From NCBI GenBank assembly GCA_026391835.1, contig JAPLDF010000076.1:1-64000 (forward strand): DNA of 64,000 nucleotides, read 5' to 3'. The stretch is from Bacteroidota bacterium. Its GTDB lineage: Bacteria > Bacteroidota > Bacteroidia > Bacteroidales > FEN-979. Both the position numbers and the translations under genes were made by a program. This document shows positions 1 to 64,000 of the stretch, piece by piece (the stretch's first letter is position 1; each line of letters starts with the position of its first letter). The notes under the pieces were generated by a model. That model ran no database searches and had not been told where the DNA came from. It saw only the letters and a list, made by a program, of their open reading frames with translations.

Positions 1-1
1 T

Positions 2-1546
2 AAAGTGAATGTCAATCCCACACCGCTGCCAACCATCACAGGCACGAATTCGATTTGCCTGGGGGCTGTAAATATTGCCTATACCACACAAGCCGGGATG
101 ACCGGCTACAACTGGACCGTCAGCGCAGGAGGAACCATCACGGCAGGTGCCGGAACCAATACCATCACCTTGACCTGGAATACGCTGGGATCCCAGACAG
201 TCGGGGTGAACTATACCAGCATTCTTGGTTGTACAGCCGCCACCCCTTCCATCATGAACGTCACTGTCAACCCCATGCCGGCGCCCGTCATCACCGGGAA
301 CGGCAGCATGTGCGTGTCGTCAGGGTATTACGACTATGCAACCCAAACGGGCATGACAAATTACACCTGGAGCATTTCACCGGGAGGAACCATCCTGTTC
401 GGTACAGGGACAAACCTGGTTACGGTGACCTGGGATGTTCCAGGCCCCCAATGGCTCAAAGTAAACTATACCAACAGCAGCGGCTGCACGGCCACTGCAC
501 CAACACAATTGAATATCATGGTTAACCCCCTGCCTGGTGCAGCCGGAACAGTCTTGGGGTCTGTCTCGGTTTGCGCCGGCGCAGCAGGGGTGAATTATTC
601 AACCACGCTTATTCCCGACGCGGTGACCTATGTGTGGAGTCTTCCAATGGGCGCTTCCATCGCTTCGGGTTCGGGAACAAACAGCATCCTGGTTGATTTT
701 GGCCCAAATGCCCAGCCCGGAGATGTGACCGTTTACGGCAACAATTTATGCGGCAACGGAACTTTGTCAGCTTCCTTGCAGGTGGCCGTTTCCGCCTTAC
801 CGGGCAATGCCGGCACCCCGACAGGGGAGGAGGAGGTTTGCCAGGGTGACACGGGCGTGATCTATTATGTTTCACCCATCGCGAATGCGGTGTATTATAT
901 CTGGGAAATTACCGGCGGCGGCGTGATCACAACCGGCAACGGAACCAATTCGATCAGGGCGAAATTCCCGGTCGGGCCTGCTACCTGCGGCATCACTGTT
1001 TATGCGTCCAACGCCTGCGGGGCAGGGCTGATCTCCGGTTTAAGAAGTGTCCTGGTGAATGCCTTGCCACCGGTGCCGGTGGTCACCCAGAACGGCAACC
1101 AGCTGGTGAGCAGCGCGCCGTTTGGGAACCAGTGGTACTTCAACGGAATACTGATCGCGGGTGCGGACCAGGCGACCCTCACCCCGGATAAATCCGGGGC
1201 ATATTCGGTGATCGTAACCTTATCAGGCTGCAGTTCGGAAGCATCCGACGGGTTCTTTTATGTCATGACCGGAACTGCCAGTCCTGAACCGTTCAGCGTA
1301 AAAGTTTACCCTGTGCCGAATGATGGCTTGTTCCGGGTTGATCTGAACGGCGGGAAACCGGAACTGGTCAGGTTATCGGTGCTGAACGGGCTGGGGCAGA
1401 AAATATATGAACACCAGGGGATTGAACTGAGCGGAGAGAGGCAGCATAAAGTCGATCTGCGGCCGGTGCCTCCAGGAGTTTATACCCTTATCCTGGAAAG
1501 CGGAACTTACCGGGTAATCCGGAAGATCGTAGTGGATGGTAATTAA
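2..1546 (+). CDS. Secreted Ig/PKD-like repeat protein with T9SS sorting domain (5' partial)
   Basis: The reading frame is open to the left edge, so the N-terminus lies outside the window. What is visible is a series of roughly 80-90 residue beta-rich repeats. Each carries phrases such as YNWTVSAGGTI or YTWSISPGGTI followed by GTGTN, the pattern of PKD/Ig-like domains in large Bacteroidota surface proteins. The last 85 or so residues (VKVYPVPNDGLFRVDL ... GVYTLIL ... RKIVV) form a type A T9SS C-terminal sorting domain, so the product is probably exported and anchored at or released from the cell surface. The ligand-binding or enzymatic part, if any, is upstream and unseen. The gene converges on the next minus-strand gene, with a hairpin just after its stop. 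Family assignment is confident; function is unknown. Confidence 0.85.
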   Translation, partial: KVNVNPTPLPTITGTNSICLGAVNIAYTTQAGMTGYNWTVSAGGTITAGAGTNTITLTWNTLGSQTVGVNYTSILGCTAATPSIMNVTVNPMPAPVITGNGSMCVSSGYYDYATQTGMTNYTWSISPGGTILFGTGTNLVTVTWDVPGPQWLKVNYTNSSGCTATAPTQLNIMVNPLPGAAGTVLGSVSVCAGAAGVNYSTTLIPDAVTYVWSLPMGASIASGSGTNSILVDFGPNAQPGDVTVYGNNLCGNGTLSASLQVAVSALPGNAGTPTGEEEVCQGDTGVIYYVSPIANAVYYIWEITGGGVITTGNGTNSIRAKFPVGPATCGITVYASNACGAGLISGLRSVLVNALPPVPVVTQNGNQLVSSAPFGNQWYFNGILIAGADQATLTPDKSGAYSVIVTLSGCSSEASDGFFYVMTGTASPEPFSVKVYPVPNDGLFRVDLNGGKPELVRLSVLNGLGQKIYEHQGIELSGERQHKVDLRPVPPGVYTLILESGTYRVIRKIVVDGN

Positions 1547-1575
1547 AAAAGAAGCCGCCCTTTCGGAACGGCTTC
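1545..1575 (-). terminator. Rho-independent terminator of the FG-GAP/ASPIC gene
   Basis: GAAGCCG at 1551-1557 pairs with CGGCTTC at 1569-1575. On the minus strand the hairpin is followed by TTTTTT (the A-run at 1545-1550), so it fits termination of the minus-strand gene ending at 1619. It touches the stop codon of the converging plus-strand gene. Confidence 0.7.
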
Positions 1576-1618
1576 CAACCAAACACAAATATTATAAGCT
1601 ATTCGTTTATCCCGGGTA

Positions 1619-4177
1619 CTAGAGTTTGATGATTTTCAGGACTCTTGTCCTGGTTCCGGATACAATATGCATGAAATACATCCCCGGGACCGCATTTGAA
1701 ATTGTAATTGCGTGATCGCCGTTGCCTGTAAACACACTGGTCAGAATGGCAACCCCGTTCATTCCAACGATGTTGACTTTTACCGGCTCCAAGTTCGTGA
1801 TGCCTTCGATGCTTAATGTAATATTGCCGGTGCTTGGGTTGGGATAGACTTTCATGAGGCTGTGATCATCCGTTTCTGTGAGTATCGCCGTCTCTTTGCC
1901 TTCTTTTACAGGGCTGCTGACCAATGGGTTCAGCGGTGTCATGCAGTACTGGCCATTTTCCGTGATATAAGCATACAGGTAACCGCCTTGTTCAACAGAG
2001 GCCCCGGGTAAATAGATGATGTTCTGCCCGGCGATCATGGTAACATTGCCGCCTGCCAGAATTGAGAAAGTTCCGCTGCCGGCAACCGTAATGGTTTGCA
2101 CGGCATCCATGCACTGGGTCTGACCGTCGGCGACGGTGAGGTTTTCAACGGAGGTGCTTGTTGCAACAACCTTGATGTACAGGGCAGGGGACTCAGCGCC
2201 AATACCACACGCGTTGGTTCCTTTTACAGTAATGTTGCCTGATATGGGGGGGCCGGTAAAACTGACTGTAATGCTGTTCGTGTTGTCGCCGGATGTGATG
2301 GAAGCACCGTTGGGCAATACCCAGGCGTATCCTGTTGCACCTGCAATCGGGTCAATACCGTAAACCACACTGGTCTGTCCCTGGATGACCGTTGCAGGAC
2401 CGTTCACAATAGTTGCGGCTCCGGGAGCCTGGCAGGCATTTGTTACTGAAACCAGCCAGTTCTGAGCGATGCAATTGTCCGCGAATACTTTGTAGATAAC
2501 CGCTCCGTTGCTGAAGTTCTGCGGGGTTCCCGAACCCGGAATGACGGATCCTCCCGGTGAAACGGTGATGACGGGGGACAAGTTGGTCAGGTTGGTCGAA
2601 GCCGTTACTTCACAGCTAACAGTATGATTAACCGGATCGATTACGGCAGGTCCGGTTTGTGTAGGCAGCACGAAAGTCAGAATATCATTTCCGGTTAGCT
2701 GCATGCTTTCGGTTACCAGGTACTTCTGGTTGATCGCAGGATTACAGAGGTGCTGGATGGTTCCTGACGGCCACCGGATGACCACTGAATCAACAGTTGT
2801 AGCTGTTCCGATGCCGATCGTTTGCACAAAACTGCTGCTGCAATATTGCCCGGTGGATGAAGCAACTTCCCTGATCTGTTTCTGGCCGCCTGTCCAGAGT
2901 GTGATGCGTGCCCCGATGCCAGACCGGTTCGATACGGTGCCCTCTAGTTTAAACTGGACCCAGTTGTTATTACCCCCTTTATTCCGGTACATGCCAGGTT
3001 CGGTTGTCGACGACCAGGAGTCAATGTAGATATCCGGATAACCATTGTTGTCATAATCCGAGATCGAAACCCCCATGCTCCTGAGCAAATCAGTCACAAC
3101 AGGTTCAGTCGTCTGGTTCGTGAACACACCGTTGCCGTCATTCCTGTAGAGGTAGTTGTGACGGTCGGTGGACTTATTGTTGGCAACCACCAGGTCGAGC
3201 CTGCCGTCGTTGTTGAAATCGAGCCAGCCCGATCCGAACGACTGGTTCCCATCGATTGACGGCTGCAGGCCGCTCATGAATGTAAATGTACCGTCACCAT
3301 TGTTATGATACAGGTAGTTATGCGTGGAATACCCTCCTGTGCTGGTATAGGCTGCGGTATAAAGGTCAAGGTATCCATCGTTGTCATAATCTCCCCAGGA
3401 AGCGGTTTGATCCGTCGCTCCGTCATTGTTAACAGAAAGAGAGGGATCTTTTGAAAATGTTCCGTCATGATTGTTGTGATACAGGGCATTGTTCTCACCC
3501 GGCAAGGTCGCAAAATAGTTGACAACATAACAATCCTGCCAACCATCATTATCATAATCAGCCCATACTGCTGTCCAATGGTGGGCGATGTCCGTTACAA
3601 TGGATCCGGCAGCGGTGTAATTGCGGGTAAACGTTCCGTTGCCATTATTGTGAAAGAGAAAATTCACAGTATCAGTGTTCACAATATAGATGTCGAGGAA
3701 ACCGTCATTGTCGTAATCCGCCATGGAAGCACCAATAGCTGAACCATGATTGGTATAGACAGGGCTGTCAGTAATAAGAGTCCACATCCCCTGGCCGTCG
3801 TTCCTGAACAGGTAATTATGATGATTTGCGGCTCCGGAATTCATATTGTTTACCAGGAGCAGATCAAGATTGCCGTCATTATTGTAATCACCCCAGCAGG
3901 AACTCATGGTGTTCACACTTGAAGTTGTATAAATAGGGTTCAGGGTGTCTTTCTGGAAAACTCCGTTACCCATATTTTTAAATAATGTATTTTTTTTGTT
4001 ATTGTCAGTCTGGATCAGGTCATCGAGACCGTCGTTGTTGTAATCATTCCAGGATGCAGAATACCCCTTTGCAAAGTTGTTTGCGGGCGGTTTTCCGGTT
4101 ACCTTTTCAAAATACTGCGCATTGGCCAGGCTGCAGGTAAAAAGCAGCAGGATCAGGACATGTAAGTTTTTTTTCAT
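1619..4177 (-). CDS. FG-GAP/VCBS repeat protein with ASPIC/UnbV domain and T9SS sorting domain
   Basis: The 852-residue product begins with a signal peptide (MKKNLHVLILLLFTCSLANA). Residues about 25-410 are repeated blades with calcium-binding motifs of the form DYNNDGNLD or DYDNDGYLD, the FG-GAP/VCBS beta-propeller seen in CRTAC1-like proteins. Residues about 420-490 match the ASPIC/UnbV domain (NNWVQFKLEG ... GARITLWTGG ... VVIRWPSG). Two Ig/PKD-like stretches follow, and the last 80 residues (MKVYPNPSTGNITLSIEG ... RVLKIIKL) form a type A T9SS sorting domain. It is predicted to be a surface or secreted protein, probably adhesive or ligand-binding; no enzymatic motif was seen. Its promoter carries the same palindrome and spacing as that of the adjacent receiver gene, which suggests joint control with the nearby two-component system. 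Confidence 0.88.
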   Translation of the reverse strand: MKKNLHVLILLLFTCSLANAQYFEKVTGKPPANNFAKGYSASWNDYNNDGLDDLIQTDNNKKNTLFKNMGNGVFQKDTLNPIYTTSSVNTMSSCWGDYNNDGNLDLLLVNNMNSGAANHHNYLFRNDGQGMWTLITDSPVYTNHGSAIGASMADYDNDGFLDIYIVNTDTVNFLFHNNGNGTFTRNYTAAGSIVTDIAHHWTAVWADYDNDGWQDCYVVNYFATLPGENNALYHNNHDGTFSKDPSLSVNNDGATDQTASWGDYDNDGYLDLYTAAYTSTGGYSTHNYLYHNNGDGTFTFMSGLQPSIDGNQSFGSGWLDFNNDGRLDLVVANNKSTDRHNYLYRNDGNGVFTNQTTEPVVTDLLRSMGVSISDYDNNGYPDIYIDSWSSTTEPGMYRNKGGNNNWVQFKLEGTVSNRSGIGARITLWTGGQKQIREVASSTGQYCSSSFVQTIGIGTATTVDSVVIRWPSGTIQHLCNPAINQKYLVTESMQLTGNDILTFVLPTQTGPAVIDPVNHTVSCEVTASTNLTNLSPVITVSPGGSVIPGSGTPQNFSNGAVIYKVFADNCIAQNWLVSVTNACQAPGAATIVNGPATVIQGQTSVVYGIDPIAGATGYAWVLPNGASITSGDNTNSITVSFTGPPISGNITVKGTNACGIGAESPALYIKVVATSTSVENLTVADGQTQCMDAVQTITVAGSGTFSILAGGNVTMIAGQNIIYLPGASVEQGGYLYAYITENGQYCMTPLNPLVSSPVKEGKETAILTETDDHSLMKVYPNPSTGNITLSIEGITNLEPVKVNIVGMNGVAILTSVFTGNGDHAITISNAVPGMYFMHIVSGTRTRVLKIIKL

Positions 4178-4216
4178 AGGGTTGGTTTTTAATTCTTAAT
4201 TGATAAATTGCAGATA

Positions 4217-4259
4217 CAAATGTATTTCCAGCCGGACCGCGAGAAAAGAGTATATCTAC
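4217..4259 (-). promoter_or_regulatory. Promoter with palindromic operator upstream of the FG-GAP/ASPIC gene
   Basis: On the minus strand the near-palindrome GTAGATATAC (4250-4259) overlaps CTCTTT (4245-4250). A 20 bp spacer and TACATTTG (4217-4224) follow, the last matching the Bacteroidota -7 box TAnnTTTG. The same arrangement recurs at 4685-4727. The start codon is 40 bp downstream. Confidence 0.6.
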
Positions 4260-4265
4260 CTGTTT

Positions 4266-4667
4266 TTAGTTTTCAGAGATAAATTTTGCCCGTGGATTAA
4301 ATTCCCCGGGAAATAGTTCGTTCAACAAATCGTCAAGCGAATCACCTACCGATGGTTTGAAGATGAAGGCACTGGCGCCTGCCAGTTTTCCGTCAACCTG
4401 GTAGCCAGGTTCGGAGAACATCGACATGAGGACGATCAGCATACCCGGAAAGAGCTGGTGAAGTTCCGAGGTCAGGGCAAAACAGTTCATCTTCTGAAGG
4501 TGAACATCGATGAAGACTATATCCGGACAGGTAGCGGAAACAGCTTGCACCAGGTCGGAATGGCTCGATGTCACACCCGCAATCCGGATACCCGTGATCG
4601 CTTCGAGCATCATCCGCAGTCCGTTTCTGAAGGCTTTGTGGTCGTCGATGAGGAATACGCTTTTCAC
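4266..4667 (-). CDS. Stand-alone response regulator receiver protein
   Basis: A 133-residue protein made of a single CheY-like receiver domain with no output domain. It shows the acidic pair in LIDDHKAF, the likely phospho-acceptor Asp54 in IVFIDVHLQ, and the lysine in FIFKPSVG. The start is GTG; the nearby upstream ATG is followed at once by a stop in its own frame. The gene lies downstream of a LuxR-type regulator and its kinase but has its own promoter (4685-4727). It may act as a phosphate sink or a partner-binding regulator for that kinase; this is inference. The short tail after the domain carries no recognisable DNA-binding motif. Confidence 0.85.
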   Translation of the reverse strand: MKSVFLIDDHKAFRNGLRMMLEAITGIRIAGVTSSHSDLVQAVSATCPDIVFIDVHLQKMNCFALTSELHQLFPGMLIVLMSMFSEPGYQVDGKLAGASAFIFKPSVGDSLDDLLNELFPGEFNPRAKFISEN

Positions 4668-4684
4668 TGCATGGTTATTTGCAG

Positions 4685-4727
4685 CAAATGTATCCCGGGC
4701 CGGGGCATTGGGAAAGAGTAGATCTAC
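4685..4727 (-). promoter_or_regulatory. Promoter with perfect palindromic operator upstream of the receiver gene
   Basis: On the minus strand the perfect palindrome GTAGATCTAC (4718-4727) overlaps CTCTTT (4713-4718). A 20 bp spacer leads to TACATTTG (4685-4692), a Bacteroidota -7 box. The GTG start is 18 bp further on. The layout matches 4217-4259 base for base in spacing. Confidence 0.65.
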
Positions 4728-4742
4728 GTGTTTTATAAAAGG

Positions 4743-5396
4743 TCAGATGGAGACCAGGTTGTTTTTTATGGCGAAAATTACCAGTTCGACGATGTTCTTC
4801 GTGCGGGTCTTGCTGATCAGGCTTGCACGGTGGCCTTCAACGGTACGGGCGCTGATGAACATTTTATCGGCAATCTCCGGCGCCGAGAGGCCGCTGACAA
4901 GGTAATGCAATACTTCGACCTCCCGTTCAGTGAGTTTTTCACCCATTTTTTTAAGGATATCTTCTCCTTCCTGTCCTTCAGAATTCCCGGCAAGTTCGCT
5001 TCGCACACGGTGGGAAAAATAGGACTCACCATCACTGACGCGTTTGATTGCCTCCACCAGCTCATCCTTGGTAACATCCTTTTGTAGAAACCCCCTGGCC
5101 CCGGCTTCCGCCATCAGTTTATAATACTTCTGCTCACCAAACATGGTGAGGGCGATGATGTTCAGCCCCGGGATCTTTTCAAGAGCAAGCCGGGTTGCCT
5201 CAATACCGTTCATGCCTGGCATCCTGATATCCATCAGTACCACATCGGGCACATGGTGTTCCAGGTCGAGGAGGAACTCCATCCCGTTGCGGGCTTCGCC
5301 GATTACCTTGAATTCCACGACTTCGTTGAGCAGGAGCGAAAGCCCTTTCAGAAAGATGGAGTGGTCATCAACGAGATATATCTGGTAGATCTTCAT
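4743..5396 (-). CDS. LuxR/NarL-family response regulator
   Basis: A 217-residue two-domain transcription regulator. The receiver domain (about 1-120) has the acidic pair in LVDDHSIF, the phospho-acceptor Asp56 in VLMDIRMPG, and the conserved lysine in GFLQKDVT. The C-terminal GerE/LuxR helix-turn-helix (about 150-212) contains LTEREVEVLHYLVSGLSAPEIA and the recognition helix region SARTVEGHRASLI. Its start overlaps the stop of the upstream histidine kinase gene by 4 bp (ATGA), so the two are translationally coupled and form one two-component system. The palindrome at the next two promoters is a reasonable candidate for its binding site, but this is inferred. Confidence 0.93.
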   Translation of the reverse strand: MKIYQIYLVDDHSIFLKGLSLLLNEVVEFKVIGEARNGMEFLLDLEHHVPDVVLMDIRMPGMNGIEATRLALEKIPGLNIIALTMFGEQKYYKLMAEAGARGFLQKDVTKDELVEAIKRVSDGESYFSHRVRSELAGNSEGQEGEDILKKMGEKLTEREVEVLHYLVSGLSAPEIADKMFISARTVEGHRASLISKTRTKNIVELVIFAIKNNLVSI

Positions 5397-7246
5397 GTGC
5401 TTACAGAAGTTAAAGGAATCCTTATCTTGATTCCAAATGGGTTTTCATGGTCTGTTGTAAAATCATACTCCCCGTTCAGGGATTTTACACGACTGATGAT
5501 GTTCGGAAGCCCAAGCCCGTTTGACCGCCTCGAATTCAGCTCGGTCCAGTTCATCCCGATGCCGTTGTCGGTATATTCGAATTCCAGGAACCTGCCCGAT
5601 TCGCCGATCCTGATGCCTGCGCGGCTTGCCTTTGCATGCTTGAGGGTATTGTTGATCAGTTCAAATGCGATCCGGTAGATGGCTGTTTCAATGTCCCTGC
5701 TTGGCCTGATATCGAGCCCGGTTGAAGTGAACCTTATCCTGATGGTTCCCAGCCTGTTAATTTTGTCAATGTATACCGAAAGGGCTTCAAGTAAGCCAAA
5801 GTCATTCAATACGTTAGGAACCAGGTTGTTGGCAATCTCCTTGGTGCTGCGGATCGCCTCGTCGAGCAACTCATTGGCAAGCCGGATGTATTTCTCCTGG
5901 TCTTCCCGGTTATCCGTCCTTGAGCGTATCAGCTCCAGGTGGATCTTGACGGTTGAGAGCAATGGCCCAAGCCCGTCGTGGAGATCTTCAGAAAACCTGG
6001 CCCGCTCACGCTCTTCAGTTTCAATGGTATTCCGGAGGATCCGCTGTTCGCTCTCACGCAGTTCGCGCGTGCGCTCTGCCACTTTAACCTCGAGTATTTC
6101 ACTTTGCATCCGCTTCATCCTGTAAAGATAAAAGAGGATCACAATCCCGATGAGAATAAGGATTGATATGAATATAAATGAATTGCGAAGGTTTCGTTGC
6201 CTGTTGATCTCCAGTTTCTGCAGTGCGTTTTCTTTCTCCTTCGCCTCCGTTTCATACCTCACCTGCATCTCGGCAATCGAATTGTTCACCTGGGAGGTGA
6301 AGATGCTGTCGCGAACTTCATTGTATTTGGCAAAGGCAGACTGGAACAACTTGTAATTGCCGGTAGCGCTGTAGTAATTTGTCAGGCAGCGGTAACTGTA
6401 TAAAACAACGTCGAGGCTGTTGATCTGCCTGGCATACCTGAGGCCTCTTGTGAAGCAGGCCAGCGCTGAATCATACCGGTTCATGTCGAGGAATACTTCA
6501 CCGGTGCTGTTAAAAATGTAAGAAATCTCCCAGGGCTGGTCCAATGCCTCACTGGTTCGGAGGGCCTTCCTGTTGAATTCCAGTGCTTTCGCGAGATTTT
6601 TTTCATCACGGTACATCTGGCCAAGGTTGTTGTAGGCAGTTCCGAGCCTTGCCGAATCACCCGTTTCTTCCAGCAGTTTGATTGCATCCATCAGGTATCG
6701 CCATGACTCCTCTTTCCGGTTGGTCTGGCTGTACAACCTGCTGATGTTGATGTAATTTGCAGCCATACCTTTCTTGTCGGTACTCTTTTTCCTGATCTCC
6801 AGCGACTTTTGGTAATAGATCAGCGCCTTGTCATACATGTTGGTGGCCAGGTATACATTTCCGATGGAATTGCAGAGCATCCCGATAGAAGGAACGTCGT
6901 TGCGTTTGCCGGCAAGTGCAAGTGCCTGGAAAAAATTTTGAAGAGCCAGTTCGAAGGAGGTCGCATAATAACAGGCGACACCGAGGTTTTTAAGGATTTC
7001 GATCCGGCAACTGTCGTTACCCATTGCATCGGCCAGTTCCAGTCCCGACTTGCCATATTTCATGCTCCTGGCTGAAGAAACTTTCCAGTTCAGCCTGGTC
7101 AGTTCATTCAGTACCTGGAATTTTCGCATTGAAGTCATCCCAGGCCGGGCAAGCCTTGATTCAAGACTGTCGATGGCAGATTGCTTTTCACCTTGCCCCG
7201 GGAAAGTGCAAACCAGGAAAATAAAAATGAAAGTGAAGTTTCGCAT
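5393..7246 (-). CDS. TPR-containing sensor histidine kinase (HisKA_3 / NarX-type)
   Basis: The start is set at MRNFTFIFIFLVCTF, which begins a signal peptide; the longer ORF adds 53 residues that look non-coding. The 617-residue protein has about six tetratricopeptide repeats in its periplasmic half (roughly 60-330), then a coiled coil. One transmembrane helix (NSFIFISILILIGIVILFYL) follows, then a HisKA_3 domain with the phospho-accepting His in RFSEDLHDGLGPLLS. The C-terminal HATPase_c domain has the N box in FELINNTLKHA and glycine boxes in DNGIGM and GLGLPNI. It overlaps the downstream LuxR regulator gene, its evident partner. TPR-sensor kinases of this layout are common in Bacteroidota; the stimulus is unknown. 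TACTTTTG at 7266-7273 is a candidate -7 box. Confidence 0.92.
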   Translation of the reverse strand: MRNFTFIFIFLVCTFPGQGEKQSAIDSLESRLARPGMTSMRKFQVLNELTRLNWKVSSARSMKYGKSGLELADAMGNDSCRIEILKNLGVACYYATSFELALQNFFQALALAGKRNDVPSIGMLCNSIGNVYLATNMYDKALIYYQKSLEIRKKSTDKKGMAANYINISRLYSQTNRKEESWRYLMDAIKLLEETGDSARLGTAYNNLGQMYRDEKNLAKALEFNRKALRTSEALDQPWEISYIFNSTGEVFLDMNRYDSALACFTRGLRYARQINSLDVVLYSYRCLTNYYSATGNYKLFQSAFAKYNEVRDSIFTSQVNNSIAEMQVRYETEAKEKENALQKLEINRQRNLRNSFIFISILILIGIVILFYLYRMKRMQSEILEVKVAERTRELRESEQRILRNTIETEERERARFSEDLHDGLGPLLSTVKIHLELIRSRTDNREDQEKYIRLANELLDEAIRSTKEIANNLVPNVLNDFGLLEALSVYIDKINRLGTIRIRFTSTGLDIRPSRDIETAIYRIAFELINNTLKHAKASRAGIRIGESGRFLEFEYTDNGIGMNWTELNSRRSNGLGLPNIISRVKSLNGEYDFTTDHENPFGIKIRIPLTSVST

Positions 7247-7265
7247 GTCACTACCGGGTGAACTG

Positions 7266-7273
7266 CAAAAGTA
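7266..7273 (-). promoter_or_regulatory. Candidate -7 box of the histidine kinase operon
   Basis: On the minus strand TACTTTTG matches TAnnTTTG, 19 bp before the kinase start. No convincing -33 box was found. Confidence 0.4.
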
Positions 7274-7345
7274 TGTTTTTTTATCATTCCTGCACGGGAG
7301 GTTGGGCGAGGAGATAACAGCCGGGAATTTGTCACGGAACTTCTC

Positions 7346-7353
7346 TATTTTTG
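7346..7353 (+). promoter_or_regulatory. Candidate -7 box of the outer-membrane barrel gene
   Basis: TATTTTTG matches the Bacteroidota -7 consensus TAnnTTTG about 50 bp before the ATG at 7404. A TTTG lies only 14 bp upstream, which is too close to be the usual -33 box. Confidence 0.45.
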
Positions 7354-7403
7354 CACATGGTATCCGGTGCCTAATACCGGGTAGTCTTAAAATAGTGTTG
7401 CAC

Positions 7404-8078
7404 ATGAAAAAAACGATACTTATCCTGCTGATAAGCTGGATTTCCTTTCAAATGAATGCCCAGAATTCAATCGGAATCCAGGTTGGGATATTGGGAACCC
7501 ACACCAGTGTTGCAGAGTACGAGCGGATTGAACGCTTTGACAACCTGCTTGACTCTGTCGACCTGTCGCCTGATGTGGCATCTGTGCAGGCTGCCATAAA
7601 TGTGGACATAGACCTTGGAAAGAATTTCTTCCTTTCAACGGGATTTCACTACAGTAAAAAGGGGCTTGCGAATGTTGTCTTTACCGACTCGACAGGATGG
7701 CCATGGCAAACGCCTGCCCGGCAGCATTACATGGGAATGTCGATGCTTATCGGCTATCACTTTCATTTTCGACACAGTAAATTCGGTTTGCAGGTTGCTG
7801 CCGGTCCGCAGGCCGATTTTGCCATCGGAACACCGAATGGCGGCGCACTCTTCTCAGGACCTTATTACCGGTTCTTTATGCCATTTTGCCGGTTCAACGA
7901 GGTTGACCTGGGTGTCAGGGCCGAAGTTGGAGCAAGTTACAAACTGGGCCCCGGGGATGTGGTTGTTAAATTGTCTTATCTCTACGGAATGAGTGATGTG
8001 CTTGAAGATGCATTCATTGTTGCCCGCAGCATGTCGTATGGCATATCCCTGGGTTATTCTCTGAGACTTTCAAAATAA
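7404..8078 (+). CDS. Outer membrane beta-barrel protein (porin-family/OmpW-like)
   Basis: The start is placed at MKKTILILLISWISFQMNAQ, a clear signal peptide ending in AQ. The longer ORF runs back through the divergent kinase gene. The 224-residue protein has alternating amphipathic strands and glycine/aromatic turns (FFLSTGFHYSKKGL, MSMLIGYHFHF, GVRAEVGASYKLGPGDVVVKLSYLYGM). It ends in GISLGYSLRLSK, a typical last strand of an outer-membrane barrel of about eight strands. No catalytic motif is visible. It is divergent from the two-component operon. The family is plausible from composition; specific transport or binding is not known. Confidence 0.75.
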   Translation: MKKTILILLISWISFQMNAQNSIGIQVGILGTHTSVAEYERIERFDNLLDSVDLSPDVASVQAAINVDIDLGKNFFLSTGFHYSKKGLANVVFTDSTGWPWQTPARQHYMGMSMLIGYHFHFRHSKFGLQVAAGPQADFAIGTPNGGALFSGPYYRFFMPFCRFNEVDLGVRAEVGASYKLGPGDVVVKLSYLYGMSDVLEDAFIVARSMSYGISLGYSLRLSK

Positions 8079-8169
8079 GGTTCCAAGGTTGAATACTCGC
8101 TCACCAGGGAGGGCGAAAAAAAATAACCGTAATACAACTGATGGCAGACCGGGGCGAAATATTTGCAGT

Positions 8170-9516
8170 CTAATCCGTATAAAACCTGATCATTTTTTGA
8201 ATGGCATCCCGGCAGGCAGGACAGAATTCGGGCGCTTCATTGCTCTTCATCCGGCAGTCCATCACCGGGCTGTAGATCCCTTTTGAAAGATAACCGCCGC
8301 CTTCGAACATGCCGGTAACGCCTTTGAATTTGTCTTCACGGGGCGTGGGGAGAGGGGTTCCCGAAGTCACCATCATTTTCCACTTCGACTGAAAGTTCAC
8401 ATTGGTGGTGATATTCGGCTCCCATGGTTCGAATTTCAGGTTGTAATAATCGGAGTAGGTGATTTCGGAGGCATAATACTCATCTGCCAGGCCTGCAAAC
8501 TCATGGCCGAATTCGTGCAGGGCCACGATGTTCGAAAGCTGGTGGTCAACGGTGCCTTGCCCGTAATGGTTGTAAAATCCTCCACCGCCATATCTTTTGC
8601 TGTTTACAAGGACAAAAATGATATCATAGGGCACATTCGCGGCGATGTCGTATACCGATTTTGTATCGGCAGTGGTGAGGTACCTGTCCATGTCGAAGGT
8701 GTAAAAATTGCTGTGGATATTGGTATTCACATAGATATCCTTACCCGGTATGGTCACGCCCGATTCGTCTGAAGGCGATTCAATGGCATAAAAATTAAAG
8801 GAGCCGGCATTGCTGGCATAGGGCTCAACCGACATAAAATAGGAACATACCCGTTTTGCATCTGCAAGGAATTTATCCATCTCCAGGGTGGTATAGCCTT
8901 CGGCAAGAAAAGCCACATCGACATGGTGCTGCGTGTCGCCGGAATCCTTGATCTTCGTGAACTTATATGGGTGAATGCTTTCGCGGGTGATGAAATAATC
9001 GGTGGGATTGATGTACTGCCCGTAGAACAGTTCAAACTCATTGGTTTCAAAAGATCTCTTTTCAATGACAAACCGGATGGTGTTTTTGGGAAAAGGCATC
9101 ACGGCAGTCATGGGCCAGGCGCGTTTCATTTTCTTTGCTTCGTCTGTGCCTTTCCATTCCTGGAACAGCGTGCTGAAACCACGGGAATAGAGCAGTTTGT
9201 TTGTTGCCGAATCGTAAGCAGCATACCGGTATGTGCCGTATCCAAAAGGATCGGTGAGATTTTTATGCGGGCCGCCCCACTGGGGCTCTTCCTTCATCCG
9301 GACAAAATAGGCAATCTCCGACTTTGAATCACCTGCCAGCAGGTAATCAACGCGAAGGGTTTTTGACACAAAATATTCGTCGAATGAAACCTGTTCATTT
9401 TCAGCCACAGCCGCAACTGGTTTACTTTTTGCAGTTTCAGCCTGGGATGTCGCGCGGCCCGGGGCCATCAGTGCGGCACCTGTCAGCAAAATCATTACAA
9501 TTGGCATTATTTTCAT
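8170..9516 (-). CDS. M64-family (IgA peptidase-like) secreted metallopeptidase
   Basis: The start is chosen at MKIMPIVMILLTGAALMAPG, a signal peptide, giving 448 residues. The zinc-binding stretch HEFGHEFAGLADEYY (near residue 334) is the signature of peptidase family M64 (IgA peptidase M64). The region before it (HHVDVAFLAEGYTT ... FNFYAIESPSDESGVTIP ... YDIIFVLVNSKRYGGGGFYN) follows the family pattern. The C-terminus has MDCRMKSNEAPEFCPACRDAI, a cysteine-containing segment usual for these proteins. It is probably exported to the periplasm or cell surface. Substrate is not predictable from sequence; the name reflects one characterised member only. Confidence 0.9.
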   Translation of the reverse strand: MKIMPIVMILLTGAALMAPGRATSQAETAKSKPVAAVAENEQVSFDEYFVSKTLRVDYLLAGDSKSEIAYFVRMKEEPQWGGPHKNLTDPFGYGTYRYAAYDSATNKLLYSRGFSTLFQEWKGTDEAKKMKRAWPMTAVMPFPKNTIRFVIEKRSFETNEFELFYGQYINPTDYFITRESIHPYKFTKIKDSGDTQHHVDVAFLAEGYTTLEMDKFLADAKRVCSYFMSVEPYASNAGSFNFYAIESPSDESGVTIPGKDIYVNTNIHSNFYTFDMDRYLTTADTKSVYDIAANVPYDIIFVLVNSKRYGGGGFYNHYGQGTVDHQLSNIVALHEFGHEFAGLADEYYASEITYSDYYNLKFEPWEPNITTNVNFQSKWKMMVTSGTPLPTPREDKFKGVTGMFEGGGYLSKGIYSPVMDCRMKSNEAPEFCPACRDAIQKMIRFYTD

Positions 9517-9595
9517 TTCCGGTGATATTGGTTTAAAATCCTGGATGGTTTGCGAATGCAAAATTATATCATTCCTGTTTCATTTTCCCTCTTCA

Positions 9596-10480
9596 TTATT
9601 TCCATTTTACCTGCACCACGATCATCCCCATCAGCATCAGTGCGCAGCCGGCCAGCATGCGGCCTGTGAGTCCTTCATGCAGGATCAGCCAGCCTCCAAG
9701 GACGGCAAATACTGCTTCAAGGCTCAGGATAATGGAAGCGTGGGCAGGATGGGCGGTTTGCTGGGCGATAACCTGCAAAGTATAGGCAATGCCAACCGAC
9801 AGGATGCCGCCATATGCAATGGGCAGCCAGGCCTGCATGATGGAGGAAATGTTCACCGGCTCAATGGCAAACGCAACGATAAGGTTAAGCAGGGCGCAAA
9901 TGGCAAACTGGGTGACGGCAAGCAGAAAACTGTTCATCAGCGGTGAGAGCCAGGCGATGAAAAGCACATGAAACGTGAAGATGACCGCACAATACAACAC
10001 CAGTTTGTCACCGTGGGCAATGGTGAACCCGCCTGTCATGCTCAGCAGGTAAAGGCCTGCCACCGAAAGGATTGCCCCGATCCACATGGTGAGATGGGAG
10101 CGCTGCCCGAAGAGCAGCCCGGCGATTGGAACAAAAACCACGTACAATCCGGTAATAAACCCGGCTTTACCCGCGGTGGTCTGCTGCAATCCCAGCTGCT
10201 GCAAGGCAACCCCGCCAAAGAGTAAAAGGCCCGTCATCAGGCTCCCGATGGCTATTTTGCGCCGGTCGGATGGATGTGATACCCTGACAAGTGGCTCGTT
10301 TTTGGATGCGCTCATGAACAGGAAGGGCAGCAGGACCAGGGTGCCAAGGGCAAAACGCACGCCGTTGTATGTAAACGGCCCCACGTATTCCATACCGATG
10401 CGCTGCGCCACGAAGGCAAATCCCCAGATAACCGCAGCTAGAAGCAGGATGAGGTCGGAGCGGAGGGTGGTTTTAAGCAT
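9596..10480 (-). CDS. EamA/DMT-superfamily transporter
   Basis: A 294-residue integral membrane protein with about ten hydrophobic helices in two tandem EamA repeats (starting near LILLLAAVIWGFAFVAQ and KLVLYCAVIFTFHVLFIAW). Members of this drug/metabolite transporter family export amino acids, purines or other small metabolites, or take up sugars; specificity cannot be read here. The ending GCALMLMGMIVVQVKWK is a typical last helix. A heptamer tandem repeat sits just upstream of the start. The neighbours are unrelated peptidase and glycosidase genes. Confidence 0.88.
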   Translation of the reverse strand: MLKTTLRSDLILLLAAVIWGFAFVAQRIGMEYVGPFTYNGVRFALGTLVLLPFLFMSASKNEPLVRVSHPSDRRKIAIGSLMTGLLLFGGVALQQLGLQQTTAGKAGFITGLYVVFVPIAGLLFGQRSHLTMWIGAILSVAGLYLLSMTGGFTIAHGDKLVLYCAVIFTFHVLFIAWLSPLMNSFLLAVTQFAICALLNLIVAFAIEPVNISSIMQAWLPIAYGGILSVGIAYTLQVIAQQTAHPAHASIILSLEAVFAVLGGWLILHEGLTGRMLAGCALMLMGMIVVQVKWK

Positions 10481-10492
10481 CAGGAGGTATTT

Positions 10493-10527
10493 GCGATTTA
10501 CGATTTTTGATTTACGATTTACGATTT
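10493..10527. repeat. Heptamer tandem repeat (ACGATTT family)
   Basis: Five 7 bp units: GCGATTT, ACGATTT, TTGATTT, ACGATTT, ACGATTT. It lies between the GH92 gene and the EamA gene. It is the reverse complement of the AAATCGT arrays at 17487 and 21937. Confidence 0.85.
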
Positions 10528-10570
10528 GATGCCATGGAAGGGGTTACCAAAGGACTTACAGATTTGTGAA

Positions 10571-13531
10571 TTATTCTATCGTGATTTCATCGGCGAAGAT
10601 CCATGATTTGTTTCCGGCGCCCGGATGCCATGCGGGGCATGTGCCGCGGTTCTTTGCCAAGACTTTGATATAGCGGCACTTAATACCCTTTGAGGATAGG
10701 GAGAACTCTCTGGTTATTGCCCCGTCATGGTGTTCATCCACATCATTGGGTATGGCAGCTAATCGTTTAAAGTCCACGTTGTCGTCCGATATCCACCATG
10801 TAACCTCTTCCGGCATAAAGATCCATGCGCCCTGGTCCTGGATGAACCCTGCCGAAAGTTTGCGGATGGGTTTCGAAACTCCCAGGTCGATCACCGCTTC
10901 AAGGTCGACTCCCTCATATCCCTGCCAGGTACCTGTCCTGAAGTCGTCGCCTCCCCGCAGGAAATCTATCAGGCCAAGGTCCCCGCCGGCCGCATACTGG
11001 CTGGAATAGCTGTTTTTCAGGGTTATCTTGCGGTTTTTGGGGATCTGGATGAACTTTGCGTCGATGATAAGGCTTTTCTGCAATTCCTGGGTGACCGCAA
11101 AGGCCCTGAGCCTGGTGGTTTTCCGAAAAACAAAAGGCCTTTGATAAACAGGCGACCTCATTCCCGGCTCGGAGCCATCGAGGGTAAAGTGTATGTTCGC
11201 CCCCATGAGCGCACACGAAAGCCCTACCACCGTTGAATCCATGAATGTACGGTTGCCCTGGTGAACAGAAGGTACCGGGGTGATTGGATATTCGGAGATA
11301 AAGGAATCCGGGAAAACGCCATATCCCACACCCCATGCCTTGTTTGGCTGGGGGCCCAGGTTGAACACGAGTTCACCTCCCTTCAGGAGTTCAGCATGGC
11401 TGATGAAACATTTAGTATATGGTTTGCCATTCAGGCTGGCCGATTGAATATAGAAGTTCTTATCGCTGATGTTTATTGCCCGTATGGTCAGTGATTTTCC
11501 ACCTTCAAGGCTGACGACAGCCCTGGGAAATACAGGTGTCCCGATTGCGTAAATGCCCGAACCCGGTGTGACGGGATAGAAGCCCATCGCACTGAGAACA
11601 TACCAGGCCGACATCTGTCCGCAATCTTCGTTGCCAATCAGCCCCTCGGGGGTATTCTGATAAAACCCGGAACAGATGCGGTGTGCCATTTCCTGTGTTT
11701 TCCAGGGAGTTCCGGCATAGTCATACAAATAAGCCATGTGATGGCTTGGTTCATTGCCGTGGGCGTATTGCCCTATCATCCCGCTGATATCGGCCTGGTT
11801 GCGGCCCGTGGTTTTTGAGTCGGCTGAAAAGAGGTCGTCCAGTTTTTCGGCAAAGTTGTCTCGTCCGCCCATCAGTCTCATCAGCCCGCTCAGATCCTGC
11901 GGGACATAAAAACTATATTGCCAGGCATTGGCCTCGGTATAGTTGAAATTCACTTCGGCCGGATCGAACGGGGTCAGCCATGTTTCATTCGATTTGGGGC
12001 GTATGAAACCGGTGATCCGGTCGAACAGGTTCTTGTAATTCTGCGCCCTGACCAGGTAGTGCTTGTAATCTTCCTGCTTCCCCAACGATTTGGCCATCAT
12101 GGCAATGCACCAGTCGTCGTAGGCATATTCCAGGGTTTTTGAAACAGACTCCCCTTCACAGTCGGCAGGTATGTAGCCCTTCGCTTTATAATATTTCAAC
12201 CCGAGATGGTCCTGCTCTGCACTGTGTTTCATGGCCTGGAACGCTTTTTCGCCGTCGTACCCGCGGATTCCCTTTAACCATGCATCTGCAATGACAGGAA
12301 CTGCATGGTACCCGATCATGCAACCTGTTTCGTTGCCCGACAGTTCCCAAACGGGCAGCATCCCGCCCTCCTCATACTGGTGCAGGAAGGTGTTCACAAA
12401 ATCATTCACCCGTTTGGGTTCAATGATGGTATACAGCGGGTTTGCGGCCCGGTAGGTATCCCAAAGCGAAAACACGGTATAGTAGTCAAATCCGGTTGCC
12501 TGGTGTATTTTCAGGTCCCGGCCGCGGTACTGCCCGTCAACATCACTGTAAATGTTTGGCTGCAGCATTGTGTGGTAAAGCGCAGTATAAAACACCGCCT
12601 GCTGATCACGGGTACCTTCCTGCACCCTGATTTTCCCGAGTTCCGCATTCCACAGGGCAGATGCCTGGTTTGCAATTGAATCGAAATCCCAGCCCGCAAT
12701 CTCAGTTTCCAGGTTCTTACGTGCGCCTTCGATGCTCACCCCTGATATGCCAACCTTGACAAGGATTTGTTCATTCGAAGTGGTGGTAAAGGTAAACAGG
12801 GCTTTGATGTTGCTGCCATTCACCTCGTTCAGCCCCGATAAAAGCTTGTCATCCGACGAAAGTAAATAGGAGGTGAAAGGTTTCGAAAACTTCGCTACAA
12901 AGTAGATCATCTGCCTCGATGCCCATGCCTGCGATACCCTGAAACCTGCCAGTTCATCAATCCCTGTAACCGTGATCCCCGATTCAAGGACCTTGTCGCG
13001 ATGCTTTAAGTCGACCACTATACAGGATTGATCTGATGCGTGATAGGTATACCGGTGGAAACCCGCCCTTGCCGTTGCCGTCAGTTCGGCGGTCACCTGG
13101 TTTTTGAGCAATTTTACTTTGTAATACCCGGGTGAGGCAACCTCATCCTTTTTGCTGAAAGTACTTGAATATTCGTACTGCTTCAGGCTTACACTTCCTG
13201 TTGCAGGCATGACCAGGATATCACCGTAATCGGAACAGCCCGTGCCGCTCAGGTGGGTGTGGCTGAAACCGTAGATCACAGAATCGCTTCCGTGATAGGC
13301 TGAACAGCCGTCCCAGCCTTCGAGGCGGGTGTCGGGACTGAGCTGAACCATACCAAATGGCACACTGGCCCCGGGAAAGGTGTGCCCGTGGCCTCCCGTA
13401 CCGATGAACGGGTTTACGAATCCGGTGAGATCCTGGTTTTTTTGTGACTGAACTGCCCAGGAAACGCCTGCCAGCAGGCAGATCAGTAAAAACCTGGATG
13501 CACCCTTGTGATGGAACTGATTGCAACGCAT
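10571..13531 (-). CDS. GH92 family exo-alpha-mannosidase
   Basis: A 986-residue protein. After an N-terminal hydrophobic segment (FLLICLLAGVSWAVQSQ) comes the GH92 catalytic unit (about 37-760). Its hallmark sequences are VNPFIGTGGHGHTFPGASVP, GYHAVPVIADAWLKGI, GNEPSHHMAYLYDYAG and GNEDCGQMSAWYVLSAMG. GH92 enzymes are calcium-dependent inverting alpha-mannosidases acting on N-glycan or fungal mannans. A chitobiase-type C-terminal domain follows (HFTLDGSEPGMRSPVYQRPF), then a discoidin-like region ending in WIFADEITIE. The gene is downstream of a GH2 beta-mannosidase on the same strand, separated only by a hairpin repeat, so the two probably serve mannose-containing glycan breakdown. Which linkage is cut is not predictable. 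Confidence 0.94.
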   Translation of the reverse strand: MRCNQFHHKGASRFLLICLLAGVSWAVQSQKNQDLTGFVNPFIGTGGHGHTFPGASVPFGMVQLSPDTRLEGWDGCSAYHGSDSVIYGFSHTHLSGTGCSDYGDILVMPATGSVSLKQYEYSSTFSKKDEVASPGYYKVKLLKNQVTAELTATARAGFHRYTYHASDQSCIVVDLKHRDKVLESGITVTGIDELAGFRVSQAWASRQMIYFVAKFSKPFTSYLLSSDDKLLSGLNEVNGSNIKALFTFTTTSNEQILVKVGISGVSIEGARKNLETEIAGWDFDSIANQASALWNAELGKIRVQEGTRDQQAVFYTALYHTMLQPNIYSDVDGQYRGRDLKIHQATGFDYYTVFSLWDTYRAANPLYTIIEPKRVNDFVNTFLHQYEEGGMLPVWELSGNETGCMIGYHAVPVIADAWLKGIRGYDGEKAFQAMKHSAEQDHLGLKYYKAKGYIPADCEGESVSKTLEYAYDDWCIAMMAKSLGKQEDYKHYLVRAQNYKNLFDRITGFIRPKSNETWLTPFDPAEVNFNYTEANAWQYSFYVPQDLSGLMRLMGGRDNFAEKLDDLFSADSKTTGRNQADISGMIGQYAHGNEPSHHMAYLYDYAGTPWKTQEMAHRICSGFYQNTPEGLIGNEDCGQMSAWYVLSAMGFYPVTPGSGIYAIGTPVFPRAVVSLEGGKSLTIRAINISDKNFYIQSASLNGKPYTKCFISHAELLKGGELVFNLGPQPNKAWGVGYGVFPDSFISEYPITPVPSVHQGNRTFMDSTVVGLSCALMGANIHFTLDGSEPGMRSPVYQRPFVFRKTTRLRAFAVTQELQKSLIIDAKFIQIPKNRKITLKNSYSSQYAAGGDLGLIDFLRGGDDFRTGTWQGYEGVDLEAVIDLGVSKPIRKLSAGFIQDQGAWIFMPEEVTWWISDDNVDFKRLAAIPNDVDEHHDGAITREFSLSSKGIKCRYIKVLAKNRGTCPAWHPGAGNKSWIFADEITIE

Positions 13532-13564
13532 GTGTCGGGTATTGAATATTTAAGTCCGGTCAGG

Positions 13565-13602
13565 CCCCTTCTCCTTCAGGAGAAGGGGTTAGGGGATGAG
13601 GT
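13565..13602. repeat. GC-rich hairpin repeat, copy A
   Basis: A 24 bp palindrome (arms CCCCTTCTCCT and AGGAGAAGGGG) followed by TTAGGGGATGAGGT. It ends 3 bp from the stop codon of the GH2 gene. Related copies are at 23472, 52153 and 54866, all in the same orientation. Confidence 0.9.
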
Positions 13603-13605
13603 GAA

Positions 13606-16134
13606 TTAATAACTATCTGTCAAGCTTTTAACCACGATCAACTCCGCCATTTTCGCATTCTTTTTCGGGGTGGTGAACTGTACATCTATTGATTCTCCCG
13701 GCAACATATCGAAGTAATTATCGGAAAATTCGCCCTTTACAGAAGTTGAAAGATACAGGTTCTTTACCAGCTTATCACAGCTGAGATGAATGTTATAGCC
13801 GGTTGGTGTGGCGGTTACCTTCTTTTCAATCGTTGGAACCGGCAATTCGAGATCCTTTGGCGAAACAAAATAAAGCGTGTTTTTCACCTGGGTTCCCATG
13901 ATCCCGAGGCTTTTGAAAGTCACCAGCAGCATCACCTCCTTTGGATTTAATTTTCCCAGCAGGGCTGACTGCAGTGTGTCGTAATATACCAGCGAGGAGT
14001 TTTCAGGAATATCAACCGTGAAACCTTCGTCGGAATACAGGGTTCCTGCAAAGTCAAGAACCTTCACCGTCATGATCGCCCGGTTGAATTTCGGATCATC
14101 CGTGGTGATGTAAACCTTGATATGGCCGTCTTCAATAACCGGGGAGATGAGGATCTGGTCATAGGCTGATGGAATCGCATACTGCAGTGCCTTTTTTTTG
14201 CCATAATAATCACGCGATGACCATGAAACAACGGGCCAGCAGTCGTTCAGCTGCCAGTAGAGGGTTCCCATGCAGTAAGGCTTGGCCCTGCGATGTGCCT
14301 CGATGGCAGAAACGACGCCTCTTGCCTGCAGCAACTGGCTCACATAGCCATATGATTCCAGGTCCTTCGGCTTTCTATAATCCCGCAGCAGGTATTCATC
14401 AATGGTTTCATACCCAACGGCATGTTTCTGGTGTGCCTTCATCACTGCCGATCCCTGGACACGGTCTTCGGGGGCGGTGAATTTTTTAATGGTCGAATAG
14501 TCCGGGAAACCCTGGAAACCATATTCCGACATGAAACGGCCAACTTTCTTTTCATAGTTCAGGAAAGGCTCTTTTCCCCACCACACGCCCCAGTAATGTG
14601 AATCTCCCTCGGTGAGGCTTTCGGCATGCCCCCATCCGTAGAGTGGCGAAGAGGGGATATAGGCCCGTGCAGAGTCAAACCGTTTGACATTGTTTGGCAG
14701 GATGAGGTTGAAGATCGTCCGGTATGTCCTGTAAATTGAAGCTGAATCAGAAGGGGTATACCCGTATTGTTTCTGCCATCCCCAGTTTTTCCAGCCCTCA
14801 TCGATCTCGTTGTTGCCGCACCACAGGGCGATACACGGATGGCGCCGCAACCGTACGATATTCTGAATGGCCTCGTCCCGCACATTGTCAAGAAACTCTT
14901 TGTCGCCGGGATACATGGAATTTGCGAACATGAAATCCTGCCACACCATGATGCCGTTCTCATCGCACAGGTCGTAAAAAATGTCATTCTCGTAAATACC
15001 TCCGCCCCACACGCGAAGCATGTTCATATTGGCTTTTTTGGCATCCGACACAAGTGCCCTGTAAGCCGAGTCTTTGACCCGCGGCACGAAATTGTCCTGC
15101 GGGATATAATTGGCGCCTTTTACAAATACCGGCACATTGTTGACTTTAAAATAGAAGGACCTGCCAGACGTATCTTTGTCCTGGACAAGCTCAATGGTAC
15201 GCAGCCCGATTTTCTGGCTGCCTTTGCCGGCCAGGATGCCATTGAAATAAACTTCATAGCCGAAATTATAGAGGAAAGGATATCCCATGCCGTTTGGCCA
15301 CCACCGTTTGGGATTTTTCACCGAAAAATCGCCCCTGACCACATTCGGCCCCTTATTCAGGATGACCGACTGGCGCAGGATTTCGGTGGAATCAAGAAAA
15401 AGCCTGATATCTGCAGAATCGCCAAGTTCAGAAAACAGGGTGAACTGGGCAGCAAGGTTTGCCACCGAATCGGTGAGCTTTTTCGTGATAAACTGAACGC
15501 CAAGCACATTCACCGCATCCCATTCGCGAATGTATACAGGACGCCAGATGCCGCTGGTAACCAGCGACGGGCCCCAGTCCCAGCCAAAATGATAGGCAGC
15601 TTTCCTGCAAACCACCTTTTCATCACCTGGAAGCTTGTATGCCAGCCTGGCATACCGGGCCTTGTTTTCGGGAACAACGGCCGGGAACTGGATCCGCAAC
15701 GTGTTCGGCCCTACATGGAGAGACTGCTTGATGTCGGCATACCATTCACGAAACATGTTGTCGGCAACAAGTACCAGGGAATCATTGAGATAAACATTCG
15801 CATAGGTATCGAGCCCCTTCATAACCAGGTCGATGTGGCGCCAGGCAAAATTCTTTTCATCATACTGGAAAGTCTTCGTGTATTCCCAGCCAACTTCTCC
15901 GATCCACTGCAGCTTTGATTCATTGTCCTGCAAATATGGATCAGGAATCATGTTGTTGCGCATCAGGTCAAGGTGAACCGTACCGGGTACCCTGGCCGGA
16001 AACCAGTCTTTTGTTCCGGCCCTGCGGAATTTCCATGCGCCGTCAAGGTCAAAGGTATGAATATCCTGCGCCGGAAGAAACTTCGAAAACAGCATGACAA
16101 GTGCAACGAATAAGAATGAAAGATAGCGGTTCAT
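13606..16134 (-). CDS. GH2 family beta-mannosidase
   Basis: About 842 residues with a signal peptide (MNRYLSFLFVALVMLFSKFLPAQ); a second ATG two codons upstream is equally possible. The N-terminal sugar-binding domain has WKFRRAGTKDWFPARVPGTVHLDLM. The TIM barrel has the acid/base glutamate in LWCGNNEIDEGW and the nucleophile in FMSEYGFQGFPDY, both as in beta-mannosidases. This family removes non-reducing beta-linked mannose, for example from the N-glycan core or manno-oligosaccharides. The neighbouring GH92 gene supports a joint role on mannosidic glycans. A TAnnTTTG box (16154-16161) lies upstream. Confidence 0.94.
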   Translation of the reverse strand: MNRYLSFLFVALVMLFSKFLPAQDIHTFDLDGAWKFRRAGTKDWFPARVPGTVHLDLMRNNMIPDPYLQDNESKLQWIGEVGWEYTKTFQYDEKNFAWRHIDLVMKGLDTYANVYLNDSLVLVADNMFREWYADIKQSLHVGPNTLRIQFPAVVPENKARYARLAYKLPGDEKVVCRKAAYHFGWDWGPSLVTSGIWRPVYIREWDAVNVLGVQFITKKLTDSVANLAAQFTLFSELGDSADIRLFLDSTEILRQSVILNKGPNVVRGDFSVKNPKRWWPNGMGYPFLYNFGYEVYFNGILAGKGSQKIGLRTIELVQDKDTSGRSFYFKVNNVPVFVKGANYIPQDNFVPRVKDSAYRALVSDAKKANMNMLRVWGGGIYENDIFYDLCDENGIMVWQDFMFANSMYPGDKEFLDNVRDEAIQNIVRLRRHPCIALWCGNNEIDEGWKNWGWQKQYGYTPSDSASIYRTYRTIFNLILPNNVKRFDSARAYIPSSPLYGWGHAESLTEGDSHYWGVWWGKEPFLNYEKKVGRFMSEYGFQGFPDYSTIKKFTAPEDRVQGSAVMKAHQKHAVGYETIDEYLLRDYRKPKDLESYGYVSQLLQARGVVSAIEAHRRAKPYCMGTLYWQLNDCWPVVSWSSRDYYGKKKALQYAIPSAYDQILISPVIEDGHIKVYITTDDPKFNRAIMTVKVLDFAGTLYSDEGFTVDIPENSSLVYYDTLQSALLGKLNPKEVMLLVTFKSLGIMGTQVKNTLYFVSPKDLELPVPTIEKKVTATPTGYNIHLSCDKLVKNLYLSTSVKGEFSDNYFDMLPGESIDVQFTTPKKNAKMAELIVVKSLTDSY

Positions 16135-16153
16135 GGGCATGCATTTTAAGGTG

Positions 16154-16161
16154 CAAAATTA
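16154..16161 (-). promoter_or_regulatory. Candidate -7 box of the GH2-GH92 unit
   Basis: On the minus strand TAATTTTG matches TAnnTTTG, 19 bp before the GH2 start. No clear -33 element was found. Confidence 0.45.
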
Positions 16162-16291
16162 TCATTTTCCGGCGTACCCTTTCCCGAATCGTTTGATTTG
16201 ATTTCAGAAAGTTACCCGGGAAATGCATTTTCTTTATAATTTAGCAGGTATATTGGAAACCTCTCAAATAAACCAACCATCAATCACTGCC

Positions 16292-17461
16292 ATGGATCTG
16301 CAAACATTAACCGGACTCTTTTTTGAACTGTACCATAAACGCGACGAAAAACCCAGGTGCTTCTTCGCCCCCGGCCGGGTCAACCTGATCGGCGAACATA
16401 CCGATTACAATGGCGGGTTTGTGCTGCCATGTGCCATTCAATATGGAACTTACCTTGTTATCCGCCCCAATGACGAAGGAGTTGTAAAGCTTGCTTCCAC
16501 AAACATGGAATTCAGGGCGGAAATTCCGCTTGCCGAACTGAAAAAAAAGGTGACCGGCCAGTGGGTGAACTACCCGCTGGGGATCTTCGATCAGTTTAGC
16601 CAGATGAAGGTTCCTTTCACCGGGTTCGACATGCTCTACTCGGGCGATATCCCTTACAATGCAGGCCTGTCGTCGTCAGCCTCCATCGAAATGGTCACAG
16701 CCTTTGCCCTTGCTGTGATGACCAATGCCGTTGAACTTGAAATGATCGACCTGGTAAAGATGTCGCAGCGTGCCGAACATGAGTTCGCAGGAGTCAACTG
16801 TGGCATCATGGATATGTTCGTGGTGGGTATGGGGCATAAGGATCACGCACTTTTCCTCAATTGCCTGACGCTGGAACACAAACGGGTACCCCTGGAACTG
16901 AACGGATTCAAAATCATCATTGGCAACACCCAAAAACAACGCGGGCTGGCAGAATCGAAGTACAATGAACGTGTTGCCGAATGCCAGCTGGCAGTGACTT
17001 ACATGAACCAGTTCCTCCCCGTATCCAAACTGGGTGAGATAAGTTTCATGCAATTTTATAAAATGCAGGAGAACATCCCCGATGAGCTGATCCGCAAAAG
17101 GGCACGTCATGTCATCTCTGAAAACCAGCGGGTGCTGAATTCTGTTTCAAGCCTGCTCAAGGGCGATATCCTGCAGTTTGGCGCACTGATGAATGCCTCC
17201 CATGAGTCGTTGCGCGACAATTACGAGGTGACCGGGTTTGAACTGGATACCATGGTTGCCGGGGCGCAGAAAATAAACGGCGTGATTGGCTCACGGATGA
17301 CCGGTGCCGGGTTCGGCGGTTGCACCGTGAGCCTGGTACGTGCGGAAATTGTGGACATGTTTGTTGAAACAGTCGGCCGGGAATACTTTGCCAGGACGGG
17401 CCTCAAAGCCGAGTTCTATCTTGCAGAACCTTCCGACGGGGTAAGGGAAATCAGTCAATAA
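16292..17461 (+). CDS. galK: Galactokinase
   Basis: The start is set at MDLQTLTGLFFELYHKRDEK; the longer ORF adds 23 residues from the divergent promoter region. The 389-residue length is normal for GalK. Motifs are PGRVNLIGEHTDYNGGFVLP (substrate-binding signature), the GHMP phosphate loop NAGLSSSASIEM, and the C-terminal GSRMTGAGFGGCTVSLV. It phosphorylates alpha-D-galactose with ATP to galactose 1-phosphate, the first committed Leloir step. A mutarotase gene lies nearby at 20675, but galT and galE are not in the window. It is divergent from the mannosidase genes and 70 bp upstream of the PPK2 gene. Confidence 0.96.
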   Translation: MDLQTLTGLFFELYHKRDEKPRCFFAPGRVNLIGEHTDYNGGFVLPCAIQYGTYLVIRPNDEGVVKLASTNMEFRAEIPLAELKKKVTGQWVNYPLGIFDQFSQMKVPFTGFDMLYSGDIPYNAGLSSSASIEMVTAFALAVMTNAVELEMIDLVKMSQRAEHEFAGVNCGIMDMFVVGMGHKDHALFLNCLTLEHKRVPLELNGFKIIIGNTQKQRGLAESKYNERVAECQLAVTYMNQFLPVSKLGEISFMQFYKMQENIPDELIRKRARHVISENQRVLNSVSSLLKGDILQFGALMNASHESLRDNYEVTGFELDTMVAGAQKINGVIGSRMTGAGFGGCTVSLVRAEIVDMFVETVGREYFARTGLKAEFYLAEPSDGVREISQ

Positions 17462-17486
17462 ACCACATAAGGCAAATTTTACCTAT

Positions 17487-17518
17487 ATTCGTAAATCGTA
17501 ATTCGTAAATCGTAATTC
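17487..17518. repeat. Heptamer tandem repeat (AATCGTA family)
   Basis: Alternating 7 bp units ATTCGTA and AATCGTA, four full copies plus a partial one. It lies in the 70 bp gap between galK and the PPK2 gene, 13 bp before the PPK2 start. Confidence 0.85.
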
Positions 17519-17531
17519 CAATATCATCATT

Positions 17532-18419
17532 ATGGGCCACAAAAAGGATAAATCAAAGGATAAGCCAAAAAAGGAGAAGCCCAGAGAGGAATCTCTTGTT
17601 GCACCTCATGCAAACCTTACGAACCCTGAAGAGGATGGCATTGATAAACTGCCGAAGAAAACCTATGAGGATGAACTTGCCAAACTGCAGGTAAGTCTTG
17701 TCCGCCTGCAGGAGTGGATCAAATACAAAGGCCTTAGGGTGGTGATCCTGTTCGAGGGACGCGATGCCGCCGGAAAGGGCGGCTCCATCAAGAGGATCAC
17801 CGAAAGCCTCAATCCCCGCGTATGCCGCGTGGTGGCGTTGGGTGTGCCCACGGAGAAGGAGAAATCGCAATGGTATTTTCAGCGCTATGTTTCCCATCTG
17901 CCTGCAGCCGGAGAGATGGTCCTTTTCGACCGAAGCTGGTACAACAGGGCAGGGGTGGAGCGCGTGATGGGTTTTTGCACCGAAACAGAATATTGGGATT
18001 TCCTGCGGTCGTGCCCTAATTTTGAAAATATGCTGATCCGCTCCGGCATCATCCTTATCAAATACTGGTTTTCGGTAAGCGATAAGGAGCAGGAGAAACG
18101 GTTCATTCAACGGATCAACGATCCAACGCGCAGGTGGAAAATCAGCCCCATGGATGTGGAATCACGTACGAAATGGATCGATTATTCGAAAGCAAAGGAT
18201 GAGATGTTTGCCTATACCGATACGAAACAATCACCCTGGTTCGTGGTGGAGGCCGACGATAAGCGGAAAGCCCGTCTCAACTGCATCTGCCACCTGCTGA
18301 GCATGATCCCGTATGATGATGTGCCGCGCGAAACGATCATCCTGCCGCCGCTTGAACGCGACAAGGCCTATGTACGGCCACCCATGTCGGAGCAGACATT
18401 CGTGCCCCAGAGGTATTAG
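17532..18419 (+). CDS. ppk2: Polyphosphate kinase 2 family protein
   Basis: A 295-residue soluble protein with a lysine-rich N-terminus (MGHKKDKSKDKPKKEKP). The PPK2 core has Walker A in EGRDAAGKGGSIKRITE, Walker B in VLFDRSWYNRAGVERVMGF, and the lid region RFIQRINDPTRRWKISPMD. PPK2 enzymes transfer phosphate between polyphosphate and nucleotides, most often making GTP or ATP from the diphosphate. Length and motifs fit the single-domain class I type; nucleotide preference is not determinable. It converges with the prolyl oligopeptidase gene across an inverted pair of heptamer arrays. Confidence 0.93.
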   Translation: MGHKKDKSKDKPKKEKPREESLVAPHANLTNPEEDGIDKLPKKTYEDELAKLQVSLVRLQEWIKYKGLRVVILFEGRDAAGKGGSIKRITESLNPRVCRVVALGVPTEKEKSQWYFQRYVSHLPAAGEMVLFDRSWYNRAGVERVMGFCTETEYWDFLRSCPNFENMLIRSGIILIKYWFSVSDKEQEKRFIQRINDPTRRWKISPMDVESRTKWIDYSKAKDEMFAYTDTKQSPWFVVEADDKRKARLNCICHLLSMIPYDDVPRETIILPPLERDKAYVRPPMSEQTFVPQRY

Positions 18420-18421
18420 GA

Positions 18422-18514
18422 CAATGAGCAGTAAGCAATGAGCAATGAGCAATGAGCATTCACTGGAGTTTTCACAGATATTGTTCATTGTTCATTGCTC
18501 ACTGTTCATTGCTA
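18422..18514. repeat. Inverted pair of heptamer arrays (ATGAGCA / TTGCTCA)
   Basis: A left array (18422-18458) of ATGAGCA-type units and a right array (18481-18514) of its reverse complement are separated by 22 bp. They can fold into a long imperfect hairpin between the converging ppk2 and prolyl oligopeptidase genes. The right array includes the TAG stop of the oligopeptidase gene. Confidence 0.85.
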
Positions 18515-20641
18515 TTTGTTCCCGGGTTCAATACCCATGTTGTAAAACATAAACGACCATTTGTCGGTCTCACTTTCGATGACCTTTGAAAGGGAAGCGC
18601 CGGAAGCCCCGTGTCCCTGGTTGATTTCGATCCGGATCAGTACAGGATTGGTGCCTTTCTGGTTTTCCTGGAGTGTCGAAATAAACTTGAAGGAATGTGC
18701 AGGCACGACACGGTCGTCATGATCGGCTGTCATGACAAGTGTTGCGGGATATTCAACGTCTTTCCTGATGTTATGCAACGGGGAATATTTGTAAAGCACA
18801 GGAAAATACTTTGCGCTGTCGCTGGAACCATATTCAACCGACCAGCCCCATCCCACGGTAAATTTCTGGAAACGAAGCATATCCATAACGCCTACTTCAG
18901 GAATGGCAACCTTGAAAAGGTCGGGACGTTGCGTCATGACAGCGCCGACAAGCAGGCCGCCATTTGAGCCTCCGTTGATGGCCAGCTTATCTCTTGTGGT
19001 GTATTTCTGATCGATCAGGTATTCAGCCGCTGCAATAAAATCATCAAAACCATTCTGTTTGTTCAGGAGATTCCCTCCTTTGTGCCATTTCTCACCGTAT
19101 TCGCCGCCACCACGGATATTGGGCATGGCAAATATGCCGTCATTCTCATACAGGATGATCTTTGAATTCGAAAAATAGGGGGTTGAACTTACACCAAACC
19201 CGCCATAAGCATAAAGCAGCGTGGGATGTGAACCATCGGCCTTAATCCCTTTTTTATGAACCAGGAACATGGGGATTTTCGTCCCGTCCTTGCTGGTGTA
19301 AAATACCTGTTCTGTTTCGAAATCATCAACATTTGCCTTGGGAGTGGATTTCCTGAATACTACCGATTTGCCGGTTGCGATATCGTACCTGTAAATGCCT
19401 GGCGGGTAGGTAAACGAGGAGAAATCATAAAACGCATAGGTATCACTGTTGTACCCGCCGATCCCGGAAGCTGATCCAATCGCCGGCAGGGGTACTTCAT
19501 GTTCAAAAGTGCCATCAGTTTTGTACTGGTATGTTTTGGTACTGGCATCTTTCAGATAACTCACAAACAACTTTCCTCCCAGCGTTGAGGCGGATTCCAG
19601 TTTCTCGGGTTTTTCAGGGATGATCTCCTTCCACAACTTTTTGTCCGGGTTGTTGGGATCCACCTCGATCACCCGGTAGTTTCCCGCTCCATCATTGGTG
19701 TAGGCGAGCAATTTATCACCTACATTGTTGATAATATCGTAATTGTATTCGAACCCCTTGAAAAGCAGTTTAAAATCCTTCTGTCCGTTGGTGAGGTTCC
19801 GGTATATGATCTCAGCTCCGTCGGTACCTGGTGATTTGATGACAAACAGGTACTTCTCATCTTCGGTAACCTCCGGGTTATAATACATCTGGGGATGGGC
19901 CTTGTCTTCGAAAACAAGCTTGTCCTGTTCCTGTTTATCGCCCACCTTGTGGTAGTATATTTTCTGGAATTCGCTTTTTGCTGAAAGTTCGGTTCCCGGG
20001 GCCGGTTTATTATACCGGCTGTAATAAAAACCAGGTCCCTGCCACGCAGCACCGCCGAATTTTATCCAGTCAAGCTGGTCATCCATTTTCTTCTGGGTTG
20101 CGATCTCCATGATATACATGGTTTGCCAGTCGCTTCCTCCCTTGTTTACATGGTAGGTCAGGTACTTTTTATCATTTGAAACCTGGTCAAGGGCAACTGA
20201 AACTGACCCGTCATCCGACAATTTATTGGGATCGATCAAAACTTTGGCCTCACCCTCCGGCCCTTTCTGGATGTAGTAAACAGACTGGTTCTGCAATCCC
20301 TCCTGTTTCGTGAAAATGATATAATCGCCAACTTTGAATGCACCGAAGAACTTGTCATAGTTTAACAGTTCCTTGTAACGGTTTTTGATCGTTTCCCTGA
20401 ATGGGATTTTCGACAGGTAATTCTCGGTAAAGCCCTGTTCTGTTTTTACCCACTCTTTGGTTTCCGCAGATGTGTCATTTTCCAGCCAGCGATATGGATC
20501 TGCCACGACAGTGCCAAAATAGGTGTCGGATTGCGTACCCTTTTTTGTTGTTGGATAGCTCAGCCTTGTGTCTGGTGATTTGCATTGTGAAAACACCAGC
20601 AGCGTGGCTATGAAGATTGGAATCAGGTGTTTGTTGCGCAT
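18512..20641 (-). CDS. Prolyl oligopeptidase (S9A) family serine peptidase
   Basis: A 709-residue predicted lipoprotein (hydrophobic N-terminus then FSQC). The N-terminal seven-bladed propeller domain (about 80-430) starts from DPYRWLENDTSAETKEWVKT, a strong prolyl oligopeptidase signature. The alpha/beta hydrolase domain has the catalytic serine in AINGGSNGGLLVG, the aspartate in TADHDDRVVPAHS and the histidine in NQGHGASGAS. It should cleave short proline-containing peptides in the periplasm. It is 33 bp downstream of the mutarotase gene on the same strand, so they may be co-transcribed. Confidence 0.94.
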   Translation of the reverse strand: MRNKHLIPIFIATLLVFSQCKSPDTRLSYPTTKKGTQSDTYFGTVVADPYRWLENDTSAETKEWVKTEQGFTENYLSKIPFRETIKNRYKELLNYDKFFGAFKVGDYIIFTKQEGLQNQSVYYIQKGPEGEAKVLIDPNKLSDDGSVSVALDQVSNDKKYLTYHVNKGGSDWQTMYIMEIATQKKMDDQLDWIKFGGAAWQGPGFYYSRYNKPAPGTELSAKSEFQKIYYHKVGDKQEQDKLVFEDKAHPQMYYNPEVTEDEKYLFVIKSPGTDGAEIIYRNLTNGQKDFKLLFKGFEYNYDIINNVGDKLLAYTNDGAGNYRVIEVDPNNPDKKLWKEIIPEKPEKLESASTLGGKLFVSYLKDASTKTYQYKTDGTFEHEVPLPAIGSASGIGGYNSDTYAFYDFSSFTYPPGIYRYDIATGKSVVFRKSTPKANVDDFETEQVFYTSKDGTKIPMFLVHKKGIKADGSHPTLLYAYGGFGVSSTPYFSNSKIILYENDGIFAMPNIRGGGEYGEKWHKGGNLLNKQNGFDDFIAAAEYLIDQKYTTRDKLAINGGSNGGLLVGAVMTQRPDLFKVAIPEVGVMDMLRFQKFTVGWGWSVEYGSSDSAKYFPVLYKYSPLHNIRKDVEYPATLVMTADHDDRVVPAHSFKFISTLQENQKGTNPVLIRIEINQGHGASGASLSKVIESETDKWSFMFYNMGIEPGNK

Positions 20642-20674
20642 AATATGAAATGGTTAAGTGGTTATTAATATGAA

Positions 20675-21859
20675 TTATTTGATCACCGAAAAACGGTATA
20701 CTGTTGTTTCTGAAAATTTCACTCCTGGTTTCAAAACTGTATTTGGAAATGCCGGTTGGTTCGGGGAATCAGGAAAGTGCTGTGTCTCAAGGCAGAGGCC
20801 GTAATGCTTCCGGTATATTTTTCCCCCTTTTCCCCTGATGGTTCCATCCAGGAAATTCCCTGAATAGAACTGGATGCCGGGTTGTGTGGTCAGAATTTCC
20901 ACCTGGCGCCCGGTTCGCGGATCGTACAGCTGGGCGGCCATGGTTAGTTCGCCGGCTTTTTTCTTCAACACATAGTTGTGGTCATAACCGCCTTTCACCT
21001 TTGAAATGCGCTCTCCAACCGCAACGGTATTGTTAAAATCCATGGCAGTTCCCCGAACGGCAGGCAACGCACCTGTCGGGATCAGTTCACTGTTGACCTC
21101 GGTGTACTGGTCGGCGTAAAGTGTGAGAATATGTCCGAGGATGCTGGTGTCGGCCTCACTAAGGTTGAAATAGGTGTGGTTGCAGAGGTTTACCGGGCTG
21201 GGTTTATCTGTTTCAGCCTCAATCAGTATGGTCAGTTCATTGTGGTCATCCAGGGAGTAATGTACAACAATTTTAAGGTTCCCGGGATAACCCTCTTCAC
21301 CGTCCTTACTCAGGTAGGTCAGCTCCAGCATGGCTTTGGTGGAGTCTTTTATCTCCCTGGAATCCCAAACAACCTTGTCAAACCCTTTCAATCCCCCGTG
21401 CAGGCTGTTGTTCCCGTTGTTAACGGCCAGTTTGTAAATCTTCCCGTTCAACGTGAATTTTCCTTTTGCGATCCGGTTTGCGTAACGGCCGACGATCGCC
21501 CCAAAATATGGACTGTTGGCAACATATTGGCTCAGCGTGTCATAACCCAGGACAATGTCGCCCGTGTGGTCGTTTTTATCAGGCGTCTCGATGGAGGTTA
21601 TAATTCCTCCGTAGTTGCTGATCTTGACTTTTATCCCGTTGTTGTTGGTAAGGGTATAAAGGAAAACTTCCTTCTGATCTGCACTCCCAAACTTCTCTTT
21701 CATGATTTGCATTGTTGTGTGTGTGGCTTTGGCTGAACCAATCTCAACCTTCAGGGTGGAATCGAGGTCGGCAACATCCCCGGATGAGTTATTTTCATTG
21801 CACGAAACACATGCAAGGATCAGCAATACCGGGAACATTAACCCGAAGATGGTTTTCAT
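20675..21859 (-). CDS. galM: Aldose 1-epimerase (galactose mutarotase), lipoprotein
   Basis: The true start is MKTIFGLMFPVLLILACVSC, a lipoprotein signal. The 112-residue extension in the ORF track is antisense to the divergent SDR gene and is rejected. The 394-residue product has the GalM core with GRYANRIAKGKFTLNG, the catalytic histidine in NLCNHTYFNLS and the catalytic glutamate in LCLETQHFPDSPNQPAFP. It interconverts alpha and beta anomers of aldoses and can feed the cytoplasmic galK, although here it appears to be exported to the periplasm. A well-spaced Bacteroidota promoter lies at 21880-21910. Confidence 0.94.
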   Translation of the reverse strand: MKTIFGLMFPVLLILACVSCNENNSSGDVADLDSTLKVEIGSAKATHTTMQIMKEKFGSADQKEVFLYTLTNNNGIKVKISNYGGIITSIETPDKNDHTGDIVLGYDTLSQYVANSPYFGAIVGRYANRIAKGKFTLNGKIYKLAVNNGNNSLHGGLKGFDKVVWDSREIKDSTKAMLELTYLSKDGEEGYPGNLKIVVHYSLDDHNELTILIEAETDKPSPVNLCNHTYFNLSEADTSILGHILTLYADQYTEVNSELIPTGALPAVRGTAMDFNNTVAVGERISKVKGGYDHNYVLKKKAGELTMAAQLYDPRTGRQVEILTTQPGIQFYSGNFLDGTIRGKGGKIYRKHYGLCLETQHFPDSPNQPAFPNTVLKPGVKFSETTVYRFSVIK

Positions 21860-21879
21860 GGATGGATATTTTATAATGA

Positions 21880-21910
21880 CAAACCTATGAAAATAATGGC
21901 ATACAAACAA
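21880..21910 (-). promoter_or_regulatory. Promoter of the mutarotase gene
   Basis: On the minus strand TTG (21908-21910), a 20 bp spacer and TAGGTTTG (21880-21887) match the Bacteroidota -33/-7 arrangement. The start codon is 20 bp downstream. Confidence 0.6.
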
Positions 21911-21936
21911 CATTCTTTCTACTTTTGGCCTTTTTA

Positions 21937-21977
21937 AAATCGTAAATCGTAATTCGTAAATCGTAAATCGTAAATCC
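21937..21977. repeat. Heptamer tandem repeat (AAATCGT family)
   Basis: Five to six 7 bp units (AATCGTA with one ATTCGTA) directly upstream of the SDR gene start. It belongs to the same family as the arrays at 10493 (inverted) and 17487. Confidence 0.85.
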
Positions 21978-21983
21978 TTTAAC

Positions 21984-22844
21984 TTGTCCCTATCCCACAA
22001 AATCATCCTCATCACCGGCGCCTCTTCCGGAATCGGCGCAGCCACGGCGCTTGCACTTGATGCCGCAGGGGCCACGGTTGCCATTGCCGCGCGCCGGAAA
22101 GAGAAACTTGACGACCTGGCTGCCCGCATGAACAATCCATTGGTCATTGCAGTTGATCTGTGCGATGAACCGTCGGCCCGTGAAATGGTTCGCAAGGTGA
22201 TAAACCGTTATGGCAGGATCGATGTACTAATAAACAATGCGGCCAGCATCATAGTTGCCAAAAGCGATGCGGTAAAACCGGCGGATCTGCTCAGTGCATT
22301 CACCACGAACCTGGTGGTTCCTGTAGTTTCAACGCAGGAGGCTGTTTGTTTTATGCGCATGCAGGGTGGGGGACATATCGTAAATATCGGTTCCCCCGGG
22401 TTTATGATGGGTATCCCGTTTTACGCACCCTATGTGTGTTCAAAAGCTGCATTTTCGGCATGGACCCGGACCATCCAGGCAGAATGGGCCGGCACGGAGA
22501 TATTCGTCAGTGAATATTTCCCTGGCTATATCAAAACCGATTCACTGCCCGATTCCAGGCTTGGTTCAATAGACCAGGATTTCCTGATGGCGGAGCGGCA
22601 AAATTTTATTGCGGCACTGTTTACGAAGCCAAAAACTCCGGAAGATGTTGCCCTGGATATTGTAAAACTCGTCAATCGTCCCAGGACACTCGTTTATTCA
22701 GATATCAGTGTGAAAATCGGCGCATTTATCTCCAATATTCCGGGGTTCCGTCTGAATATCGCCCGCCAGCTGGCTAAAAATGCCAGGAACAAAAAGAATC
22801 TTTCAGTTTTTACCGACTTAACACGTGGCGAAATAACGAAATAG
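21984..22844 (+). CDS. SDR-family oxidoreductase
   Basis: A 286-residue short-chain dehydrogenase. The cofactor motif ITGASSGIGAATALAL lies right at the N-terminus, followed by LINNAASIIVAKSD, the serine in VNIGSPGF and the catalytic YVCSK. The reading frame offers only a TTG start (at 21984) before the glycine motif, so TTG is the likely initiator. The C-terminal tail (ISNIPGFRLNIARQLAKNARNKK) is longer than in minimal SDRs. The EXPERA protein gene follows 72 bp downstream on the same strand and could be in the same transcript. Substrate unknown. Confidence 0.88.
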   Translation: MSLSHKIILITGASSGIGAATALALDAAGATVAIAARRKEKLDDLAARMNNPLVIAVDLCDEPSAREMVRKVINRYGRIDVLINNAASIIVAKSDAVKPADLLSAFTTNLVVPVVSTQEAVCFMRMQGGGHIVNIGSPGFMMGIPFYAPYVCSKAAFSAWTRTIQAEWAGTEIFVSEYFPGYIKTDSLPDSRLGSIDQDFLMAERQNFIAALFTKPKTPEDVALDIVKLVNRPRTLVYSDISVKIGAFISNIPGFRLNIARQLAKNARNKKNLSVFTDLTRGEITK

Positions 22845-22916
22845 TTAACTGGCGACATTGTCGGTTGCCTGAAATACCCGAAATAATTACATTTATAAAT
22901 TTTCAAATACTAAATC

Positions 22917-23426
22917 ATGAGACAAAACATCCCGCTCAAAGAACGTAAAACAGACTACATATATCTTGCTTTTTTCTTCCTGAATTTATTTTACATAACA
23001 TACATAGTTGACCTTGAGCAGCTTGTAATAAAAAACCCCGATGATTTTCAGTACCCGTTGTGGCCGTTCCCGTTTCTCGTCGACATGGTACACTGGTGGG
23101 GTAAAAGTTTCGACCCGCTGCAATGGGCGAGGCCAACCTGGTGGAAAGCAACCATCTGGCTTGATGCCGTATTTTTCGGCCCTTATTATGTTTTTGCCAT
23201 TTATGCGTTTATAAAGGGGAAAGACTGGATCAGGATACCCACCATCATCTACTCTTCAATACTCTTTACAAACGTATTCATTATCATGAGTGAAGAGTAC
23301 TGGGGGCCGCATGCCACCTTCGCACCGGTCGTCGTTACCCTCGCCAACGCCCCCTGGTTTTTATTCCCTATATTCCTTGTCTGGAAAATGTGGAAGCACG
23401 AGCACCCCTTCACCCGCCTGAAATAG
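22917..23426 (+). CDS. EXPERA-domain membrane protein (TMEM97/sigma-2-receptor-like)
   Basis: A 169-residue protein with four predicted transmembrane helices (YIYLAFFFLNLFYITYIVDL, WLDAVFFGPYYVFAIYAFI, TIIYSSILFTNVFIIMS, ANAPWFLFPIFLVWKMW). The order and residues resemble the EXPERA fold of emopamil-binding protein, TM6SF and TMEM97. The match covers an acidic residue after helix 1, a W...K.....D..FFGPYYVFAIYAFIKG stretch, and W-I-R-x-P-x-I-I-Y-S before helix 3. Eukaryotic relatives bind sterols or act as sterol isomerases; a bacterial role is not established. It follows an SDR gene, which may hint at lipid or isoprenoid chemistry, but that is inference. Confidence 0.7.
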   Translation: MRQNIPLKERKTDYIYLAFFFLNLFYITYIVDLEQLVIKNPDDFQYPLWPFPFLVDMVHWWGKSFDPLQWARPTWWKATIWLDAVFFGPYYVFAIYAFIKGKDWIRIPTIIYSSILFTNVFIIMSEEYWGPHATFAPVVVTLANAPWFLFPIFLVWKMWKHEHPFTRLK

Positions 23427-23471
23427 AAAACTGTATTATCCTTTTTCATACTCAGAAGGGAAGACGATTCT

Positions 23472-23541
23472 CCCTTCTCCTCCAGGAGAAGGGTCAGGGG
23501 ATGAGGTGCATTAAGCCTTTACAGGGGATGAGGTGCATTAA
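23472..23541. repeat. GC-rich hairpin repeat, copy B, with duplicated tail
   Basis: The palindrome (arms CCCTTCTCCT and AGGAGAAGGG) is followed by TCAGGGGATGAGGT. A 20 bp tail starting CAGGGGATGAGGTGC occurs at 23495 and again at 23522. The element ends about 10 bp from the stop codon of the M23 peptidase gene. Confidence 0.9.
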
Positions 23542-23550
23542 TTCCTGAGC

Positions 23551-24786
23551 CTACTTCTCCAAATCCAGGTTCATCCTGGCAACCAGTTTCCTGAACCTCT
23601 CCATATCCGTCGCATCAACAGGTTTTGCCGGGGGCGATTCGAGTTTCAGGGGATCAACAGGCGAGCCATTGTGATACACGCGGAAATCAAGGTGAGGCCC
23701 GGTAGCCAGCCCGCTGCTGCCCACATAACCAATCACTTCGCCCTGCGAAACATTGCTGCCTGCCTTCAGCCCTTTTGCATAGCCCGAAAGATGCGCGTAG
23801 GTGGTCGTATAGACCGAGTTGTGGCGGATGCTGATAAAACGGCCATATCCCCCGTGAAACCCGAGTTCATTCACGTGACCGCTGCCAAGCGCCACAACAG
23901 GAGTGCCTTTTGGCGCCGAATAATCCACCCCGAAATGAGGCCTGACAATACGCAGGATGGGATGCATCCTAGCACGTGAAAATCGCGAACTGATGCGCGA
24001 AAATTTAAGCGGGGCCTTCAGAAAGGAGCGCTGCAGGCTTTGCCCGTTTTCATCAAAATATTCGCCTTTCCCTTGTTGTTCAAAATGATATGCATAAAAA
24101 TCCTTGCCGTTGCTGTGGAATTGTGAAGCCAGGATGCGATCGATGCCGACCATCTTATTATCCACAAAGACTTCTTCGTAGATCACCTTGAAATGATCCC
24201 CCTTCTGCAGGCCGTAAAAATCGACCGTCCAGGCATAAACATCCGACAGCGCAAGTCCGAGGTTGACATCGAGTTTGTTCTCCACAAAACAATTCCAGAG
24301 GGAACTGGTAATGATGCCGGTGGATGTCTTAACCAGCCGGGTAACTTTTTTCTTTTCCCGGTACACCTTCAGGGAATCCCTGAAGTCGTAAACAACGAAG
24401 TCGATCGGGTTTATCTCATAAATGAAATACAAGGTTGTCCTGGATGAATCCTTTGAAAAGATCCTGGCAAACCTGTTGCCGGCTTTGATCTTCCTGACAT
24501 CAAAAACATCACCCGCATCCCTGGCAATCCGATCGATCATGCCATCTGATATATAAGGAGAGAGTAATGCAGAGAGGTTCTGGTTATTCGCTACAAACCC
24601 ATGGACGATATCCAGGCTGTCGAGCCTGATGCCGTAAGCCACGGGAGGTGGGGCATGGGGGGCAGGGGCAACAGGTTTAACGATTACTTCACGCTGGTAA
24701 TAGAGCAGCACGCCAATAATTACAACAATGATGAGAACAACAAAGAGGGCAATGCCTGAGTATGTTCTTAATGAAATTTTCTGCAT
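23551..24786 (-). CDS. M23-family peptidoglycan DD-metallopeptidase
   Basis: A 411-residue protein with an N-terminal membrane anchor (GIALFVVLIIVVIIGVLLYY), a proline-rich linker, a LysM/OapA-like middle region and a C-terminal LytM domain (about 270-385). Zinc motifs are visible in RPHFGVDYSAPKGTPV and TYAHLSGYAKGL. The third site reads GPHLDFRVYHNG, so the usual H-x-H is H-x-D here. It likely cuts stem-peptide crosslinks in the periplasm during growth or division. A GC-rich hairpin repeat lies directly after its stop. Confidence 0.9.
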   Translation of the reverse strand: MQKISLRTYSGIALFVVLIIVVIIGVLLYYQREVIVKPVAPAPHAPPPVAYGIRLDSLDIVHGFVANNQNLSALLSPYISDGMIDRIARDAGDVFDVRKIKAGNRFARIFSKDSSRTTLYFIYEINPIDFVVYDFRDSLKVYREKKKVTRLVKTSTGIITSSLWNCFVENKLDVNLGLALSDVYAWTVDFYGLQKGDHFKVIYEEVFVDNKMVGIDRILASQFHSNGKDFYAYHFEQQGKGEYFDENGQSLQRSFLKAPLKFSRISSRFSRARMHPILRIVRPHFGVDYSAPKGTPVVALGSGHVNELGFHGGYGRFISIRHNSVYTTTYAHLSGYAKGLKAGSNVSQGEVIGYVGSSGLATGPHLDFRVYHNGSPVDPLKLESPPAKPVDATDMERFRKLVARMNLDLEK

Positions 24787-24827
24787 GGTCCTGGTTTGTT
24801 TGTGGCTATATACCGGCCACTGAATGA

Positions 24828-25985
24828 TTAATCAAACGTCAGCCTTATCTGTACGATCTCGGGCCTGTTTCCGAGTCTCACCGGGGGCCCCCAGGTTCCA
24901 AAGCCGGTTGAAACATAAAAATTTGTGTTTCCGGTCAGTTTGTAACCGTGGCTGATTTCATACATGGCTGTTGTTATATAGTTGAATGGCCATAACTGCC
25001 CGTGATGGGTGTGGCCCGAAAGCTGAAGGTCAACTCCCTGCTTCACGGCCTGTTCAAGATGAAATGGCTGATGGTCCATCAGGATCACCGGGTACGACAA
25101 GTCAACCTGGTGCATGAGTTCAGCCAGTTCTTTGCGTGGTTTTCCGGTAAACCGGGATTTGTCGCGGTCGTCTCTCCCCACAAGGTAAAATCGCTGGTCA
25201 ATGAGGATTGCCGTATCCCTCAATACATTCACACCGTGCTCCCTGAGGTATTTCACGGCCGCCTCAGCCCCGCCGATATATTCGTGATTCCCGGTGATGG
25301 CGTAAACGCCCAGTTTTGCTTTGATCATGCCAAGGTTTGCCCCGAGGTCATTCTTGATCACCGGGGCAAGGTCTTCATCAACCACGTCACCTGCAAAAAG
25401 AACAATGTCAGGATGCAGCCCGTTGATGGTGGCAACAAGCCTGTTCGCCTTTCGCTTGGCGATGATTGTACCCAGGTGTATGTCAGAAGCCATCACGATG
25501 TTCAGCGTTTTTTCTCCCGCTGCTTTCTTTTTAACATGCAGGTCAAGTTTTGTGATCCGCGGGATCCGTGCATTGATGAAACCGCCTGCAACAACGAGTG
25601 CAACCAGCAGAAGCGAACCAAACAAAACAACCAGTTTGGTCTTCTGGTAATCAACATAAAAAAGTTGCGGAAAAATATGGAAAAAATGGTTGATCACCCT
25701 TGCAAAATCAACGAACACGGCTATGAGGATAAAATAGAGCATAAAGGCCAGCCAGAAGGAACCGATCCAGGTGATGATCCCGGTGAAGCCGCACGGGTAG
25801 GTCCGTTCCAATATCCTTGCCAGGACAAATGTTGACGCAATGATCCAGAAGCTGGCAATATACCATGGCCTCCAGCACGAACCTGCCGGAATGGCCTGCA
25901 ACCCGCGGATAAAAATATAACTGTTAACGAGTCCGTAAATGACCAGGACAATGGAGAAAAAAATTAAAAAGGCGCTTGCTTTCAA
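24828..25985 (-). CDS. Membrane-anchored metallophosphoesterase (YkuE-like)
   Basis: A 385-residue protein. The first 150 or so residues form four to five transmembrane helices. The cytosolic or periplasmic calcineurin-like domain has the metal motifs in MASDIHLGT, FAGDVVDE, TGNHEYIGG and LSGHTHHGQLWPFN. Related proteins such as YkuE act on lipid-linked or small phosphoester substrates; the target here is not known. It lies 41 bp upstream of the M23 peptidase gene on the same strand, so the pair may be an envelope-related operon. Confidence 0.92.
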   Translation of the reverse strand: MKASAFLIFFSIVLVIYGLVNSYIFIRGLQAIPAGSCWRPWYIASFWIIASTFVLARILERTYPCGFTGIITWIGSFWLAFMLYFILIAVFVDFARVINHFFHIFPQLFYVDYQKTKLVVLFGSLLLVALVVAGGFINARIPRITKLDLHVKKKAAGEKTLNIVMASDIHLGTIIAKRKANRLVATINGLHPDIVLFAGDVVDEDLAPVIKNDLGANLGMIKAKLGVYAITGNHEYIGGAEAAVKYLREHGVNVLRDTAILIDQRFYLVGRDDRDKSRFTGKPRKELAELMHQVDLSYPVILMDHQPFHLEQAVKQGVDLQLSGHTHHGQLWPFNYITTAMYEISHGYKLTGNTNFYVSTGFGTWGPPVRLGNRPEIVQIRLTFD

Positions 25986-26082
25986 GGTTTTTTGAACTTT
26001 TAATGATATTCAGGCGCCAAAGTTACCGTTAATAAAAATATACTTCTAAATTTGTTTGTTGTTTAACCTGACCCTATAAAAA

Positions 26083-27816
26083 ATGACAGACACAGGATTT
26101 GTTCTTAGCTTGATCGACTACACCATCATGATCGTCTATTTCGTCTTTGTGCTGGGCATCGGGTGGGCGCTCAAGCGGTACATGAAAGATGCCAACGCTT
26201 TCCTTGAAGCAGGACGCTCTATGCCGGCATGGGTAGCAGGACTTGCCTTTATCTCAACGAACCTTGGTGCACTTGAAGTGATGGGGATGACCGGGTCGGG
26301 AGCCAAATACGGAATGCTTACGACCCACTTTTACTGGATTGGCGCAATCCCGGCCATGGTTTTCCTTGCTTTGTTCATGATGCCATTCTATTACGGATCA
26401 AAAGCCCGGTCGGTTCCGGAGTACCTGAAGTTAAGGTTTGATGAAAAGACGCGCGGACTGAATGCCATCCTTTTTGCAGTGATGACGATCCTCGCATCGG
26501 GTATTTCCATGTATGCCCTTGCAATCCTGATGGAAAAGGTACTGGGGTGGAATTTCCATCTCAGCCTCGTACTCTCAGCCGCTATCGTTCTCGGATACAC
26601 TTACCTGGGGGGGCTTTCCTCCGCTATTTACAATGAGGTCCTGCAGTTTTTCATCATCGTCATCGGACTTTTGCCGATTGTCATTCTGAGTTTGCAGGAC
26701 CTGGGCGGCTGGTCGGGGCTGAAGGAGCAGCTGGCACCAATTGTAACCGCCAAAGGATTTGCGGCAGATACCTGGACAACCACCTGGAAATATACCGGGT
26801 CGGCCACCACGAACCCGCTGGGTGTCGAATGGTATGGCATTGCTGCAGGACTGGGATTTGTTCTTTCTTTTGGATACTGGTGTACCAATTTTCTCATTGT
26901 CCAGCGTGCCATGTCGGCCGAATCGCCCACGGCAGCCCGGAATACCCCCCTCATCGGGGCATTGCCCAAAATGTTCATCCCGTTCCTGATCATCGTTCCG
27001 GGAATTGCCGCCCTTGTTTTGCTGAACAAGCAGGGATCGGGTTTTACGCTGCCTGAGATTTCACCCGGGCATTACAACTACGATTACACGATCATCGCCC
27101 TGCTGAAGCAATACCTGCCTGCCGGCGTGCTGGGGTTGGGCATTACCGCGCTCCTGGCTTCATTCATGTCGGGGATGGCCGGAAATGTTTCTGCATTCAA
27201 CACTGTCTGGACCTATGATATTTACCAGAGCTATATCCGGCCCGTTACTGCCGACAAGGCAGCCGATGACAAACATTACCTGTTTGTGGGCCGTATGGCT
27301 ACCATCTTCGGTGTAATCGTCAGCATCGCTGCGGCATACCTGGCAAGTCTGTTCGGGAATATCATGGACTTCCTCCAAACCATTTTTTCCATGATCAATG
27401 CCCCGTTGTTTGCCGTAATTTTCCTCGGGATGTTCTGGAAACGGACCACCGGCCATGCCGCTTTTACAGGTCTGCTGTCCGGCTTTTTTATCGCACTGCT
27501 GCACCATGGGCTTACCGTTCCCGAAGGCGCTGCAACCCTCGTGAAAGGAGGATGGATATGCAACCTGCATACCTATCCCGTTGAAATGGCCCAGAACTTC
27601 TGGACCGCTATTTTTGCCTTTACCACCAGCGCTGTCATAACCGTTGGATTATCCCTGGCAACCAGGCAGAAAAAATCTGATGAAGAACTCAGGGGACTCG
27701 TATATTCCCTGACCCCAAGGCATGTTGAAACCAACATCCCCTGGTACCAGCGCTCTTCGACCCTGGCCATCCTTGTGCTGACGATAGCGACCATACTGAC
27801 AATATTGTTCTGGTAA
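26083..27816 (+). CDS. Sodium:solute symporter family transporter (SSS)
   Basis: A 577-residue protein with about 14 transmembrane helices. Family marks include FLEAGRSMPAWVAGLAFISTN, MVFLALFMMPFYYGSKARSVPEYLKLRF, and LGITALLASFMSGMAGNVSAFNT. This resembles SglT-like sodium/sugar symporters of the SSS family. Neighbouring genes encode many glycosidases, so a sugar or sugar-acid substrate is likely but not proven. A 70-residue membrane protein gene follows, after an 8 bp tandem repeat. Confidence 0.93.
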   Translation: MTDTGFVLSLIDYTIMIVYFVFVLGIGWALKRYMKDANAFLEAGRSMPAWVAGLAFISTNLGALEVMGMTGSGAKYGMLTTHFYWIGAIPAMVFLALFMMPFYYGSKARSVPEYLKLRFDEKTRGLNAILFAVMTILASGISMYALAILMEKVLGWNFHLSLVLSAAIVLGYTYLGGLSSAIYNEVLQFFIIVIGLLPIVILSLQDLGGWSGLKEQLAPIVTAKGFAADTWTTTWKYTGSATTNPLGVEWYGIAAGLGFVLSFGYWCTNFLIVQRAMSAESPTAARNTPLIGALPKMFIPFLIIVPGIAALVLLNKQGSGFTLPEISPGHYNYDYTIIALLKQYLPAGVLGLGITALLASFMSGMAGNVSAFNTVWTYDIYQSYIRPVTADKAADDKHYLFVGRMATIFGVIVSIAAAYLASLFGNIMDFLQTIFSMINAPLFAVIFLGMFWKRTTGHAAFTGLLSGFFIALLHHGLTVPEGAATLVKGGWICNLHTYPVEMAQNFWTAIFAFTTSAVITVGLSLATRQKKSDEELRGLVYSLTPRHVETNIPWYQRSSTLAILVLTIATILTILFW

Positions 27817-27865
27817 GCAGATATCGATTAAAAATTAAAAATTACAGGCAATGCCAACTATCTTC

Positions 27866-27910
27866 AGTCCGCCCGTCCGCCCGTCCGCCTGTCCGCCTGT
27901 CCGCCTGTCC
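27866..27910. repeat. 8-mer tandem repeat (TGTCCGCC family)
   Basis: Five or six 8 bp units: AGTCCGCC, CGTCCGCC twice, then TGTCCGCC copies, ending in TGTCC. It lies between the symporter gene and the small membrane protein gene. Confidence 0.85.
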
Positions 27911-27945
27911 AAACCATTAATTAACCAGCAAATCCAACCAACTCT

Positions 27946-28158
27946 ATGGGTATAGATATCAAATTTCCGATCGGCCTCATGTTCACCATCCTTGGCTTCC
28001 TTCTCACGGTATTCGGGGTCATTACAGGGGGCGATGAGGCCTTGTACCGCCGGTCGCTGGGCATCAACATCAACCTTTGGTCGGGATGCGGGATGCTGGC
28101 TTTTGGTCTCATCATGCTCTTCCTGGCCTGGAAAAGCTGGAAAGCAAAAACTTCGTGA
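27946..28158 (+). CDS. Small two-helix membrane protein
   Basis: A 70-residue protein with two hydrophobic helices (FPIGLMFTILGFLLTVFGVI and LWSGCGMLAFGLIMLFLAWK) joined by a loop GGDEALYRRSLGININ. It follows an SSS transporter and may be an accessory subunit, as seen with other small proteins downstream of symporters; this is inference from context. Its stop is one base before the start of the MGMT gene. Confidence 0.8.
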   Translation: MGIDIKFPIGLMFTILGFLLTVFGVITGGDEALYRRSLGININLWSGCGMLAFGLIMLFLAWKSWKAKTS

Positions 28159-28159
28159 T

Positions 28160-28651
28160 ATGAACACGCTGCATCGGGCATTTCTCAAGACACCTGCCGG
28201 CTACCTGGAGGTTACCGGCTCCGATAACGGGATAAAGACCTTGTACTTCCTTGATTTCAGGGTAAAACCACAGCATGTTCCGTCGTGTCTCCGGAATGCT
28301 GTTGTGCAACTCGAAGAGTATTTTCACGGTACCAGGCATCAGTTTGATTTAAAGCTCGACCTTGAAGGTTCTCCTTTCCAGCTTAAAGTCTGGAACGAAC
28401 TTCTTAAAGTACCTTACGGAACAACCATCTCATATCTTGAACTGGCGGCAAGAACAGGAAACATCAAGGCTTTCCGGGCGGTGGGTGGCGCCAACGGGAA
28501 CAACCCGGTTTCCATCATTGTACCCTGTCACCGGGTGATCGGGACGAACGGCAGGCTGGTAGGCTACAGGGGAGGGCTCAAACGAAAAAAATGGTTGCTC
28601 GAACATGAACATGCTTTTTCGCAACGGGACCTGTTCTATGGCAAGCTCTGA
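28160..28651 (+). CDS. ogt: Methylated-DNA--protein-cysteine methyltransferase
   Basis: The start is set at MNTLHRAFLKTPAGYLEV (28160), one base after the preceding stop; the longer ORF runs through the small membrane gene in another frame. The 163-residue product has the active-site IIVPCHRVIGTNG, the helix-turn-helix region VPYGTTISYLELAARTG and GGLKRKKWLLEHE. It repairs O6-alkylguanine by transferring the alkyl group to the cysteine. It lacks an Ada-type regulatory domain. Confidence 0.95.
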   Translation: MNTLHRAFLKTPAGYLEVTGSDNGIKTLYFLDFRVKPQHVPSCLRNAVVQLEEYFHGTRHQFDLKLDLEGSPFQLKVWNELLKVPYGTTISYLELAARTGNIKAFRAVGGANGNNPVSIIVPCHRVIGTNGRLVGYRGGLKRKKWLLEHEHAFSQRDLFYGKL

Positions 28652-28691
28652 AACATATTCGAAATTCCGCTAATGTGTGTTTACCACAATA

Positions 28692-31520
28692 ATGAAAAAA
28701 CTCTTCCGGATATTCGTAATGGTTTGCCTCCCGGCTTTTTTACTCGCACAGGGCAGTCTTCATAATCTCATATTTGATCCCGGAAATCCGTTCAATGTAA
28801 AGTCGGTTGTCAATCAGGAGGAAAGGATAGTCCTCCTTCCTGAACCACTGCCGTTTTTCTCAGTGGTCGTCGACAGTGTTCTCCAATCAACCTGCCCCGG
28901 TGCACAAATCAAAGGAGATACCCTTTTCTTTACCCTGGCTGGCAGCATCCTGGGTTGGGCGGTCATGGAAAAGAATTTCAGTCCGGGCGTGAAGTTCAAT
29001 GTGCGGTTCACGAACACCGGCAAGGGCAGCCACAGCATCGAAAACCTCGTACCGTTGGGCGAAAGCAGCGACAAGGTGTACATCACGGCTGCAGGGACAA
29101 AGCAATGGCCGCAATATCTTTGCCGGTCGCGGCTTTACCGCCCAGGATGCGGACCGATAGGAGTGGTGCTTCCCGACAATGTGTGGCACATGGGATTTGC
29201 CGATCTCCGGGTCGACAGCACCGTTTCAGTGGCCGCTGTTGCACGCAGGGGCGCCCGTGACAAGGATCATACGGATATCGACCGCTGGAAGGTAACCCTT
29301 AAACCCGGCGGGTGGGCCGAATATGCCATCTATGCCGATTGTCATAAGGGTGACTGGCATGCAGGACTCCGGATGGTGTTCCATGACAGGTGGCTTTACG
29401 ACCTGCCTGCATTTGACAACAGCATGTTCAGGCGCAGTGACCTTGCCTGGATGAAAAACAGTTATCTCATGCTGCTGCAGTTTGCCTGGGATAAGAAATA
29501 TTATGATTACGGCCAACAGAAATACACATTTTACAACAACCTTTTCGAATACGATTCGCTTACCGGCGGGTACGACATCTATACACTCTGGCCTACCTGG
29601 CCCAGGCTGGGACTTGACCAGCGCAACCAGTGGGATATGTACCGCGATCTCCCCGGCGGACTGGCCGAATTGCGCAAACAGGTTGATTTCACGCACAAGG
29701 CCGGTAAAAAATACTTTATCTCCTTCAACCCCTGGGATGAAGGGACCCGCAGGGAGGACCAGTTAAAAGGAATGGAGGACCTGCTCAGGGCAACAGATGC
29801 CGACGGCGTGGTGCTTGATACAAAGGGTTCATCAAGTGTCGAGCTACAGGCTGCCGCCGATAAGGTAAAGCCGGGGATCATAATGTACAGCGAGGGAATG
29901 GCCGTACCGAAAGACATGCCCGGCATTGTCACCGGCCGGGTGCATGATGCGCTCGTGATGCCGCCGCCCCTGAACCTGAACAAGCTCATCAAGCCCGATT
30001 TTGCCATTTTCAGGGTGCTTCAGCTTGCCGATGACAGGCTTCACCGGGAACTGGCCATCTCATTTTTCAACGGTTATGGCTTGGAGATCAATACCATGCG
30101 CCCGGGACGGCCGGAATGGATTGAGGAGGAGTTCGCCTACATGGGCAGGACAACCAGGATCCTGCGCGAGAACAAGTCGGTTTTCAACAATGAATCGTTT
30201 GGTCCCCTGTTACCCACTCTTGTTGATTCTGTGTATGTAAACTGCTGGAACGACACAGTGAAAAGACTCTTTACCATTTACAGCGCCAACCCGAAAGGAT
30301 GCGATGGAGCCCTGTTCGAATTACCGGACGCTCAGGGGCTGCCCAACGGCACCGCTTACCTGCCTGATCATCATTTCGTTGACCTTTGGAACCATGTGGA
30401 GGTTACACCAATTGTAAAAAATGGCAAAGCCTTTGTGCCGGCGAAAATTGACGCTTTTGATGCTGCCTGGCTTAATTCCCGGCGGGAGGGGAATGTTGGT
30501 TGCATCGCCATGTTTTCCAGGTTGCTGGATGTTCGAGTAAACGGCAGTACCCTGGTTTTGCGGTCCGGTTTTTCGACGGCTGACAGGATTGCTGTCACCG
30601 GGCAAAATCCCACATACCGTTCAAAACATTTCATTTACCCTAAGTCAGGCGCTATAGTTGATTACCGGAGCCTGTTTTTAAAACCGGTTGAGAAAATCGT
30701 CGTCCAGCTCTTTGCCGGCAGTGAATTGTGCGATGAGGTAATCATCACACCCGGGCTGGCTTTCCCCATCCTCATCAGCAAACCCGAAAGCACCCTGCCT
30801 GCAAATGATATCCCTGCCGAAATGGTGAAGATCCCGGCAGGACAATTCCGGTTCTACACCAAACGTGACCCTGGTACCCTTGAACCGTTTATTCCCTTCC
30901 CGGATTACAGTGATACGGTGGCCATCCCTTTGCACAGCTTTTTTATGGATAAGTACCCGGTGACCAATGCCAAATATCAAATATTTGTCAACCAAACATC
31001 TTATATTCCCAAAGATACAACAAACTATCTCAAGCATTGGTTTATGAATGCCCCACGCCCTGGTACCGAAAATTTCCCGGTGGTGTATGTCAGCCCGGAT
31101 GATGCCCACGCCTATGCAAAATGGGCCGGGAAGAGACTTCCCACGGAACAGGAGTGGCAGTATGCCGCCCAGGGAACCGATATGCGCAAGTACCCGTGGG
31201 GTGATAAAATGGACTCGCTGAAATGCAACTTCAACCTTAACCATGCGACACCGGTAAATAAATTCCCGCGGGGAAAGAGTCCGTTCGGGGTTGCCGACCT
31301 CACAGGCAATGTATGGCAGATGACGGCAGATGTTTACGACAACGGGAGTTATTACTACAACATCATCCGCGGGGGGAGTTTTTATCATCCGACGGAAAGC
31401 ATCTGGTATGTCACAGGCGGCCCATTGCCTGCTGACCACCCTGAAATGTTGCTGCTGATTGCCCCGGGACTTGACAGGAATGCCACCGTGGGGTTCAGGT
31501 GTGTGAAAGATGCCCGGTAA
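28692..31520 (+). CDS. Secreted TIM-barrel glycosidase-like protein fused to a SUMF1/FGE-sulfatase domain
   Basis: A 942-residue protein with a signal peptide (MKKLFRIFVMVCLPAFLLAQ). Residues about 20-250 are beta-rich. About 250-500 look like a glycosidase TIM barrel (DIYTLWPTWPRLGLDQRNQW, KKYFISFNPWDEG, TDADGVVLDTKGSSS, NTMRPGRPEWIEEEF). The last 240 residues are a formylglycine-generating-enzyme-like domain (EMVKIPAGQFRF, FFMDKYPVTNAKYQIF, AYAKWAGKRLPTEQEWQYAA, YPWGD, FGVADLTGNVWQM, IRGGSFY). The site that holds the two active cysteines in true FGE reads GGSFYHPTESIWYVTGG, with none, so this domain is probably binding or structural. The stretch between barrel and SUMF1 resembles a beta-sandwich. 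Substrate unknown. The gene converges on the CAP-SPOR gene with a 13 bp gap. Confidence 0.8.
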   Translation: MKKLFRIFVMVCLPAFLLAQGSLHNLIFDPGNPFNVKSVVNQEERIVLLPEPLPFFSVVVDSVLQSTCPGAQIKGDTLFFTLAGSILGWAVMEKNFSPGVKFNVRFTNTGKGSHSIENLVPLGESSDKVYITAAGTKQWPQYLCRSRLYRPGCGPIGVVLPDNVWHMGFADLRVDSTVSVAAVARRGARDKDHTDIDRWKVTLKPGGWAEYAIYADCHKGDWHAGLRMVFHDRWLYDLPAFDNSMFRRSDLAWMKNSYLMLLQFAWDKKYYDYGQQKYTFYNNLFEYDSLTGGYDIYTLWPTWPRLGLDQRNQWDMYRDLPGGLAELRKQVDFTHKAGKKYFISFNPWDEGTRREDQLKGMEDLLRATDADGVVLDTKGSSSVELQAAADKVKPGIIMYSEGMAVPKDMPGIVTGRVHDALVMPPPLNLNKLIKPDFAIFRVLQLADDRLHRELAISFFNGYGLEINTMRPGRPEWIEEEFAYMGRTTRILRENKSVFNNESFGPLLPTLVDSVYVNCWNDTVKRLFTIYSANPKGCDGALFELPDAQGLPNGTAYLPDHHFVDLWNHVEVTPIVKNGKAFVPAKIDAFDAAWLNSRREGNVGCIAMFSRLLDVRVNGSTLVLRSGFSTADRIAVTGQNPTYRSKHFIYPKSGAIVDYRSLFLKPVEKIVVQLFAGSELCDEVIITPGLAFPILISKPESTLPANDIPAEMVKIPAGQFRFYTKRDPGTLEPFIPFPDYSDTVAIPLHSFFMDKYPVTNAKYQIFVNQTSYIPKDTTNYLKHWFMNAPRPGTENFPVVYVSPDDAHAYAKWAGKRLPTEQEWQYAAQGTDMRKYPWGDKMDSLKCNFNLNHATPVNKFPRGKSPFGVADLTGNVWQMTADVYDNGSYYYNIIRGGSFYHPTESIWYVTGGPLPADHPEMLLLIAPGLDRNATVGFRCVKDAR

Positions 31521-31533
31521 AACGGGGGAAGCA

Positions 31534-32583
31534 CTACCTCTTCAGCAACCAGGCGTCCCTGTAAGTTTTCTTTACCTCTTTCAGTTTCGTCATGACAAGG
31601 GTCTTATCCGGTGATTCAAAAACTGAAACCCGTAGTTTGCCATCCTTTTCCTGCACCATTGCACCGGGGTATTCGCCCAACCTGAGCACGCCGACCAGTT
31701 TATCAGCTGCTTCCCGGGACAGGTTTGTTTTCACAATGATGAAATAGGTGGCCGTTGCAGAATCTTTTGGCAAAGCAGGAGTGACCTTCCGTTCCGGCAC
31801 TGAATCGGCAAATTTTGCAGTAAGCGTGTCTGGCGCCTTTTTTGCCAGGCTGTCTCCCTTAAGTAAAATGGCTTTACCTGGCTTGGGTTTCTTTGGCTTT
31901 AACGGAGGCGGGATTACCGGTTTGATGGCAGGCTTAACTGTATCATTCACCTGTTTCACCGGCGGGCTGCCACATACATAAGTTTCGCCTTCAGGATCTG
32001 GTACTTCACCAAACCATGCGCAGGCATAATTTTCATAAACAGCGATCCCCAGCGCATTCCAGGTCTTCCCGGCCCATTTTCCCGTATTGAGCAAAAAATT
32101 GTTGAAATAGGCTTCGGTTTTCCACACCATGATGATGGTATCCCTGATCAACGGGTTATTCTCCCAGTAAACAATCTCATATGCTTTGGATGGGTACCTG
32201 GTAAGTTCACGGGGTTTATCCCAGACAGAACTCTTTTTTGTTTCATCTTTCGGATAACAGAAGGGTGTCCAGGAGCCTTTGCCTGACCAGGAATGAAAAT
32301 TGCATGCTCCCTGGTCGGGATGGTTTAAAAAAAGATCTTTGGCATGCAGTGCAGCAACCCGCGACAGTGATTTTGAAAGCGGAATGGGAGCGAGGCCCTG
32401 TTGTTTCCGGTATTCATTGATCATATGGTACAAATCCATTTCAACAGGATGGATGCAAAAATTTGCAGGCACTGCGGGTCCCTGCCTGGAGACCATTTGT
32501 CCGGACACCAGGCCGGAAATGAGTGAGTTAACTATCAGCACACAGGCCAATATCAATAGGTCCCTGAAGTTTTTCCTGGTCAT
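31534..32583 (-). CDS. CAP-domain protein with C-terminal SPOR-like domain
   Basis: A 349-residue exported protein (signal anchor LLILACVLIVNSLISGLVSG). The CAP/SCP (PR-1-like) domain spans about 45-200, with LYHMINEYRKQQGLAPIPLS, ALHAKDLF and GVAVYENYACAWFG-like elements. A proline/lysine linker follows, then a C-terminal 70-residue unit (ATYFIIVKTNLSREAADKLV ... KLRVSVFESPDKTLVMTKLKEVKKTYRDAWLLKR) that fits a SPOR peptidoglycan-binding fold. The start overlaps the GH172 gene stop by 4 bp (ATGA), so translation is coupled, although the link between a CAP protein and glycan hydrolysis is unusual. Confidence 0.82.
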   Translation of the reverse strand: MTRKNFRDLLILACVLIVNSLISGLVSGQMVSRQGPAVPANFCIHPVEMDLYHMINEYRKQQGLAPIPLSKSLSRVAALHAKDLFLNHPDQGACNFHSWSGKGSWTPFCYPKDETKKSSVWDKPRELTRYPSKAYEIVYWENNPLIRDTIIMVWKTEAYFNNFLLNTGKWAGKTWNALGIAVYENYACAWFGEVPDPEGETYVCGSPPVKQVNDTVKPAIKPVIPPPLKPKKPKPGKAILLKGDSLAKKAPDTLTAKFADSVPERKVTPALPKDSATATYFIIVKTNLSREAADKLVGVLRLGEYPGAMVQEKDGKLRVSVFESPDKTLVMTKLKEVKKTYRDAWLLKR

Positions 32584-34577
32584 TTGCTGCTTTCAGTTGG
32601 CAAGTTCTGGTTCGGGCTAACGACCAGGTTGTTGCTGGTGTCAATCAAACGTGCATAAAAGGAATATGCACCATAATTATTTTCTATTTTCAATAACAGT
32701 TTATTCCATCCTGCTTTCAGGTTCAGTTCCACCTCTGCCTGGTCGGGTTCTGCAACCCGCTCGCCAAGGTAACGATAAACCTCCCTGCCATTTAAAAACA
32801 CCTTGCTGCCGTCGTCGGATCCAATGAAGAGCATGGTTTTCCTGTTATCTGGTGAATGGATGTAGGTGACCGCATACGAAACAACCATTTCGTGGGGATT
32901 AATTAAGTCAACAAGCGAAACACACCCGTTACCCGGTGTTTTTACATATGTCCACCGGATGGGCTGCACGGTTGCTCCGTGGTAATCCTTCTGAAGATCG
33001 ATGATTGTTTCGGGTAGATAGACCGAATCCAGGCCACGCCTGGTGAAGCCTGCTTTATGCGGGTTGGGGAAAGGCCCGAGGATATACCATTCAGGGATGT
33101 ACACCCGCTTTGGCTCCATGCTGATCCCGTCAAGGCCAATGAAATATCCTTTTGAAAGCGTATTTTTCCCGGTAACTACAAACCTTATATCGATTGACTG
33201 CTTCTGATTTTTCAGATCTTTCAGGGTTACTTTCCCGCTTGGCAGGATGTATGGCGAATACCCGATGATCGTACCAGCCATGATCCCGTTTACAAAGATA
33301 TCCGCGTTGCCATAATCCGGGGCTTTAGAATAATAAAGGGTCAAATCGTATACTGGTTCCTTTAATCCATTGATGTCCAAACCGAAAGAAGACTTGTCGC
33401 GGGATTCTATCAGGATTTGCTTATTTGCACCCCATTCAGGTCCTTCGTTCGACATATCGATCACTTTCGATTTTAGTCCTTCAAGCCTGAATTTCAACTT
33501 CTCCGCTTCGTACATGCGCGCCGGTTTCACGATCCGCAACGGGATCCGCTGGCCGGCAATCGGAAAGCGCGGAAACGGATCATGGGGTTCCATCTGGTAC
33601 CAATAGGCCGTGGAACTGTAATCTGCTATTTCCTGGTTCCCGTGACCGTGTTCAATGGTGACTTTGATGTTTTTCTTAAACGGGATGGGATCCATAATAT
33701 AAAGACGGTAGGCAGCGATTTGACCAAGGGAGTCATTCTTGTAGACTAAACCACTGTAAGGCCCTGCAAATTCACCATTCCTGAAATACCAGCCTGCCGA
33801 AAAATAGTCTTCTGTTCCGGTGCCATGGATGGATGGCTTTTTCTCTCCGTCAACATAAATCATTTCGTCACCCTCCAGGAAACCGAGGCCGCCGTTGTAA
33901 GATTGCACATTGAGGTTAACTCCCACGAGATGCCCTTTCCCTTCGGCCTTGAGCATGACAAAATTCGAATCGTAATTGGTTCGGATGCTCCTTTTCCATT
34001 GTGCATGAAAATATGCGACATCAGACTCCAGTGCCCCCTCGAATTTTTGATAATCAACCTGGTATAGAAACCCGTCAACCTCTTGCCGGGTGTCATTTGC
34101 AATTTCTATTCGGGCCGACCGCTCGAAGGGCATCGGGAAGTAGCAAACATAACCGCCACTGGTCATCCCAAGGTACTGTGAAATATATGGATTGTATTTA
34201 AAACCGCATCCGAAAAAATCGCCGATCGGAACCTCAACGGATGGTTTTGATTCGCCATCCCAGAATATCCGGAGAACGATCCGTCGCAGAAAATAGGGAT
34301 CGCGTGAATCGATGGCAAACCACATCCGCACGATCATCCCCGGACCCTCCACATCAAAAATGGTCACTTTTTTACCGGGGTCAATGCTGATCCGGTCATT
34401 GTTCCCGCCCGAAGTGTCGACACTCGAAACCTGTATCAGCTTGCAGTTTTTAAGGTAGGGGAGTGCCGCAGGTGACAATAAATGCTGAATATCCGTACGG
34501 TACCCTGTATTGCATGATGACAAACTTAACAATGCAACCAGCGCAAAAACACCCGCCAGGGAAAAAAACTTTTTCAT
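32580..34577 (-). CDS. GH172 (DUF2961) family glycoside hydrolase, lipoprotein
   Basis: The start is MKKFFSLAGVFALVALLSLSSC, a lipoprotein signal, giving 665 residues. The DUF2961/GH172 core has GPGMIVRMWFAIDSRDPYFL, VPIGDFFGCGFKYNPYISQY, GYVCYFPMPFERSARIEI and HGTGTEDYFSAGWYF. Characterised GH172 enzymes act on fructofuranose disaccharides or on D-arabinofuranose polymers. A C-terminal carbohydrate-binding-like region follows (LGPFPNP ... FIGSDDGSKVFLNGREVYRY ... LKAGWNKLLLKIEN). It lies 29 bp downstream of an MGH1-like glycosidase gene and overlaps the CAP-SPOR gene. The exact substrate is unknown. Confidence 0.9.
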   Translation of the reverse strand: MKKFFSLAGVFALVALLSLSSCNTGYRTDIQHLLSPAALPYLKNCKLIQVSSVDTSGGNNDRISIDPGKKVTIFDVEGPGMIVRMWFAIDSRDPYFLRRIVLRIFWDGESKPSVEVPIGDFFGCGFKYNPYISQYLGMTSGGYVCYFPMPFERSARIEIANDTRQEVDGFLYQVDYQKFEGALESDVAYFHAQWKRSIRTNYDSNFVMLKAEGKGHLVGVNLNVQSYNGGLGFLEGDEMIYVDGEKKPSIHGTGTEDYFSAGWYFRNGEFAGPYSGLVYKNDSLGQIAAYRLYIMDPIPFKKNIKVTIEHGHGNQEIADYSSTAYWYQMEPHDPFPRFPIAGQRIPLRIVKPARMYEAEKLKFRLEGLKSKVIDMSNEGPEWGANKQILIESRDKSSFGLDINGLKEPVYDLTLYYSKAPDYGNADIFVNGIMAGTIIGYSPYILPSGKVTLKDLKNQKQSIDIRFVVTGKNTLSKGYFIGLDGISMEPKRVYIPEWYILGPFPNPHKAGFTRRGLDSVYLPETIIDLQKDYHGATVQPIRWTYVKTPGNGCVSLVDLINPHEMVVSYAVTYIHSPDNRKTMLFIGSDDGSKVFLNGREVYRYLGERVAEPDQAEVELNLKAGWNKLLLKIENNYGAYSFYARLIDTSNNLVVSPNQNLPTESSK

Positions 34578-34606
34578 ACAACCGTCTTTCAACCTGCAAA
34601 GGTAGT

Positions 34607-36751
34607 CTATTTCTGATTTTCATCCATCAGCAATTTCGCAATGATGGCATCCCATATGTAGTTGGGCGGGCAATTCAGCACTTCGTTGTCAGGACTATAT
34701 GACTCCCAGTAATTGTGATTCTTTGAAAGTTGAACGGTGACGGCGCTAACCATTTTCCCGGCAACCTGATGCGCCTGGTCATTGTAGCCATATCGTTTCA
34801 GCCCGTCGTAAACCATGTAATCCCAGAGCATCCACACCGGGCCGTTCCATTTGCAGCAATAGTCCACATAGGGGCTGTACCACGGATCACGGGCAGAGAG
34901 GGTTGGCACACCGTATTTTCGCCAGAATTTCGTCGTATCGGTAAGTGTCTGAACCAGCCTTGCTGCGCGGTCTTTTGGGGCAGCCTCAGCCCAGAGGGCG
35001 AGGAACCCGATGATCTCCTGCCGTTTCAGGTCGCGGGTCATGAATTGAAACGAATGATCCTTTTTGTTTACAGAGTAATAAAATCCGGTGGATTCATCCC
35101 ACATGCGTTCATTCACCAGTTTTGACGTCGAATCAGCCAGCCCCTGCCATTTCTTTGCCTCTGTGTTCTTCCCCAAAAGGTCTGCCATCTTTGAAAGACT
35201 GCGTTCCTCCTTGATGACCATCAGGGTAAGGTCGAGGCACTCCAGTTCGTCTGAGATATCCTCCTTGTCCACATCAAGGTAACGCTCGGCCGAAACCTGG
35301 AATACCGCATTGTACCAGTCACGCACATTTTCAATGATGCCGTTTGGCCCCCATTCAAACGTGCCGTCATGATCAGTATCCCGGTTTTGGATCAGCCAAT
35401 CCACGTACCTGGTGCCTGAGGCATATGCATCATTCAGAAACTGCTTGTCTTTACCCGCCTTATATACTTCCAGGTTGATCCAGCTGAAAAACGGCGCCGA
35501 CGTTGTAGGCACGTTCTGGTGAGGATAGTCCTGCAACCCGCGTGGCCCGTGACGGTAAGCGATCAACCCGTCTTCGCGCTGCTGTTCCATGTATACGCGC
35601 TGCGACCCTTCAGCCGATTTTGGATCCATCCAGGCATAGGCAATCATGCTCAGCGATTCATGTAGCACCTGGTGTCCGTGACCCCATCCCCACAATGGGT
35701 TGCGGGAAAAGACATAGAAGTTGTACTTCGTTTTTCCCGATGGCGGATACATGCATCCGCGGGCAAGGTTGAAGGCGCTAAGGTAGGCCAGCTTCTCCGC
35801 CTGTGTTTTAAATACGATCCTCGGAACTCTTGCATAAAGGATGAGGTTGTCTTCGTAATAGGTACGCAACATGAAATTTTTAACAGAGTCAACCGTCCTG
35901 ATCAGTGTTGCAGCGTCCTCCTTTTGATCCTCGAATCCGCGGAGATACCTGAAGCTGACCGATTCCCCGGGGTTCAGCCGCTTTTTCATCTGCAGTGCAA
36001 TAAAATCGACAAGTCCTTCCGGCTTCATGTTGAGGGAATCGACCCGTTTGCTGGAATAGAAATCGGTTTTTATGGAGTTGTAAAAGTCGTTCATATCGCC
36101 TGAGTAACCCCCGTGCGATTCTGTTTTTCGGTTGCAGGTGAAAAAATCCCTTACCTTCAGGGGATACCCGTATTCAACTTTCAGGCTGCTGATCAGGCGG
36201 TATGGGCTTTCATAACGCTGCGTGATGTACCCGTCGGCACTTTTGTCATACCGGATAATTTCAAGCGAATCGTTGCCCGTTTCAAGCACCGGGTAGGCGG
36301 TGACATCGTGCAGGATCTTATCCGTGTTCTTAATTTCCATATCAACCATGGCAACCGAGGAACTGTATACAAAGAAGGTTTCTTTGACCCTGATCCCCCT
36401 GATGGGCTCATACTCAAGGATAGCCATATCCGGGAAAGAGAACCTCACAGCCGGCTTCACAAGAAATTCACCAATCGTGGGAATGACCACCTCGTCAATT
36501 TTCCAGATGCAGAACATGCTCCCGGCATGATCGGATGAATAACTCACCGGGCGGCAGTCGGAAAAATAATCCATTTTATAAGCCTTGTCGCCATAGAGGC
36601 GCGAGCGGGACATGGCGGCTGCATAGGTTGTATAAAGCGGGTCATTGGCCTGTGCACTGATGCGCACATAATCCTCGATGGGCTTGAATTGCTGTGCCGC
36701 AACTGTAAGCCCGCTCAAGAGGCAAACAAGGAATTGAATGGTCTTTTTCAT
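34607..36751 (-). CDS. MGH1-like (alpha/alpha)6-barrel glycoside hydrolase, paralogue 1
   Basis: A 714-residue exported protein (MKKTIQFLVCLLSGLTVAAQ). An N-terminal beta-sandwich is followed by a toroid of helices with FSRNPLWGWGHGHQVLHESL, AYAWMDPKSAEGSQRVYMEQ, PFFSWINLEVY, DGTFEWGPNG and WNGPVWMLWDYMVYDGL. These resemble the mannosylglycerate hydrolase-like/GH63 group, whose members trim alpha-linked glucose or mannose. A second protein of exactly the same length and layout is encoded at 38130. It heads a likely operon with the GH172 and CAP-SPOR genes. Activity is not assignable. Confidence 0.87.
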   Translation of the reverse strand: MKKTIQFLVCLLSGLTVAAQQFKPIEDYVRISAQANDPLYTTYAAAMSRSRLYGDKAYKMDYFSDCRPVSYSSDHAGSMFCIWKIDEVVIPTIGEFLVKPAVRFSFPDMAILEYEPIRGIRVKETFFVYSSSVAMVDMEIKNTDKILHDVTAYPVLETGNDSLEIIRYDKSADGYITQRYESPYRLISSLKVEYGYPLKVRDFFTCNRKTESHGGYSGDMNDFYNSIKTDFYSSKRVDSLNMKPEGLVDFIALQMKKRLNPGESVSFRYLRGFEDQKEDAATLIRTVDSVKNFMLRTYYEDNLILYARVPRIVFKTQAEKLAYLSAFNLARGCMYPPSGKTKYNFYVFSRNPLWGWGHGHQVLHESLSMIAYAWMDPKSAEGSQRVYMEQQREDGLIAYRHGPRGLQDYPHQNVPTTSAPFFSWINLEVYKAGKDKQFLNDAYASGTRYVDWLIQNRDTDHDGTFEWGPNGIIENVRDWYNAVFQVSAERYLDVDKEDISDELECLDLTLMVIKEERSLSKMADLLGKNTEAKKWQGLADSTSKLVNERMWDESTGFYYSVNKKDHSFQFMTRDLKRQEIIGFLALWAEAAPKDRAARLVQTLTDTTKFWRKYGVPTLSARDPWYSPYVDYCCKWNGPVWMLWDYMVYDGLKRYGYNDQAHQVAGKMVSAVTVQLSKNHNYWESYSPDNEVLNCPPNYIWDAIIAKLLMDENQK

Positions 36752-36913
36752 TGGTACGGGTGACGGATTTTAATGATGGGATGAAAGTAGTCATTTTTCA
36801 ATTTCTGCCATACGCCAGGATGCATTTTTATAACACACCGTCCGGGAAAACCGGTTTATTTTTTTTTCGCATCTTTGCAATATTATAAATTTAACCATTA
36901 AAAACACCAAAAT

Positions 36914-37444
36914 ATGGCATTACTTAACCTCATTGAAAAAGACCAGGCCACCGGCCGTGTAGCCGAGATTTATGAAACCATGATCAATACCATGGGCTTT
37001 ATTCCAAATGCTTTTAAAGTATTCAGTCCCAGCGCTCATGTGCTTGACGTCCAGGTCGGCAACCTTGGATATTTCATGCGGCATAAAACCCTGAGCGGGA
37101 AGTTGCTGGCTTTCATACGCCTTCTGGTCTCCGACCAGGAACAATGCAACTATTGCGTTGGCATGAATTCAGGGATCCTGCTGCAATATGGCGTTTTACC
37201 CGAGATGATTGCCGGGATCAAACTGGATCCGTCAACGGCTCCACTGGAAGAAAACGAGCTGGCAATGCTGCTCTTCGTCCTTCAGGTGGTGAAGAACTCC
37301 AACTCCATTGAACAACCTGATGTTGATAAACTCAGGAACCTTGGATGGAACGATACCGAGATCCTGGAAGCGACATACCATGCTGCCACCTCTGTTGGCG
37401 TCGACAAGATCTTCAACGCCTTTAAAATCGAGTCGGACAGGTAA
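36914..37444 (+). CDS. Carboxymuconolactone decarboxylase/AhpD-like protein
   Basis: A 176-residue protein of the AhpD/CMD peroxidase-related superfamily: ALLNLIEKDQATGRVAEIYE, FIPNAFKVFSPSAHVLDVQ, and the redox pair in EQCNYCVGMNSGILLQYG. AhpD-type enzymes normally show C-x-x-C-x-x-x-H; here the last position is Asn, so the proton-relay histidine is missing and peroxidatic activity is uncertain. It stands alone, divergent from the glycosidase operon, with 162 bp of promoter region. It may be a thiol-dependent stress protein; this is an inference from the fold. Confidence 0.86.
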   Translation: MALLNLIEKDQATGRVAEIYETMINTMGFIPNAFKVFSPSAHVLDVQVGNLGYFMRHKTLSGKLLAFIRLLVSDQEQCNYCVGMNSGILLQYGVLPEMIAGIKLDPSTAPLEENELAMLLFVLQVVKNSNSIEQPDVDKLRNLGWNDTEILEATYHAATSVGVDKIFNAFKIESDR

Positions 37445-37459
37445 TAAACTGGGCAGGGA

Positions 37460-38116
37460 TCATCCTATTTCATCCGACTGGATGATCCTTTCCCCTTTTT
37501 CTTCAGAAAGAGCATGCACGATCATGCACCGTGCCACGGCATCGGCCTGCACGCCGCGGTATTTCCTTAACCCGCCGATCATCAATGGGCCCAGTACATT
37601 CATGATCACGATGCCTGCTTTCTCTCCCGGCCTGGACTCTTTCCGGTCGCCCAGCAAAAAGGAGGGTTGAAGGATAAAAAGTCCTTTGAAAGGAAGTTTT
37701 CCCAGGTCCTGTTCCGTCTCCCCTTTTGTCCGGAGATAGAAATTTGAAGATTTGGCATTTGCACCAATGGAGGAGACCACGGCAAAGCGGTCCACCCCGG
37801 CAGTCATGCATCCCTTCGCAAATGCAACCACGTAGTCATGGTCGATGATATACTGCTTTTCTTTGCTGCCGGCAACTTTGATGGTTGTCCCAAGCGCGCA
37901 GTAACCATGATCGGCTTTTAAATTTCGCAGTGCTTCCGGCAATTTATCGAAATCAACCACATGTTGTTCCAGTTTCGTTTGAACTAATTCCATTGGTTTC
38001 CTCACAACCGCGATCACCTTACCATACAAAGGGCTGGCCAAAAGCTGGTTTAACAATTGTTTTCCTACGAGCCCTGTGGCACCTGCAATCACTGCAGTTT
38101 TATATTGATTTTCCAT
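37460..38116 (-). CDS. Atypical SDR, NAD(P)H-binding (HTATIP2/YbjT-like)
   Basis: The start is set at MENQYKTAVIAGATGLVGKQ, 13 bp after the stop of the upstream MGH1-like gene. The 218-residue Rossmann protein has the nucleotide motif GATGLVGKQLL, then YCALGTTIKVAGSKEKQYIIDHDYV, VVSSIGANAKSSNFYLRTKGETE and ILQPSFLLG. These features match the atypical NAD(P)-binding group that includes TIP30/HTATIP2. The usual catalytic Tyr-x-x-x-Lys is present as YLRTK. It is the last gene of the HAD, debranching, MGH1-like operon; its role in that unit is unknown. Confidence 0.88.
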   Translation of the reverse strand: MENQYKTAVIAGATGLVGKQLLNQLLASPLYGKVIAVVRKPMELVQTKLEQHVVDFDKLPEALRNLKADHGYCALGTTIKVAGSKEKQYIIDHDYVVAFAKGCMTAGVDRFAVVSSIGANAKSSNFYLRTKGETEQDLGKLPFKGLFILQPSFLLGDRKESRPGEKAGIVIMNVLGPLMIGGLRKYRGVQADAVARCMIVHALSEEKGERIIQSDEIG

Positions 38117-38129
38117 CTTTGACTTTATT

Positions 38130-40274
38130 TTAATGGTTTGAATGTTCATCGATCAGGAACCGCGCGGCAATCCCTGCCCAGATGTAGGTCTTGTTCCATC
38201 CGGCCTGGTGATCGTCGGCACTGTAGAATTCCCAGAATGTATGGTCGCTTTTTAAATGGAAGATCATGTTGTCCAGCACCCGGTTTGCAAGCGTGCCGGC
38301 CACCTCACCGTAACCATAATCCCGCAACCCCCGGTAGAGCAGGTATTCCCACTGAACCCAGACCGGCCCGTTCCAATAGCCGATCGGGCAATAATAGCTG
38401 TCTGCCGCAGTGAGCGAGGGCACCCCGAACGGACGCCAGAATTCGGCGGGATCCTGCATCTTTGCAACCAGCAATTTTGCTTTCTCTGCATCCGCCCCGC
38501 CTGACCACAGGGGAAGGAAGCCGATGATCTCCTTTATCTTCAGGTCATTGGGCGATTGAAAGGTGAATGAATGGTCATTCTTTGTTACGTTGTAATAAAA
38601 ATTCGTTTCCGGGTCCCACATGGTCTTGTTTATCAGATCACTCCTGCGGCGGGCGTCATCCTGCCATTGCTTTGATTCTTCGGCCAGTCCCAGCTGTTTT
38701 GCCATTTCCGAAAGCGACCCGGCCTCTTTCACCAGCATCGAATTCACATCAGGCCCTTCAAAATTGGCAGCCCATCCAACCTTGTCCCAAACGGCCACCC
38801 GGGCATCCCGCACCGATTCCAGCTCAGCATGGGCGCCCCATTCGCACAAGCCGTTGTTGTTGGAATCCCGGTTGGCTACATAATATTGGTAGAATTTTTT
38901 GCCCGATGCATAGGCTTTCTTCAGGAAACGTACATCACCGGTAATCTTATAGATTTCAAGATTCTCGTAGTTGAACCATGGCGCCGAACTGGTTGGCTTG
39001 CCATTGGTTTCAATGGTCTCATCAAGGTAGGGTCCCGTGCGGTAATTGATGTAACCGCCCGGTTGCTGGCGGTCCATGAAAACCCGCTGGGAATTCATCG
39101 CGCCCATGGGGTCCATATAGGCATAGGCCAGCATCACGAGGCTTTCATGAAACACCTGCCCTCCATAACCCCAGCCCCATCTTGGTTCACGCGAAAAAAC
39201 ATAGTAATTGTGCCTGCAGGCTGCTTCGGGTGGCATCATACACTGCCGCATCAGCGAAAATGCGCTCCAGTAAAGCATCTCCTGGTTCCTGTTGGTAAAA
39301 CTCAGCTTTGGGATGTTCGCATATGCCTGCTCATCCTCTTTGACCAGGTTTTCCAGGTCAAATTTATCCAGGTTTCCAGGTTCTGACAGCTTTTGAACCT
39401 CTTTCCCGGCTACTTTTCTGGAGGTATGCAGAGATCCCTGCCTGCCGGAACCCTTGTTGACAAGGTCAGCAGCAACCCTGAACGAAGTCGCATCGCCCGG
39501 TTGGAGGGTAAAACTCCTGCTGCTGATGATCCCGTTCACATATTTGCTGCTGCGCTTTTGAAGGTTCATGGATTCAATAAGCTGTTTGTATTGATCATCG
39601 TCAGTCTGCCTGGCATTTTTCTCAGTACTCCGCACAAATACCCGTCCTGTCAGGGCACTGCAACCTGTTTGCATGTAAAACCCTGTGAGGGTGTCGGCTA
39701 AAGGTATGTTGTGCTCCTGCATCCAACCATCACGTTTTTTTAACAGGGAAAATGCAAACCCATCCGGGTATGGCTGATGCTCAATTTTAAGCAAACTGTC
39801 GGCATAGGGATAATAAAGATAGGGCAGTGCTGAAAAGGAGAGGGGGATAAGCCCTTCATTCACAAAACGATATTGTACAATTGCGGTTTCAGAACTGTAA
39901 ACGGCAAAGAACACTTCCACGCGGAAATCCTTCACCGGGTAATAAAAATACCTGACCAGGTCGCTGTATGAAGAAGTCACAACCGGCTCCCTGTAAAGCT
40001 CCGCGAGTTTGAATATCAACCGGTCCCCGGTTTTAAAGGCGATTCCCAGGTTCGGGCCATCTTTTGAAATGAATTCCACGCCCGATCCATCATCAAACCA
40101 TTGAAACTGGTATCCCTGGTCGGTTTTATAATGTGTCCGGGCCGAGGGGGCTGCATAGGTTGTATACAATGCATCCGATTTAACCGCCTTCAGGGTGGAG
40201 AGAAATTGCGCAGATCCCGTTACGCCAACCTGCAGGAGGGTGACAAATAGGATATATCTGATAGTTTCCATCAT
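38130..40274 (-). CDS. MGH1-like (alpha/alpha)6-barrel glycoside hydrolase, paralogue 2
   Basis: A 714-residue exported protein (signal peptide ending GSAQ). It aligns by eye over its length with the protein at 34607: FSREPRWGWGYGGQVFHESL, AYAYMDPMGAMNSQRVFMDR, PWFNYENLEIYKI, GLCEWGAHAELESVRDARVAVW and WNGPVWVQWEYLLYRGL. Equal length and matching motifs indicate gene duplication, with different flanking genes. The acidic positions near the active site are partly conserved, so both may be active on different glycans. It lies 22 bp downstream of the debranching-type gene on the same strand. Confidence 0.87.
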   Translation of the reverse strand: MMETIRYILFVTLLQVGVTGSAQFLSTLKAVKSDALYTTYAAPSARTHYKTDQGYQFQWFDDGSGVEFISKDGPNLGIAFKTGDRLIFKLAELYREPVVTSSYSDLVRYFYYPVKDFRVEVFFAVYSSETAIVQYRFVNEGLIPLSFSALPYLYYPYADSLLKIEHQPYPDGFAFSLLKKRDGWMQEHNIPLADTLTGFYMQTGCSALTGRVFVRSTEKNARQTDDDQYKQLIESMNLQKRSSKYVNGIISSRSFTLQPGDATSFRVAADLVNKGSGRQGSLHTSRKVAGKEVQKLSEPGNLDKFDLENLVKEDEQAYANIPKLSFTNRNQEMLYWSAFSLMRQCMMPPEAACRHNYYVFSREPRWGWGYGGQVFHESLVMLAYAYMDPMGAMNSQRVFMDRQQPGGYINYRTGPYLDETIETNGKPTSSAPWFNYENLEIYKITGDVRFLKKAYASGKKFYQYYVANRDSNNNGLCEWGAHAELESVRDARVAVWDKVGWAANFEGPDVNSMLVKEAGSLSEMAKQLGLAEESKQWQDDARRRSDLINKTMWDPETNFYYNVTKNDHSFTFQSPNDLKIKEIIGFLPLWSGGADAEKAKLLVAKMQDPAEFWRPFGVPSLTAADSYYCPIGYWNGPVWVQWEYLLYRGLRDYGYGEVAGTLANRVLDNMIFHLKSDHTFWEFYSADDHQAGWNKTYIWAGIAARFLIDEHSNH

Positions 40275-40296
40275 CGTGTTAAATGATCAGGTGGTA

Positions 40297-43200
40297 TTAC
40301 CGGGTTAACGGAATAGAAACAGTTTTATTCGAATATTTTAACTCCGACCGCTCAAAATCCACGGCAAACCTGTATGTCCTGCCGTCCTGGCCCAGGTACC
40401 GTGCATTGTCCGCATGGTGCAGTTCCTCGCCGCCCGACCAGAATTCAACAACACCCGAACTTCCTGCTTTGCCTTGCACCTCAACCTCGTAACTGTTTCC
40501 CGACAGCCGTGCAGAAATTATCCTCAAACCTTCGGCAGGATCACCCGGCCTGGGATCTGAAACTACAGATAAAACTGATATTCCCGACCCGGTTTCAACC
40601 ACAAGGTTTGCATCGGAGCCCAGGTCAAACGAAACGATCAGCGTCATGGATTGCGCAGATTTGAAAGAGGTGAACGGAACCACTTTCCCGTTCAGTGTCA
40701 CGCCCACAAACCGGGTTCCGGCTGGAAATGAGGGCATAAACTCAATCCGCACAGGCGCACCCTGGTCGAGCGAGAACCTGTATTCATTCGCACCATTCAT
40801 ACGGGTAAAATGCAGGTCGACCCGCTGGTCTGCCATCCTGATATGCCGGATGTCAATGGAGTCCCATTGTGGCGGAAATTGAGGAGCCAGGAACATTTTT
40901 CTTTCCTGTGCCCTGGTCTCCAGCCCGAGCATGCCTTCTATGGCTGGCTGCAAAACCATGGTCTCCGACCAGCATTGGTGGGCGCATACCCCCGAAGGCT
41001 GGTATTCGGCTCCATTCAGGACCTCTTCCACGAAGCCAAGCCCCCAATTTTTGTAGACATCCAGGTTATTCATCAGGTGCGAAAACCCCTGGACAGGATT
41101 GTATGTGGTATATTCGGCAAGTGAAGCCCAGCCTGTAAACAAAGGCCATACGCTCCCGTAATGGTAACCGGTTGGTTTGAACCAGGGACTGTCTTCCCGC
41201 AGGATCCGTGCGCCCCAGTTGGTGGTAAAGGCATTCCCGGCAATATTTTTTAAGACCAGGGCGGATTTGTCTGGATCAGCCATCCTGAAATAGATGGGTA
41301 CCGAAGGGAGGATGGTCTGTTCAGTGCGGAATGAGCCGTCTTTGTTCATTCCGTAAGCAAAATACTGCTCCTTGTCGCTCCAGAACCTGCTGTTGATGAT
41401 CCCTGCCTGTTCTCCAGATTCCAGCCTGTAGCTTTCTTCTTCAACATCTTTCATGAAGCCTGCCATGTTGGCTGCTTCCCTAAGTGCGGCGCCCCATGCA
41501 CCGGCCATATAAATGGTAGCATGGGAGCCGTACAGTTCCCCGCCTTCAACCCATCCATGGCCAACATTGGTGTTTTCGACCAGGTGGTCATGGTCGGTAT
41601 CGGTGAGGAAACAGAAGTTGAGGGCGCGTTTTACGTTTGGCCATATTTTCCGGAGGAATGCAGTATCATTGGTATGGCGGAAGTATTTGCCTGCGAGCAC
41701 AATATATAACGGGGTAGCGTCGGCCGCATCATAATGGATCAGCCCCGAAGTACTTGCTTCATGAAAAATTTTCCCGTTCAGGTCCTGGTACGTGTTAAAG
41801 AATTCAAGTTGCGATTTTACCTTTCCGAAGTCGCCGCAGTCGAGCAGCGCAAAACTGCTCCACTCGGCATCGCGTCCAAAATACCAGCCATACCCCGGTC
41901 TGCCATTCACCTTATGACCTCCATCCCAGCCGTGACGGGTTGTCGAATAGCCTGCAACCAATGCTTTCCCCATTCCCGGGGTGTTTACAAAAAAGCGGTC
42001 GGCTGCCAGCAACGCCCATCGGTAGCCGGTATTGAAATTGCTGTCGGGGGTCGTGATCACCAGGTTGTTTGCGAGTATATCCCGTGAATGTTGGATGGCA
42101 TCCTGGTAAACAAGTGCCGGGTTATGGAGTGTTTTGTCAAACTGTGCATGGGTGTCGGCATATCCTTCGGCAGAAGCACTGAAAACCACGTCCAGGTCTT
42201 CATTCATGCCCAGGTTATAACACAACAGCCCCCCGGCCTGGAGTTTCCCGGTAGGGATGCCTTGAAATGTAGTGTCCTTCCTGCTGTAGCTGAATCCGTC
42301 GAACTGACCTGAAATATGGTAAACCGGTTTTTTTGTTGCACCGATCATCACATTCATATCCCCTGATCCATCCTGCATTGCAATGGCATTGAGGCCGGCA
42401 TCCCAGGAATGGCAGATCGACCCTGTAACCCGCTCCGAATATGGCCACATCCACCGCATGGTTGACTTAAACCGGATGATCAGTTTGCACGGGTAGACTC
42501 CCCTGTACGCATAATGTATCACCCCGGCCGGTCCTGAAGGATCATTGACCATCAACTCTTCCAGGTAGGCCCGCCTGAACTTGTACTGCCTCGAGAAAAA
42601 TGCCGGATTCACCGTAATTTCAGGCCGTTCGTCGCTGAGCCAGAGAATGGTGTCGTTATACTCAAACTGGATCCCGGCTTCATAATCCCGCAACGCCATG
42701 AAAGGATGGGACCACACCTCTTCAATACCGCCGTTTTCAGAACCCATAGTCAGCATCCGCTCACCCGCCACATCCCAGAAATTCCCGGAGGCGTAACGCC
42801 GTTTAAGGTCAATCCCTGTTGACGATTCTTCCCATTTTACCGAAGGCGGAACTGCAACAAGCAACTGGTCTGTTTCCGGCAGGGGAGGGCAATCAACTAC
42901 CCTTGCAGGGGAATAATCCCAGTAGTATAAGGGCATGCCGTTATATTGGTCCAGCAGGTAATTGAAACAATTTCGTGTGAACAGGGCGAGGTGCGAATCA
43001 TTGCTGTTCGGGATGCTGAAATTCATATAGCCGCCCACTGCAAGTACTTTCCCTTTTCCCGGGCTGTAATCAAGAACCAGTTTCGATTCCTCCCGTAAAA
43101 ATATGTAGTCCCAGTCAACGGCTGCAACCTTGCCTTGCTGAGGCACATTGTCGCCGAACAAGCCAGCAACCCTCACAGTGATATCGGCTGCGGGCCGGCA

Positions 43201-43794
43201 TATATAGGCACCCCCGTTCAAGCCTGTAAACAAAGGATGCTCCCGGCAGGCATGGAACCCGAGCCGGCGCCCGTAACCCTCATCAACGCAGCGTTTGGTG
43301 CTGTCCTGGAGTTTAGTTGTTTCAAAACCAAGCAGGTTCAGGTAATGTACTGCCTGAAGGGTAAGCAGCAGCCGGCCCCCGTTTTCAACATAGTCCTTTA
43401 GGGTTTGAACCAGTTTTGGGTTGTTCTCTGCCTTACCGAACAGGAGGGTATCAGGCCTGTGGATCCAGATGGCCGAATACTGCCCGGTTTTGCCCGGTTG
43501 CTTTGCCAGTTCCCCTGTGGTCAGATATTCCACATTGAATTCAGTAAATGCAGACAACTGCCGGTAGGCATCTTTTATTTCAGCATCAGCTTTTTCAAAC
43601 GGAAGCGGGTTGACAAATGCCACCAGTGGTTTGCTGCCAGGTTTTGCATCCGCCGCTTTTTTCTTTGCAAGCGGTATGGAATGCATGCGCATGCTTTGTC
43701 CTTTGATTGCCTGGGAAGATGCGGGATGAAAGGAACAAATTAAAAGTGTTATTAAACAGTATGTAAATATATTACGCGGTATTATCATAATCAT
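40297..43794 (-). CDS. GATase-like/glycogen-debranching-type glycosidase fusion
   Basis: The start is ATG at 43794, overlapping the HAD stop by 4 bp (ATGA); the 30-residue longer ORF is not supported. The 1165-residue exported protein begins with a signal peptide (NIFTYCLITLLICSFHPASSQ). A Rossmann-like region (about 35-260; VENGGRLLLTLQAVHYLNLL, GKVLAVGGYMNF) resembles class I glutamine amidotransferase/ThuA-type domains. A beta-sandwich follows. The amylo-alpha-1,6-glucosidase-like helical domain (about 550-950) has GRPGYGWYFGRDAEWSSFAL, GKIFHEASTSGLIHYDAADA and HYGSVWPLFTGWASLAEY. The C-terminus holds carbohydrate-binding-like beta domains. It probably cleaves branched alpha-glucans or related glycans outside the cytoplasm. 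Confidence 0.82.
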   Translation of the reverse strand: MIMIIPRNIFTYCLITLLICSFHPASSQAIKGQSMRMHSIPLAKKKAADAKPGSKPLVAFVNPLPFEKADAEIKDAYRQLSAFTEFNVEYLTTGELAKQPGKTGQYSAIWIHRPDTLLFGKAENNPKLVQTLKDYVENGGRLLLTLQAVHYLNLLGFETTKLQDSTKRCVDEGYGRRLGFHACREHPLFTGLNGGAYICRPAADITVRVAGLFGDNVPQQGKVAAVDWDYIFLREESKLVLDYSPGKGKVLAVGGYMNFSIPNSNDSHLALFTRNCFNYLLDQYNGMPLYYWDYSPARVVDCPPLPETDQLLVAVPPSVKWEESSTGIDLKRRYASGNFWDVAGERMLTMGSENGGIEEVWSHPFMALRDYEAGIQFEYNDTILWLSDERPEITVNPAFFSRQYKFRRAYLEELMVNDPSGPAGVIHYAYRGVYPCKLIIRFKSTMRWMWPYSERVTGSICHSWDAGLNAIAMQDGSGDMNVMIGATKKPVYHISGQFDGFSYSRKDTTFQGIPTGKLQAGGLLCYNLGMNEDLDVVFSASAEGYADTHAQFDKTLHNPALVYQDAIQHSRDILANNLVITTPDSNFNTGYRWALLAADRFFVNTPGMGKALVAGYSTTRHGWDGGHKVNGRPGYGWYFGRDAEWSSFALLDCGDFGKVKSQLEFFNTYQDLNGKIFHEASTSGLIHYDAADATPLYIVLAGKYFRHTNDTAFLRKIWPNVKRALNFCFLTDTDHDHLVENTNVGHGWVEGGELYGSHATIYMAGAWGAALREAANMAGFMKDVEEESYRLESGEQAGIINSRFWSDKEQYFAYGMNKDGSFRTEQTILPSVPIYFRMADPDKSALVLKNIAGNAFTTNWGARILREDSPWFKPTGYHYGSVWPLFTGWASLAEYTTYNPVQGFSHLMNNLDVYKNWGLGFVEEVLNGAEYQPSGVCAHQCWSETMVLQPAIEGMLGLETRAQERKMFLAPQFPPQWDSIDIRHIRMADQRVDLHFTRMNGANEYRFSLDQGAPVRIEFMPSFPAGTRFVGVTLNGKVVPFTSFKSAQSMTLIVSFDLGSDANLVVETGSGISVLSVVSDPRPGDPAEGLRIISARLSGNSYEVEVQGKAGSSGVVEFWSGGEELHHADNARYLGQDGRTYRFAVDFERSELKYSNKTVSIPLTR

Positions 43795-44435
43795 TTGATT
43801 AAGTCTTTCAACGAGTATATGATGGGGACCCCCATCAGTTCCAGCCGCTTTTCGCTGTGGTGCCCGTTGGGAACCAGGACACAATCGATCCCTATTTCCG
43901 CGGCAACCTCGGCATCATGGCGCGTATCCCCGATGAACAACATCTTCTCTTTAGCCACCCCGATCTCCTTCATGAGCTGCCGTCCCACATCAGTCTTGCC
44001 GTGGGCAAAATGGTCGTCGAGGCCCTGTATGCGGTCGAAGTAGCCGAAAACGCCAAGTGATTTTGTTTCCGAGATAAGTTCGTTATGCTCCCTGGCCGAA
44101 AGGATATTCTGGGAAAGACCTTTTAACGCTATTCCTGCAAGGACTTCCGTAACTTCAGGGTGAAGAATGGTTTCGTGTTGCCGCGCATTGTAGCGCATGA
44201 TGAACTCCATCCCGACTTTGTCAAAGGACTCTTTGTTAAAGTCAAAACCCAGTTTTTCGTAATAATCTTTCACCGGGAAATCAAACAGTTCCTGGTACTC
44301 CTCCACTGTTTTCAGCGGCATGTCGCGCTCTTTGAGCATGCCATTCATCACATCGACGCAAAGCCAGGCATCATCGAGCAGGGTGCCGTTCCAATCCCAG
44401 ATGATATGCGTGTAGTTTTTCAGTTCGATCATCAT
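43791..44435 (-). CDS. HAD-superfamily hydrolase (phosphoglycolate phosphatase-like)
   Basis: A 214-residue cytoplasmic HAD phosphatase. Motif I is WDWNGTLLDD, with both catalytic aspartates represented (D-x-N in place of the usual D-x-D). The helical cap follows; motif II is ILSAREHNEL, and motifs III and IV lie in HGKTDVGRQLMKEIG and MLFIGDTRHDAEVAAEIG. It likely removes phosphate from a small phosphorylated metabolite such as a sugar phosphate. It overlaps the start of the debranching-type gene and heads that operon, which is an odd mix of cytoplasmic phosphatase and exported glycosidases. Confidence 0.92.
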   Translation of the reverse strand: MMIELKNYTHIIWDWNGTLLDDAWLCVDVMNGMLKERDMPLKTVEEYQELFDFPVKDYYEKLGFDFNKESFDKVGMEFIMRYNARQHETILHPEVTEVLAGIALKGLSQNILSAREHNELISETKSLGVFGYFDRIQGLDDHFAHGKTDVGRQLMKEIGVAKEKMLFIGDTRHDAEVAAEIGIDCVLVPNGHHSEKRLELMGVPIIYSLKDLIK

Positions 44436-44509
44436 TTATCCGTAGTTTTGTACCTGTTATCCGGCTGTTTGGGTTTGCATAAAATGCAAAGTGAGCCGTT
44501 CGGTATAAT

Positions 44510-45481
44510 TTGTCAAAAATAACGAAAAAACCAACCTCTATTTTGAATTTTGATGCATTTACCGCGCCGTTGAAGGAACTTGAAAATTGTGCGTTGTGCC
44601 CGCGGAATTGTAACGTTAACCGGCTTACCGGGAAGGTTGGCTATTGCAAAAGCGATGCGGTTTTCAGCATTGCCTCCATTTGCATCCACAGGGGAGAGGA
44701 ACCGGCCATCAGCGGTGCAGGTGGGATCTGCAATGTGTTTTTTACAAACTGCAACCTGCAGTGCATCTATTGCCAGAACCACCAGATCAGCAGCAACCGT
44801 CTCACATGCGCGAGTTATCGGCTGGAACTTCCTGAAATCATCGGGCAAATAACCGCAATCCTCGACCAGGGGGTCAACAGGGTGGGGTTTGTCTCCCCTT
44901 CGCATTTCATTCCGCAAATGAAGGTGATCATCAGCATCATCCTTTCGATGGGCTACAAACCTGTATGGGTATACAACTCCAATGGCTATGACAAGCCTGA
45001 AACCCTGGTTACACTGGAAGGGCTTATCGACGTTTACCTGCCCGATTTCAAATACATGGACCCGGAACTTGCCCGGCAGTTTTCAGGCGCACGCGATTAT
45101 CCGGTATACGCTGCACAAGCTTTGAGGGAGATGTACCGCCAGAAAGGCGCTGTAATGCATACAGATGAAAACCAGGATGCTGTATCGGGGATCATTGTGC
45201 GGCACCTGGTATTGCCCGGCCTGGTCGAAAACAGTCTGGGCGTACTGCGGTTTCTTGCCGAAGAGATTTCTCCCAGGATCCATGTCTCGCTGATGGCACA
45301 ATACTATCCCACCAAACAAGTCGCAAAGCATTCGCAACTCAGCCGTGGCGTCACGGAGCAGGAGTACAGGCAGGTAACCGAAGAAATGGAAAAACTGGGA
45401 ATGTACAATGGCTGGATCCAGGAATTCGAAAGCAGTGAATTCTACCGCCCCGACTTCAACCAGGCCCATCCCTTCGAATAA
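44510..45481 (+). CDS. Radical SAM protein, COG1313/PflA-like
   Basis: A 323-residue protein. An N-terminal cysteine cluster (CALCPRNCNVNR...KVGYCK) precedes the radical SAM motif C-x3-C-x2-C in NCNLQCIYCQN. FFTNCNLQCIYCQNHQISSN and VSPSHFIPQM follow the COG1313 pattern annotated as putative pyruvate-formate-lyase activating enzyme. Real function in this group is not established. The only start in frame before the cysteine cluster is TTG at 44510. The gene is divergent from the HAD operon. The C-terminal GWIQEFESSEFYRPDF ends the family. Confidence 0.88.
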   Translation: MSKITKKPTSILNFDAFTAPLKELENCALCPRNCNVNRLTGKVGYCKSDAVFSIASICIHRGEEPAISGAGGICNVFFTNCNLQCIYCQNHQISSNRLTCASYRLELPEIIGQITAILDQGVNRVGFVSPSHFIPQMKVIISIILSMGYKPVWVYNSNGYDKPETLVTLEGLIDVYLPDFKYMDPELARQFSGARDYPVYAAQALREMYRQKGAVMHTDENQDAVSGIIVRHLVLPGLVENSLGVLRFLAEEISPRIHVSLMAQYYPTKQVAKHSQLSRGVTEQEYRQVTEEMEKLGMYNGWIQEFESSEFYRPDFNQAHPFE

Positions 45482-45517
45482 CCCGCCCCGCCATCCTGCC
45501 ATTAATATTCGTCCCCC

Positions 45518-45575
45518 TCGTCACCTTTGTCACTCGTCACTTGTCACTCGTCACTTGTCAGTTGTCATTTGTCCC
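45518..45575. repeat. Heptamer tandem repeat (GTCACTC/GTCACTT family)
   Basis: Regular 7 bp units GTCACTC, GTCACTT, GTCACTC, GTCACTT, GTCAGTT, GTCATTT run from 45529 and are preceded by irregular copies. It begins 37 bp after the radical SAM gene. Confidence 0.85.
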
Positions 45576-45621
45576 AATTTTCCCCGTTCATCGTCAATTT
45601 CTCCCGGTTCAAATAAATTTC

Positions 45622-45652
45622 TTGCCTTGTCAGGGTTATCTCATTACATTTG
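45622..45652 (+). promoter_or_regulatory. Promoter of the C1 peptidase gene
   Basis: TTG (45622-45624), a 20 bp spacer and TACATTTG (45645-45652) fit the Bacteroidota -33/-7 arrangement, 76 bp before the ATG. Confidence 0.6.
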
Positions 45653-45728
45653 AAGCGTAATATCCTGAACCATTTACATTGCCTCAAACGCCACTCGTTA
45701 CAAATTTTCATTTATAACATTTCAAACC

Positions 45729-46937
45729 ATGAGAAAAATTTCAACCTGCATCCTGTTAACCTTGTTCCTTACCTCTTTTTCAGCTGGTTTTGCGCAAGAT
45801 AAAGAGAAAAAAGCCGATTCCGGGTATGTCTTCACTGTGTTAAAACAATTGCCGGCTACTGCAATTAAAAACCAATATCGTTCGGGCACCTGCTGGAGCT
45901 ATTCTGCGATTTCTTTCCTTGAATCCGAACTTCTGCGAACAGGCAAAGACACGTTTGATTTGTCCGAAATGTTTTGCGTCCGCAACGCTTATTCCGATAA
46001 AGCCTCATTGTATATCAGGTTCAACGGGAAACACAACTTCGGGGGTGGCGGGGCAGCACATGATGTGACCAGCGTGCTCCGGAAATACGGAATGATGCCG
46101 GATGCGGCATACACCGGCATGACCATCGGCGAGCCGAACCCGGTGCATGGCGAAATGGATGCAGTGCTTGAAGCTGATGTTGAAGCCGTTCTCAAGAATT
46201 CAAATAAAAAACTCACCCCGGTCTGGCACCAGGGTTTCGACGGGCTGCTTGATGCGTACCTTGGCAAGGTTCCGGAGAAATTCACCTACAAAGGCAAGGA
46301 TTATACGGCCAAATCGTTTTCCGATATGATGGGGCTCAACCCCGACGATTATGTTGAATTGAGCTCTTACACCCATCATCCATTTTATGCGCCGTTTATC
46401 CTGGAAGTTCCGGATAACTGGGAAATGGGTCAGGTATACAATATTCCTGTTGATGAGCTGATCCAGGTGATTGACAACTCGATCAACCAGGGTTACACGG
46501 TTGTTTGGGGAGCCGATGTCAGTGAAAAAGGATTCGCATGGAAAAGCGGCGTTGCCGTTGTTCCCGATAAGAATGCCACTGAAATAGCAGGTATGGAGAG
46601 CGGTAAATGGTCCAAGATGTCGGATGCCGACAAGGATAAATTGCTCTACAAATTTGACAAGCCAAATCCGGAAAAGAAGGTCACACAGGAGATGCGCCAG
46701 GTTGAATTTGACAATTACCAGACAACCGACGATCACGGCATGCACCTCACCGGGATCGCCAAAGACCAGAACGGTACCAGATACTACCTGATCAAGAACT
46801 CCTGGGGCCTTGACGGAAGTCCCTACAAGGGCTACTTCTATGCATCAGAATCGTATATGAGATTGAAAACCATGGATATCATGGTTCATAAAAATGCCAT
46901 CCCGAAAGAAATAAGGAAGAAACTTGGCATAAATTAA
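45729..46937 (+). CDS. C1-family cysteine peptidase (bleomycin hydrolase-like)
   Basis: A 402-residue exported protein (MRKISTCILLTLFLTSFSAGFA). The catalytic Cys is in QYRSGTCWSYSAISFLESE, the His in TDDHGMHLTGIAKD and the Asn in YLIKNSWGLDG, the order of bleomycin hydrolase/PepC-type aminopeptidases of family C1. The signal peptide makes this an extracytoplasmic form, common in Bacteroidota and rarer elsewhere. A clear promoter precedes it and a strong terminator (46979-47008) follows, so it is a single-gene unit. Confidence 0.93.
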   Translation: MRKISTCILLTLFLTSFSAGFAQDKEKKADSGYVFTVLKQLPATAIKNQYRSGTCWSYSAISFLESELLRTGKDTFDLSEMFCVRNAYSDKASLYIRFNGKHNFGGGGAAHDVTSVLRKYGMMPDAAYTGMTIGEPNPVHGEMDAVLEADVEAVLKNSNKKLTPVWHQGFDGLLDAYLGKVPEKFTYKGKDYTAKSFSDMMGLNPDDYVELSSYTHHPFYAPFILEVPDNWEMGQVYNIPVDELIQVIDNSINQGYTVVWGADVSEKGFAWKSGVAVVPDKNATEIAGMESGKWSKMSDADKDKLLYKFDKPNPEKKVTQEMRQVEFDNYQTTDDHGMHLTGIAKDQNGTRYYLIKNSWGLDGSPYKGYFYASESYMRLKTMDIMVHKNAIPKEIRKKLGIN

Positions 46938-46978
46938 TCACCTTGATTAATAATCCCCGCCTGCGTAAGCATGCAGAA

Positions 46979-47008
46979 GGCTCCGGAATTGACCGGGGCC
47001 TTTTTTTT
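46979..47008 (+). terminator. Rho-independent terminator after the C1 peptidase gene
   Basis: GGCTCCGG pairs with CCGGGGCC (one G-T pair) around a 6 nt loop and is followed by eight T residues. Confidence 0.85.
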
Positions 47009-47261
47009 ATTACCTCCCCTTCCGTCATTGAATTATCTTCCATTCCCCGTCCTGAAGGTAATAGTTATCCCAACCGGTAAACACCACAACACAAACTGCC
47101 AGGCATCACTCCCCATCGAAATCTTCATGTGGTTTTATCTGCAACATCCAGGTGTCATGCTACATGGCATTTGGCAATACAGATACATAACAATCACTTG
47201 TTTTACAGTTCATGGCAGCTTTGGAATTGGTATGTAATAATGAAAAAATATTTTAAATGAC
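47009..47261. other. Intergenic region, no gene seen
   Basis: The region between the terminator and the cassette promoter holds no convincing ORF. The 88-residue ORF at 46971 spans the terminator and is low-complexity. Composition becomes strongly AT-rich toward 47240 and stays so to 47480. Confidence 0.6.
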
Positions 47262-47290
47262 TTGACAAAGCTATTATCATATAGTATATT
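47262..47290 (+). promoter_or_regulatory. E. coli sigma-70-like promoter of the metzincin cassette
   Basis: TTGACA (47262-47267), a 17 bp spacer and TATATT (47285-47290) give a 6/6 and 5/6 match to the classical -35 and -10 boxes at ideal spacing. No Bacteroidota-type -33/-7 pair was spotted before 47499. The implied leader is about 200 nt and very AT-rich. Confidence 0.55.
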
Positions 47291-47486
47291 AGCGCAAAAA
47301 ATAGATATATACCCTCATTGTACTGCCTTGCTTTTTTTAAAGTCCGGTAAATACATGTATTTGTTTGAATATGATAAATAAGTACAACATCTTATATCAC
47401 TACAAATATAGATCAAATATATTCTAACATACTAACAACAAAGAAGTTGATGTTATATTATTATCAATGCAATTATAAACTAAAAA

Positions 47487-47492
47487 AGGAGG
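47487..47492 (+). promoter_or_regulatory. Strong Shine-Dalgarno AGGAGG of the metzincin-like gene
   Basis: AGGAGG sits 6 nt before the ATG at 47499, inside an A-rich run. Almost all other genes in the window lack such a site. Confidence 0.85.
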
Positions 47493-47498
47493 AAACCT

Positions 47499-49592
47499 AT
47501 GAATCCATTAAATCCTGCAAGTGCTCAGCATGCAGATGATCCGTTAAACCTTTGGGAGATGTCGGTCGAAGAGATGGCCGGTTTTGGAGAATCGGCAGAT
47601 GGTATGAACAGCCCGGCCCATGAAGGTGAGGGTGAAAACTTAACGGCAGCCGGTGGCACCTTGAACCCGGAGCCAAAACCTGTGAAAACACCAATTGTAT
47701 TGGCATTAAAAAAGAACCCGGTCAGCGGCCGCTACCGCGGGACTTTTAGCATGTTCCAGCTCGAACTGCGTGTAGATGTTGACCGTACACGGCCGATGAA
47801 CCGCCTGAGTGCCGATTTCTTCCAGGTAAGCGGGGCAACGACCACCTATTATGGTTCATTTGTCGTGAACCTGCCAGCAATTACAGTAAGCAATACACAG
47901 GTTGTCGTAAGGGGAGCCGGGAACTTTACCTTCGCCAATACCTACTCGGTGGTCCAGGTCACTATTCCGCGGCGAACCATCTTACAATCAATGGCACCCG
48001 CCACCGTGCAGTTTTTTACAACAGGCGGTGCTGCAGGTGCAACCTACATATGTTCCTTTGAATCCATCTATTTCAGAACCGTGCGGGTTGAAACCGACCG
48101 TGTTTTAAATGTGGCTACCCCCGTGTTTAACAGCTACAATACAGGCGCTCTTCCTTCCGGCGGACCGGCCCGGAACCTGAGTGTTATCAGTTCCTATGCC
48201 GAAGCAGGCATCGAAATGATCTCCACCCCGGGCAGTGATATCGTCAATATTGGTGAAGCTGGTCCAAACGTCTCATGGAGCAATGCTGAATTGCATGCTT
48301 CCATGCAGCGTCACTTTTCATTGTGGGCTGACACGCAGCAATGGTCGGTCTGGCAGCTTGTGGCCCAACTGCATGATCAGGGTCCCGGGCTGTACGGCAT
48401 CATGTTCGACCAGCAGGGCAAACAACGACAGGGCTGTGCCGTTTTCCATGCCAGCATAGGGGGGGCGGCAGCAGCGCAGCAGCGTCTCCAGCTATATACC
48501 TATGTGCATGAACTTGGCCACTGTTTCAACCTAATGCATTCATGGCAGAAGCAATACGCTTCTCCGCCGGGTGTAAACAAGCCGAATGCAATGTCGTGGA
48601 TGAACTACCCATGGAATTATCCAGCCGGCGGGGCAGTTGCATTCTGGAACTCATTCCCGTTCCAGTTCGACAACGAGGAGATCATCCACCTTCGCCACGC
48701 CTATCGCAACAACATCATCATGGGCGGAAACGACTTTATGATCAATGCAGCCCTGGGCAGAAATGTAATGGCAGACTCGGTAAAAGAAGATTCCGGGGTG
48801 TGCCTGAACATATCCACTCATCAGAAGAGTTTCGCACTGGGCGAGCCTGTTGTACTGCAGATTGAACTGTGCACGACCGATTCAAGGGGGAAACGTGTTC
48901 ATACCTGGTTACACCCGAATTTCGGGATGGTGAAGGTTGTTATTCGCAAACCAAACGGTGAAGTCGTGGCATATGAGCCATTGATAGATCACCTGGTGGG
49001 AGCCAGTGAAACCACCCTTGGCAGGGACGATGTCATAAAGGACAGCGCTTACATCGGCTACGGGAAAGACGGCTTCTATTTTGACCAGCCCGGCTATTAC
49101 CTGGTTCGTGCAACCTATGCGGCACTGGATGGTTCAGAAGTGATGTCTGACGTCATCAGGATCCGGGTCCGCTACCCGGTATCTGTAACCGAGGAGTCAC
49201 TGGCCGATCTATTCATGGGTGAGGACCAGGGTACATTGCTTTACCTCCTTGGTTCCGACAATGAATCGCTCAAACACGGCAACGATGCCTTTGATGAGGT
49301 TCTGGAGAGATATGAGAAACATCCGATGGCAAACTATGCCCGTTTGATCAAAGGAATAAACGCCAGCCGTAATTTTAAGACAATTACGGATGAGGCAGCA
49401 AACCGGATGATCATAAGAAAGGCACAATTGACCGAAAGCACCAGTTTGTTGACATCTGTGGCTACTTCCGGGATCCTCGATCCTGTTTCAGCTCAAATGA
49501 CATTGTCGAGCCTGGCGGATGTTCAAACCAGGGACGGCAACAAGGCAGGCGCAAAAAAAACACTCAGCACGCTTTCAGGGTTGAAGGGTTGA
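47499..49592 (+). CDS. Metzincin-like zinc metallopeptidase without signal peptide
   Basis: A 697-residue protein not assignable to a named family. The start is fixed by AGGAGG. Residues 1-60 are acidic and Ala/Gly-rich (MNPLNPASAQHADDPLNLWE) with no signal peptide. Residues about 65-200 are beta-rich. The zinc site is HELGHCFNLMHSW (His337, Glu338, His341, His347), with Asn where metzincins mostly have Gly. NAMSWMNYP, about 20 residues on, fits a Met-turn. Residues about 430-570 look like an Ig-like beta domain (FALGEPVVLQIELCTTDSRG), and the last 120 residues are helical repeats (LVYLLGSDNESLKHGNDAFDE-type). It could act inside the cell, or leave by a route that needs no classical signal. 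A 97-residue protein gene with a matching ribosome site follows. Metallopeptidase activity is likely; the biological role is unknown. Confidence 0.75.
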   Translation: MNPLNPASAQHADDPLNLWEMSVEEMAGFGESADGMNSPAHEGEGENLTAAGGTLNPEPKPVKTPIVLALKKNPVSGRYRGTFSMFQLELRVDVDRTRPMNRLSADFFQVSGATTTYYGSFVVNLPAITVSNTQVVVRGAGNFTFANTYSVVQVTIPRRTILQSMAPATVQFFTTGGAAGATYICSFESIYFRTVRVETDRVLNVATPVFNSYNTGALPSGGPARNLSVISSYAEAGIEMISTPGSDIVNIGEAGPNVSWSNAELHASMQRHFSLWADTQQWSVWQLVAQLHDQGPGLYGIMFDQQGKQRQGCAVFHASIGGAAAAQQRLQLYTYVHELGHCFNLMHSWQKQYASPPGVNKPNAMSWMNYPWNYPAGGAVAFWNSFPFQFDNEEIIHLRHAYRNNIIMGGNDFMINAALGRNVMADSVKEDSGVCLNISTHQKSFALGEPVVLQIELCTTDSRGKRVHTWLHPNFGMVKVVIRKPNGEVVAYEPLIDHLVGASETTLGRDDVIKDSAYIGYGKDGFYFDQPGYYLVRATYAALDGSEVMSDVIRIRVRYPVSVTEESLADLFMGEDQGTLLYLLGSDNESLKHGNDAFDEVLERYEKHPMANYARLIKGINASRNFKTITDEAANRMIIRKAQLTESTSLLTSVATSGILDPVSAQMTLSSLADVQTRDGNKAGAKKTLSTLSGLKG

Positions 49593-49619
49593 AAATGACG
49601 GCCTGATGCATTGAAAATC

Positions 49620-49707
49620 GCCGGCAATGACTAACTTTGTCAGTCATCAGCCGGCCTTCACACCTAGTTCACGGGGCCGACCTGCACCTTAGGTTGCAGC
49701 CGGCCCC
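49620..49707 (+). other. Two tandem GC-rich hairpins between the cassette genes
   Basis: Hairpin 1 (49620-49655) pairs GCCGGC and ATGACT with AGTCAT and GCCGGC. Hairpin 2 (49673-49707) pairs GGGGCCG and CTGCA with TGCAG and CGGCCCC. Neither is followed by a T-run, so they look more like mRNA processing, stability or attenuation structures than simple terminators. Confidence 0.6.
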
Positions 49708-49732
49708 GGTGCTGGTAGAATCTCAAACTTAA

Positions 49733-49738
49733 AGGAGG
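49733..49738 (+). promoter_or_regulatory. Strong Shine-Dalgarno AGGAGG of the small cassette gene
   Basis: AGGAGG lies 6 nt before the ATG at 49745, the same spacing as in the upstream gene. Confidence 0.85.
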
Positions 49739-49744
49739 AATATC

Positions 49745-50038
49745 ATGCAGTTATATGTCAAACTTCGGGATGGTTTTAAAAATGACACGGTCTCCATCAC
49801 CGTGGATGGAAATGAGATTTATCATAAAACCGGCGTCACCACCGACCTGACGATATCATTTGCAGATGGTGCGGATGTTCCTGTTGATAACCCGGTTGTT
49901 ATGCTTGAGGTCTTGGTAAAGGGTGGCCTGCGAAACGCAAAAGAGATCCGGGTAAAAGAGACTCCCTATGTGGGTGTATGGATCATGGATGGTAAGATGG
50001 AACTCAGGGCGACACAGGAGGAAGTCCCCATGATGTAA
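49745..50038 (+). CDS. Small beta-rich protein of unknown function, partner of the metzincin-like gene
   Basis: A 97-residue protein without signal peptide or membrane segment. The sequence alternates short hydrophobic strands (MQLYVKLRDGF, TVSITVDGNEIYHK, DLTISFADG, VVMLEVLV, VGVWIMDGKMELR), suggesting a small beta-sandwich. No family was recognised. The start is supported by AGGAGG. It shares an unusual ribosome site with the preceding metallopeptidase-like gene and is separated from it by two hairpins, so it is a plausible partner: an inhibitor, chaperone or substrate. That is inference only. Confidence 0.75.
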   Translation: MQLYVKLRDGFKNDTVSITVDGNEIYHKTGVTTDLTISFADGADVPVDNPVVMLEVLVKGGLRNAKEIRVKETPYVGVWIMDGKMELRATQEEVPMM

Positions 50039-50056
50039 GCATCTGCGGGAGGCCGT

Positions 50057-50734
50057 CTATCGCCAGGAACCGCTGGCAGTGGGTATCAGCAATGCTTTTT
50101 TTAATAATTCAAGATAATCAGGCCTTGGGATCAGGGTTGCGCCAAATCGCATCAGGTGGGATGTCTCAACCTGGCAGTCGATAAACATAACCCCATGCTG
50201 CCGGCATCGTTCAACAAGCGCATTGAAGGCAACCTTGGAGGCGTTGTTCATGGTGAAGAACATGCTTTCGCCAAAAAACGCATCGCCCAGTGCCAGGCCA
50301 TAAAGACCACCTACAAGTTCTTCCCGGTAAAACACCTCCACTGAATGTGCATATCCCTGGTAGTGCAGGTTTTTGTAAGCTTCAATGAAATCATCGGAGA
50401 TCCAGGTGCCGTCCTGCCCGGGCCTCGGCGTGGCTGCACAACTTTCAATGACCTGGTCAAAAGCTGTGTCATACCTGACTGTGAACCTGTTGCTCCTGAT
50501 CACCCGATTAAGCGAATCCGTGAGGTTGAACTGATCGGGAAACATCACCATCCGCGGATCGGGAGAGAACCAGAAAAAATCGTCTTCGTCCCTGAACCAG
50601 GGAAAGATGCCATGGGTATAAGCTTCCAGCAACCGTTCTACCGACAAATCGCCGCCAATGGCGACCAGCCCGTCCGGCTCGGCTTCATCAACCGGCGGAA
50701 AATACGGCTCTTCAGGTAATAAATATACTGTCAT
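50057..50734 (-). CDS. aat: Leucyl/phenylalanyl-tRNA--protein transferase
   Basis: A 225-residue protein with the family marks FPPVDEAEPDGLVAIGGDLS, AYTHGIFPWF, WFSPDPRMV, GGLYGLALGDAFFGESMF and FIDCQVETSHLMRFGA. It adds Leu or Phe to proteins with N-terminal Arg or Lys, marking them for ClpS/ClpAP degradation in the N-degron pathway. Length is normal. It is followed on the minus strand by the converging cassette and preceded by a class III aminotransferase with a heptamer array in between. Confidence 0.96.
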   Translation of the reverse strand: MTVYLLPEEPYFPPVDEAEPDGLVAIGGDLSVERLLEAYTHGIFPWFRDEDDFFWFSPDPRMVMFPDQFNLTDSLNRVIRSNRFTVRYDTAFDQVIESCAATPRPGQDGTWISDDFIEAYKNLHYQGYAHSVEVFYREELVGGLYGLALGDAFFGESMFFTMNNASKVAFNALVERCRQHGVMFIDCQVETSHLMRFGATLIPRPDYLELLKKALLIPTASGSWR

Positions 50735-50749
50735 GACTTATGAAATCCC

Positions 50750-50819
50750 ATTCAAAATTCATTATTCGTTATTCGATATTCATTATTCGATATTCATCAT
50801 TCGTTATTCAGTATTCGAT
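50750..50819. repeat. Heptamer tandem repeat (ATTCGAT family), overlapping a gene end
   Basis: Ten contiguous 7 bp units of the form ATTC followed by three variable bases. The right end supplies the last codons and the TAA stop (50804-50806) of the aminotransferase gene. Confidence 0.9.
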
Positions 50820-52009
50820 CTTCCCCCGGCCTCCGTCAGTGCCAGAATCACCTTCCCACACGCCAGTTCAATCTCATCATCAGTAATGGTCAGGGGAGGG
50901 GCAATGCGGAACGTTGCCGGCTTAAAGAGATACCAGTCGATGATCAACCCCTGTTTCAGTGCTGCTTCCATGAACTGTCCTCTTTTTTCGGGGTTCGCAA
51001 GGTCGATGCCCAGCGCCAGGCCTGCGCGCCTGATTTCCCGGACACCAGGGTGGTGCGCAAGTTTTTCTTCAATTTTTTTGCCTTTTTCTTCAGCCAGAGG
51101 GATGAGTCCTTCCGAGATCAGCACGTCAAGCCCCGCCAGTGCTGCCGCACAGCTCACCGGGTGCCCCCCGAACGTGGTGATATGCCCCAGCTCGGGGTTG
51201 AACGCCAGGGTATCCATCACCTTCTTCGGAGCAATGAAGGCCCCAAGCGGCATGCCGGCACCCAGTGCCTTTGCAAGGACAAGGATGTCGGGAACAAAGT
51301 CGTGGTGCTCAAAACTGAACAGCTTGCCGGTGCGCCCCATGCCCATCTGCACATCGTCGACAATGATCAGCACACCGTCGCGGGCACACCGTTTTTTCAG
51401 CTGGTGCAGGAAATACTTCTCCACCGGGATGATCCCCGCCTCGGCCTGTACAAGCTCAATGACGACGCAGGCGGTGCGTTTCGAGATCTTTTCGAGGTGG
51501 CAGTAGTTGTTGAATTCAATCTGCCTGACATCGGGAAGCAATGGCCTGTAGGCATTTTTCAACGCCTCGTTGCCGAGGATGCTCAAACTTCCATGGGTGC
51601 TCCCGTGATAAGCGTCAATGAATGAGATGATTTCGGTGCGGCCGGTGAAGCGTTTGGCCAGTTTCAGCGCACCCTCAATGGCTTCGCTGCCGGAATTGAC
51701 AAAATAGACGGAGTCGAGTTTCTCAGGTAAAAGTCCGGCCAGCCGTTCGGCGAGGTGAACCTGCGGCGACTGGATAAACTCGCCGTAGACATTCAGGTGC
51801 AGGTATTTGTCAAGCTGATCCCTGATCGCTTCAAGCACTTTCGGATGGCGGTGCCCGGTATTGCTCACGGCGATTCCTGAAACCAGGTCGATGTACTGCT
51901 CGCCCGACGTGTCGTAAAGGTAGATCCCTTCTGCTCTTTCAATCTCCAGCCCCACCGGGTAAAACGACGGCAACCCGAGGTGCCGGTAAAACAATTCTCG
52001 CTCAGTCAT
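50804..52009 (-). CDS. Class III PLP-dependent aminotransferase (acetylornithine aminotransferase-like)
   Basis: A 401-residue enzyme of the ArgD/GabT fold. It has YLYDTSGEQYIDLVSGIAVS at the N-terminus, SGSEAIEGALKLAKRFTGR, FIDAYHGSTHGSLSILGN, VIIVDDVQMGMGRTGKLFSFEH and the PLP lysine in LVLAKALGAGMPLGAFIA. Substrate (acetylornithine, 4-aminobutyrate or another omega-amino acid) is not resolved by sequence alone. No arginine genes are adjacent. The final residues come from the heptamer array, so the native C-terminus has been altered or extended by the repeat. Confidence 0.92.
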   Translation of the reverse strand: MTERELFYRHLGLPSFYPVGLEIERAEGIYLYDTSGEQYIDLVSGIAVSNTGHRHPKVLEAIRDQLDKYLHLNVYGEFIQSPQVHLAERLAGLLPEKLDSVYFVNSGSEAIEGALKLAKRFTGRTEIISFIDAYHGSTHGSLSILGNEALKNAYRPLLPDVRQIEFNNYCHLEKISKRTACVVIELVQAEAGIIPVEKYFLHQLKKRCARDGVLIIVDDVQMGMGRTGKLFSFEHHDFVPDILVLAKALGAGMPLGAFIAPKKVMDTLAFNPELGHITTFGGHPVSCAAALAGLDVLISEGLIPLAEEKGKKIEEKLAHHPGVREIRRAGLALGIDLANPEKRGQFMEAALKQGLIIDWYLFKPATFRIAPPLTITDDEIELACGKVILALTEAGGRSNTE

Positions 52010-52082
52010 TGATCAGTCAACTTGGTATTATTGCTCAAAGATATAAAATCGGGATGGAATAATTACTTTTGCAGGTGAAGTG

Positions 52083-52146
52083 GTGAACGGGTGAACGGGT
52101 GAACGGGTGAACGGGTGAACTGGTAAACGGGTGAACTGGTAAACAG
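52083..52146. repeat. 8-mer tandem repeat (GTGAACGG family), left of the SDR gene
   Basis: Eight contiguous 8 bp units: four GTGAACGG, then GTGAACTG, GTAAACGG, GTGAACTG, GTAAACAG. It lies upstream of the SDR gene. The same family occurs directly after that gene (53010). Confidence 0.9.
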
Positions 52147-52152
52147 TAATTT

Positions 52153-52191
52153 CCCCTTCCCCTTGAGGGGAAGGGGTCAGGGGGATGAGGT
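52153..52191. repeat. GC-rich hairpin repeat, copy C
   Basis: The palindrome (arms CCCCTTCCCCT and AGGGGAAGGGG with a short TG centre) is followed by TCAGGGGGATGAGGT. It has the same orientation as copies A, B and D and ends about 20 bp before the SDR start. Confidence 0.88.
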
Positions 52192-52211
52192 ATTGATTAA
52201 ATTGCAAACCA

Positions 52212-53006
52212 ATGAAAGATAAAGTAGTCATCATCACCGGTGCCTCTTCCGGCATCGGCAGGGCACTTGCGTTTGAGTTCGCAAGGCGCGGGGCGAAAAT
52301 TGTCCTGGCATCCCGCTCGGGCATGTCCGATCCGGGATTGTTACAGTTATCTCCGGATATGCTGGATGTCCGTACGGACGTTACCAGGGAATCCGACTGC
52401 AACGCCCTGATCCAGAAGACAGTTGAGAAATTCGGCCGGATCGACATCCTGGTCAACAATGCCGGTATCTCCATGCGTGCGCTGTTCAGCGAAGTCAGCC
52501 TGGTTGTGATCCGCCAGCTGATGGATACCAACTTCTGGGGAACGGTGTACTGCTCCAAGTTTGCATTGCCATACCTGCTTGCGTCAAAGGGGTCGTTGGT
52601 CGGCGTCTCTTCTGTTGCCGGCTACAAGGGGCTTCCCGGGCGGACCGGCTACTCCGCCTCGAAATTCGCCATGCAGGGATTTCTCGAAGTTGTCCGCATC
52701 GAGAACATGAAAAAAGGGCTGCACGTATTGATTGCCTGTCCCGGGTTTACTGCGTCGAACATCCGCAATGTCGCGCTGTCAAAGGATGGCTCCGCACAGG
52801 GCGAAACACCGCTCGACGAAAGCCGGCTCATGACTGCTGAACAGGTTGCGGTCCATATCATCCATGCCATTGAGAATAGAAAGGACCGGCTTACCCTCAC
52901 CACCATGGGAAAAATGACCGTATTGCTGAATAAGTTCTTCCCGAAGTTTATGGACAAGATGGTTTACAATCATATGGCGAAGGAGGCGAATTCACCGTTT
53001 AAGTGA
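52212..53006 (+). CDS. SDR-family oxidoreductase
   Basis: A 264-residue short-chain dehydrogenase with VIITGASSGIGRALAFEFA, ILVNNAGISMRALF, the serine in LVGVSSVAGYKG and the active site YSASKFAMQGF. The C-terminus (LLNKFFPKFMDKMVYNHMAKE) is typical of DHRS7B-like bacterial SDRs acting on lipidic or steroid-like alcohols, although the substrate is not known. The gene is bracketed by two arrays of the same 8 bp repeat in the same orientation, and one hairpin repeat lies upstream, so it may have moved as a unit. Confidence 0.92.
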   Translation: MKDKVVIITGASSGIGRALAFEFARRGAKIVLASRSGMSDPGLLQLSPDMLDVRTDVTRESDCNALIQKTVEKFGRIDILVNNAGISMRALFSEVSLVVIRQLMDTNFWGTVYCSKFALPYLLASKGSLVGVSSVAGYKGLPGRTGYSASKFAMQGFLEVVRIENMKKGLHVLIACPGFTASNIRNVALSKDGSAQGETPLDESRLMTAEQVAVHIIHAIENRKDRLTLTTMGKMTVLLNKFFPKFMDKMVYNHMAKEANSPFK

Positions 53007-53009
53007 TTG

Positions 53010-53049
53010 GGAAATGGGTAAACGGGTAAACGGGTAAACGGGTGAACGA
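53010..53049. repeat. 8-mer tandem repeat (GTAAACGG family), right of the SDR gene
   Basis: Three GTAAACGG units and one GTGAACGA, with a partial unit before them. It starts within 4 bp of the SDR stop codon and matches the family at 52083 in sequence and direction. Confidence 0.88.
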
Positions 53050-53073
53050 TTTCCTCGCGCCGTAGGTGCGCAA

Positions 53074-54762
53074 TTATTTATTGATGATAATTTTTTCTGA
53101 AAAATTCATCCTGCCATCTGAAAGCAGGGCATTGTAAATTCCCCTGGGTTTATCCGAAAGGTCCAGGGAGATTGTATCCGCGTTCACATCCACCGGCATC
53201 TGTTGTACAACCATTCCCAGGTTGTTATATATTGTTAGCACGAGATGTTGCCCAAGCCGGAATTCACCGGGGAGGATGACAGTACATTTGCCATCATTCG
53301 GATTGGCATAGATGACCAGTTGATTTCCCGGTTTCCTCTCTTCCACGCCAAACCCATAGAATGGCCCGTATTTCGCCACGAAGATGTCTCTTTCGCCGTT
53401 ACTGGTTAATGTATCCGGACCGAAATTTGTGGCATTCCTGAATTGCCCCGCAACGATGCAATACCCGTTTGAATCAACTGCCACCGAAGTACCCCCTTTA
53501 GAATGTGTTTGGGCATAATCAGTTAGCGCCTGGTTAACCCCGATACAATTCCCGTTATCATCATACCCGACAATAAACATAACTACATTCATGGGAGAAT
53601 CTCCAGCAGTCACCGAACAATTTCCAAAGTACGAAGCAGGATTTTCAATACCACTGAAAGATATATATCCAGTTATATAGATATTGTTATTTATTCCAAA
53701 AGTCATTTCGGCTGGTTCAACCCAGTTATTCCCATTGCCACTTGATGCCCTCACCCATATTGGATTTCCCAAATAATCAAATTTTACGAGATAAAATTGC
53801 ATTCCTCCTGTGTGGTTTATTATTGTGTCATTCCCAAATATGAAATCAGCACCACAATCGCCACTTATATAAAAATTATTATTATTGTCAATCCCTGTAT
53901 TTATGATCCCGTTTATTGGTCCATTCCCTTCAATTTTAGCCCATTGGGTTGTACCATTTGCATCAATCGATGCAGCAAATATGGGCGACTCCGAAGGATC
54001 CAGTACAAAAGAATCGAAATTGAATGGAGTGTTCACAGTGGCCTTTCCAGCAAGAATTACCTGGCTGCCATTTGTAGCCATACCACACGTATAGAAGGAT
54101 TCATCTCCTATGCTCCTTGCCCATTGGCATTTCCCCTGGGCATTGTATTTTGCGATATAATTGCCGGGACCAATGGTGATACTGTCAAAAGCGGCTGTAC
54201 CATAGGCGCTTCCGGCAATAAAAATGTTCCCGTCATTGTCAACACAGGCTTTTTCTGCATAGTCATGCCCGCTTCCGCCGGCTTGTGTTGCCCAGATGCA
54301 ATTCCCGTCAGGATCATACCTGGCCAGGAATATATTTACTGTATTGCTTTGAAAATAATTGCCCCCTATTGAAACATTATAAATATATTGTCCATAGAAA
54401 TAAATATTGTCGATGTTTTTATTCATTGCAACCGAGGCAAAGGCCCCGGAATATTCCGGTCCGGTGATACCTTTAACCCACTGAAAAGTTCCGGAAGGAT
54501 CGATTTTACAAAACATGACAGGCAAATAAGGCCCTCCCAATGCACCAGACACCAGGGTGTCATGCCCGAAAACCCCCATCCCGGAATATTTTCCGGTCAT
54601 ATATGTATTGCCGGCTTTATCGGATGCAATCGTGGCATAATCATCATACATTCCCTTTCCGCAACTTGTTGCCCATTGCCAGCTTTGGGCATGACAGTTT
54701 AATGAAACAGCAAACAACATCAATAAAAAGCCAAAAACGGGAAAACTTTTCAGGTTGTTCAT
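53074..54762 (-). CDS. Secreted beta-propeller (SBBP-like) protein with T9SS sorting domain
   Basis: A 562-residue protein with a signal peptide (FPVFGFLLMLFAVSLNCHA). Seven or so repeats of about 50-60 residues have the form ASDKAGNTYMTGKYSG or DNDGNIFIAGSAYG followed by YNAQGKCQWARS, the SBBP/beta-propeller pattern of bacterial surface proteins. The last 85 residues (LVIYANPNDGKCTVILPG ... PRGIYNALLSDGRMNFSEKIIINK) form a type A T9SS sorting domain. No catalytic motif was seen. It is probably a surface ligand-binding or structural protein. Two hairpins lie between its start and the upstream xerD gene. Confidence 0.88.
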   Translation of the reverse strand: MNNLKSFPVFGFLLMLFAVSLNCHAQSWQWATSCGKGMYDDYATIASDKAGNTYMTGKYSGMGVFGHDTLVSGALGGPYLPVMFCKIDPSGTFQWVKGITGPEYSGAFASVAMNKNIDNIYFYGQYIYNVSIGGNYFQSNTVNIFLARYDPDGNCIWATQAGGSGHDYAEKACVDNDGNIFIAGSAYGTAAFDSITIGPGNYIAKYNAQGKCQWARSIGDESFYTCGMATNGSQVILAGKATVNTPFNFDSFVLDPSESPIFAASIDANGTTQWAKIEGNGPINGIINTGIDNNNNFYISGDCGADFIFGNDTIINHTGGMQFYLVKFDYLGNPIWVRASSGNGNNWVEPAEMTFGINNNIYITGYISFSGIENPASYFGNCSVTAGDSPMNVVMFIVGYDDNGNCIGVNQALTDYAQTHSKGGTSVAVDSNGYCIVAGQFRNATNFGPDTLTSNGERDIFVAKYGPFYGFGVEERKPGNQLVIYANPNDGKCTVILPGEFRLGQHLVLTIYNNLGMVVQQMPVDVNADTISLDLSDKPRGIYNALLSDGRMNFSEKIIINK

Positions 54763-54829
54763 CTGAACTGATTTTTGTTGAAAATTGTTCCGTTCGAATT
54801 TCTATGCTAAATTAACATTAAACCTAAAA

Positions 54830-54861
54830 TAAGCAAAACAAACCCTCTCCGCACGGAGAGG
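54830..54861 (-). terminator. Terminator downstream of xerD
   Basis: CCTCTCC (54844-54850) and GGAGAGG (54855-54861) form a 7 bp stem with a GCAC loop. On the minus strand it is followed by the T-rich GTTTGTTTTG, a good intrinsic terminator for xerD. Confidence 0.65.
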
Positions 54862-54865
54862 AATC

Positions 54866-54903
54866 CCCCTTCTCCTTCAGGAGAAGGGGCCAGGGGATGA
54901 GGT
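54866..54903. repeat. GC-rich hairpin repeat, copy D
   Basis: The palindrome (arms CCCCTTCTCCT and AGGAGAAGGGG) is followed by CCAGGGGATGAGGT and ends 2 bp before the xerD stop codon. It is nearly identical to copy A. Confidence 0.9.
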
Positions 54904-54905
54904 AC

Positions 54906-55850
54906 TCAAGACCTCGGATGATACTGAATAATCGTACTCCTTAGGTAATCCCTGTCCAGGTGTGTATATATCTCGGTGGTTGTGATCGATTCATGCCCCA
55001 GCATCTCCTGCACGGCCCGCAGGTCGGCGCCGCCTTCAACCAGGTGCGTGGCAAAGGAGTGGCGGAAGGTGTGCGGGCTGATGTTCTTTTTGATCCCGGC
55101 ATCACGCGCAAGCCTCTTGATAATGTTGAAGACCATCACGCGGGAGAGGCCGGCACCGCGGCGGTTCAGGAACAGAATGTCCTCCTGCCCCTTTTTTACC
55201 GGGATGTGCGGCCTGAGATCGGAGAGGTAGAACAAAATTTCATGCTGCACGACGGAACCGATGGGCACAAGCCGCTCCTTGTCGCCCTTGCCGGTCACTT
55301 TGACAAAACCGTCCCTGAAAAAGAGGTTTGAAATCTTCAGGTTAACCAGCTCCGAAACACGCAGGCCGCAGCCATAAAGGGTTTCCAGCATGGCCTTGTT
55401 CCTTTTTTCCTCCGGTTTGCTGAGGTCAAGTTTCCCGATCATCTGGTCAATCTCAAGCACATTGAGCGTGACAGGCAGTTTCAATCCCAGTTTTGGGGAG
55501 TCGAGCAATTCGGTCGGATCCTGCCGCACGATGTTCTCCAGCAGCAGGTAATGGTAAAATGCGCGCAAACCGGAGATAACCCTGGCCTGGGTGCGCGCCG
55601 TCATCCCCAGCTCGGTGATCCACTTTAAAAAAGCCTGGAAATGATGGAGTTCCAGCTTCTCCGGGCCAAGCTGCAAATCCTGCATCTCAAGAAATTGCGT
55701 TATCTTTGCCACATCATGGAGGTAAGCCTCCACCGAGTTCTTTGAAAGGGATTTTTCAAGTTGCAGGTATGCTTTAAAACCGAGGATATATGAATTCCAG
55801 ATGCTCAAGTGGTGGTGGTTGATAATGGTTGATAAAGAAAAGTCATTCAT
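54906..55850 (-). CDS. xerD: Site-specific tyrosine recombinase XerD
   Basis: A 314-residue tyrosine recombinase. The N-terminal SAM-like domain spans about 20-110 (FKAYLQLEKSLSKNSVEAYLHDV). The catalytic domain has the arginine in LYGCGLRVSELVNLKI, the lysine in KVTGKGDKERLVPIG, the H-x-x-R in SPHTFRHSFATHLVEGGADL, the histidine in MLGHESITTTEIYTHL and the tyrosine in IYTHLDRDYLRS. With XerC it resolves chromosome dimers at dif. The setting (ribosomal protein, ftsY) points to a housekeeping recombinase rather than an integrase of a mobile element. No dif site was searched. Confidence 0.94.
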   Translation of the reverse strand: MNDFSLSTIINHHHLSIWNSYILGFKAYLQLEKSLSKNSVEAYLHDVAKITQFLEMQDLQLGPEKLELHHFQAFLKWITELGMTARTQARVISGLRAFYHYLLLENIVRQDPTELLDSPKLGLKLPVTLNVLEIDQMIGKLDLSKPEEKRNKAMLETLYGCGLRVSELVNLKISNLFFRDGFVKVTGKGDKERLVPIGSVVQHEILFYLSDLRPHIPVKKGQEDILFLNRRGAGLSRVMVFNIIKRLARDAGIKKNISPHTFRHSFATHLVEGGADLRAVQEMLGHESITTTEIYTHLDRDYLRSTIIQYHPRS

Positions 55851-55906
55851 TTCGGCTGCTCAAATAGCGATTTACCCCAACCGGGAAATAAAAGTATGAA
55901 ATATTT

Positions 55907-55937
55907 TTTGTTTATCCCGGGAAATAGTTTAATTTTG
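55907..55937 (+). promoter_or_regulatory. Bacteroidota-type promoter of the rpmG unit
   Basis: TTTG (55907-55910), a 19 bp spacer and TAATTTTG (55930-55937) match the -33/-7 consensus well. The rpmG ATG is 28 bp downstream. Confidence 0.8.
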
Positions 55938-55965
55938 CAGTCCCGAAAAATAAAGAATTCAGAAG

Positions 55966-56154
55966 ATGGCAAAAAAGAGCAAAGACCAACGGATTCAGGT
56001 GATTTTAGAATGTACTGAGCAAAGAAGCAGCGGTGTTCCCGGCATCTCAAGGTACATTACAACTAAAAACAAAAAAAACACACCTGAAAGAATTGAACTG
56101 AAGAAGTACAATTCCTATTTAAAGAAAATTACAGTTCATAAAGAAATTAAATAA
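55966..56154 (+). CDS. rpmG: 50S ribosomal protein L33
   Basis: A 62-residue basic protein matching L33: [35 protein letters not shown] and [15 protein letters not shown]. It has a single cysteine, so it belongs to the zinc-free (C-minus) type. It sits 8 bp upstream of the DUF4295 gene; the usual neighbour rpmB (L28) is not present before it. It is a structural part of the large ribosomal subunit. Confidence 0.95.
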
Positions 56155-56162
56155 CTTAGGAT

Positions 56163-56324
56163 ATGGCAAAGAAAGTAGTTGCTTCGTTTAAAGCTACCTC
56201 CGGAAAAGATTTTACGAAAGTCATCCGCATGGTAAAGTCCCAGAAATCAGGAGCCTTTGTTTTCAAGGAAACGATTGTTGCCAATGAAATGCTGAAAGAT
56301 TTTTTAGCAAACAAAGAAAACTAA
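56163..56324 (+). CDS. DUF4295 family small protein
   Basis: A 53-residue basic protein (MAKKVVASFKATSGKDFTKV ... DFLANKEN), too short for the ORF track. DUF4295 proteins are found almost only in Bacteroidota between rpmG and ftsY. Small size, charge and setting suggest ribosome association. A 14 bp perfect hairpin terminator follows, ending the rpmG-DUF4295 transcript before ftsY. Confidence 0.9.
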   Translation: MAKKVVASFKATSGKDFTKVIRMVKSQKSGAFVFKETIVANEMLKDFLANKEN

Positions 56325-56344
56325 CACAATATTTTTTCCTGTTG

Positions 56345-56377
56345 AAAAGCTTTTTTCCCCGGAAAAAAGCTTTTTTT
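56345..56377 (+). terminator. Strong intrinsic terminator between DUF4295 and ftsY
   Basis: AAAAGCTTTTTTCC pairs perfectly over 14 bp with GGAAAAAAGCTTTT around a CC loop and runs into further T residues. FtsY starts 20 bp later, so read-through or a promoter in this gap must supply its transcription. Confidence 0.9.
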
Positions 56378-56396
56378 ATATACTAAAGGTCGTCCT

Positions 56397-57347
56397 ATGG
56401 GATTTTTCAACATATTCTCCCGCGAGAAAAAAGAACGTCTTGACCAGGGGCTGGAAAAAACGAAATCCAACATCTTCACCCGGATATCAAAGGCCATCGT
56501 CGGCAAATCGACAATTGATGATGAAGTTCTTGACAACCTGGAGGAGATCCTTGTTACCTCCGATGTTGGCGTGGAAACAACGTTACGGATCATCGAACGC
56601 ATCCAGAAACGTGCATCAAAAGACAAATACCTTGGAACCGGGGAACTGAACAACCTGCTCAAGGAGGAGATCGTAGCCCTGCTGCAGGAAAACAACATCC
56701 TCGATTTTACCGAATTCTCTGTCCCCGACAACAAAAAACCTTACGTCATCATGGTGGTAGGGGTGAACGGCGTCGGAAAAACAACCACCATCGGTAAACT
56801 GGCCTACCAGTTTAAGAAATCGGGAAAATCTGTCCTGATCGGTGCTGCAGATACCTTCAGGGCGGCTGCGGTTGAGCAGATCACCATATGGGCCGACCGG
56901 GTGGGCGTTCCAATCGTCAACCAGGGCATGGGCGCCGATCCGGCCTCTGTGGCATATGATACGGTTAATTCAGCCATTGCCCGCAACATGGATGTCGTCA
57001 TCATCGATACGGCCGGGCGCCTTCATAATAAAATAAACCTCATGAATGAACTTTCCAAGATCAGGAAGGTAATTCAAAAACTGATCCCCGACGCACCCCA
57101 CGAGGTACTGCTCGTGCTCGATGCATCCACAGGGCAAAACGCCTTCGAACAGGCCAAGCAGTTTACCATGGCAACGGAAGTCAACACACTGGCCCTCACC
57201 AAACTTGACGGAACGGCAAAGGGTGGCGTGGTGATCGGCATCTCCGACCAGTTTAAGATTCCTGTAAAGTATATCGGCGTTGGCGAAGGCATCGAAGACC
57301 TGCAGGTGTTCAACCGCGTGGAATTTGTCGACAGTCTCTTCAATTAA
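56397..57347 (+). CDS. ftsY: Signal recognition particle receptor FtsY
   Basis: A 316-residue SRP GTPase. The short N domain (SREKKERLDQGLEKTKSNIF) is followed by the NG core with G1 GVNGVGKTTTIGKLA, GAADTFRAAAVEQ, DTAGRLHNKINLMNEL, TKLDGTAKGGVVIGI and GVGEGIEDLQVFN. It docks SRP-ribosome complexes at the inner membrane. The A domain is nearly absent, as in many Bacteroidota. It is followed 11 bp on by rimO. Confidence 0.96.
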   Translation: MGFFNIFSREKKERLDQGLEKTKSNIFTRISKAIVGKSTIDDEVLDNLEEILVTSDVGVETTLRIIERIQKRASKDKYLGTGELNNLLKEEIVALLQENNILDFTEFSVPDNKKPYVIMVVGVNGVGKTTTIGKLAYQFKKSGKSVLIGAADTFRAAAVEQITIWADRVGVPIVNQGMGADPASVAYDTVNSAIARNMDVVIIDTAGRLHNKINLMNELSKIRKVIQKLIPDAPHEVLLVLDASTGQNAFEQAKQFTMATEVNTLALTKLDGTAKGGVVIGISDQFKIPVKYIGVGEGIEDLQVFNRVEFVDSLFN

Positions 57348-57358
57348 CCCCGAACTTC

Positions 57359-58669
57359 TTGAAAACAAAATCCGGACCTCACAATATCGGTTTGATATCC
57401 CTGGGATGCGCAAAAAACCTGATCGATGCTGAACTCCTGATGAAACAGCTGGAAGCGAACAAGTTCAACCTTGTTTTCGACCCGGTTGATCATACAAAGA
57501 TCGATACAGCCATCATCAACACCTGCGGGTTTATCAACGATGCAAAGCAGGAGTCCGTCGATACCATCCTTCAGTACGTTCAGGCCAAGCAGCACGGACT
57601 TATTGAACATGTATATGTGATGGGTTGTCTTTCGGAGCGCTACCTGGCGAAAATGAAAGAGGAGATCCCCGAAGTTGATGCCTTTTTTGGCGTAAACGAC
57701 CTCAAAAGAATAGTTACCCACATTGGCGGGATCTACAAAAGCCAGCTGGTGGGTGAACGAAAACTGACCACGCCATCCCATTATGCCTACCTGAAAATTG
57801 CCGAGGGCTGCGACCGGAGTTGTTCTTTTTGTGCAATACCCCTGATCCGCGGCAAGCACATCAGCAGGCCGATGGAGGATATTGTCAGCGAAGCTTCCCG
57901 CCTCGCAGCTGCAGGAATTAAAGAGGTGAATATCATTTCACAGGATACAACTTATTACGGGCTCGATCTTTATAAAAAACGGCTCCTGCCCGAACTGCTT
58001 GATACCCTGGCCAACATACAAGGACTCGAATGGATCCGGCTCCATTACACCTACCCGGATGGATTTCCGCCCGAACTGCTCGAGGTGGTGAGGTCGCACA
58101 ACAATATCTGCAATTACATCGACATCCCTCTCCAGCACATCAGCGAACGTATCCTGAAATCGATGCATCGCGGGATGGATGGCAAAACCACCCGCAAACT
58201 GGTGGATACCATTCGCTATACCATCCCGGGGGTGGCCATAAGGACTACCCTCATTGCAGGCTACCCGGGTGAGACTGAAAAGGAGTTCCGCGAACTCAGG
58301 AGCTTTGTTGAGGAATACAGGTTCGACAGGCTTGGCGTGTTTTCATATTCCCATGAAGAGGACACGGGTGCATTCAATCAAAAGGATTCAGTTCCGCAAA
58401 AACGTAAAACGGAACGGATGGAAGAATTGATGTCCATCCAGGAGGGCATATCACTGTCGCTCAACCAGGCAAAGGTGGGACAAACCATGAAGGTGCTGGT
58501 CGACAGGCTGGAAGGTGATTTTTATGTTGCCCGGTCGGAACACGATTCTCCCGAAGTGGACAATGAAGTACTGATTCAGAAACAAGGTAAGGCCTTGGAC
58601 CCCGGAACCTTCTGCAATGTAAAAATTAACAGGGCCGAAAGTTTTGACTTATTTGCAGAAATGCAATAA
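57359..58669 (+). CDS. rimO: Ribosomal protein S12 methylthiotransferase RimO
   Basis: A 436-residue radical SAM methylthiotransferase. The N-terminal UPF0004 domain has LGCAKNLIDAELLMKQL and NTCGFINDAK. The central motif C-x3-C-x2-C is in EGCDRSCSFCAIPLIRG, with GKHISRPMEDIVSEA after it, and a C-terminal TRAM domain closes the protein. It adds a methylthio group to the conserved aspartate of S12. The start is TTG at 57359, the best-supported start just after ftsY. It lies in the ftsY transcript. Confidence 0.95.
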   Translation: MKTKSGPHNIGLISLGCAKNLIDAELLMKQLEANKFNLVFDPVDHTKIDTAIINTCGFINDAKQESVDTILQYVQAKQHGLIEHVYVMGCLSERYLAKMKEEIPEVDAFFGVNDLKRIVTHIGGIYKSQLVGERKLTTPSHYAYLKIAEGCDRSCSFCAIPLIRGKHISRPMEDIVSEASRLAAAGIKEVNIISQDTTYYGLDLYKKRLLPELLDTLANIQGLEWIRLHYTYPDGFPPELLEVVRSHNNICNYIDIPLQHISERILKSMHRGMDGKTTRKLVDTIRYTIPGVAIRTTLIAGYPGETEKEFRELRSFVEEYRFDRLGVFSYSHEEDTGAFNQKDSVPQKRKTERMEELMSIQEGISLSLNQAKVGQTMKVLVDRLEGDFYVARSEHDSPEVDNEVLIQKQGKALDPGTFCNVKINRAESFDLFAEMQ

Positions 58670-58694
58670 ATTTGCACTTTAGAAAACTAAAACC

Positions 58695-59483
58695 ATGAAA
58701 AAAAATCTTTCTCTTTTTTTGGCAATGATCTTTGCCATTTCAATGCATGTGAATGCCCAGGATGCAACAAATGACAAGAAGGTTCCTGATACGGTAAACC
58801 GCACCGACGCCAGCGGGAACATGTATGGCTATTGGATTGAAAAGCGGGGAGAATTGACTTTCAAAGGCCAGTTTGCCGCAAACAAGAAAATTAAGGACTG
58901 GGTTGGTTATTACCCGAACAACATGGTCTTCCGTGTTGAATATTACACGAATGGCATTAAGGAAGGCATTGCCCTCCAGTTTGACCGCAAAGGGAAAATC
59001 TCCCTGGTCGAACATTTTAAAAACGGGTTGAATGAAGGCCAGAGCATTTACTACAGCGCGTTCAACGAACAGATTACATCCGAAACAGAGTATGTTGCCG
59101 GCAAGAAAAACGGGCTGTACCGCCAGTTCTATGAAAACTCCAAGATCCAGGAGGAGTCCATGTACAAAGATGACCTGAAAAATGGCCTCTCGCGGTGGAA
59201 TAACAAGAACGGTCAGCGTATCGCCGAGTACAATTACAAGGCAGGTAATTTTGACGGATTGCAGAAGACTTTCTACGAAAACGATTCACTGCAAACAACC
59301 AACTATTATATTGATAATAAACTGGCAGGAGAAAGCAAAGAGTATTACCGCAACGGGAAATTGAAGGTTTCCGGCAAATATGTGAACGGACTCAAAGAAG
59401 GTCCGTGGACCGAATACGATGAACTTGGCAAGGTTGCAACAGTCACCCGGTTCAAGGAAGGGGAGGAAGTCAGGAAAAAGTGA
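58695..59483 (+). CDS. Exported MORN/YwqK-like repeat protein
   Basis: A 262-residue protein with a signal peptide (MKKNLSLFLAMIFAISMHVNA). Seven or eight repeats of the form YxNGxxxGxWxxY follow: YTNGIKEGIALQF, KNGLNEGQSIYY, YRNGKLKVSGKYVNGLKEGP. This is the MORN/YwqK pattern. Family members are annotated as antitoxins in some genomes, but there is no toxin gene here and the signal peptide points to the periplasm. Function unknown. It ends in a 4 bp overlap with the thioesterase gene. Confidence 0.88.
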   Translation: MKKNLSLFLAMIFAISMHVNAQDATNDKKVPDTVNRTDASGNMYGYWIEKRGELTFKGQFAANKKIKDWVGYYPNNMVFRVEYYTNGIKEGIALQFDRKGKISLVEHFKNGLNEGQSIYYSAFNEQITSETEYVAGKKNGLYRQFYENSKIQEESMYKDDLKNGLSRWNNKNGQRIAEYNYKAGNFDGLQKTFYENDSLQTTNYYIDNKLAGESKEYYRNGKLKVSGKYVNGLKEGPWTEYDELGKVATVTRFKEGEEVRKK

Positions 59484-59968
59484 AAAAACTCAGGAACCCG
59501 TTTACTGAACTTGAAGGATACAACTGTTTTGGTTGTTCCCCGCACAACCCGCTGGGCCTGCACCTGACCTTCGTTGAAGAGCAGGATGAAATTGTAAGCA
59601 GGTGGGATCCGGATACCAACTTCCAGGGTTATTTCAACATCCTGCATGGAGGTATCCAGGCCACACTGATGGATGAAATTGCAAGCTGGACGGTATATGT
59701 CAAGGTGAAAACGGCCGGTTTCACGTCGAAAGCCGAAATCCGCTATCTCAAAACCGTGGGAATGGACCAGGGCCCGATCACCCTGCGTTCAAGGCTGAAG
59801 CAAATGCGGAGAAACCTGGCTGATATTGAAGTGAAATTGTTGGATAAAAACAATACGCTGTGTGCGGAAGGAATACTCACTTTTTTCACCTTCCCGCTCG
59901 ACAAGTCAAAACAATCAATGTATTATCCGGATCATAAGGAGTTTTACGAAAGCCGGCAGAAGCCGTAG
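59480..59968 (+). CDS. PaaI-family hotdog thioesterase
   Basis: A 162-residue protein starting at GTG (59480), overlapping the upstream stop by 4 bp. It has NCFGCSPHNPLGLHL, then the hotdog core NILHGGIQATLMDEIASWTVYVK and TKAEIRYLKTV-like segments with RSRLKQMRRNLADIEVKL. The glycine pair and acidic residue in ILHGGIQATLMDE fit acyl-CoA thioesterases of the PaaI group. The acyl group preferred is not predictable. Confidence 0.88.
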   Translation: MKKLRNPFTELEGYNCFGCSPHNPLGLHLTFVEEQDEIVSRWDPDTNFQGYFNILHGGIQATLMDEIASWTVYVKVKTAGFTSKAEIRYLKTVGMDQGPITLRSRLKQMRRNLADIEVKLLDKNNTLCAEGILTFFTFPLDKSKQSMYYPDHKEFYESRQKP

Positions 59969-59973
59969 TCCTG

Positions 59974-60192
59974 TTATTTCCTGCTATTCCTTATCACGTA
60001 GGCTTTCCTGACCGGCTTGACCTTGTAACTGTATTTGGATCCGTAACTGCTTTTGTTCTTCTTCATTTTTTTAGTCTTGTACGGACCATCCACACGGCAG
60101 GCCGCTGTTCTCGATTTACACGACGAACCGGGAACTGCCAGGCAAAGGATGACCAGGGAAAGACCGATTGAAATTATTCGTTTTATATTCAT
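59974..60192 (-). CDS. Small basic lipoprotein
   Basis: The start is MNIKRIISIGLSLVILCLAV, giving 72 residues; the longer ORF adds ten residues from upstream. The lipobox is near PGSSC, and the mature part is basic and Lys/Tyr/Ser-rich (KTKKMKKNKSSYGSKYSYKV). It may bind an acidic surface such as LPS or nucleic acid, but nothing specific was recognised. It converges with the thioesterase gene. Confidence 0.65.
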   Translation of the reverse strand: MNIKRIISIGLSLVILCLAVPGSSCKSRTAACRVDGPYKTKKMKKNKSSYGSKYSYKVKPVRKAYVIRNSRK

Positions 60193-60261
60193 TACACCTT
60201 GAATTGAAGAAGGAACCAACAAAGCAAAAATAATAAATAATCAGTTACCACTGATTTTTTC

Positions 60262-60269
60262 TATTTTTG
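60262..60269 (+). promoter_or_regulatory. Candidate -7 box of the surface protein/TonB receptor locus
   Basis: TATTTTTG matches TAnnTTTG, 21 bp before the ATG at 60291. No good -33 box and no room for a cobalamin riboswitch were found upstream. Confidence 0.45.
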
Positions 60270-60290
60270 TATAGCAAAGTTTGCCTTAAA

Positions 60291-61301
60291 ATGAAGTTGA
60301 TGAGTATATTTTTCCCGCGTACAATTCTATTGATCAGTGGATTATTTGTTTCAACGATTTTATTCGCCCAGTATCCGCCCCCGGCAGGCCAGCCCGGTAC
60401 AACAGCCATGTATAAAGACAGTTCAGCGTTTATCGGCTGGGCCTCAACCTGCACCATCGAACGGGGATATATAAACATTTCGGATACGACAATCTTATAC
60501 AATGGGTCCAATAAATCCACCTATGGCAGCTATCTTTACGGCAGCGGCCCGGCAGATGAACTGGTTATCAGCCTTGGCGACAACGGTTCAGCCCTGCTTG
60601 GGTTTGATAACCCTATCGTAAACCGCACCGGTCCTGATTTTGCCATCTTTGAAAATTCCTTTGGCGATAGCTTCCTCGAACTTGGTTTTGTAGAGGTGAG
60701 TTCCGATGGCCAGCGCTTTGTCAGGTTCCCTTCGATCTCGCTGACTCCCGACACTGTACAGGTCAATACCTTTGATACCATCGATGCTACAAAAATAAAC
60801 AACCTGGCAGGGAAGTACAGGCATTCCTATGGTACACCGTTCGACCTGGACGATATCAGGGATAGTTCGGGAATCGACCTGCATAACATCATCCGGATGC
60901 GGATCGTCGATGCCGTCGGCTGCATCCAGGGGCCTTTTGCTACGCATGATTCACAGGGCCACAAGGTAAACGATCCCTGGCCGACTCCCTTTGATACCGG
61001 AGGCTTTGACCTTGATGCGGTAGGGGTGATCCACAACCAGACTGACGGGATGACCGACGAAGGAAACCTTTCGTCCATCCTGATCTATCCAAACCCGGTT
61101 ACTGATTTCGTTACCTTCGATACGCGCGGGTTTTCGAAAGTTAACCTGGTAATTTCCGATCCCGAAGGCAAAACCCTGGTTGAGTCCGTGGTATCCGGAA
61201 AAGTCAGTATCAATATGTCTGCATTCCTTCCCGGTATCTATTTTGCAGGCTTTACGCTCACCGATGGTACCTCTGTCAAAAAGAAAATCATTAAATATTA
61301 G
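60291..61301 (+). CDS. Secreted surface protein with T9SS sorting domain, cobalamin-locus type
   Basis: The start is MKLMSIFFPRTILLISGLFV, a signal peptide, giving 336 residues. The body (GPADELVISLGDNGSALLGF ... FAIFENSFGDSFLELGFVEV ... DPWPTPFDTGGFDLDAVGVI) matches a surface protein family frequently encoded beside TonB receptors and YncE-like propellers in Bacteroidota. The last 75 residues (SILIYPNPVTDFVTFDTRGF ... GIYFAGFTLTDGTSVKKKIIKY) form a type A sorting domain. It is the first gene of the unit with the receptor and lipoprotein genes downstream. Confidence 0.82.
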   Translation: MKLMSIFFPRTILLISGLFVSTILFAQYPPPAGQPGTTAMYKDSSAFIGWASTCTIERGYINISDTTILYNGSNKSTYGSYLYGSGPADELVISLGDNGSALLGFDNPIVNRTGPDFAIFENSFGDSFLELGFVEVSSDGQRFVRFPSISLTPDTVQVNTFDTIDATKINNLAGKYRHSYGTPFDLDDIRDSSGIDLHNIIRMRIVDAVGCIQGPFATHDSQGHKVNDPWPTPFDTGGFDLDAVGVIHNQTDGMTDEGNLSSILIYPNPVTDFVTFDTRGFSKVNLVISDPEGKTLVESVVSGKVSINMSAFLPGIYFAGFTLTDGTSVKKKIIKY

Positions 61302-63234
61302 TCTTCTGAGCAAGTACGCTATTTTTCTGCTGTATTCTTCCGGCCTTCTGTGTTTCCCGCTGTTTACGCATGCCCAAAACCTGAAGGATACACTGAGACT
61401 TCCTGAATTTGAGTTTAAATCCAATTTTATCATTGATAACCAGGGATTTAAACGGGTGAAAATGGATTCCACCCTTTTTATTCCCAACCTTAGTGCCGAC
61501 CTGTCAACCATCCTGTCGGAGCACTCTTCCATTTTTATTAAATCATATGGCAACGGCACACTGGCAACACCCTCGTTTCGGGGAACTTCGGCCCAGCATA
61601 CCCAGGTTGAATGGAACGGGATCAACCTGAACTCGCCAATGCTCGGCCAGATGGACTTTTCGCAGGTTCCGGTTGCCCAGTTCGACGGACTTGAAATACT
61701 CTATGGTGCTGCCGGGATATCAAGGACAAGTGGCGCCTTTGGTGGTGTAATTGACCTTGTTACGATGCCTGACTGGAACAACCGATTTAAGGCATATCTT
61801 GCACAGACCATTGCCAGTTTTGGCAATTATGTCACCAACTTCAATGTTGCTGCGGGGGGACGGTCGTTTCAATCGCATACAAAAGTCAACTATGCATCTG
61901 CCGTTAACAATTTCCCGTATACAAACGATTTTGGTGATGTTGTCAGCCAGCAGAATGCATCCTATACCGCATTCGGGTTGTCGCAGGAACTATTCTGGAA
62001 AGTGAAGGACAGACACCTTTTTTCAGCGAAGATCTGGTACTCCCGCGATGACCGGAACCTGCCCCCGACGACACAGGACGATCCGCAAAAAATTGAAACA
62101 TTAAAAGACAAGGCCCTTCGGGGTGTGGTTGAATATAAGCTGGTCGAATCTAAATGGAACCTCCTGGTGAGGTCAGCCCTGAACGACCAGTATATGAAGT
62201 ATACCAACAACGTGCTGGAACTTGAGTCTGTCCATCAATTTTACTCCTGGATCAACCGCGCCAGGTTTTCTTACAGTGGCGTCAGGAACCTGACCATCAG
62301 GCCGGGTGTTGATTTTGTCTACGACCGGGTAAATTCAGATGAGTACCAGGGAATCAAAACACGCACCACGACAAGCTTGTTCACGGAAATTAACTACAAC
62401 ATTACCCCAAAACTCAAATCATCACTGGTTTTGCGGGATGACCTGATCGATGGAAAATTCAGCCCGTTGATCCCCGCCCTCGGTGTCGAATACCGCCCGG
62501 CGGATAAAATTAATCTTGCCTTCTCAGCCAATCTAGCCAGGAACTACAGGTCCCCCACGTTGAACGAGCTTTATTGGAAAAACAGCGGCAACCCTGACCT
62601 GGCGCCGGAGACGAACTATTCCATTGAGGTTGGCAGTACCTATAATTTCAGGTCCAGGAACAATTTGTTTTACCTGGAAGCAAGCCTTGCCGGGTATTAC
62701 TCCTGGATATATGATATGATTGTATGGACGCCCATTGAGGGGAGCGGACTCTTCATACCTCAGAATGTCAGTGAAATACTTGCGCGTGGCATCGAACTGG
62801 GATTGAACCTCAACGGAACAGTTTGGGGATTTGATGTCGGGATGAAGAACAATTATAACTTTTGCCGGTCAACCTATGAAAAGGCCAGCTCCGGTTTTGA
62901 TAATAAGATTGGAAAGCAACAGCTTTATATCCCTGTAAACACCTTCAATACAACCATATCAATTGAAAGATGGAATTATTATTTTAACTATAATTTTACA
63001 TTTACAGGCGACAGGTTTACCGGGGTCGAAAACAATTCACTGATGCCCGGTTATAACTTGTCAAATATTTTTATTGGAAAGAATATCCATATCAAACATT
63101 TTATTTTATCTTTACAAATTGATATAAATAACCTGTTCAACCTCGACTATCAATCCATAAAAAACCGGCCAATGCCCGGAATCAATGGAGCATTCACGAT
63201 AAAACTGGCATTTTCAGGAACCAACAGGCCGTAG
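61264..63234 (+). CDS. TonB-dependent outer membrane receptor (BtuB-like)
   Basis: The start is ATG at 61264, 38 bp inside the preceding gene in another frame; it begins a signal peptide (KYAIFLLYSSGLLCFPLFTHA). The 656-residue product has a plug domain (DLSTILSEHSSIFIKSYGNG, SFRGTSAQHTQVEWNGINLN, GLEILYGAAGISRTSGAFGG) and a 22-strand barrel with VYDRVNSDEY and NLARNYRSPTLNELYWKNSG. It lacks the carboxypeptidase-like domain of SusC proteins, so it is a classical receptor for siderophore or cobalamin-type ligands. The propeller gene behind it points to cobalamin, by analogy with BtuB-BtuG pairs. Confidence 0.88.
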   Translation: MVPLSKRKSLNISLLSKYAIFLLYSSGLLCFPLFTHAQNLKDTLRLPEFEFKSNFIIDNQGFKRVKMDSTLFIPNLSADLSTILSEHSSIFIKSYGNGTLATPSFRGTSAQHTQVEWNGINLNSPMLGQMDFSQVPVAQFDGLEILYGAAGISRTSGAFGGVIDLVTMPDWNNRFKAYLAQTIASFGNYVTNFNVAAGGRSFQSHTKVNYASAVNNFPYTNDFGDVVSQQNASYTAFGLSQELFWKVKDRHLFSAKIWYSRDDRNLPPTTQDDPQKIETLKDKALRGVVEYKLVESKWNLLVRSALNDQYMKYTNNVLELESVHQFYSWINRARFSYSGVRNLTIRPGVDFVYDRVNSDEYQGIKTRTTTSLFTEINYNITPKLKSSLVLRDDLIDGKFSPLIPALGVEYRPADKINLAFSANLARNYRSPTLNELYWKNSGNPDLAPETNYSIEVGSTYNFRSRNNLFYLEASLAGYYSWIYDMIVWTPIEGSGLFIPQNVSEILARGIELGLNLNGTVWGFDVGMKNNYNFCRSTYEKASSGFDNKIGKQQLYIPVNTFNTTISIERWNYYFNYNFTFTGDRFTGVENNSLMPGYNLSNIFIGKNIHIKHFILSLQIDINNLFNLDYQSIKNRPMPGINGAFTIKLAFSGTNRP

Positions 63235-63257
63235 ATCGTTTAACAAATTACACGAAA

Positions 63258-64000
63258 GTGAAGAAAATTCGATGCTTAATATATAATTTCACGGTTCTCT
63301 GCTCTTTAATAGTTCTGTCCATACTTCCCTCCGCCTGCTCCAAAGACCCGATTCGTGAGAAGATCATAACGCCTCCCGATACCACCAAAGTCGCTACCTA
63401 CGAAAATGGAATTTTTATCGTCAACGAGGGAAATTACAATTGGGGAAATGCCTCGGTAACCTACCTTGACAATAAAGACAATACAGTCATCCAGGATATT
63501 TTCAACAAATCAAATAACCGGAGTCTCGGTGATGTGGCTGAATCAATGACAATTTCCGGAAACCTTGGCTACCTGCTGATCAACAACTCTAACAGGATCG
63601 AAGTGGTTTCACTGAAGGATTTTAAATCGGTGAGCACCATAACGGGACTTCATTCTCCCCGGTACCTCGAAGTAGTTGATTCATCTAAAGCCTATGCTAC
63701 CAACCTGCAAAACTATATTTCGGTCATAAACCTGAAAACCAATACAGTAAGCAGCACAATTCAAACGACAAGCTGGACCGAAAATTTGATCCGGTATGAC
63801 AGGTTTATGCTTGTAACGTCAATCGGCCGGTTCAGTGAGCCAACAGCCGTGCGCAAAGCACAGATTCTTGTCATTGATACCCAAACTGATGCCATTGTCG
63901 ACAGCATTCAATCCGGCAAAGAACCAATAGGCATTGTTATTGACAAAAAACAAAAAGTCTGGGTGCTGTGTTCAGGCGGTTATGATAACTTTGAAGCCCC
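63258..64000 (+). CDS. YncE/BtuG-like beta-propeller lipoprotein (3' partial)
   Basis: The reading frame starts at GTG 63258 (MKKIRCLIYNFTVLCSLIVL), has a lipobox in LPSACSKDP and stays open to the right edge, so about 247 residues are visible. Repeats such as NEGNYNWGNASVTYLDNKDN, GYLLINNSNRIEVVSLKDFK and KAYATNLQNYISVINLKTNT are YncE-type propeller blades. Bacteroides BtuG proteins of this kind cap the BtuB receptor and bind cobalamin tightly at the cell surface. The gene is absent from the ORF track because no ATG or stop bounds it. Confidence 0.85.
   Translation, partial: MKKIRCLIYNFTVLCSLIVLSILPSACSKDPIREKIITPPDTTKVATYENGIFIVNEGNYNWGNASVTYLDNKDNTVIQDIFNKSNNRSLGDVAESMTISGNLGYLLINNSNRIEVVSLKDFKSVSTITGLHSPRYLEVVDSSKAYATNLQNYISVINLKTNTVSSTIQTTSWTENLIRYDRFMLVTSIGRFSEPTAVRKAQILVIDTQTDAIVDSIQSGKEPIGIVIDKKQKVWVLCSGGYDNFEA

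Follow-up and report, generated by a model that had tools for sequence, protein, structure and literature searches.

LuxR-type two-component regulators are numerous in Bacteroidota, and to our knowledge the DNA site has been established for few of them. By the build of its kinase, the nearest described counterpart of the locus studied here is FimS-FimR of Porphyromonas gingivalis, likewise a Bacteroidales two-component system with a TPR sensor region in the kinase. FimR activates surface-protein genes, as the regulator considered here is proposed to activate a secreted-protein gene; the accessible portion of the FimS-FimR report describes no stand-alone receiver, FG-GAP/ASPIC partner or operator of the form found here (PMC5706477). 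Feedback through a single-domain response regulator is described for the CckA-ChpT-CtrA system of Rhodobacter sphaeroides, in which the regulator activates Osp and Osp inhibits the kinase (PMC9430884). According to promoter studies, the Bacteroidetes housekeeping sigma-A recognizes TAnnTTTG at -7 and TTTG near -33 (PMC7366714), the -7 box occupies -12 to -5 (PMC9723704; position also PMC7366714), and the -33 box is not identifiable in Flavobacterium johnsoniae (PMC7366714).

The window analysed, a 64-kb stretch of DNA from the genome of an uncultured member of the Bacteroidales, contains on the minus strand a histidine kinase gene followed by genes for a LuxR-type regulator, a receiver and an FG-GAP/ASPIC protein, as annotated with Pfam (Table). 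The kinase and regulator genes overlap by 4 bp; the kinase carries PF07730 and PF02518, as a HisKA_3-type partner should, and is taken as cognate by gene order only. A receiver (PF00072, 2.6e-25) and a GerE helix-turn-helix (PF00196, 3.4e-17) place the regulator in the NarL/FixJ type. The receiver protein has no output domain and thus belongs to the single-domain response regulators, and the FG-GAP/ASPIC protein ends in a Por secretion sorting domain (PF18962, residues 777-850) typical of type IX cargo. In the window and in relatives (L039, L038), GTG or TTG serves as the start codon of the receiver gene, and its predicted leader is very short in all of them.

Table. Features of the locus, with window coordinates
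Feature	Coordinates	Strand	Remarks
Operator 1: CACGTAGATCTACTCTT, dyad CASGTA-N4-TACnCT	4714..4730	-	A-run ahead at 4731-4734
Position of -33 box, promoter 1	4712..4715	-	degenerate, TTTC for TTTG; from sequence; consensus PMC7366714
-7 box TACATTTG, promoter 1	4685..4692	-	transcription start predicted near 4680
Operator 2: CAGGTAGATATACTCTT	4246..4262	-	AAAAA ahead
Position of -33 box, promoter 2	4244..4247	-	degenerate (TTTT), 19 bp; from sequence
-7 box TACATTTG, promoter 2	4217..4224	-	transcription start predicted near 4212
TPR-HisKA_3-HATPase_c histidine kinase, 670 aa	5393..7405	-	Pfam domains
NarL/FixJ-type (LuxR HTH) response regulator, 217 aa	4743..5396	-	helix RTVEGHR; proposed activator
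Stand-alone receiver protein, 133 aa	4266..4667	-	GTG start; PF00072 as sole domain
Secreted FG-GAP/ASPIC protein, 852 aa	1619..4177	-	PKD-like domain, Por (type IX) sorting tail

The original prediction described a duplicated palindromic operator at two consecutive promoters within 4217-4727, and this span is exact. The palindromes GTAGATCTAC (from 4727) and GTAGATATAC (from 4259) lie on the minus strand; each shares one C with CTCTTT, and exactly 20 bp separate this element from TACATTTG, just as described. There are indeed two copies, but the second is imperfect, and the AAACA placed directly ahead of the palindrome is present but separated from it by one base (C or G). The alignments show that the conserved element is the dyad CASGTA-N4-TACnCT plus an A-run and not the decamer alone. 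Both promoters have a common build, with AAAA, CAC/GGTAGATC/ATACTCTT, 21 bases and TACATTTG; AAAA-CASGTA-N4-TACnCTT stands exactly 21 bases ahead of TACATTTG at 4685-4730 (receiver gene) and at 4217-4262 (FG-GAP/ASPIC gene). The two neighbouring genes have the same 17-base site at equal distance to their start signals.

TACATTTG is the Bacteroidetes sigma-A -7 box; both copies fit TAnnTTTG. TTTG is absent at about -33, where TTTC and TTTT stand instead, in promoter 1 at 19 bp from the -7 box and overlapping the operator end; this does not exclude sigma-A because the -33 box is unidentifiable in F. johnsoniae as well. With TACATTTG as the -7 box, the arrangement is a promoter plus an operator rather than two unexplained words, and the dyad centre, 30 bp upstream of the first -7 box base at both promoters, would fall near -42.5. 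The predicted transcription starts would lie 13 nt ahead of the receiver GTG and 35 nt ahead of the FG-GAP ATG. Both promoters, and nearly all sites found elsewhere, have the geometry of class II activation (centre near -41.5/-42.5, fixed phase).

We propose, with a probability of roughly 0.78, that the two sites are operators of the adjacent NarL/FixJ-type regulator, which, given a dyad centre at about -42.5, would act as a class II activator of the receiver and secreted-protein promoters. The TPR histidine kinase would phosphorylate the regulator, on which binding would depend. A regulator dimer would then occupy the dyad of about 20 bp, its right half-site taking the place of the degenerate -33 element at both promoters, and would contact or recruit sigma-A RNA polymerase from about -42.5. 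The first promoter would yield the stand-alone receiver, most likely feeding back on the kinase or competing for phosphoryl groups, and the second the type IX-exported FG-GAP/ASPIC protein. The part of this scheme that leads from the kinase through regulator and dyad to the polymerase is the half that comparison supports well; damping by the receiver is a tentative proposal by analogy, somewhat doubtful as it stands. Repression could be imagined as well, with the dyad over the -33 region blocking polymerase until a signal arrives, and the right half-site does overlap the -33 position. Repressor sites usually tolerate variable spacing, however, whereas this dyad keeps its place at about -42.5, 21 nt from the -7 box, phylum-wide, as a class II activator would; the degeneracy of the -33 boxes also speaks against repression, which we consider unlikely.

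Within the window the composite CASGTANNNNTACNCTW-N21-TANNTTTG occurs twice, compared with none in 100 shuffles, and the 5.35-Mb genome has the same two strict sites and none for the reversed-pattern control. The relaxed form GTANNNNTACNCTW-N20..22-TANNTTTG, used to look for a wider regulon in this genome, again found only these two sites. The enrichment at other promoters that the original prediction called for was therefore seen across the phylum but not in this genome, where the strict motif marks these two promoters only, leaving no regulon within the genome for a test. When a looser pattern was run on 43 genomes of the family, this genome and G016 had two sites each, G033 had three, and G026 and G038 had one each; the control gave nine, so single sites at this stringency are no better than chance, and it is the pairs that stand out. 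The short motif with one mismatch is uninformative because its matches were fewer than those of the control.

The two-promoter module was compared between the window and four other genomes from at least two families, giving ten promoters. Orthologues of the regulator have 86% identity in G016 (same genus, uncultured Bacteroidales AlinenLipids_bin-7146), 76% in G033 (another genus), 61% in G047 (another family) and 58% in Bacteroidales CSSed10_80. In all four relatives a receiver gene comes after the regulator, with a second promoter behind it, both operators have the same 46-bp register, and the two promoters are 461-482 bp apart. Strict sites number exactly two each in G000, G016, G033, G047 and CSSed10_80, at these loci only, with zero for the reversed control. 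Averaged over the ten promoters, identity reaches 81% in the operator and 83% in the -7 box, compared with 32% in the spacer and about 30% in the flanks; part of the operator value is built in, because eight of the ten promoters matched a pattern itself derived from them, while the G016 and G033 pairs were found before the pattern was loosened. The recognition helix RTVEGHR is invariant across the five regulators. Module alignments had no operator ahead of the kinase gene and hence no sign of autoregulation, so that autoregulation through such a site was rejected.

These comparisons bear on a further possibility, that the pair arose when an intergenic segment was recently duplicated and has no function of its own. 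In this genome the two segments do share 'CTGCAA..TA' downstream and CCGGC in the spacer. Spacer and flanks are nevertheless mostly unalike, both between the promoters and between genomes, while the operator and -7 box are kept in two families or more; the conservation pattern over ten promoters largely refutes a recent duplication, which we regard as very improbable.

The genes served by the operators change faster than the operators themselves. Identity to the window's receiver falls to 73, 49, 25 and 22%, with the phospho-Asp and Lys retained in all five modules. A receiver-protein search of 295 genomes found close relatives only in G033 and G047, the remaining matches being mostly receiver domains of ordinary regulators. 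An FG-GAP/ASPIC cargo is present in four of the five modules; in G033 (C55; L198:326-3349) promoter 2 stands ahead of a different protein of 1008 aa without a Pfam match, and the kinase-regulator-receiver module and operator are retained. From the divergence of the receiver and this exchange of cargo, it follows that conservation is stronger in the operator than in the genes for receiver and cargo behind it. One module receiver (L149:738-1112) has lost an acidic-pocket residue (AD for DD), and its score falls slightly short of the Pfam cut-off. It may be a pseudo-receiver, and such a protein would suit a binding or inhibitory role rather than that of a phosphate sink.

Scanning a collection of 84,980 genomes with CASGTANNNNTACNCTW-N21-TANNTTTG returned at least 119 stretches, nearly all from Bacteroidota among the matches listed, which include Flavobacterium, Chitinophaga, Arcicella, Mucilaginibacter, Saprospiraceae and others. 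Because the -7 box in the pattern favours Bacteroidota, this taxonomic bias says little on its own. More telling is the conservation of positions left free by the pattern, with AAA immediately ahead of the site (at -4 to -2) at 83-89% and the inner TTT of the dyad at 71-74% among the matches listed. When the operator was searched without the -7 box in 20 motif-bearing genomes, 32 sites were found against one in the control. Ten of them were new to this search, and seven of these (L239, L241, L244, L250, L253, L255 and L258; boxes read by eye) show a -7 box that departs from consensus at one base, spaced exactly 21 nt away; another (L248) has a perfect box at 22 nt. The recurrence of -7 boxes at the same spacing indicates that the operator is phase-locked to the core promoter. 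Among 396 unselected Bacteroidota genomes, a site with two extra flanking bases (AW) was present in seven, with eight sites in all at a spacing of 20 or 21 and none for the reversed pattern. The phylum-wide occurrence is real but patchy. Chance matches at ordinary sigma-A promoters might have been expected from a -7 box this common in the phylum, but the shuffles, the reversed-pattern control in unselected genomes and the conservation over ten promoters refute this explanation, and its probability is negligible.

At several Flavobacterium loci (L116, L118, L155, L161, L173, L183, L192, L200, L204, L205 and L226) a second operator copy (GTAAAAATACCTG ... CAGGTATTTTTAC) faces the opposite way; it is located about 24 bp further upstream, between the genes and towards a LuxR-type regulator gene. 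The transcript at the same loci seems to begin with a short ORF (MNTNSSNLSLIN... or similar) of less than 60 aa. In genome G208, from another family, the core GTAGATATAC operator precedes the gene of an exported protein, and a separate contig carries a TVEGHK regulator (L144 / L084); this regulator is a sister of the motif-linked regulator L201.

A common regulator, most likely the LuxR-type protein encoded just upstream, had been suggested for the two promoters, and the evidence supports this reading best: in five genomes the operator pair accompanies the orthologous regulator, and the LuxR-type regulators that lie near the same operator elsewhere in Bacteroidota share a particular recognition helix. 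Such a regulator lies within 8 kb of 27 of 124 sites (about one fifth) among the matches listed, an approximately 7-fold excess over the 0.032 expected when 424 GerE proteins are spread over about 107 Mb, as counted in 20 of the genomes. As a single Flavobacterium orthologue group supplies 11 of the 27, independent cases are fewer, about a dozen; a rough binomial value for twelve is 1e-4. On the tree the motif-linked regulators occupy three places, in a clustering that is partly taxonomic because they and the comparison set come from different taxa. All 25 motif-linked regulators match [TS][VI][ED]G[HI][RK] in the recognition helix, as TV[E/D]GH[R/K] or a close variant. The same helix occurs in 10-11 of the 50 most similar regulators of the order, with no known site nearby, and in one of about 31 other GerE proteins from motif-bearing genomes and close relatives, a control drawn from top-scoring Pfam matches and not at random.

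The sites could instead serve another regulator, a LuxR-type paralogue or a member of another family, with the neighbouring LuxR-type gene being incidental. The source genome encodes 17 GerE proteins, and adjacency alone does not fix the regulator, because about four fifths of the phylum-wide sites have no LuxR-type regulator within a few kb. Against this stand the site pair right behind an orthologous regulator in each of the five genomes and the sites of other lineages (L134, L145, L178, L201) that, as in the window, directly follow a LuxR-type gene with the same recognition helix. Moreover, pairs about 460-480 bp apart occur only behind this regulator type among the matches listed. A different regulator thus seems distinctly unlikely, and the adjacent NarL/FixJ-type protein is preferred.

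Genes directly behind the sites, with start choice made mechanically, encode a class 3 lipase, a patatin, a PI-PLC-X protein, a C70-type peptidase and an M4 peptidase with a Por tail. Others encode an amine oxidase, a LodA-type protein, a tail-collar protein, a DUF4280 protein, a GH38 enzyme and a phosphatidylserine decarboxylase. The targets share no single function; hydrolases, oxidases and exported proteins are prominent, and the operator-linked genes may form a regulon of hydrolases or delivered enzymes. Of the genes directly behind the operator at L113, L120, L133, L138, L141, L145, L162, L175, L222 and others, many seemingly have no signal peptide.

Conservation in distant relatives, together with recurrence across the phylum beside a single type of DNA-binding protein, makes the site look like a real genetic switch that has gone unstudied. 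A literature search by motif letters and topic, with most subscription journals outside its scope, found no description of the operator. New here are the identification of TACATTTG as a -7 box, a conserved module of two promoters whose cargo can be exchanged, and an operator that recurs across the phylum together with a matching recognition-helix signature. With a concrete operator, its constant distance to the -7 box and a helix signature, targets become predictable from sequence. In the module, a kinase-regulator pair is joined with a secreted FG-GAP/ASPIC protein and with a receiver that may be a built-in brake. We consider it fairly probable that AAAW-CASGTA-N4-TACnCTW-N21-TAnnTTTG defines a class of operators spread through the Bacteroidota and recognized by several NarL-type lineages sharing TV[E/D]GH[R/K]. 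It would then be a specificity code by which dozens of two-component systems, as yet unstudied, are tied to targets of a secreted or hydrolytic kind, and the window would hold one modular form of it, with kinase, regulator, receiver and exchangeable secreted cargo.

The window regulator has the receiver and GerE-type helix-turn-helix of the solved NarL/FixJ structures VraR, DevR/DosR, NarL and RcsB. The closest solved sequence is VraR (5hev, E 1.7e-29), from which it differs in the recognition helix (TVEGHR compared with TVKTHV) and in sigma-factor context. In class II activation of the LuxR/TraR type, the dyad is centred at about -42.5 and overlaps the -35/-33 position. The dyad found here has a similar size and centre, but LuxR/TraR proteins carry an autoinducer domain, whereas the window regulator has a phospho-receiver and would act at a Bacteroidetes sigma-A promoter with TAnnTTTG. 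The PM2 motif of Bacteroides thetaiotaomicron is, like this operator, near-palindromic and promoter-associated; PM2 has elements at -10 and -30 and forms a second promoter type beside sigma-A, unlike the operator at about -42 joined to a sigma-A -7 box (PMC7366714). The negative feedback of Osp has the logic proposed here for promoter 1, with the receiver as putative feedback protein (PMC9430884), in a system built from other families and belonging to another phylum.
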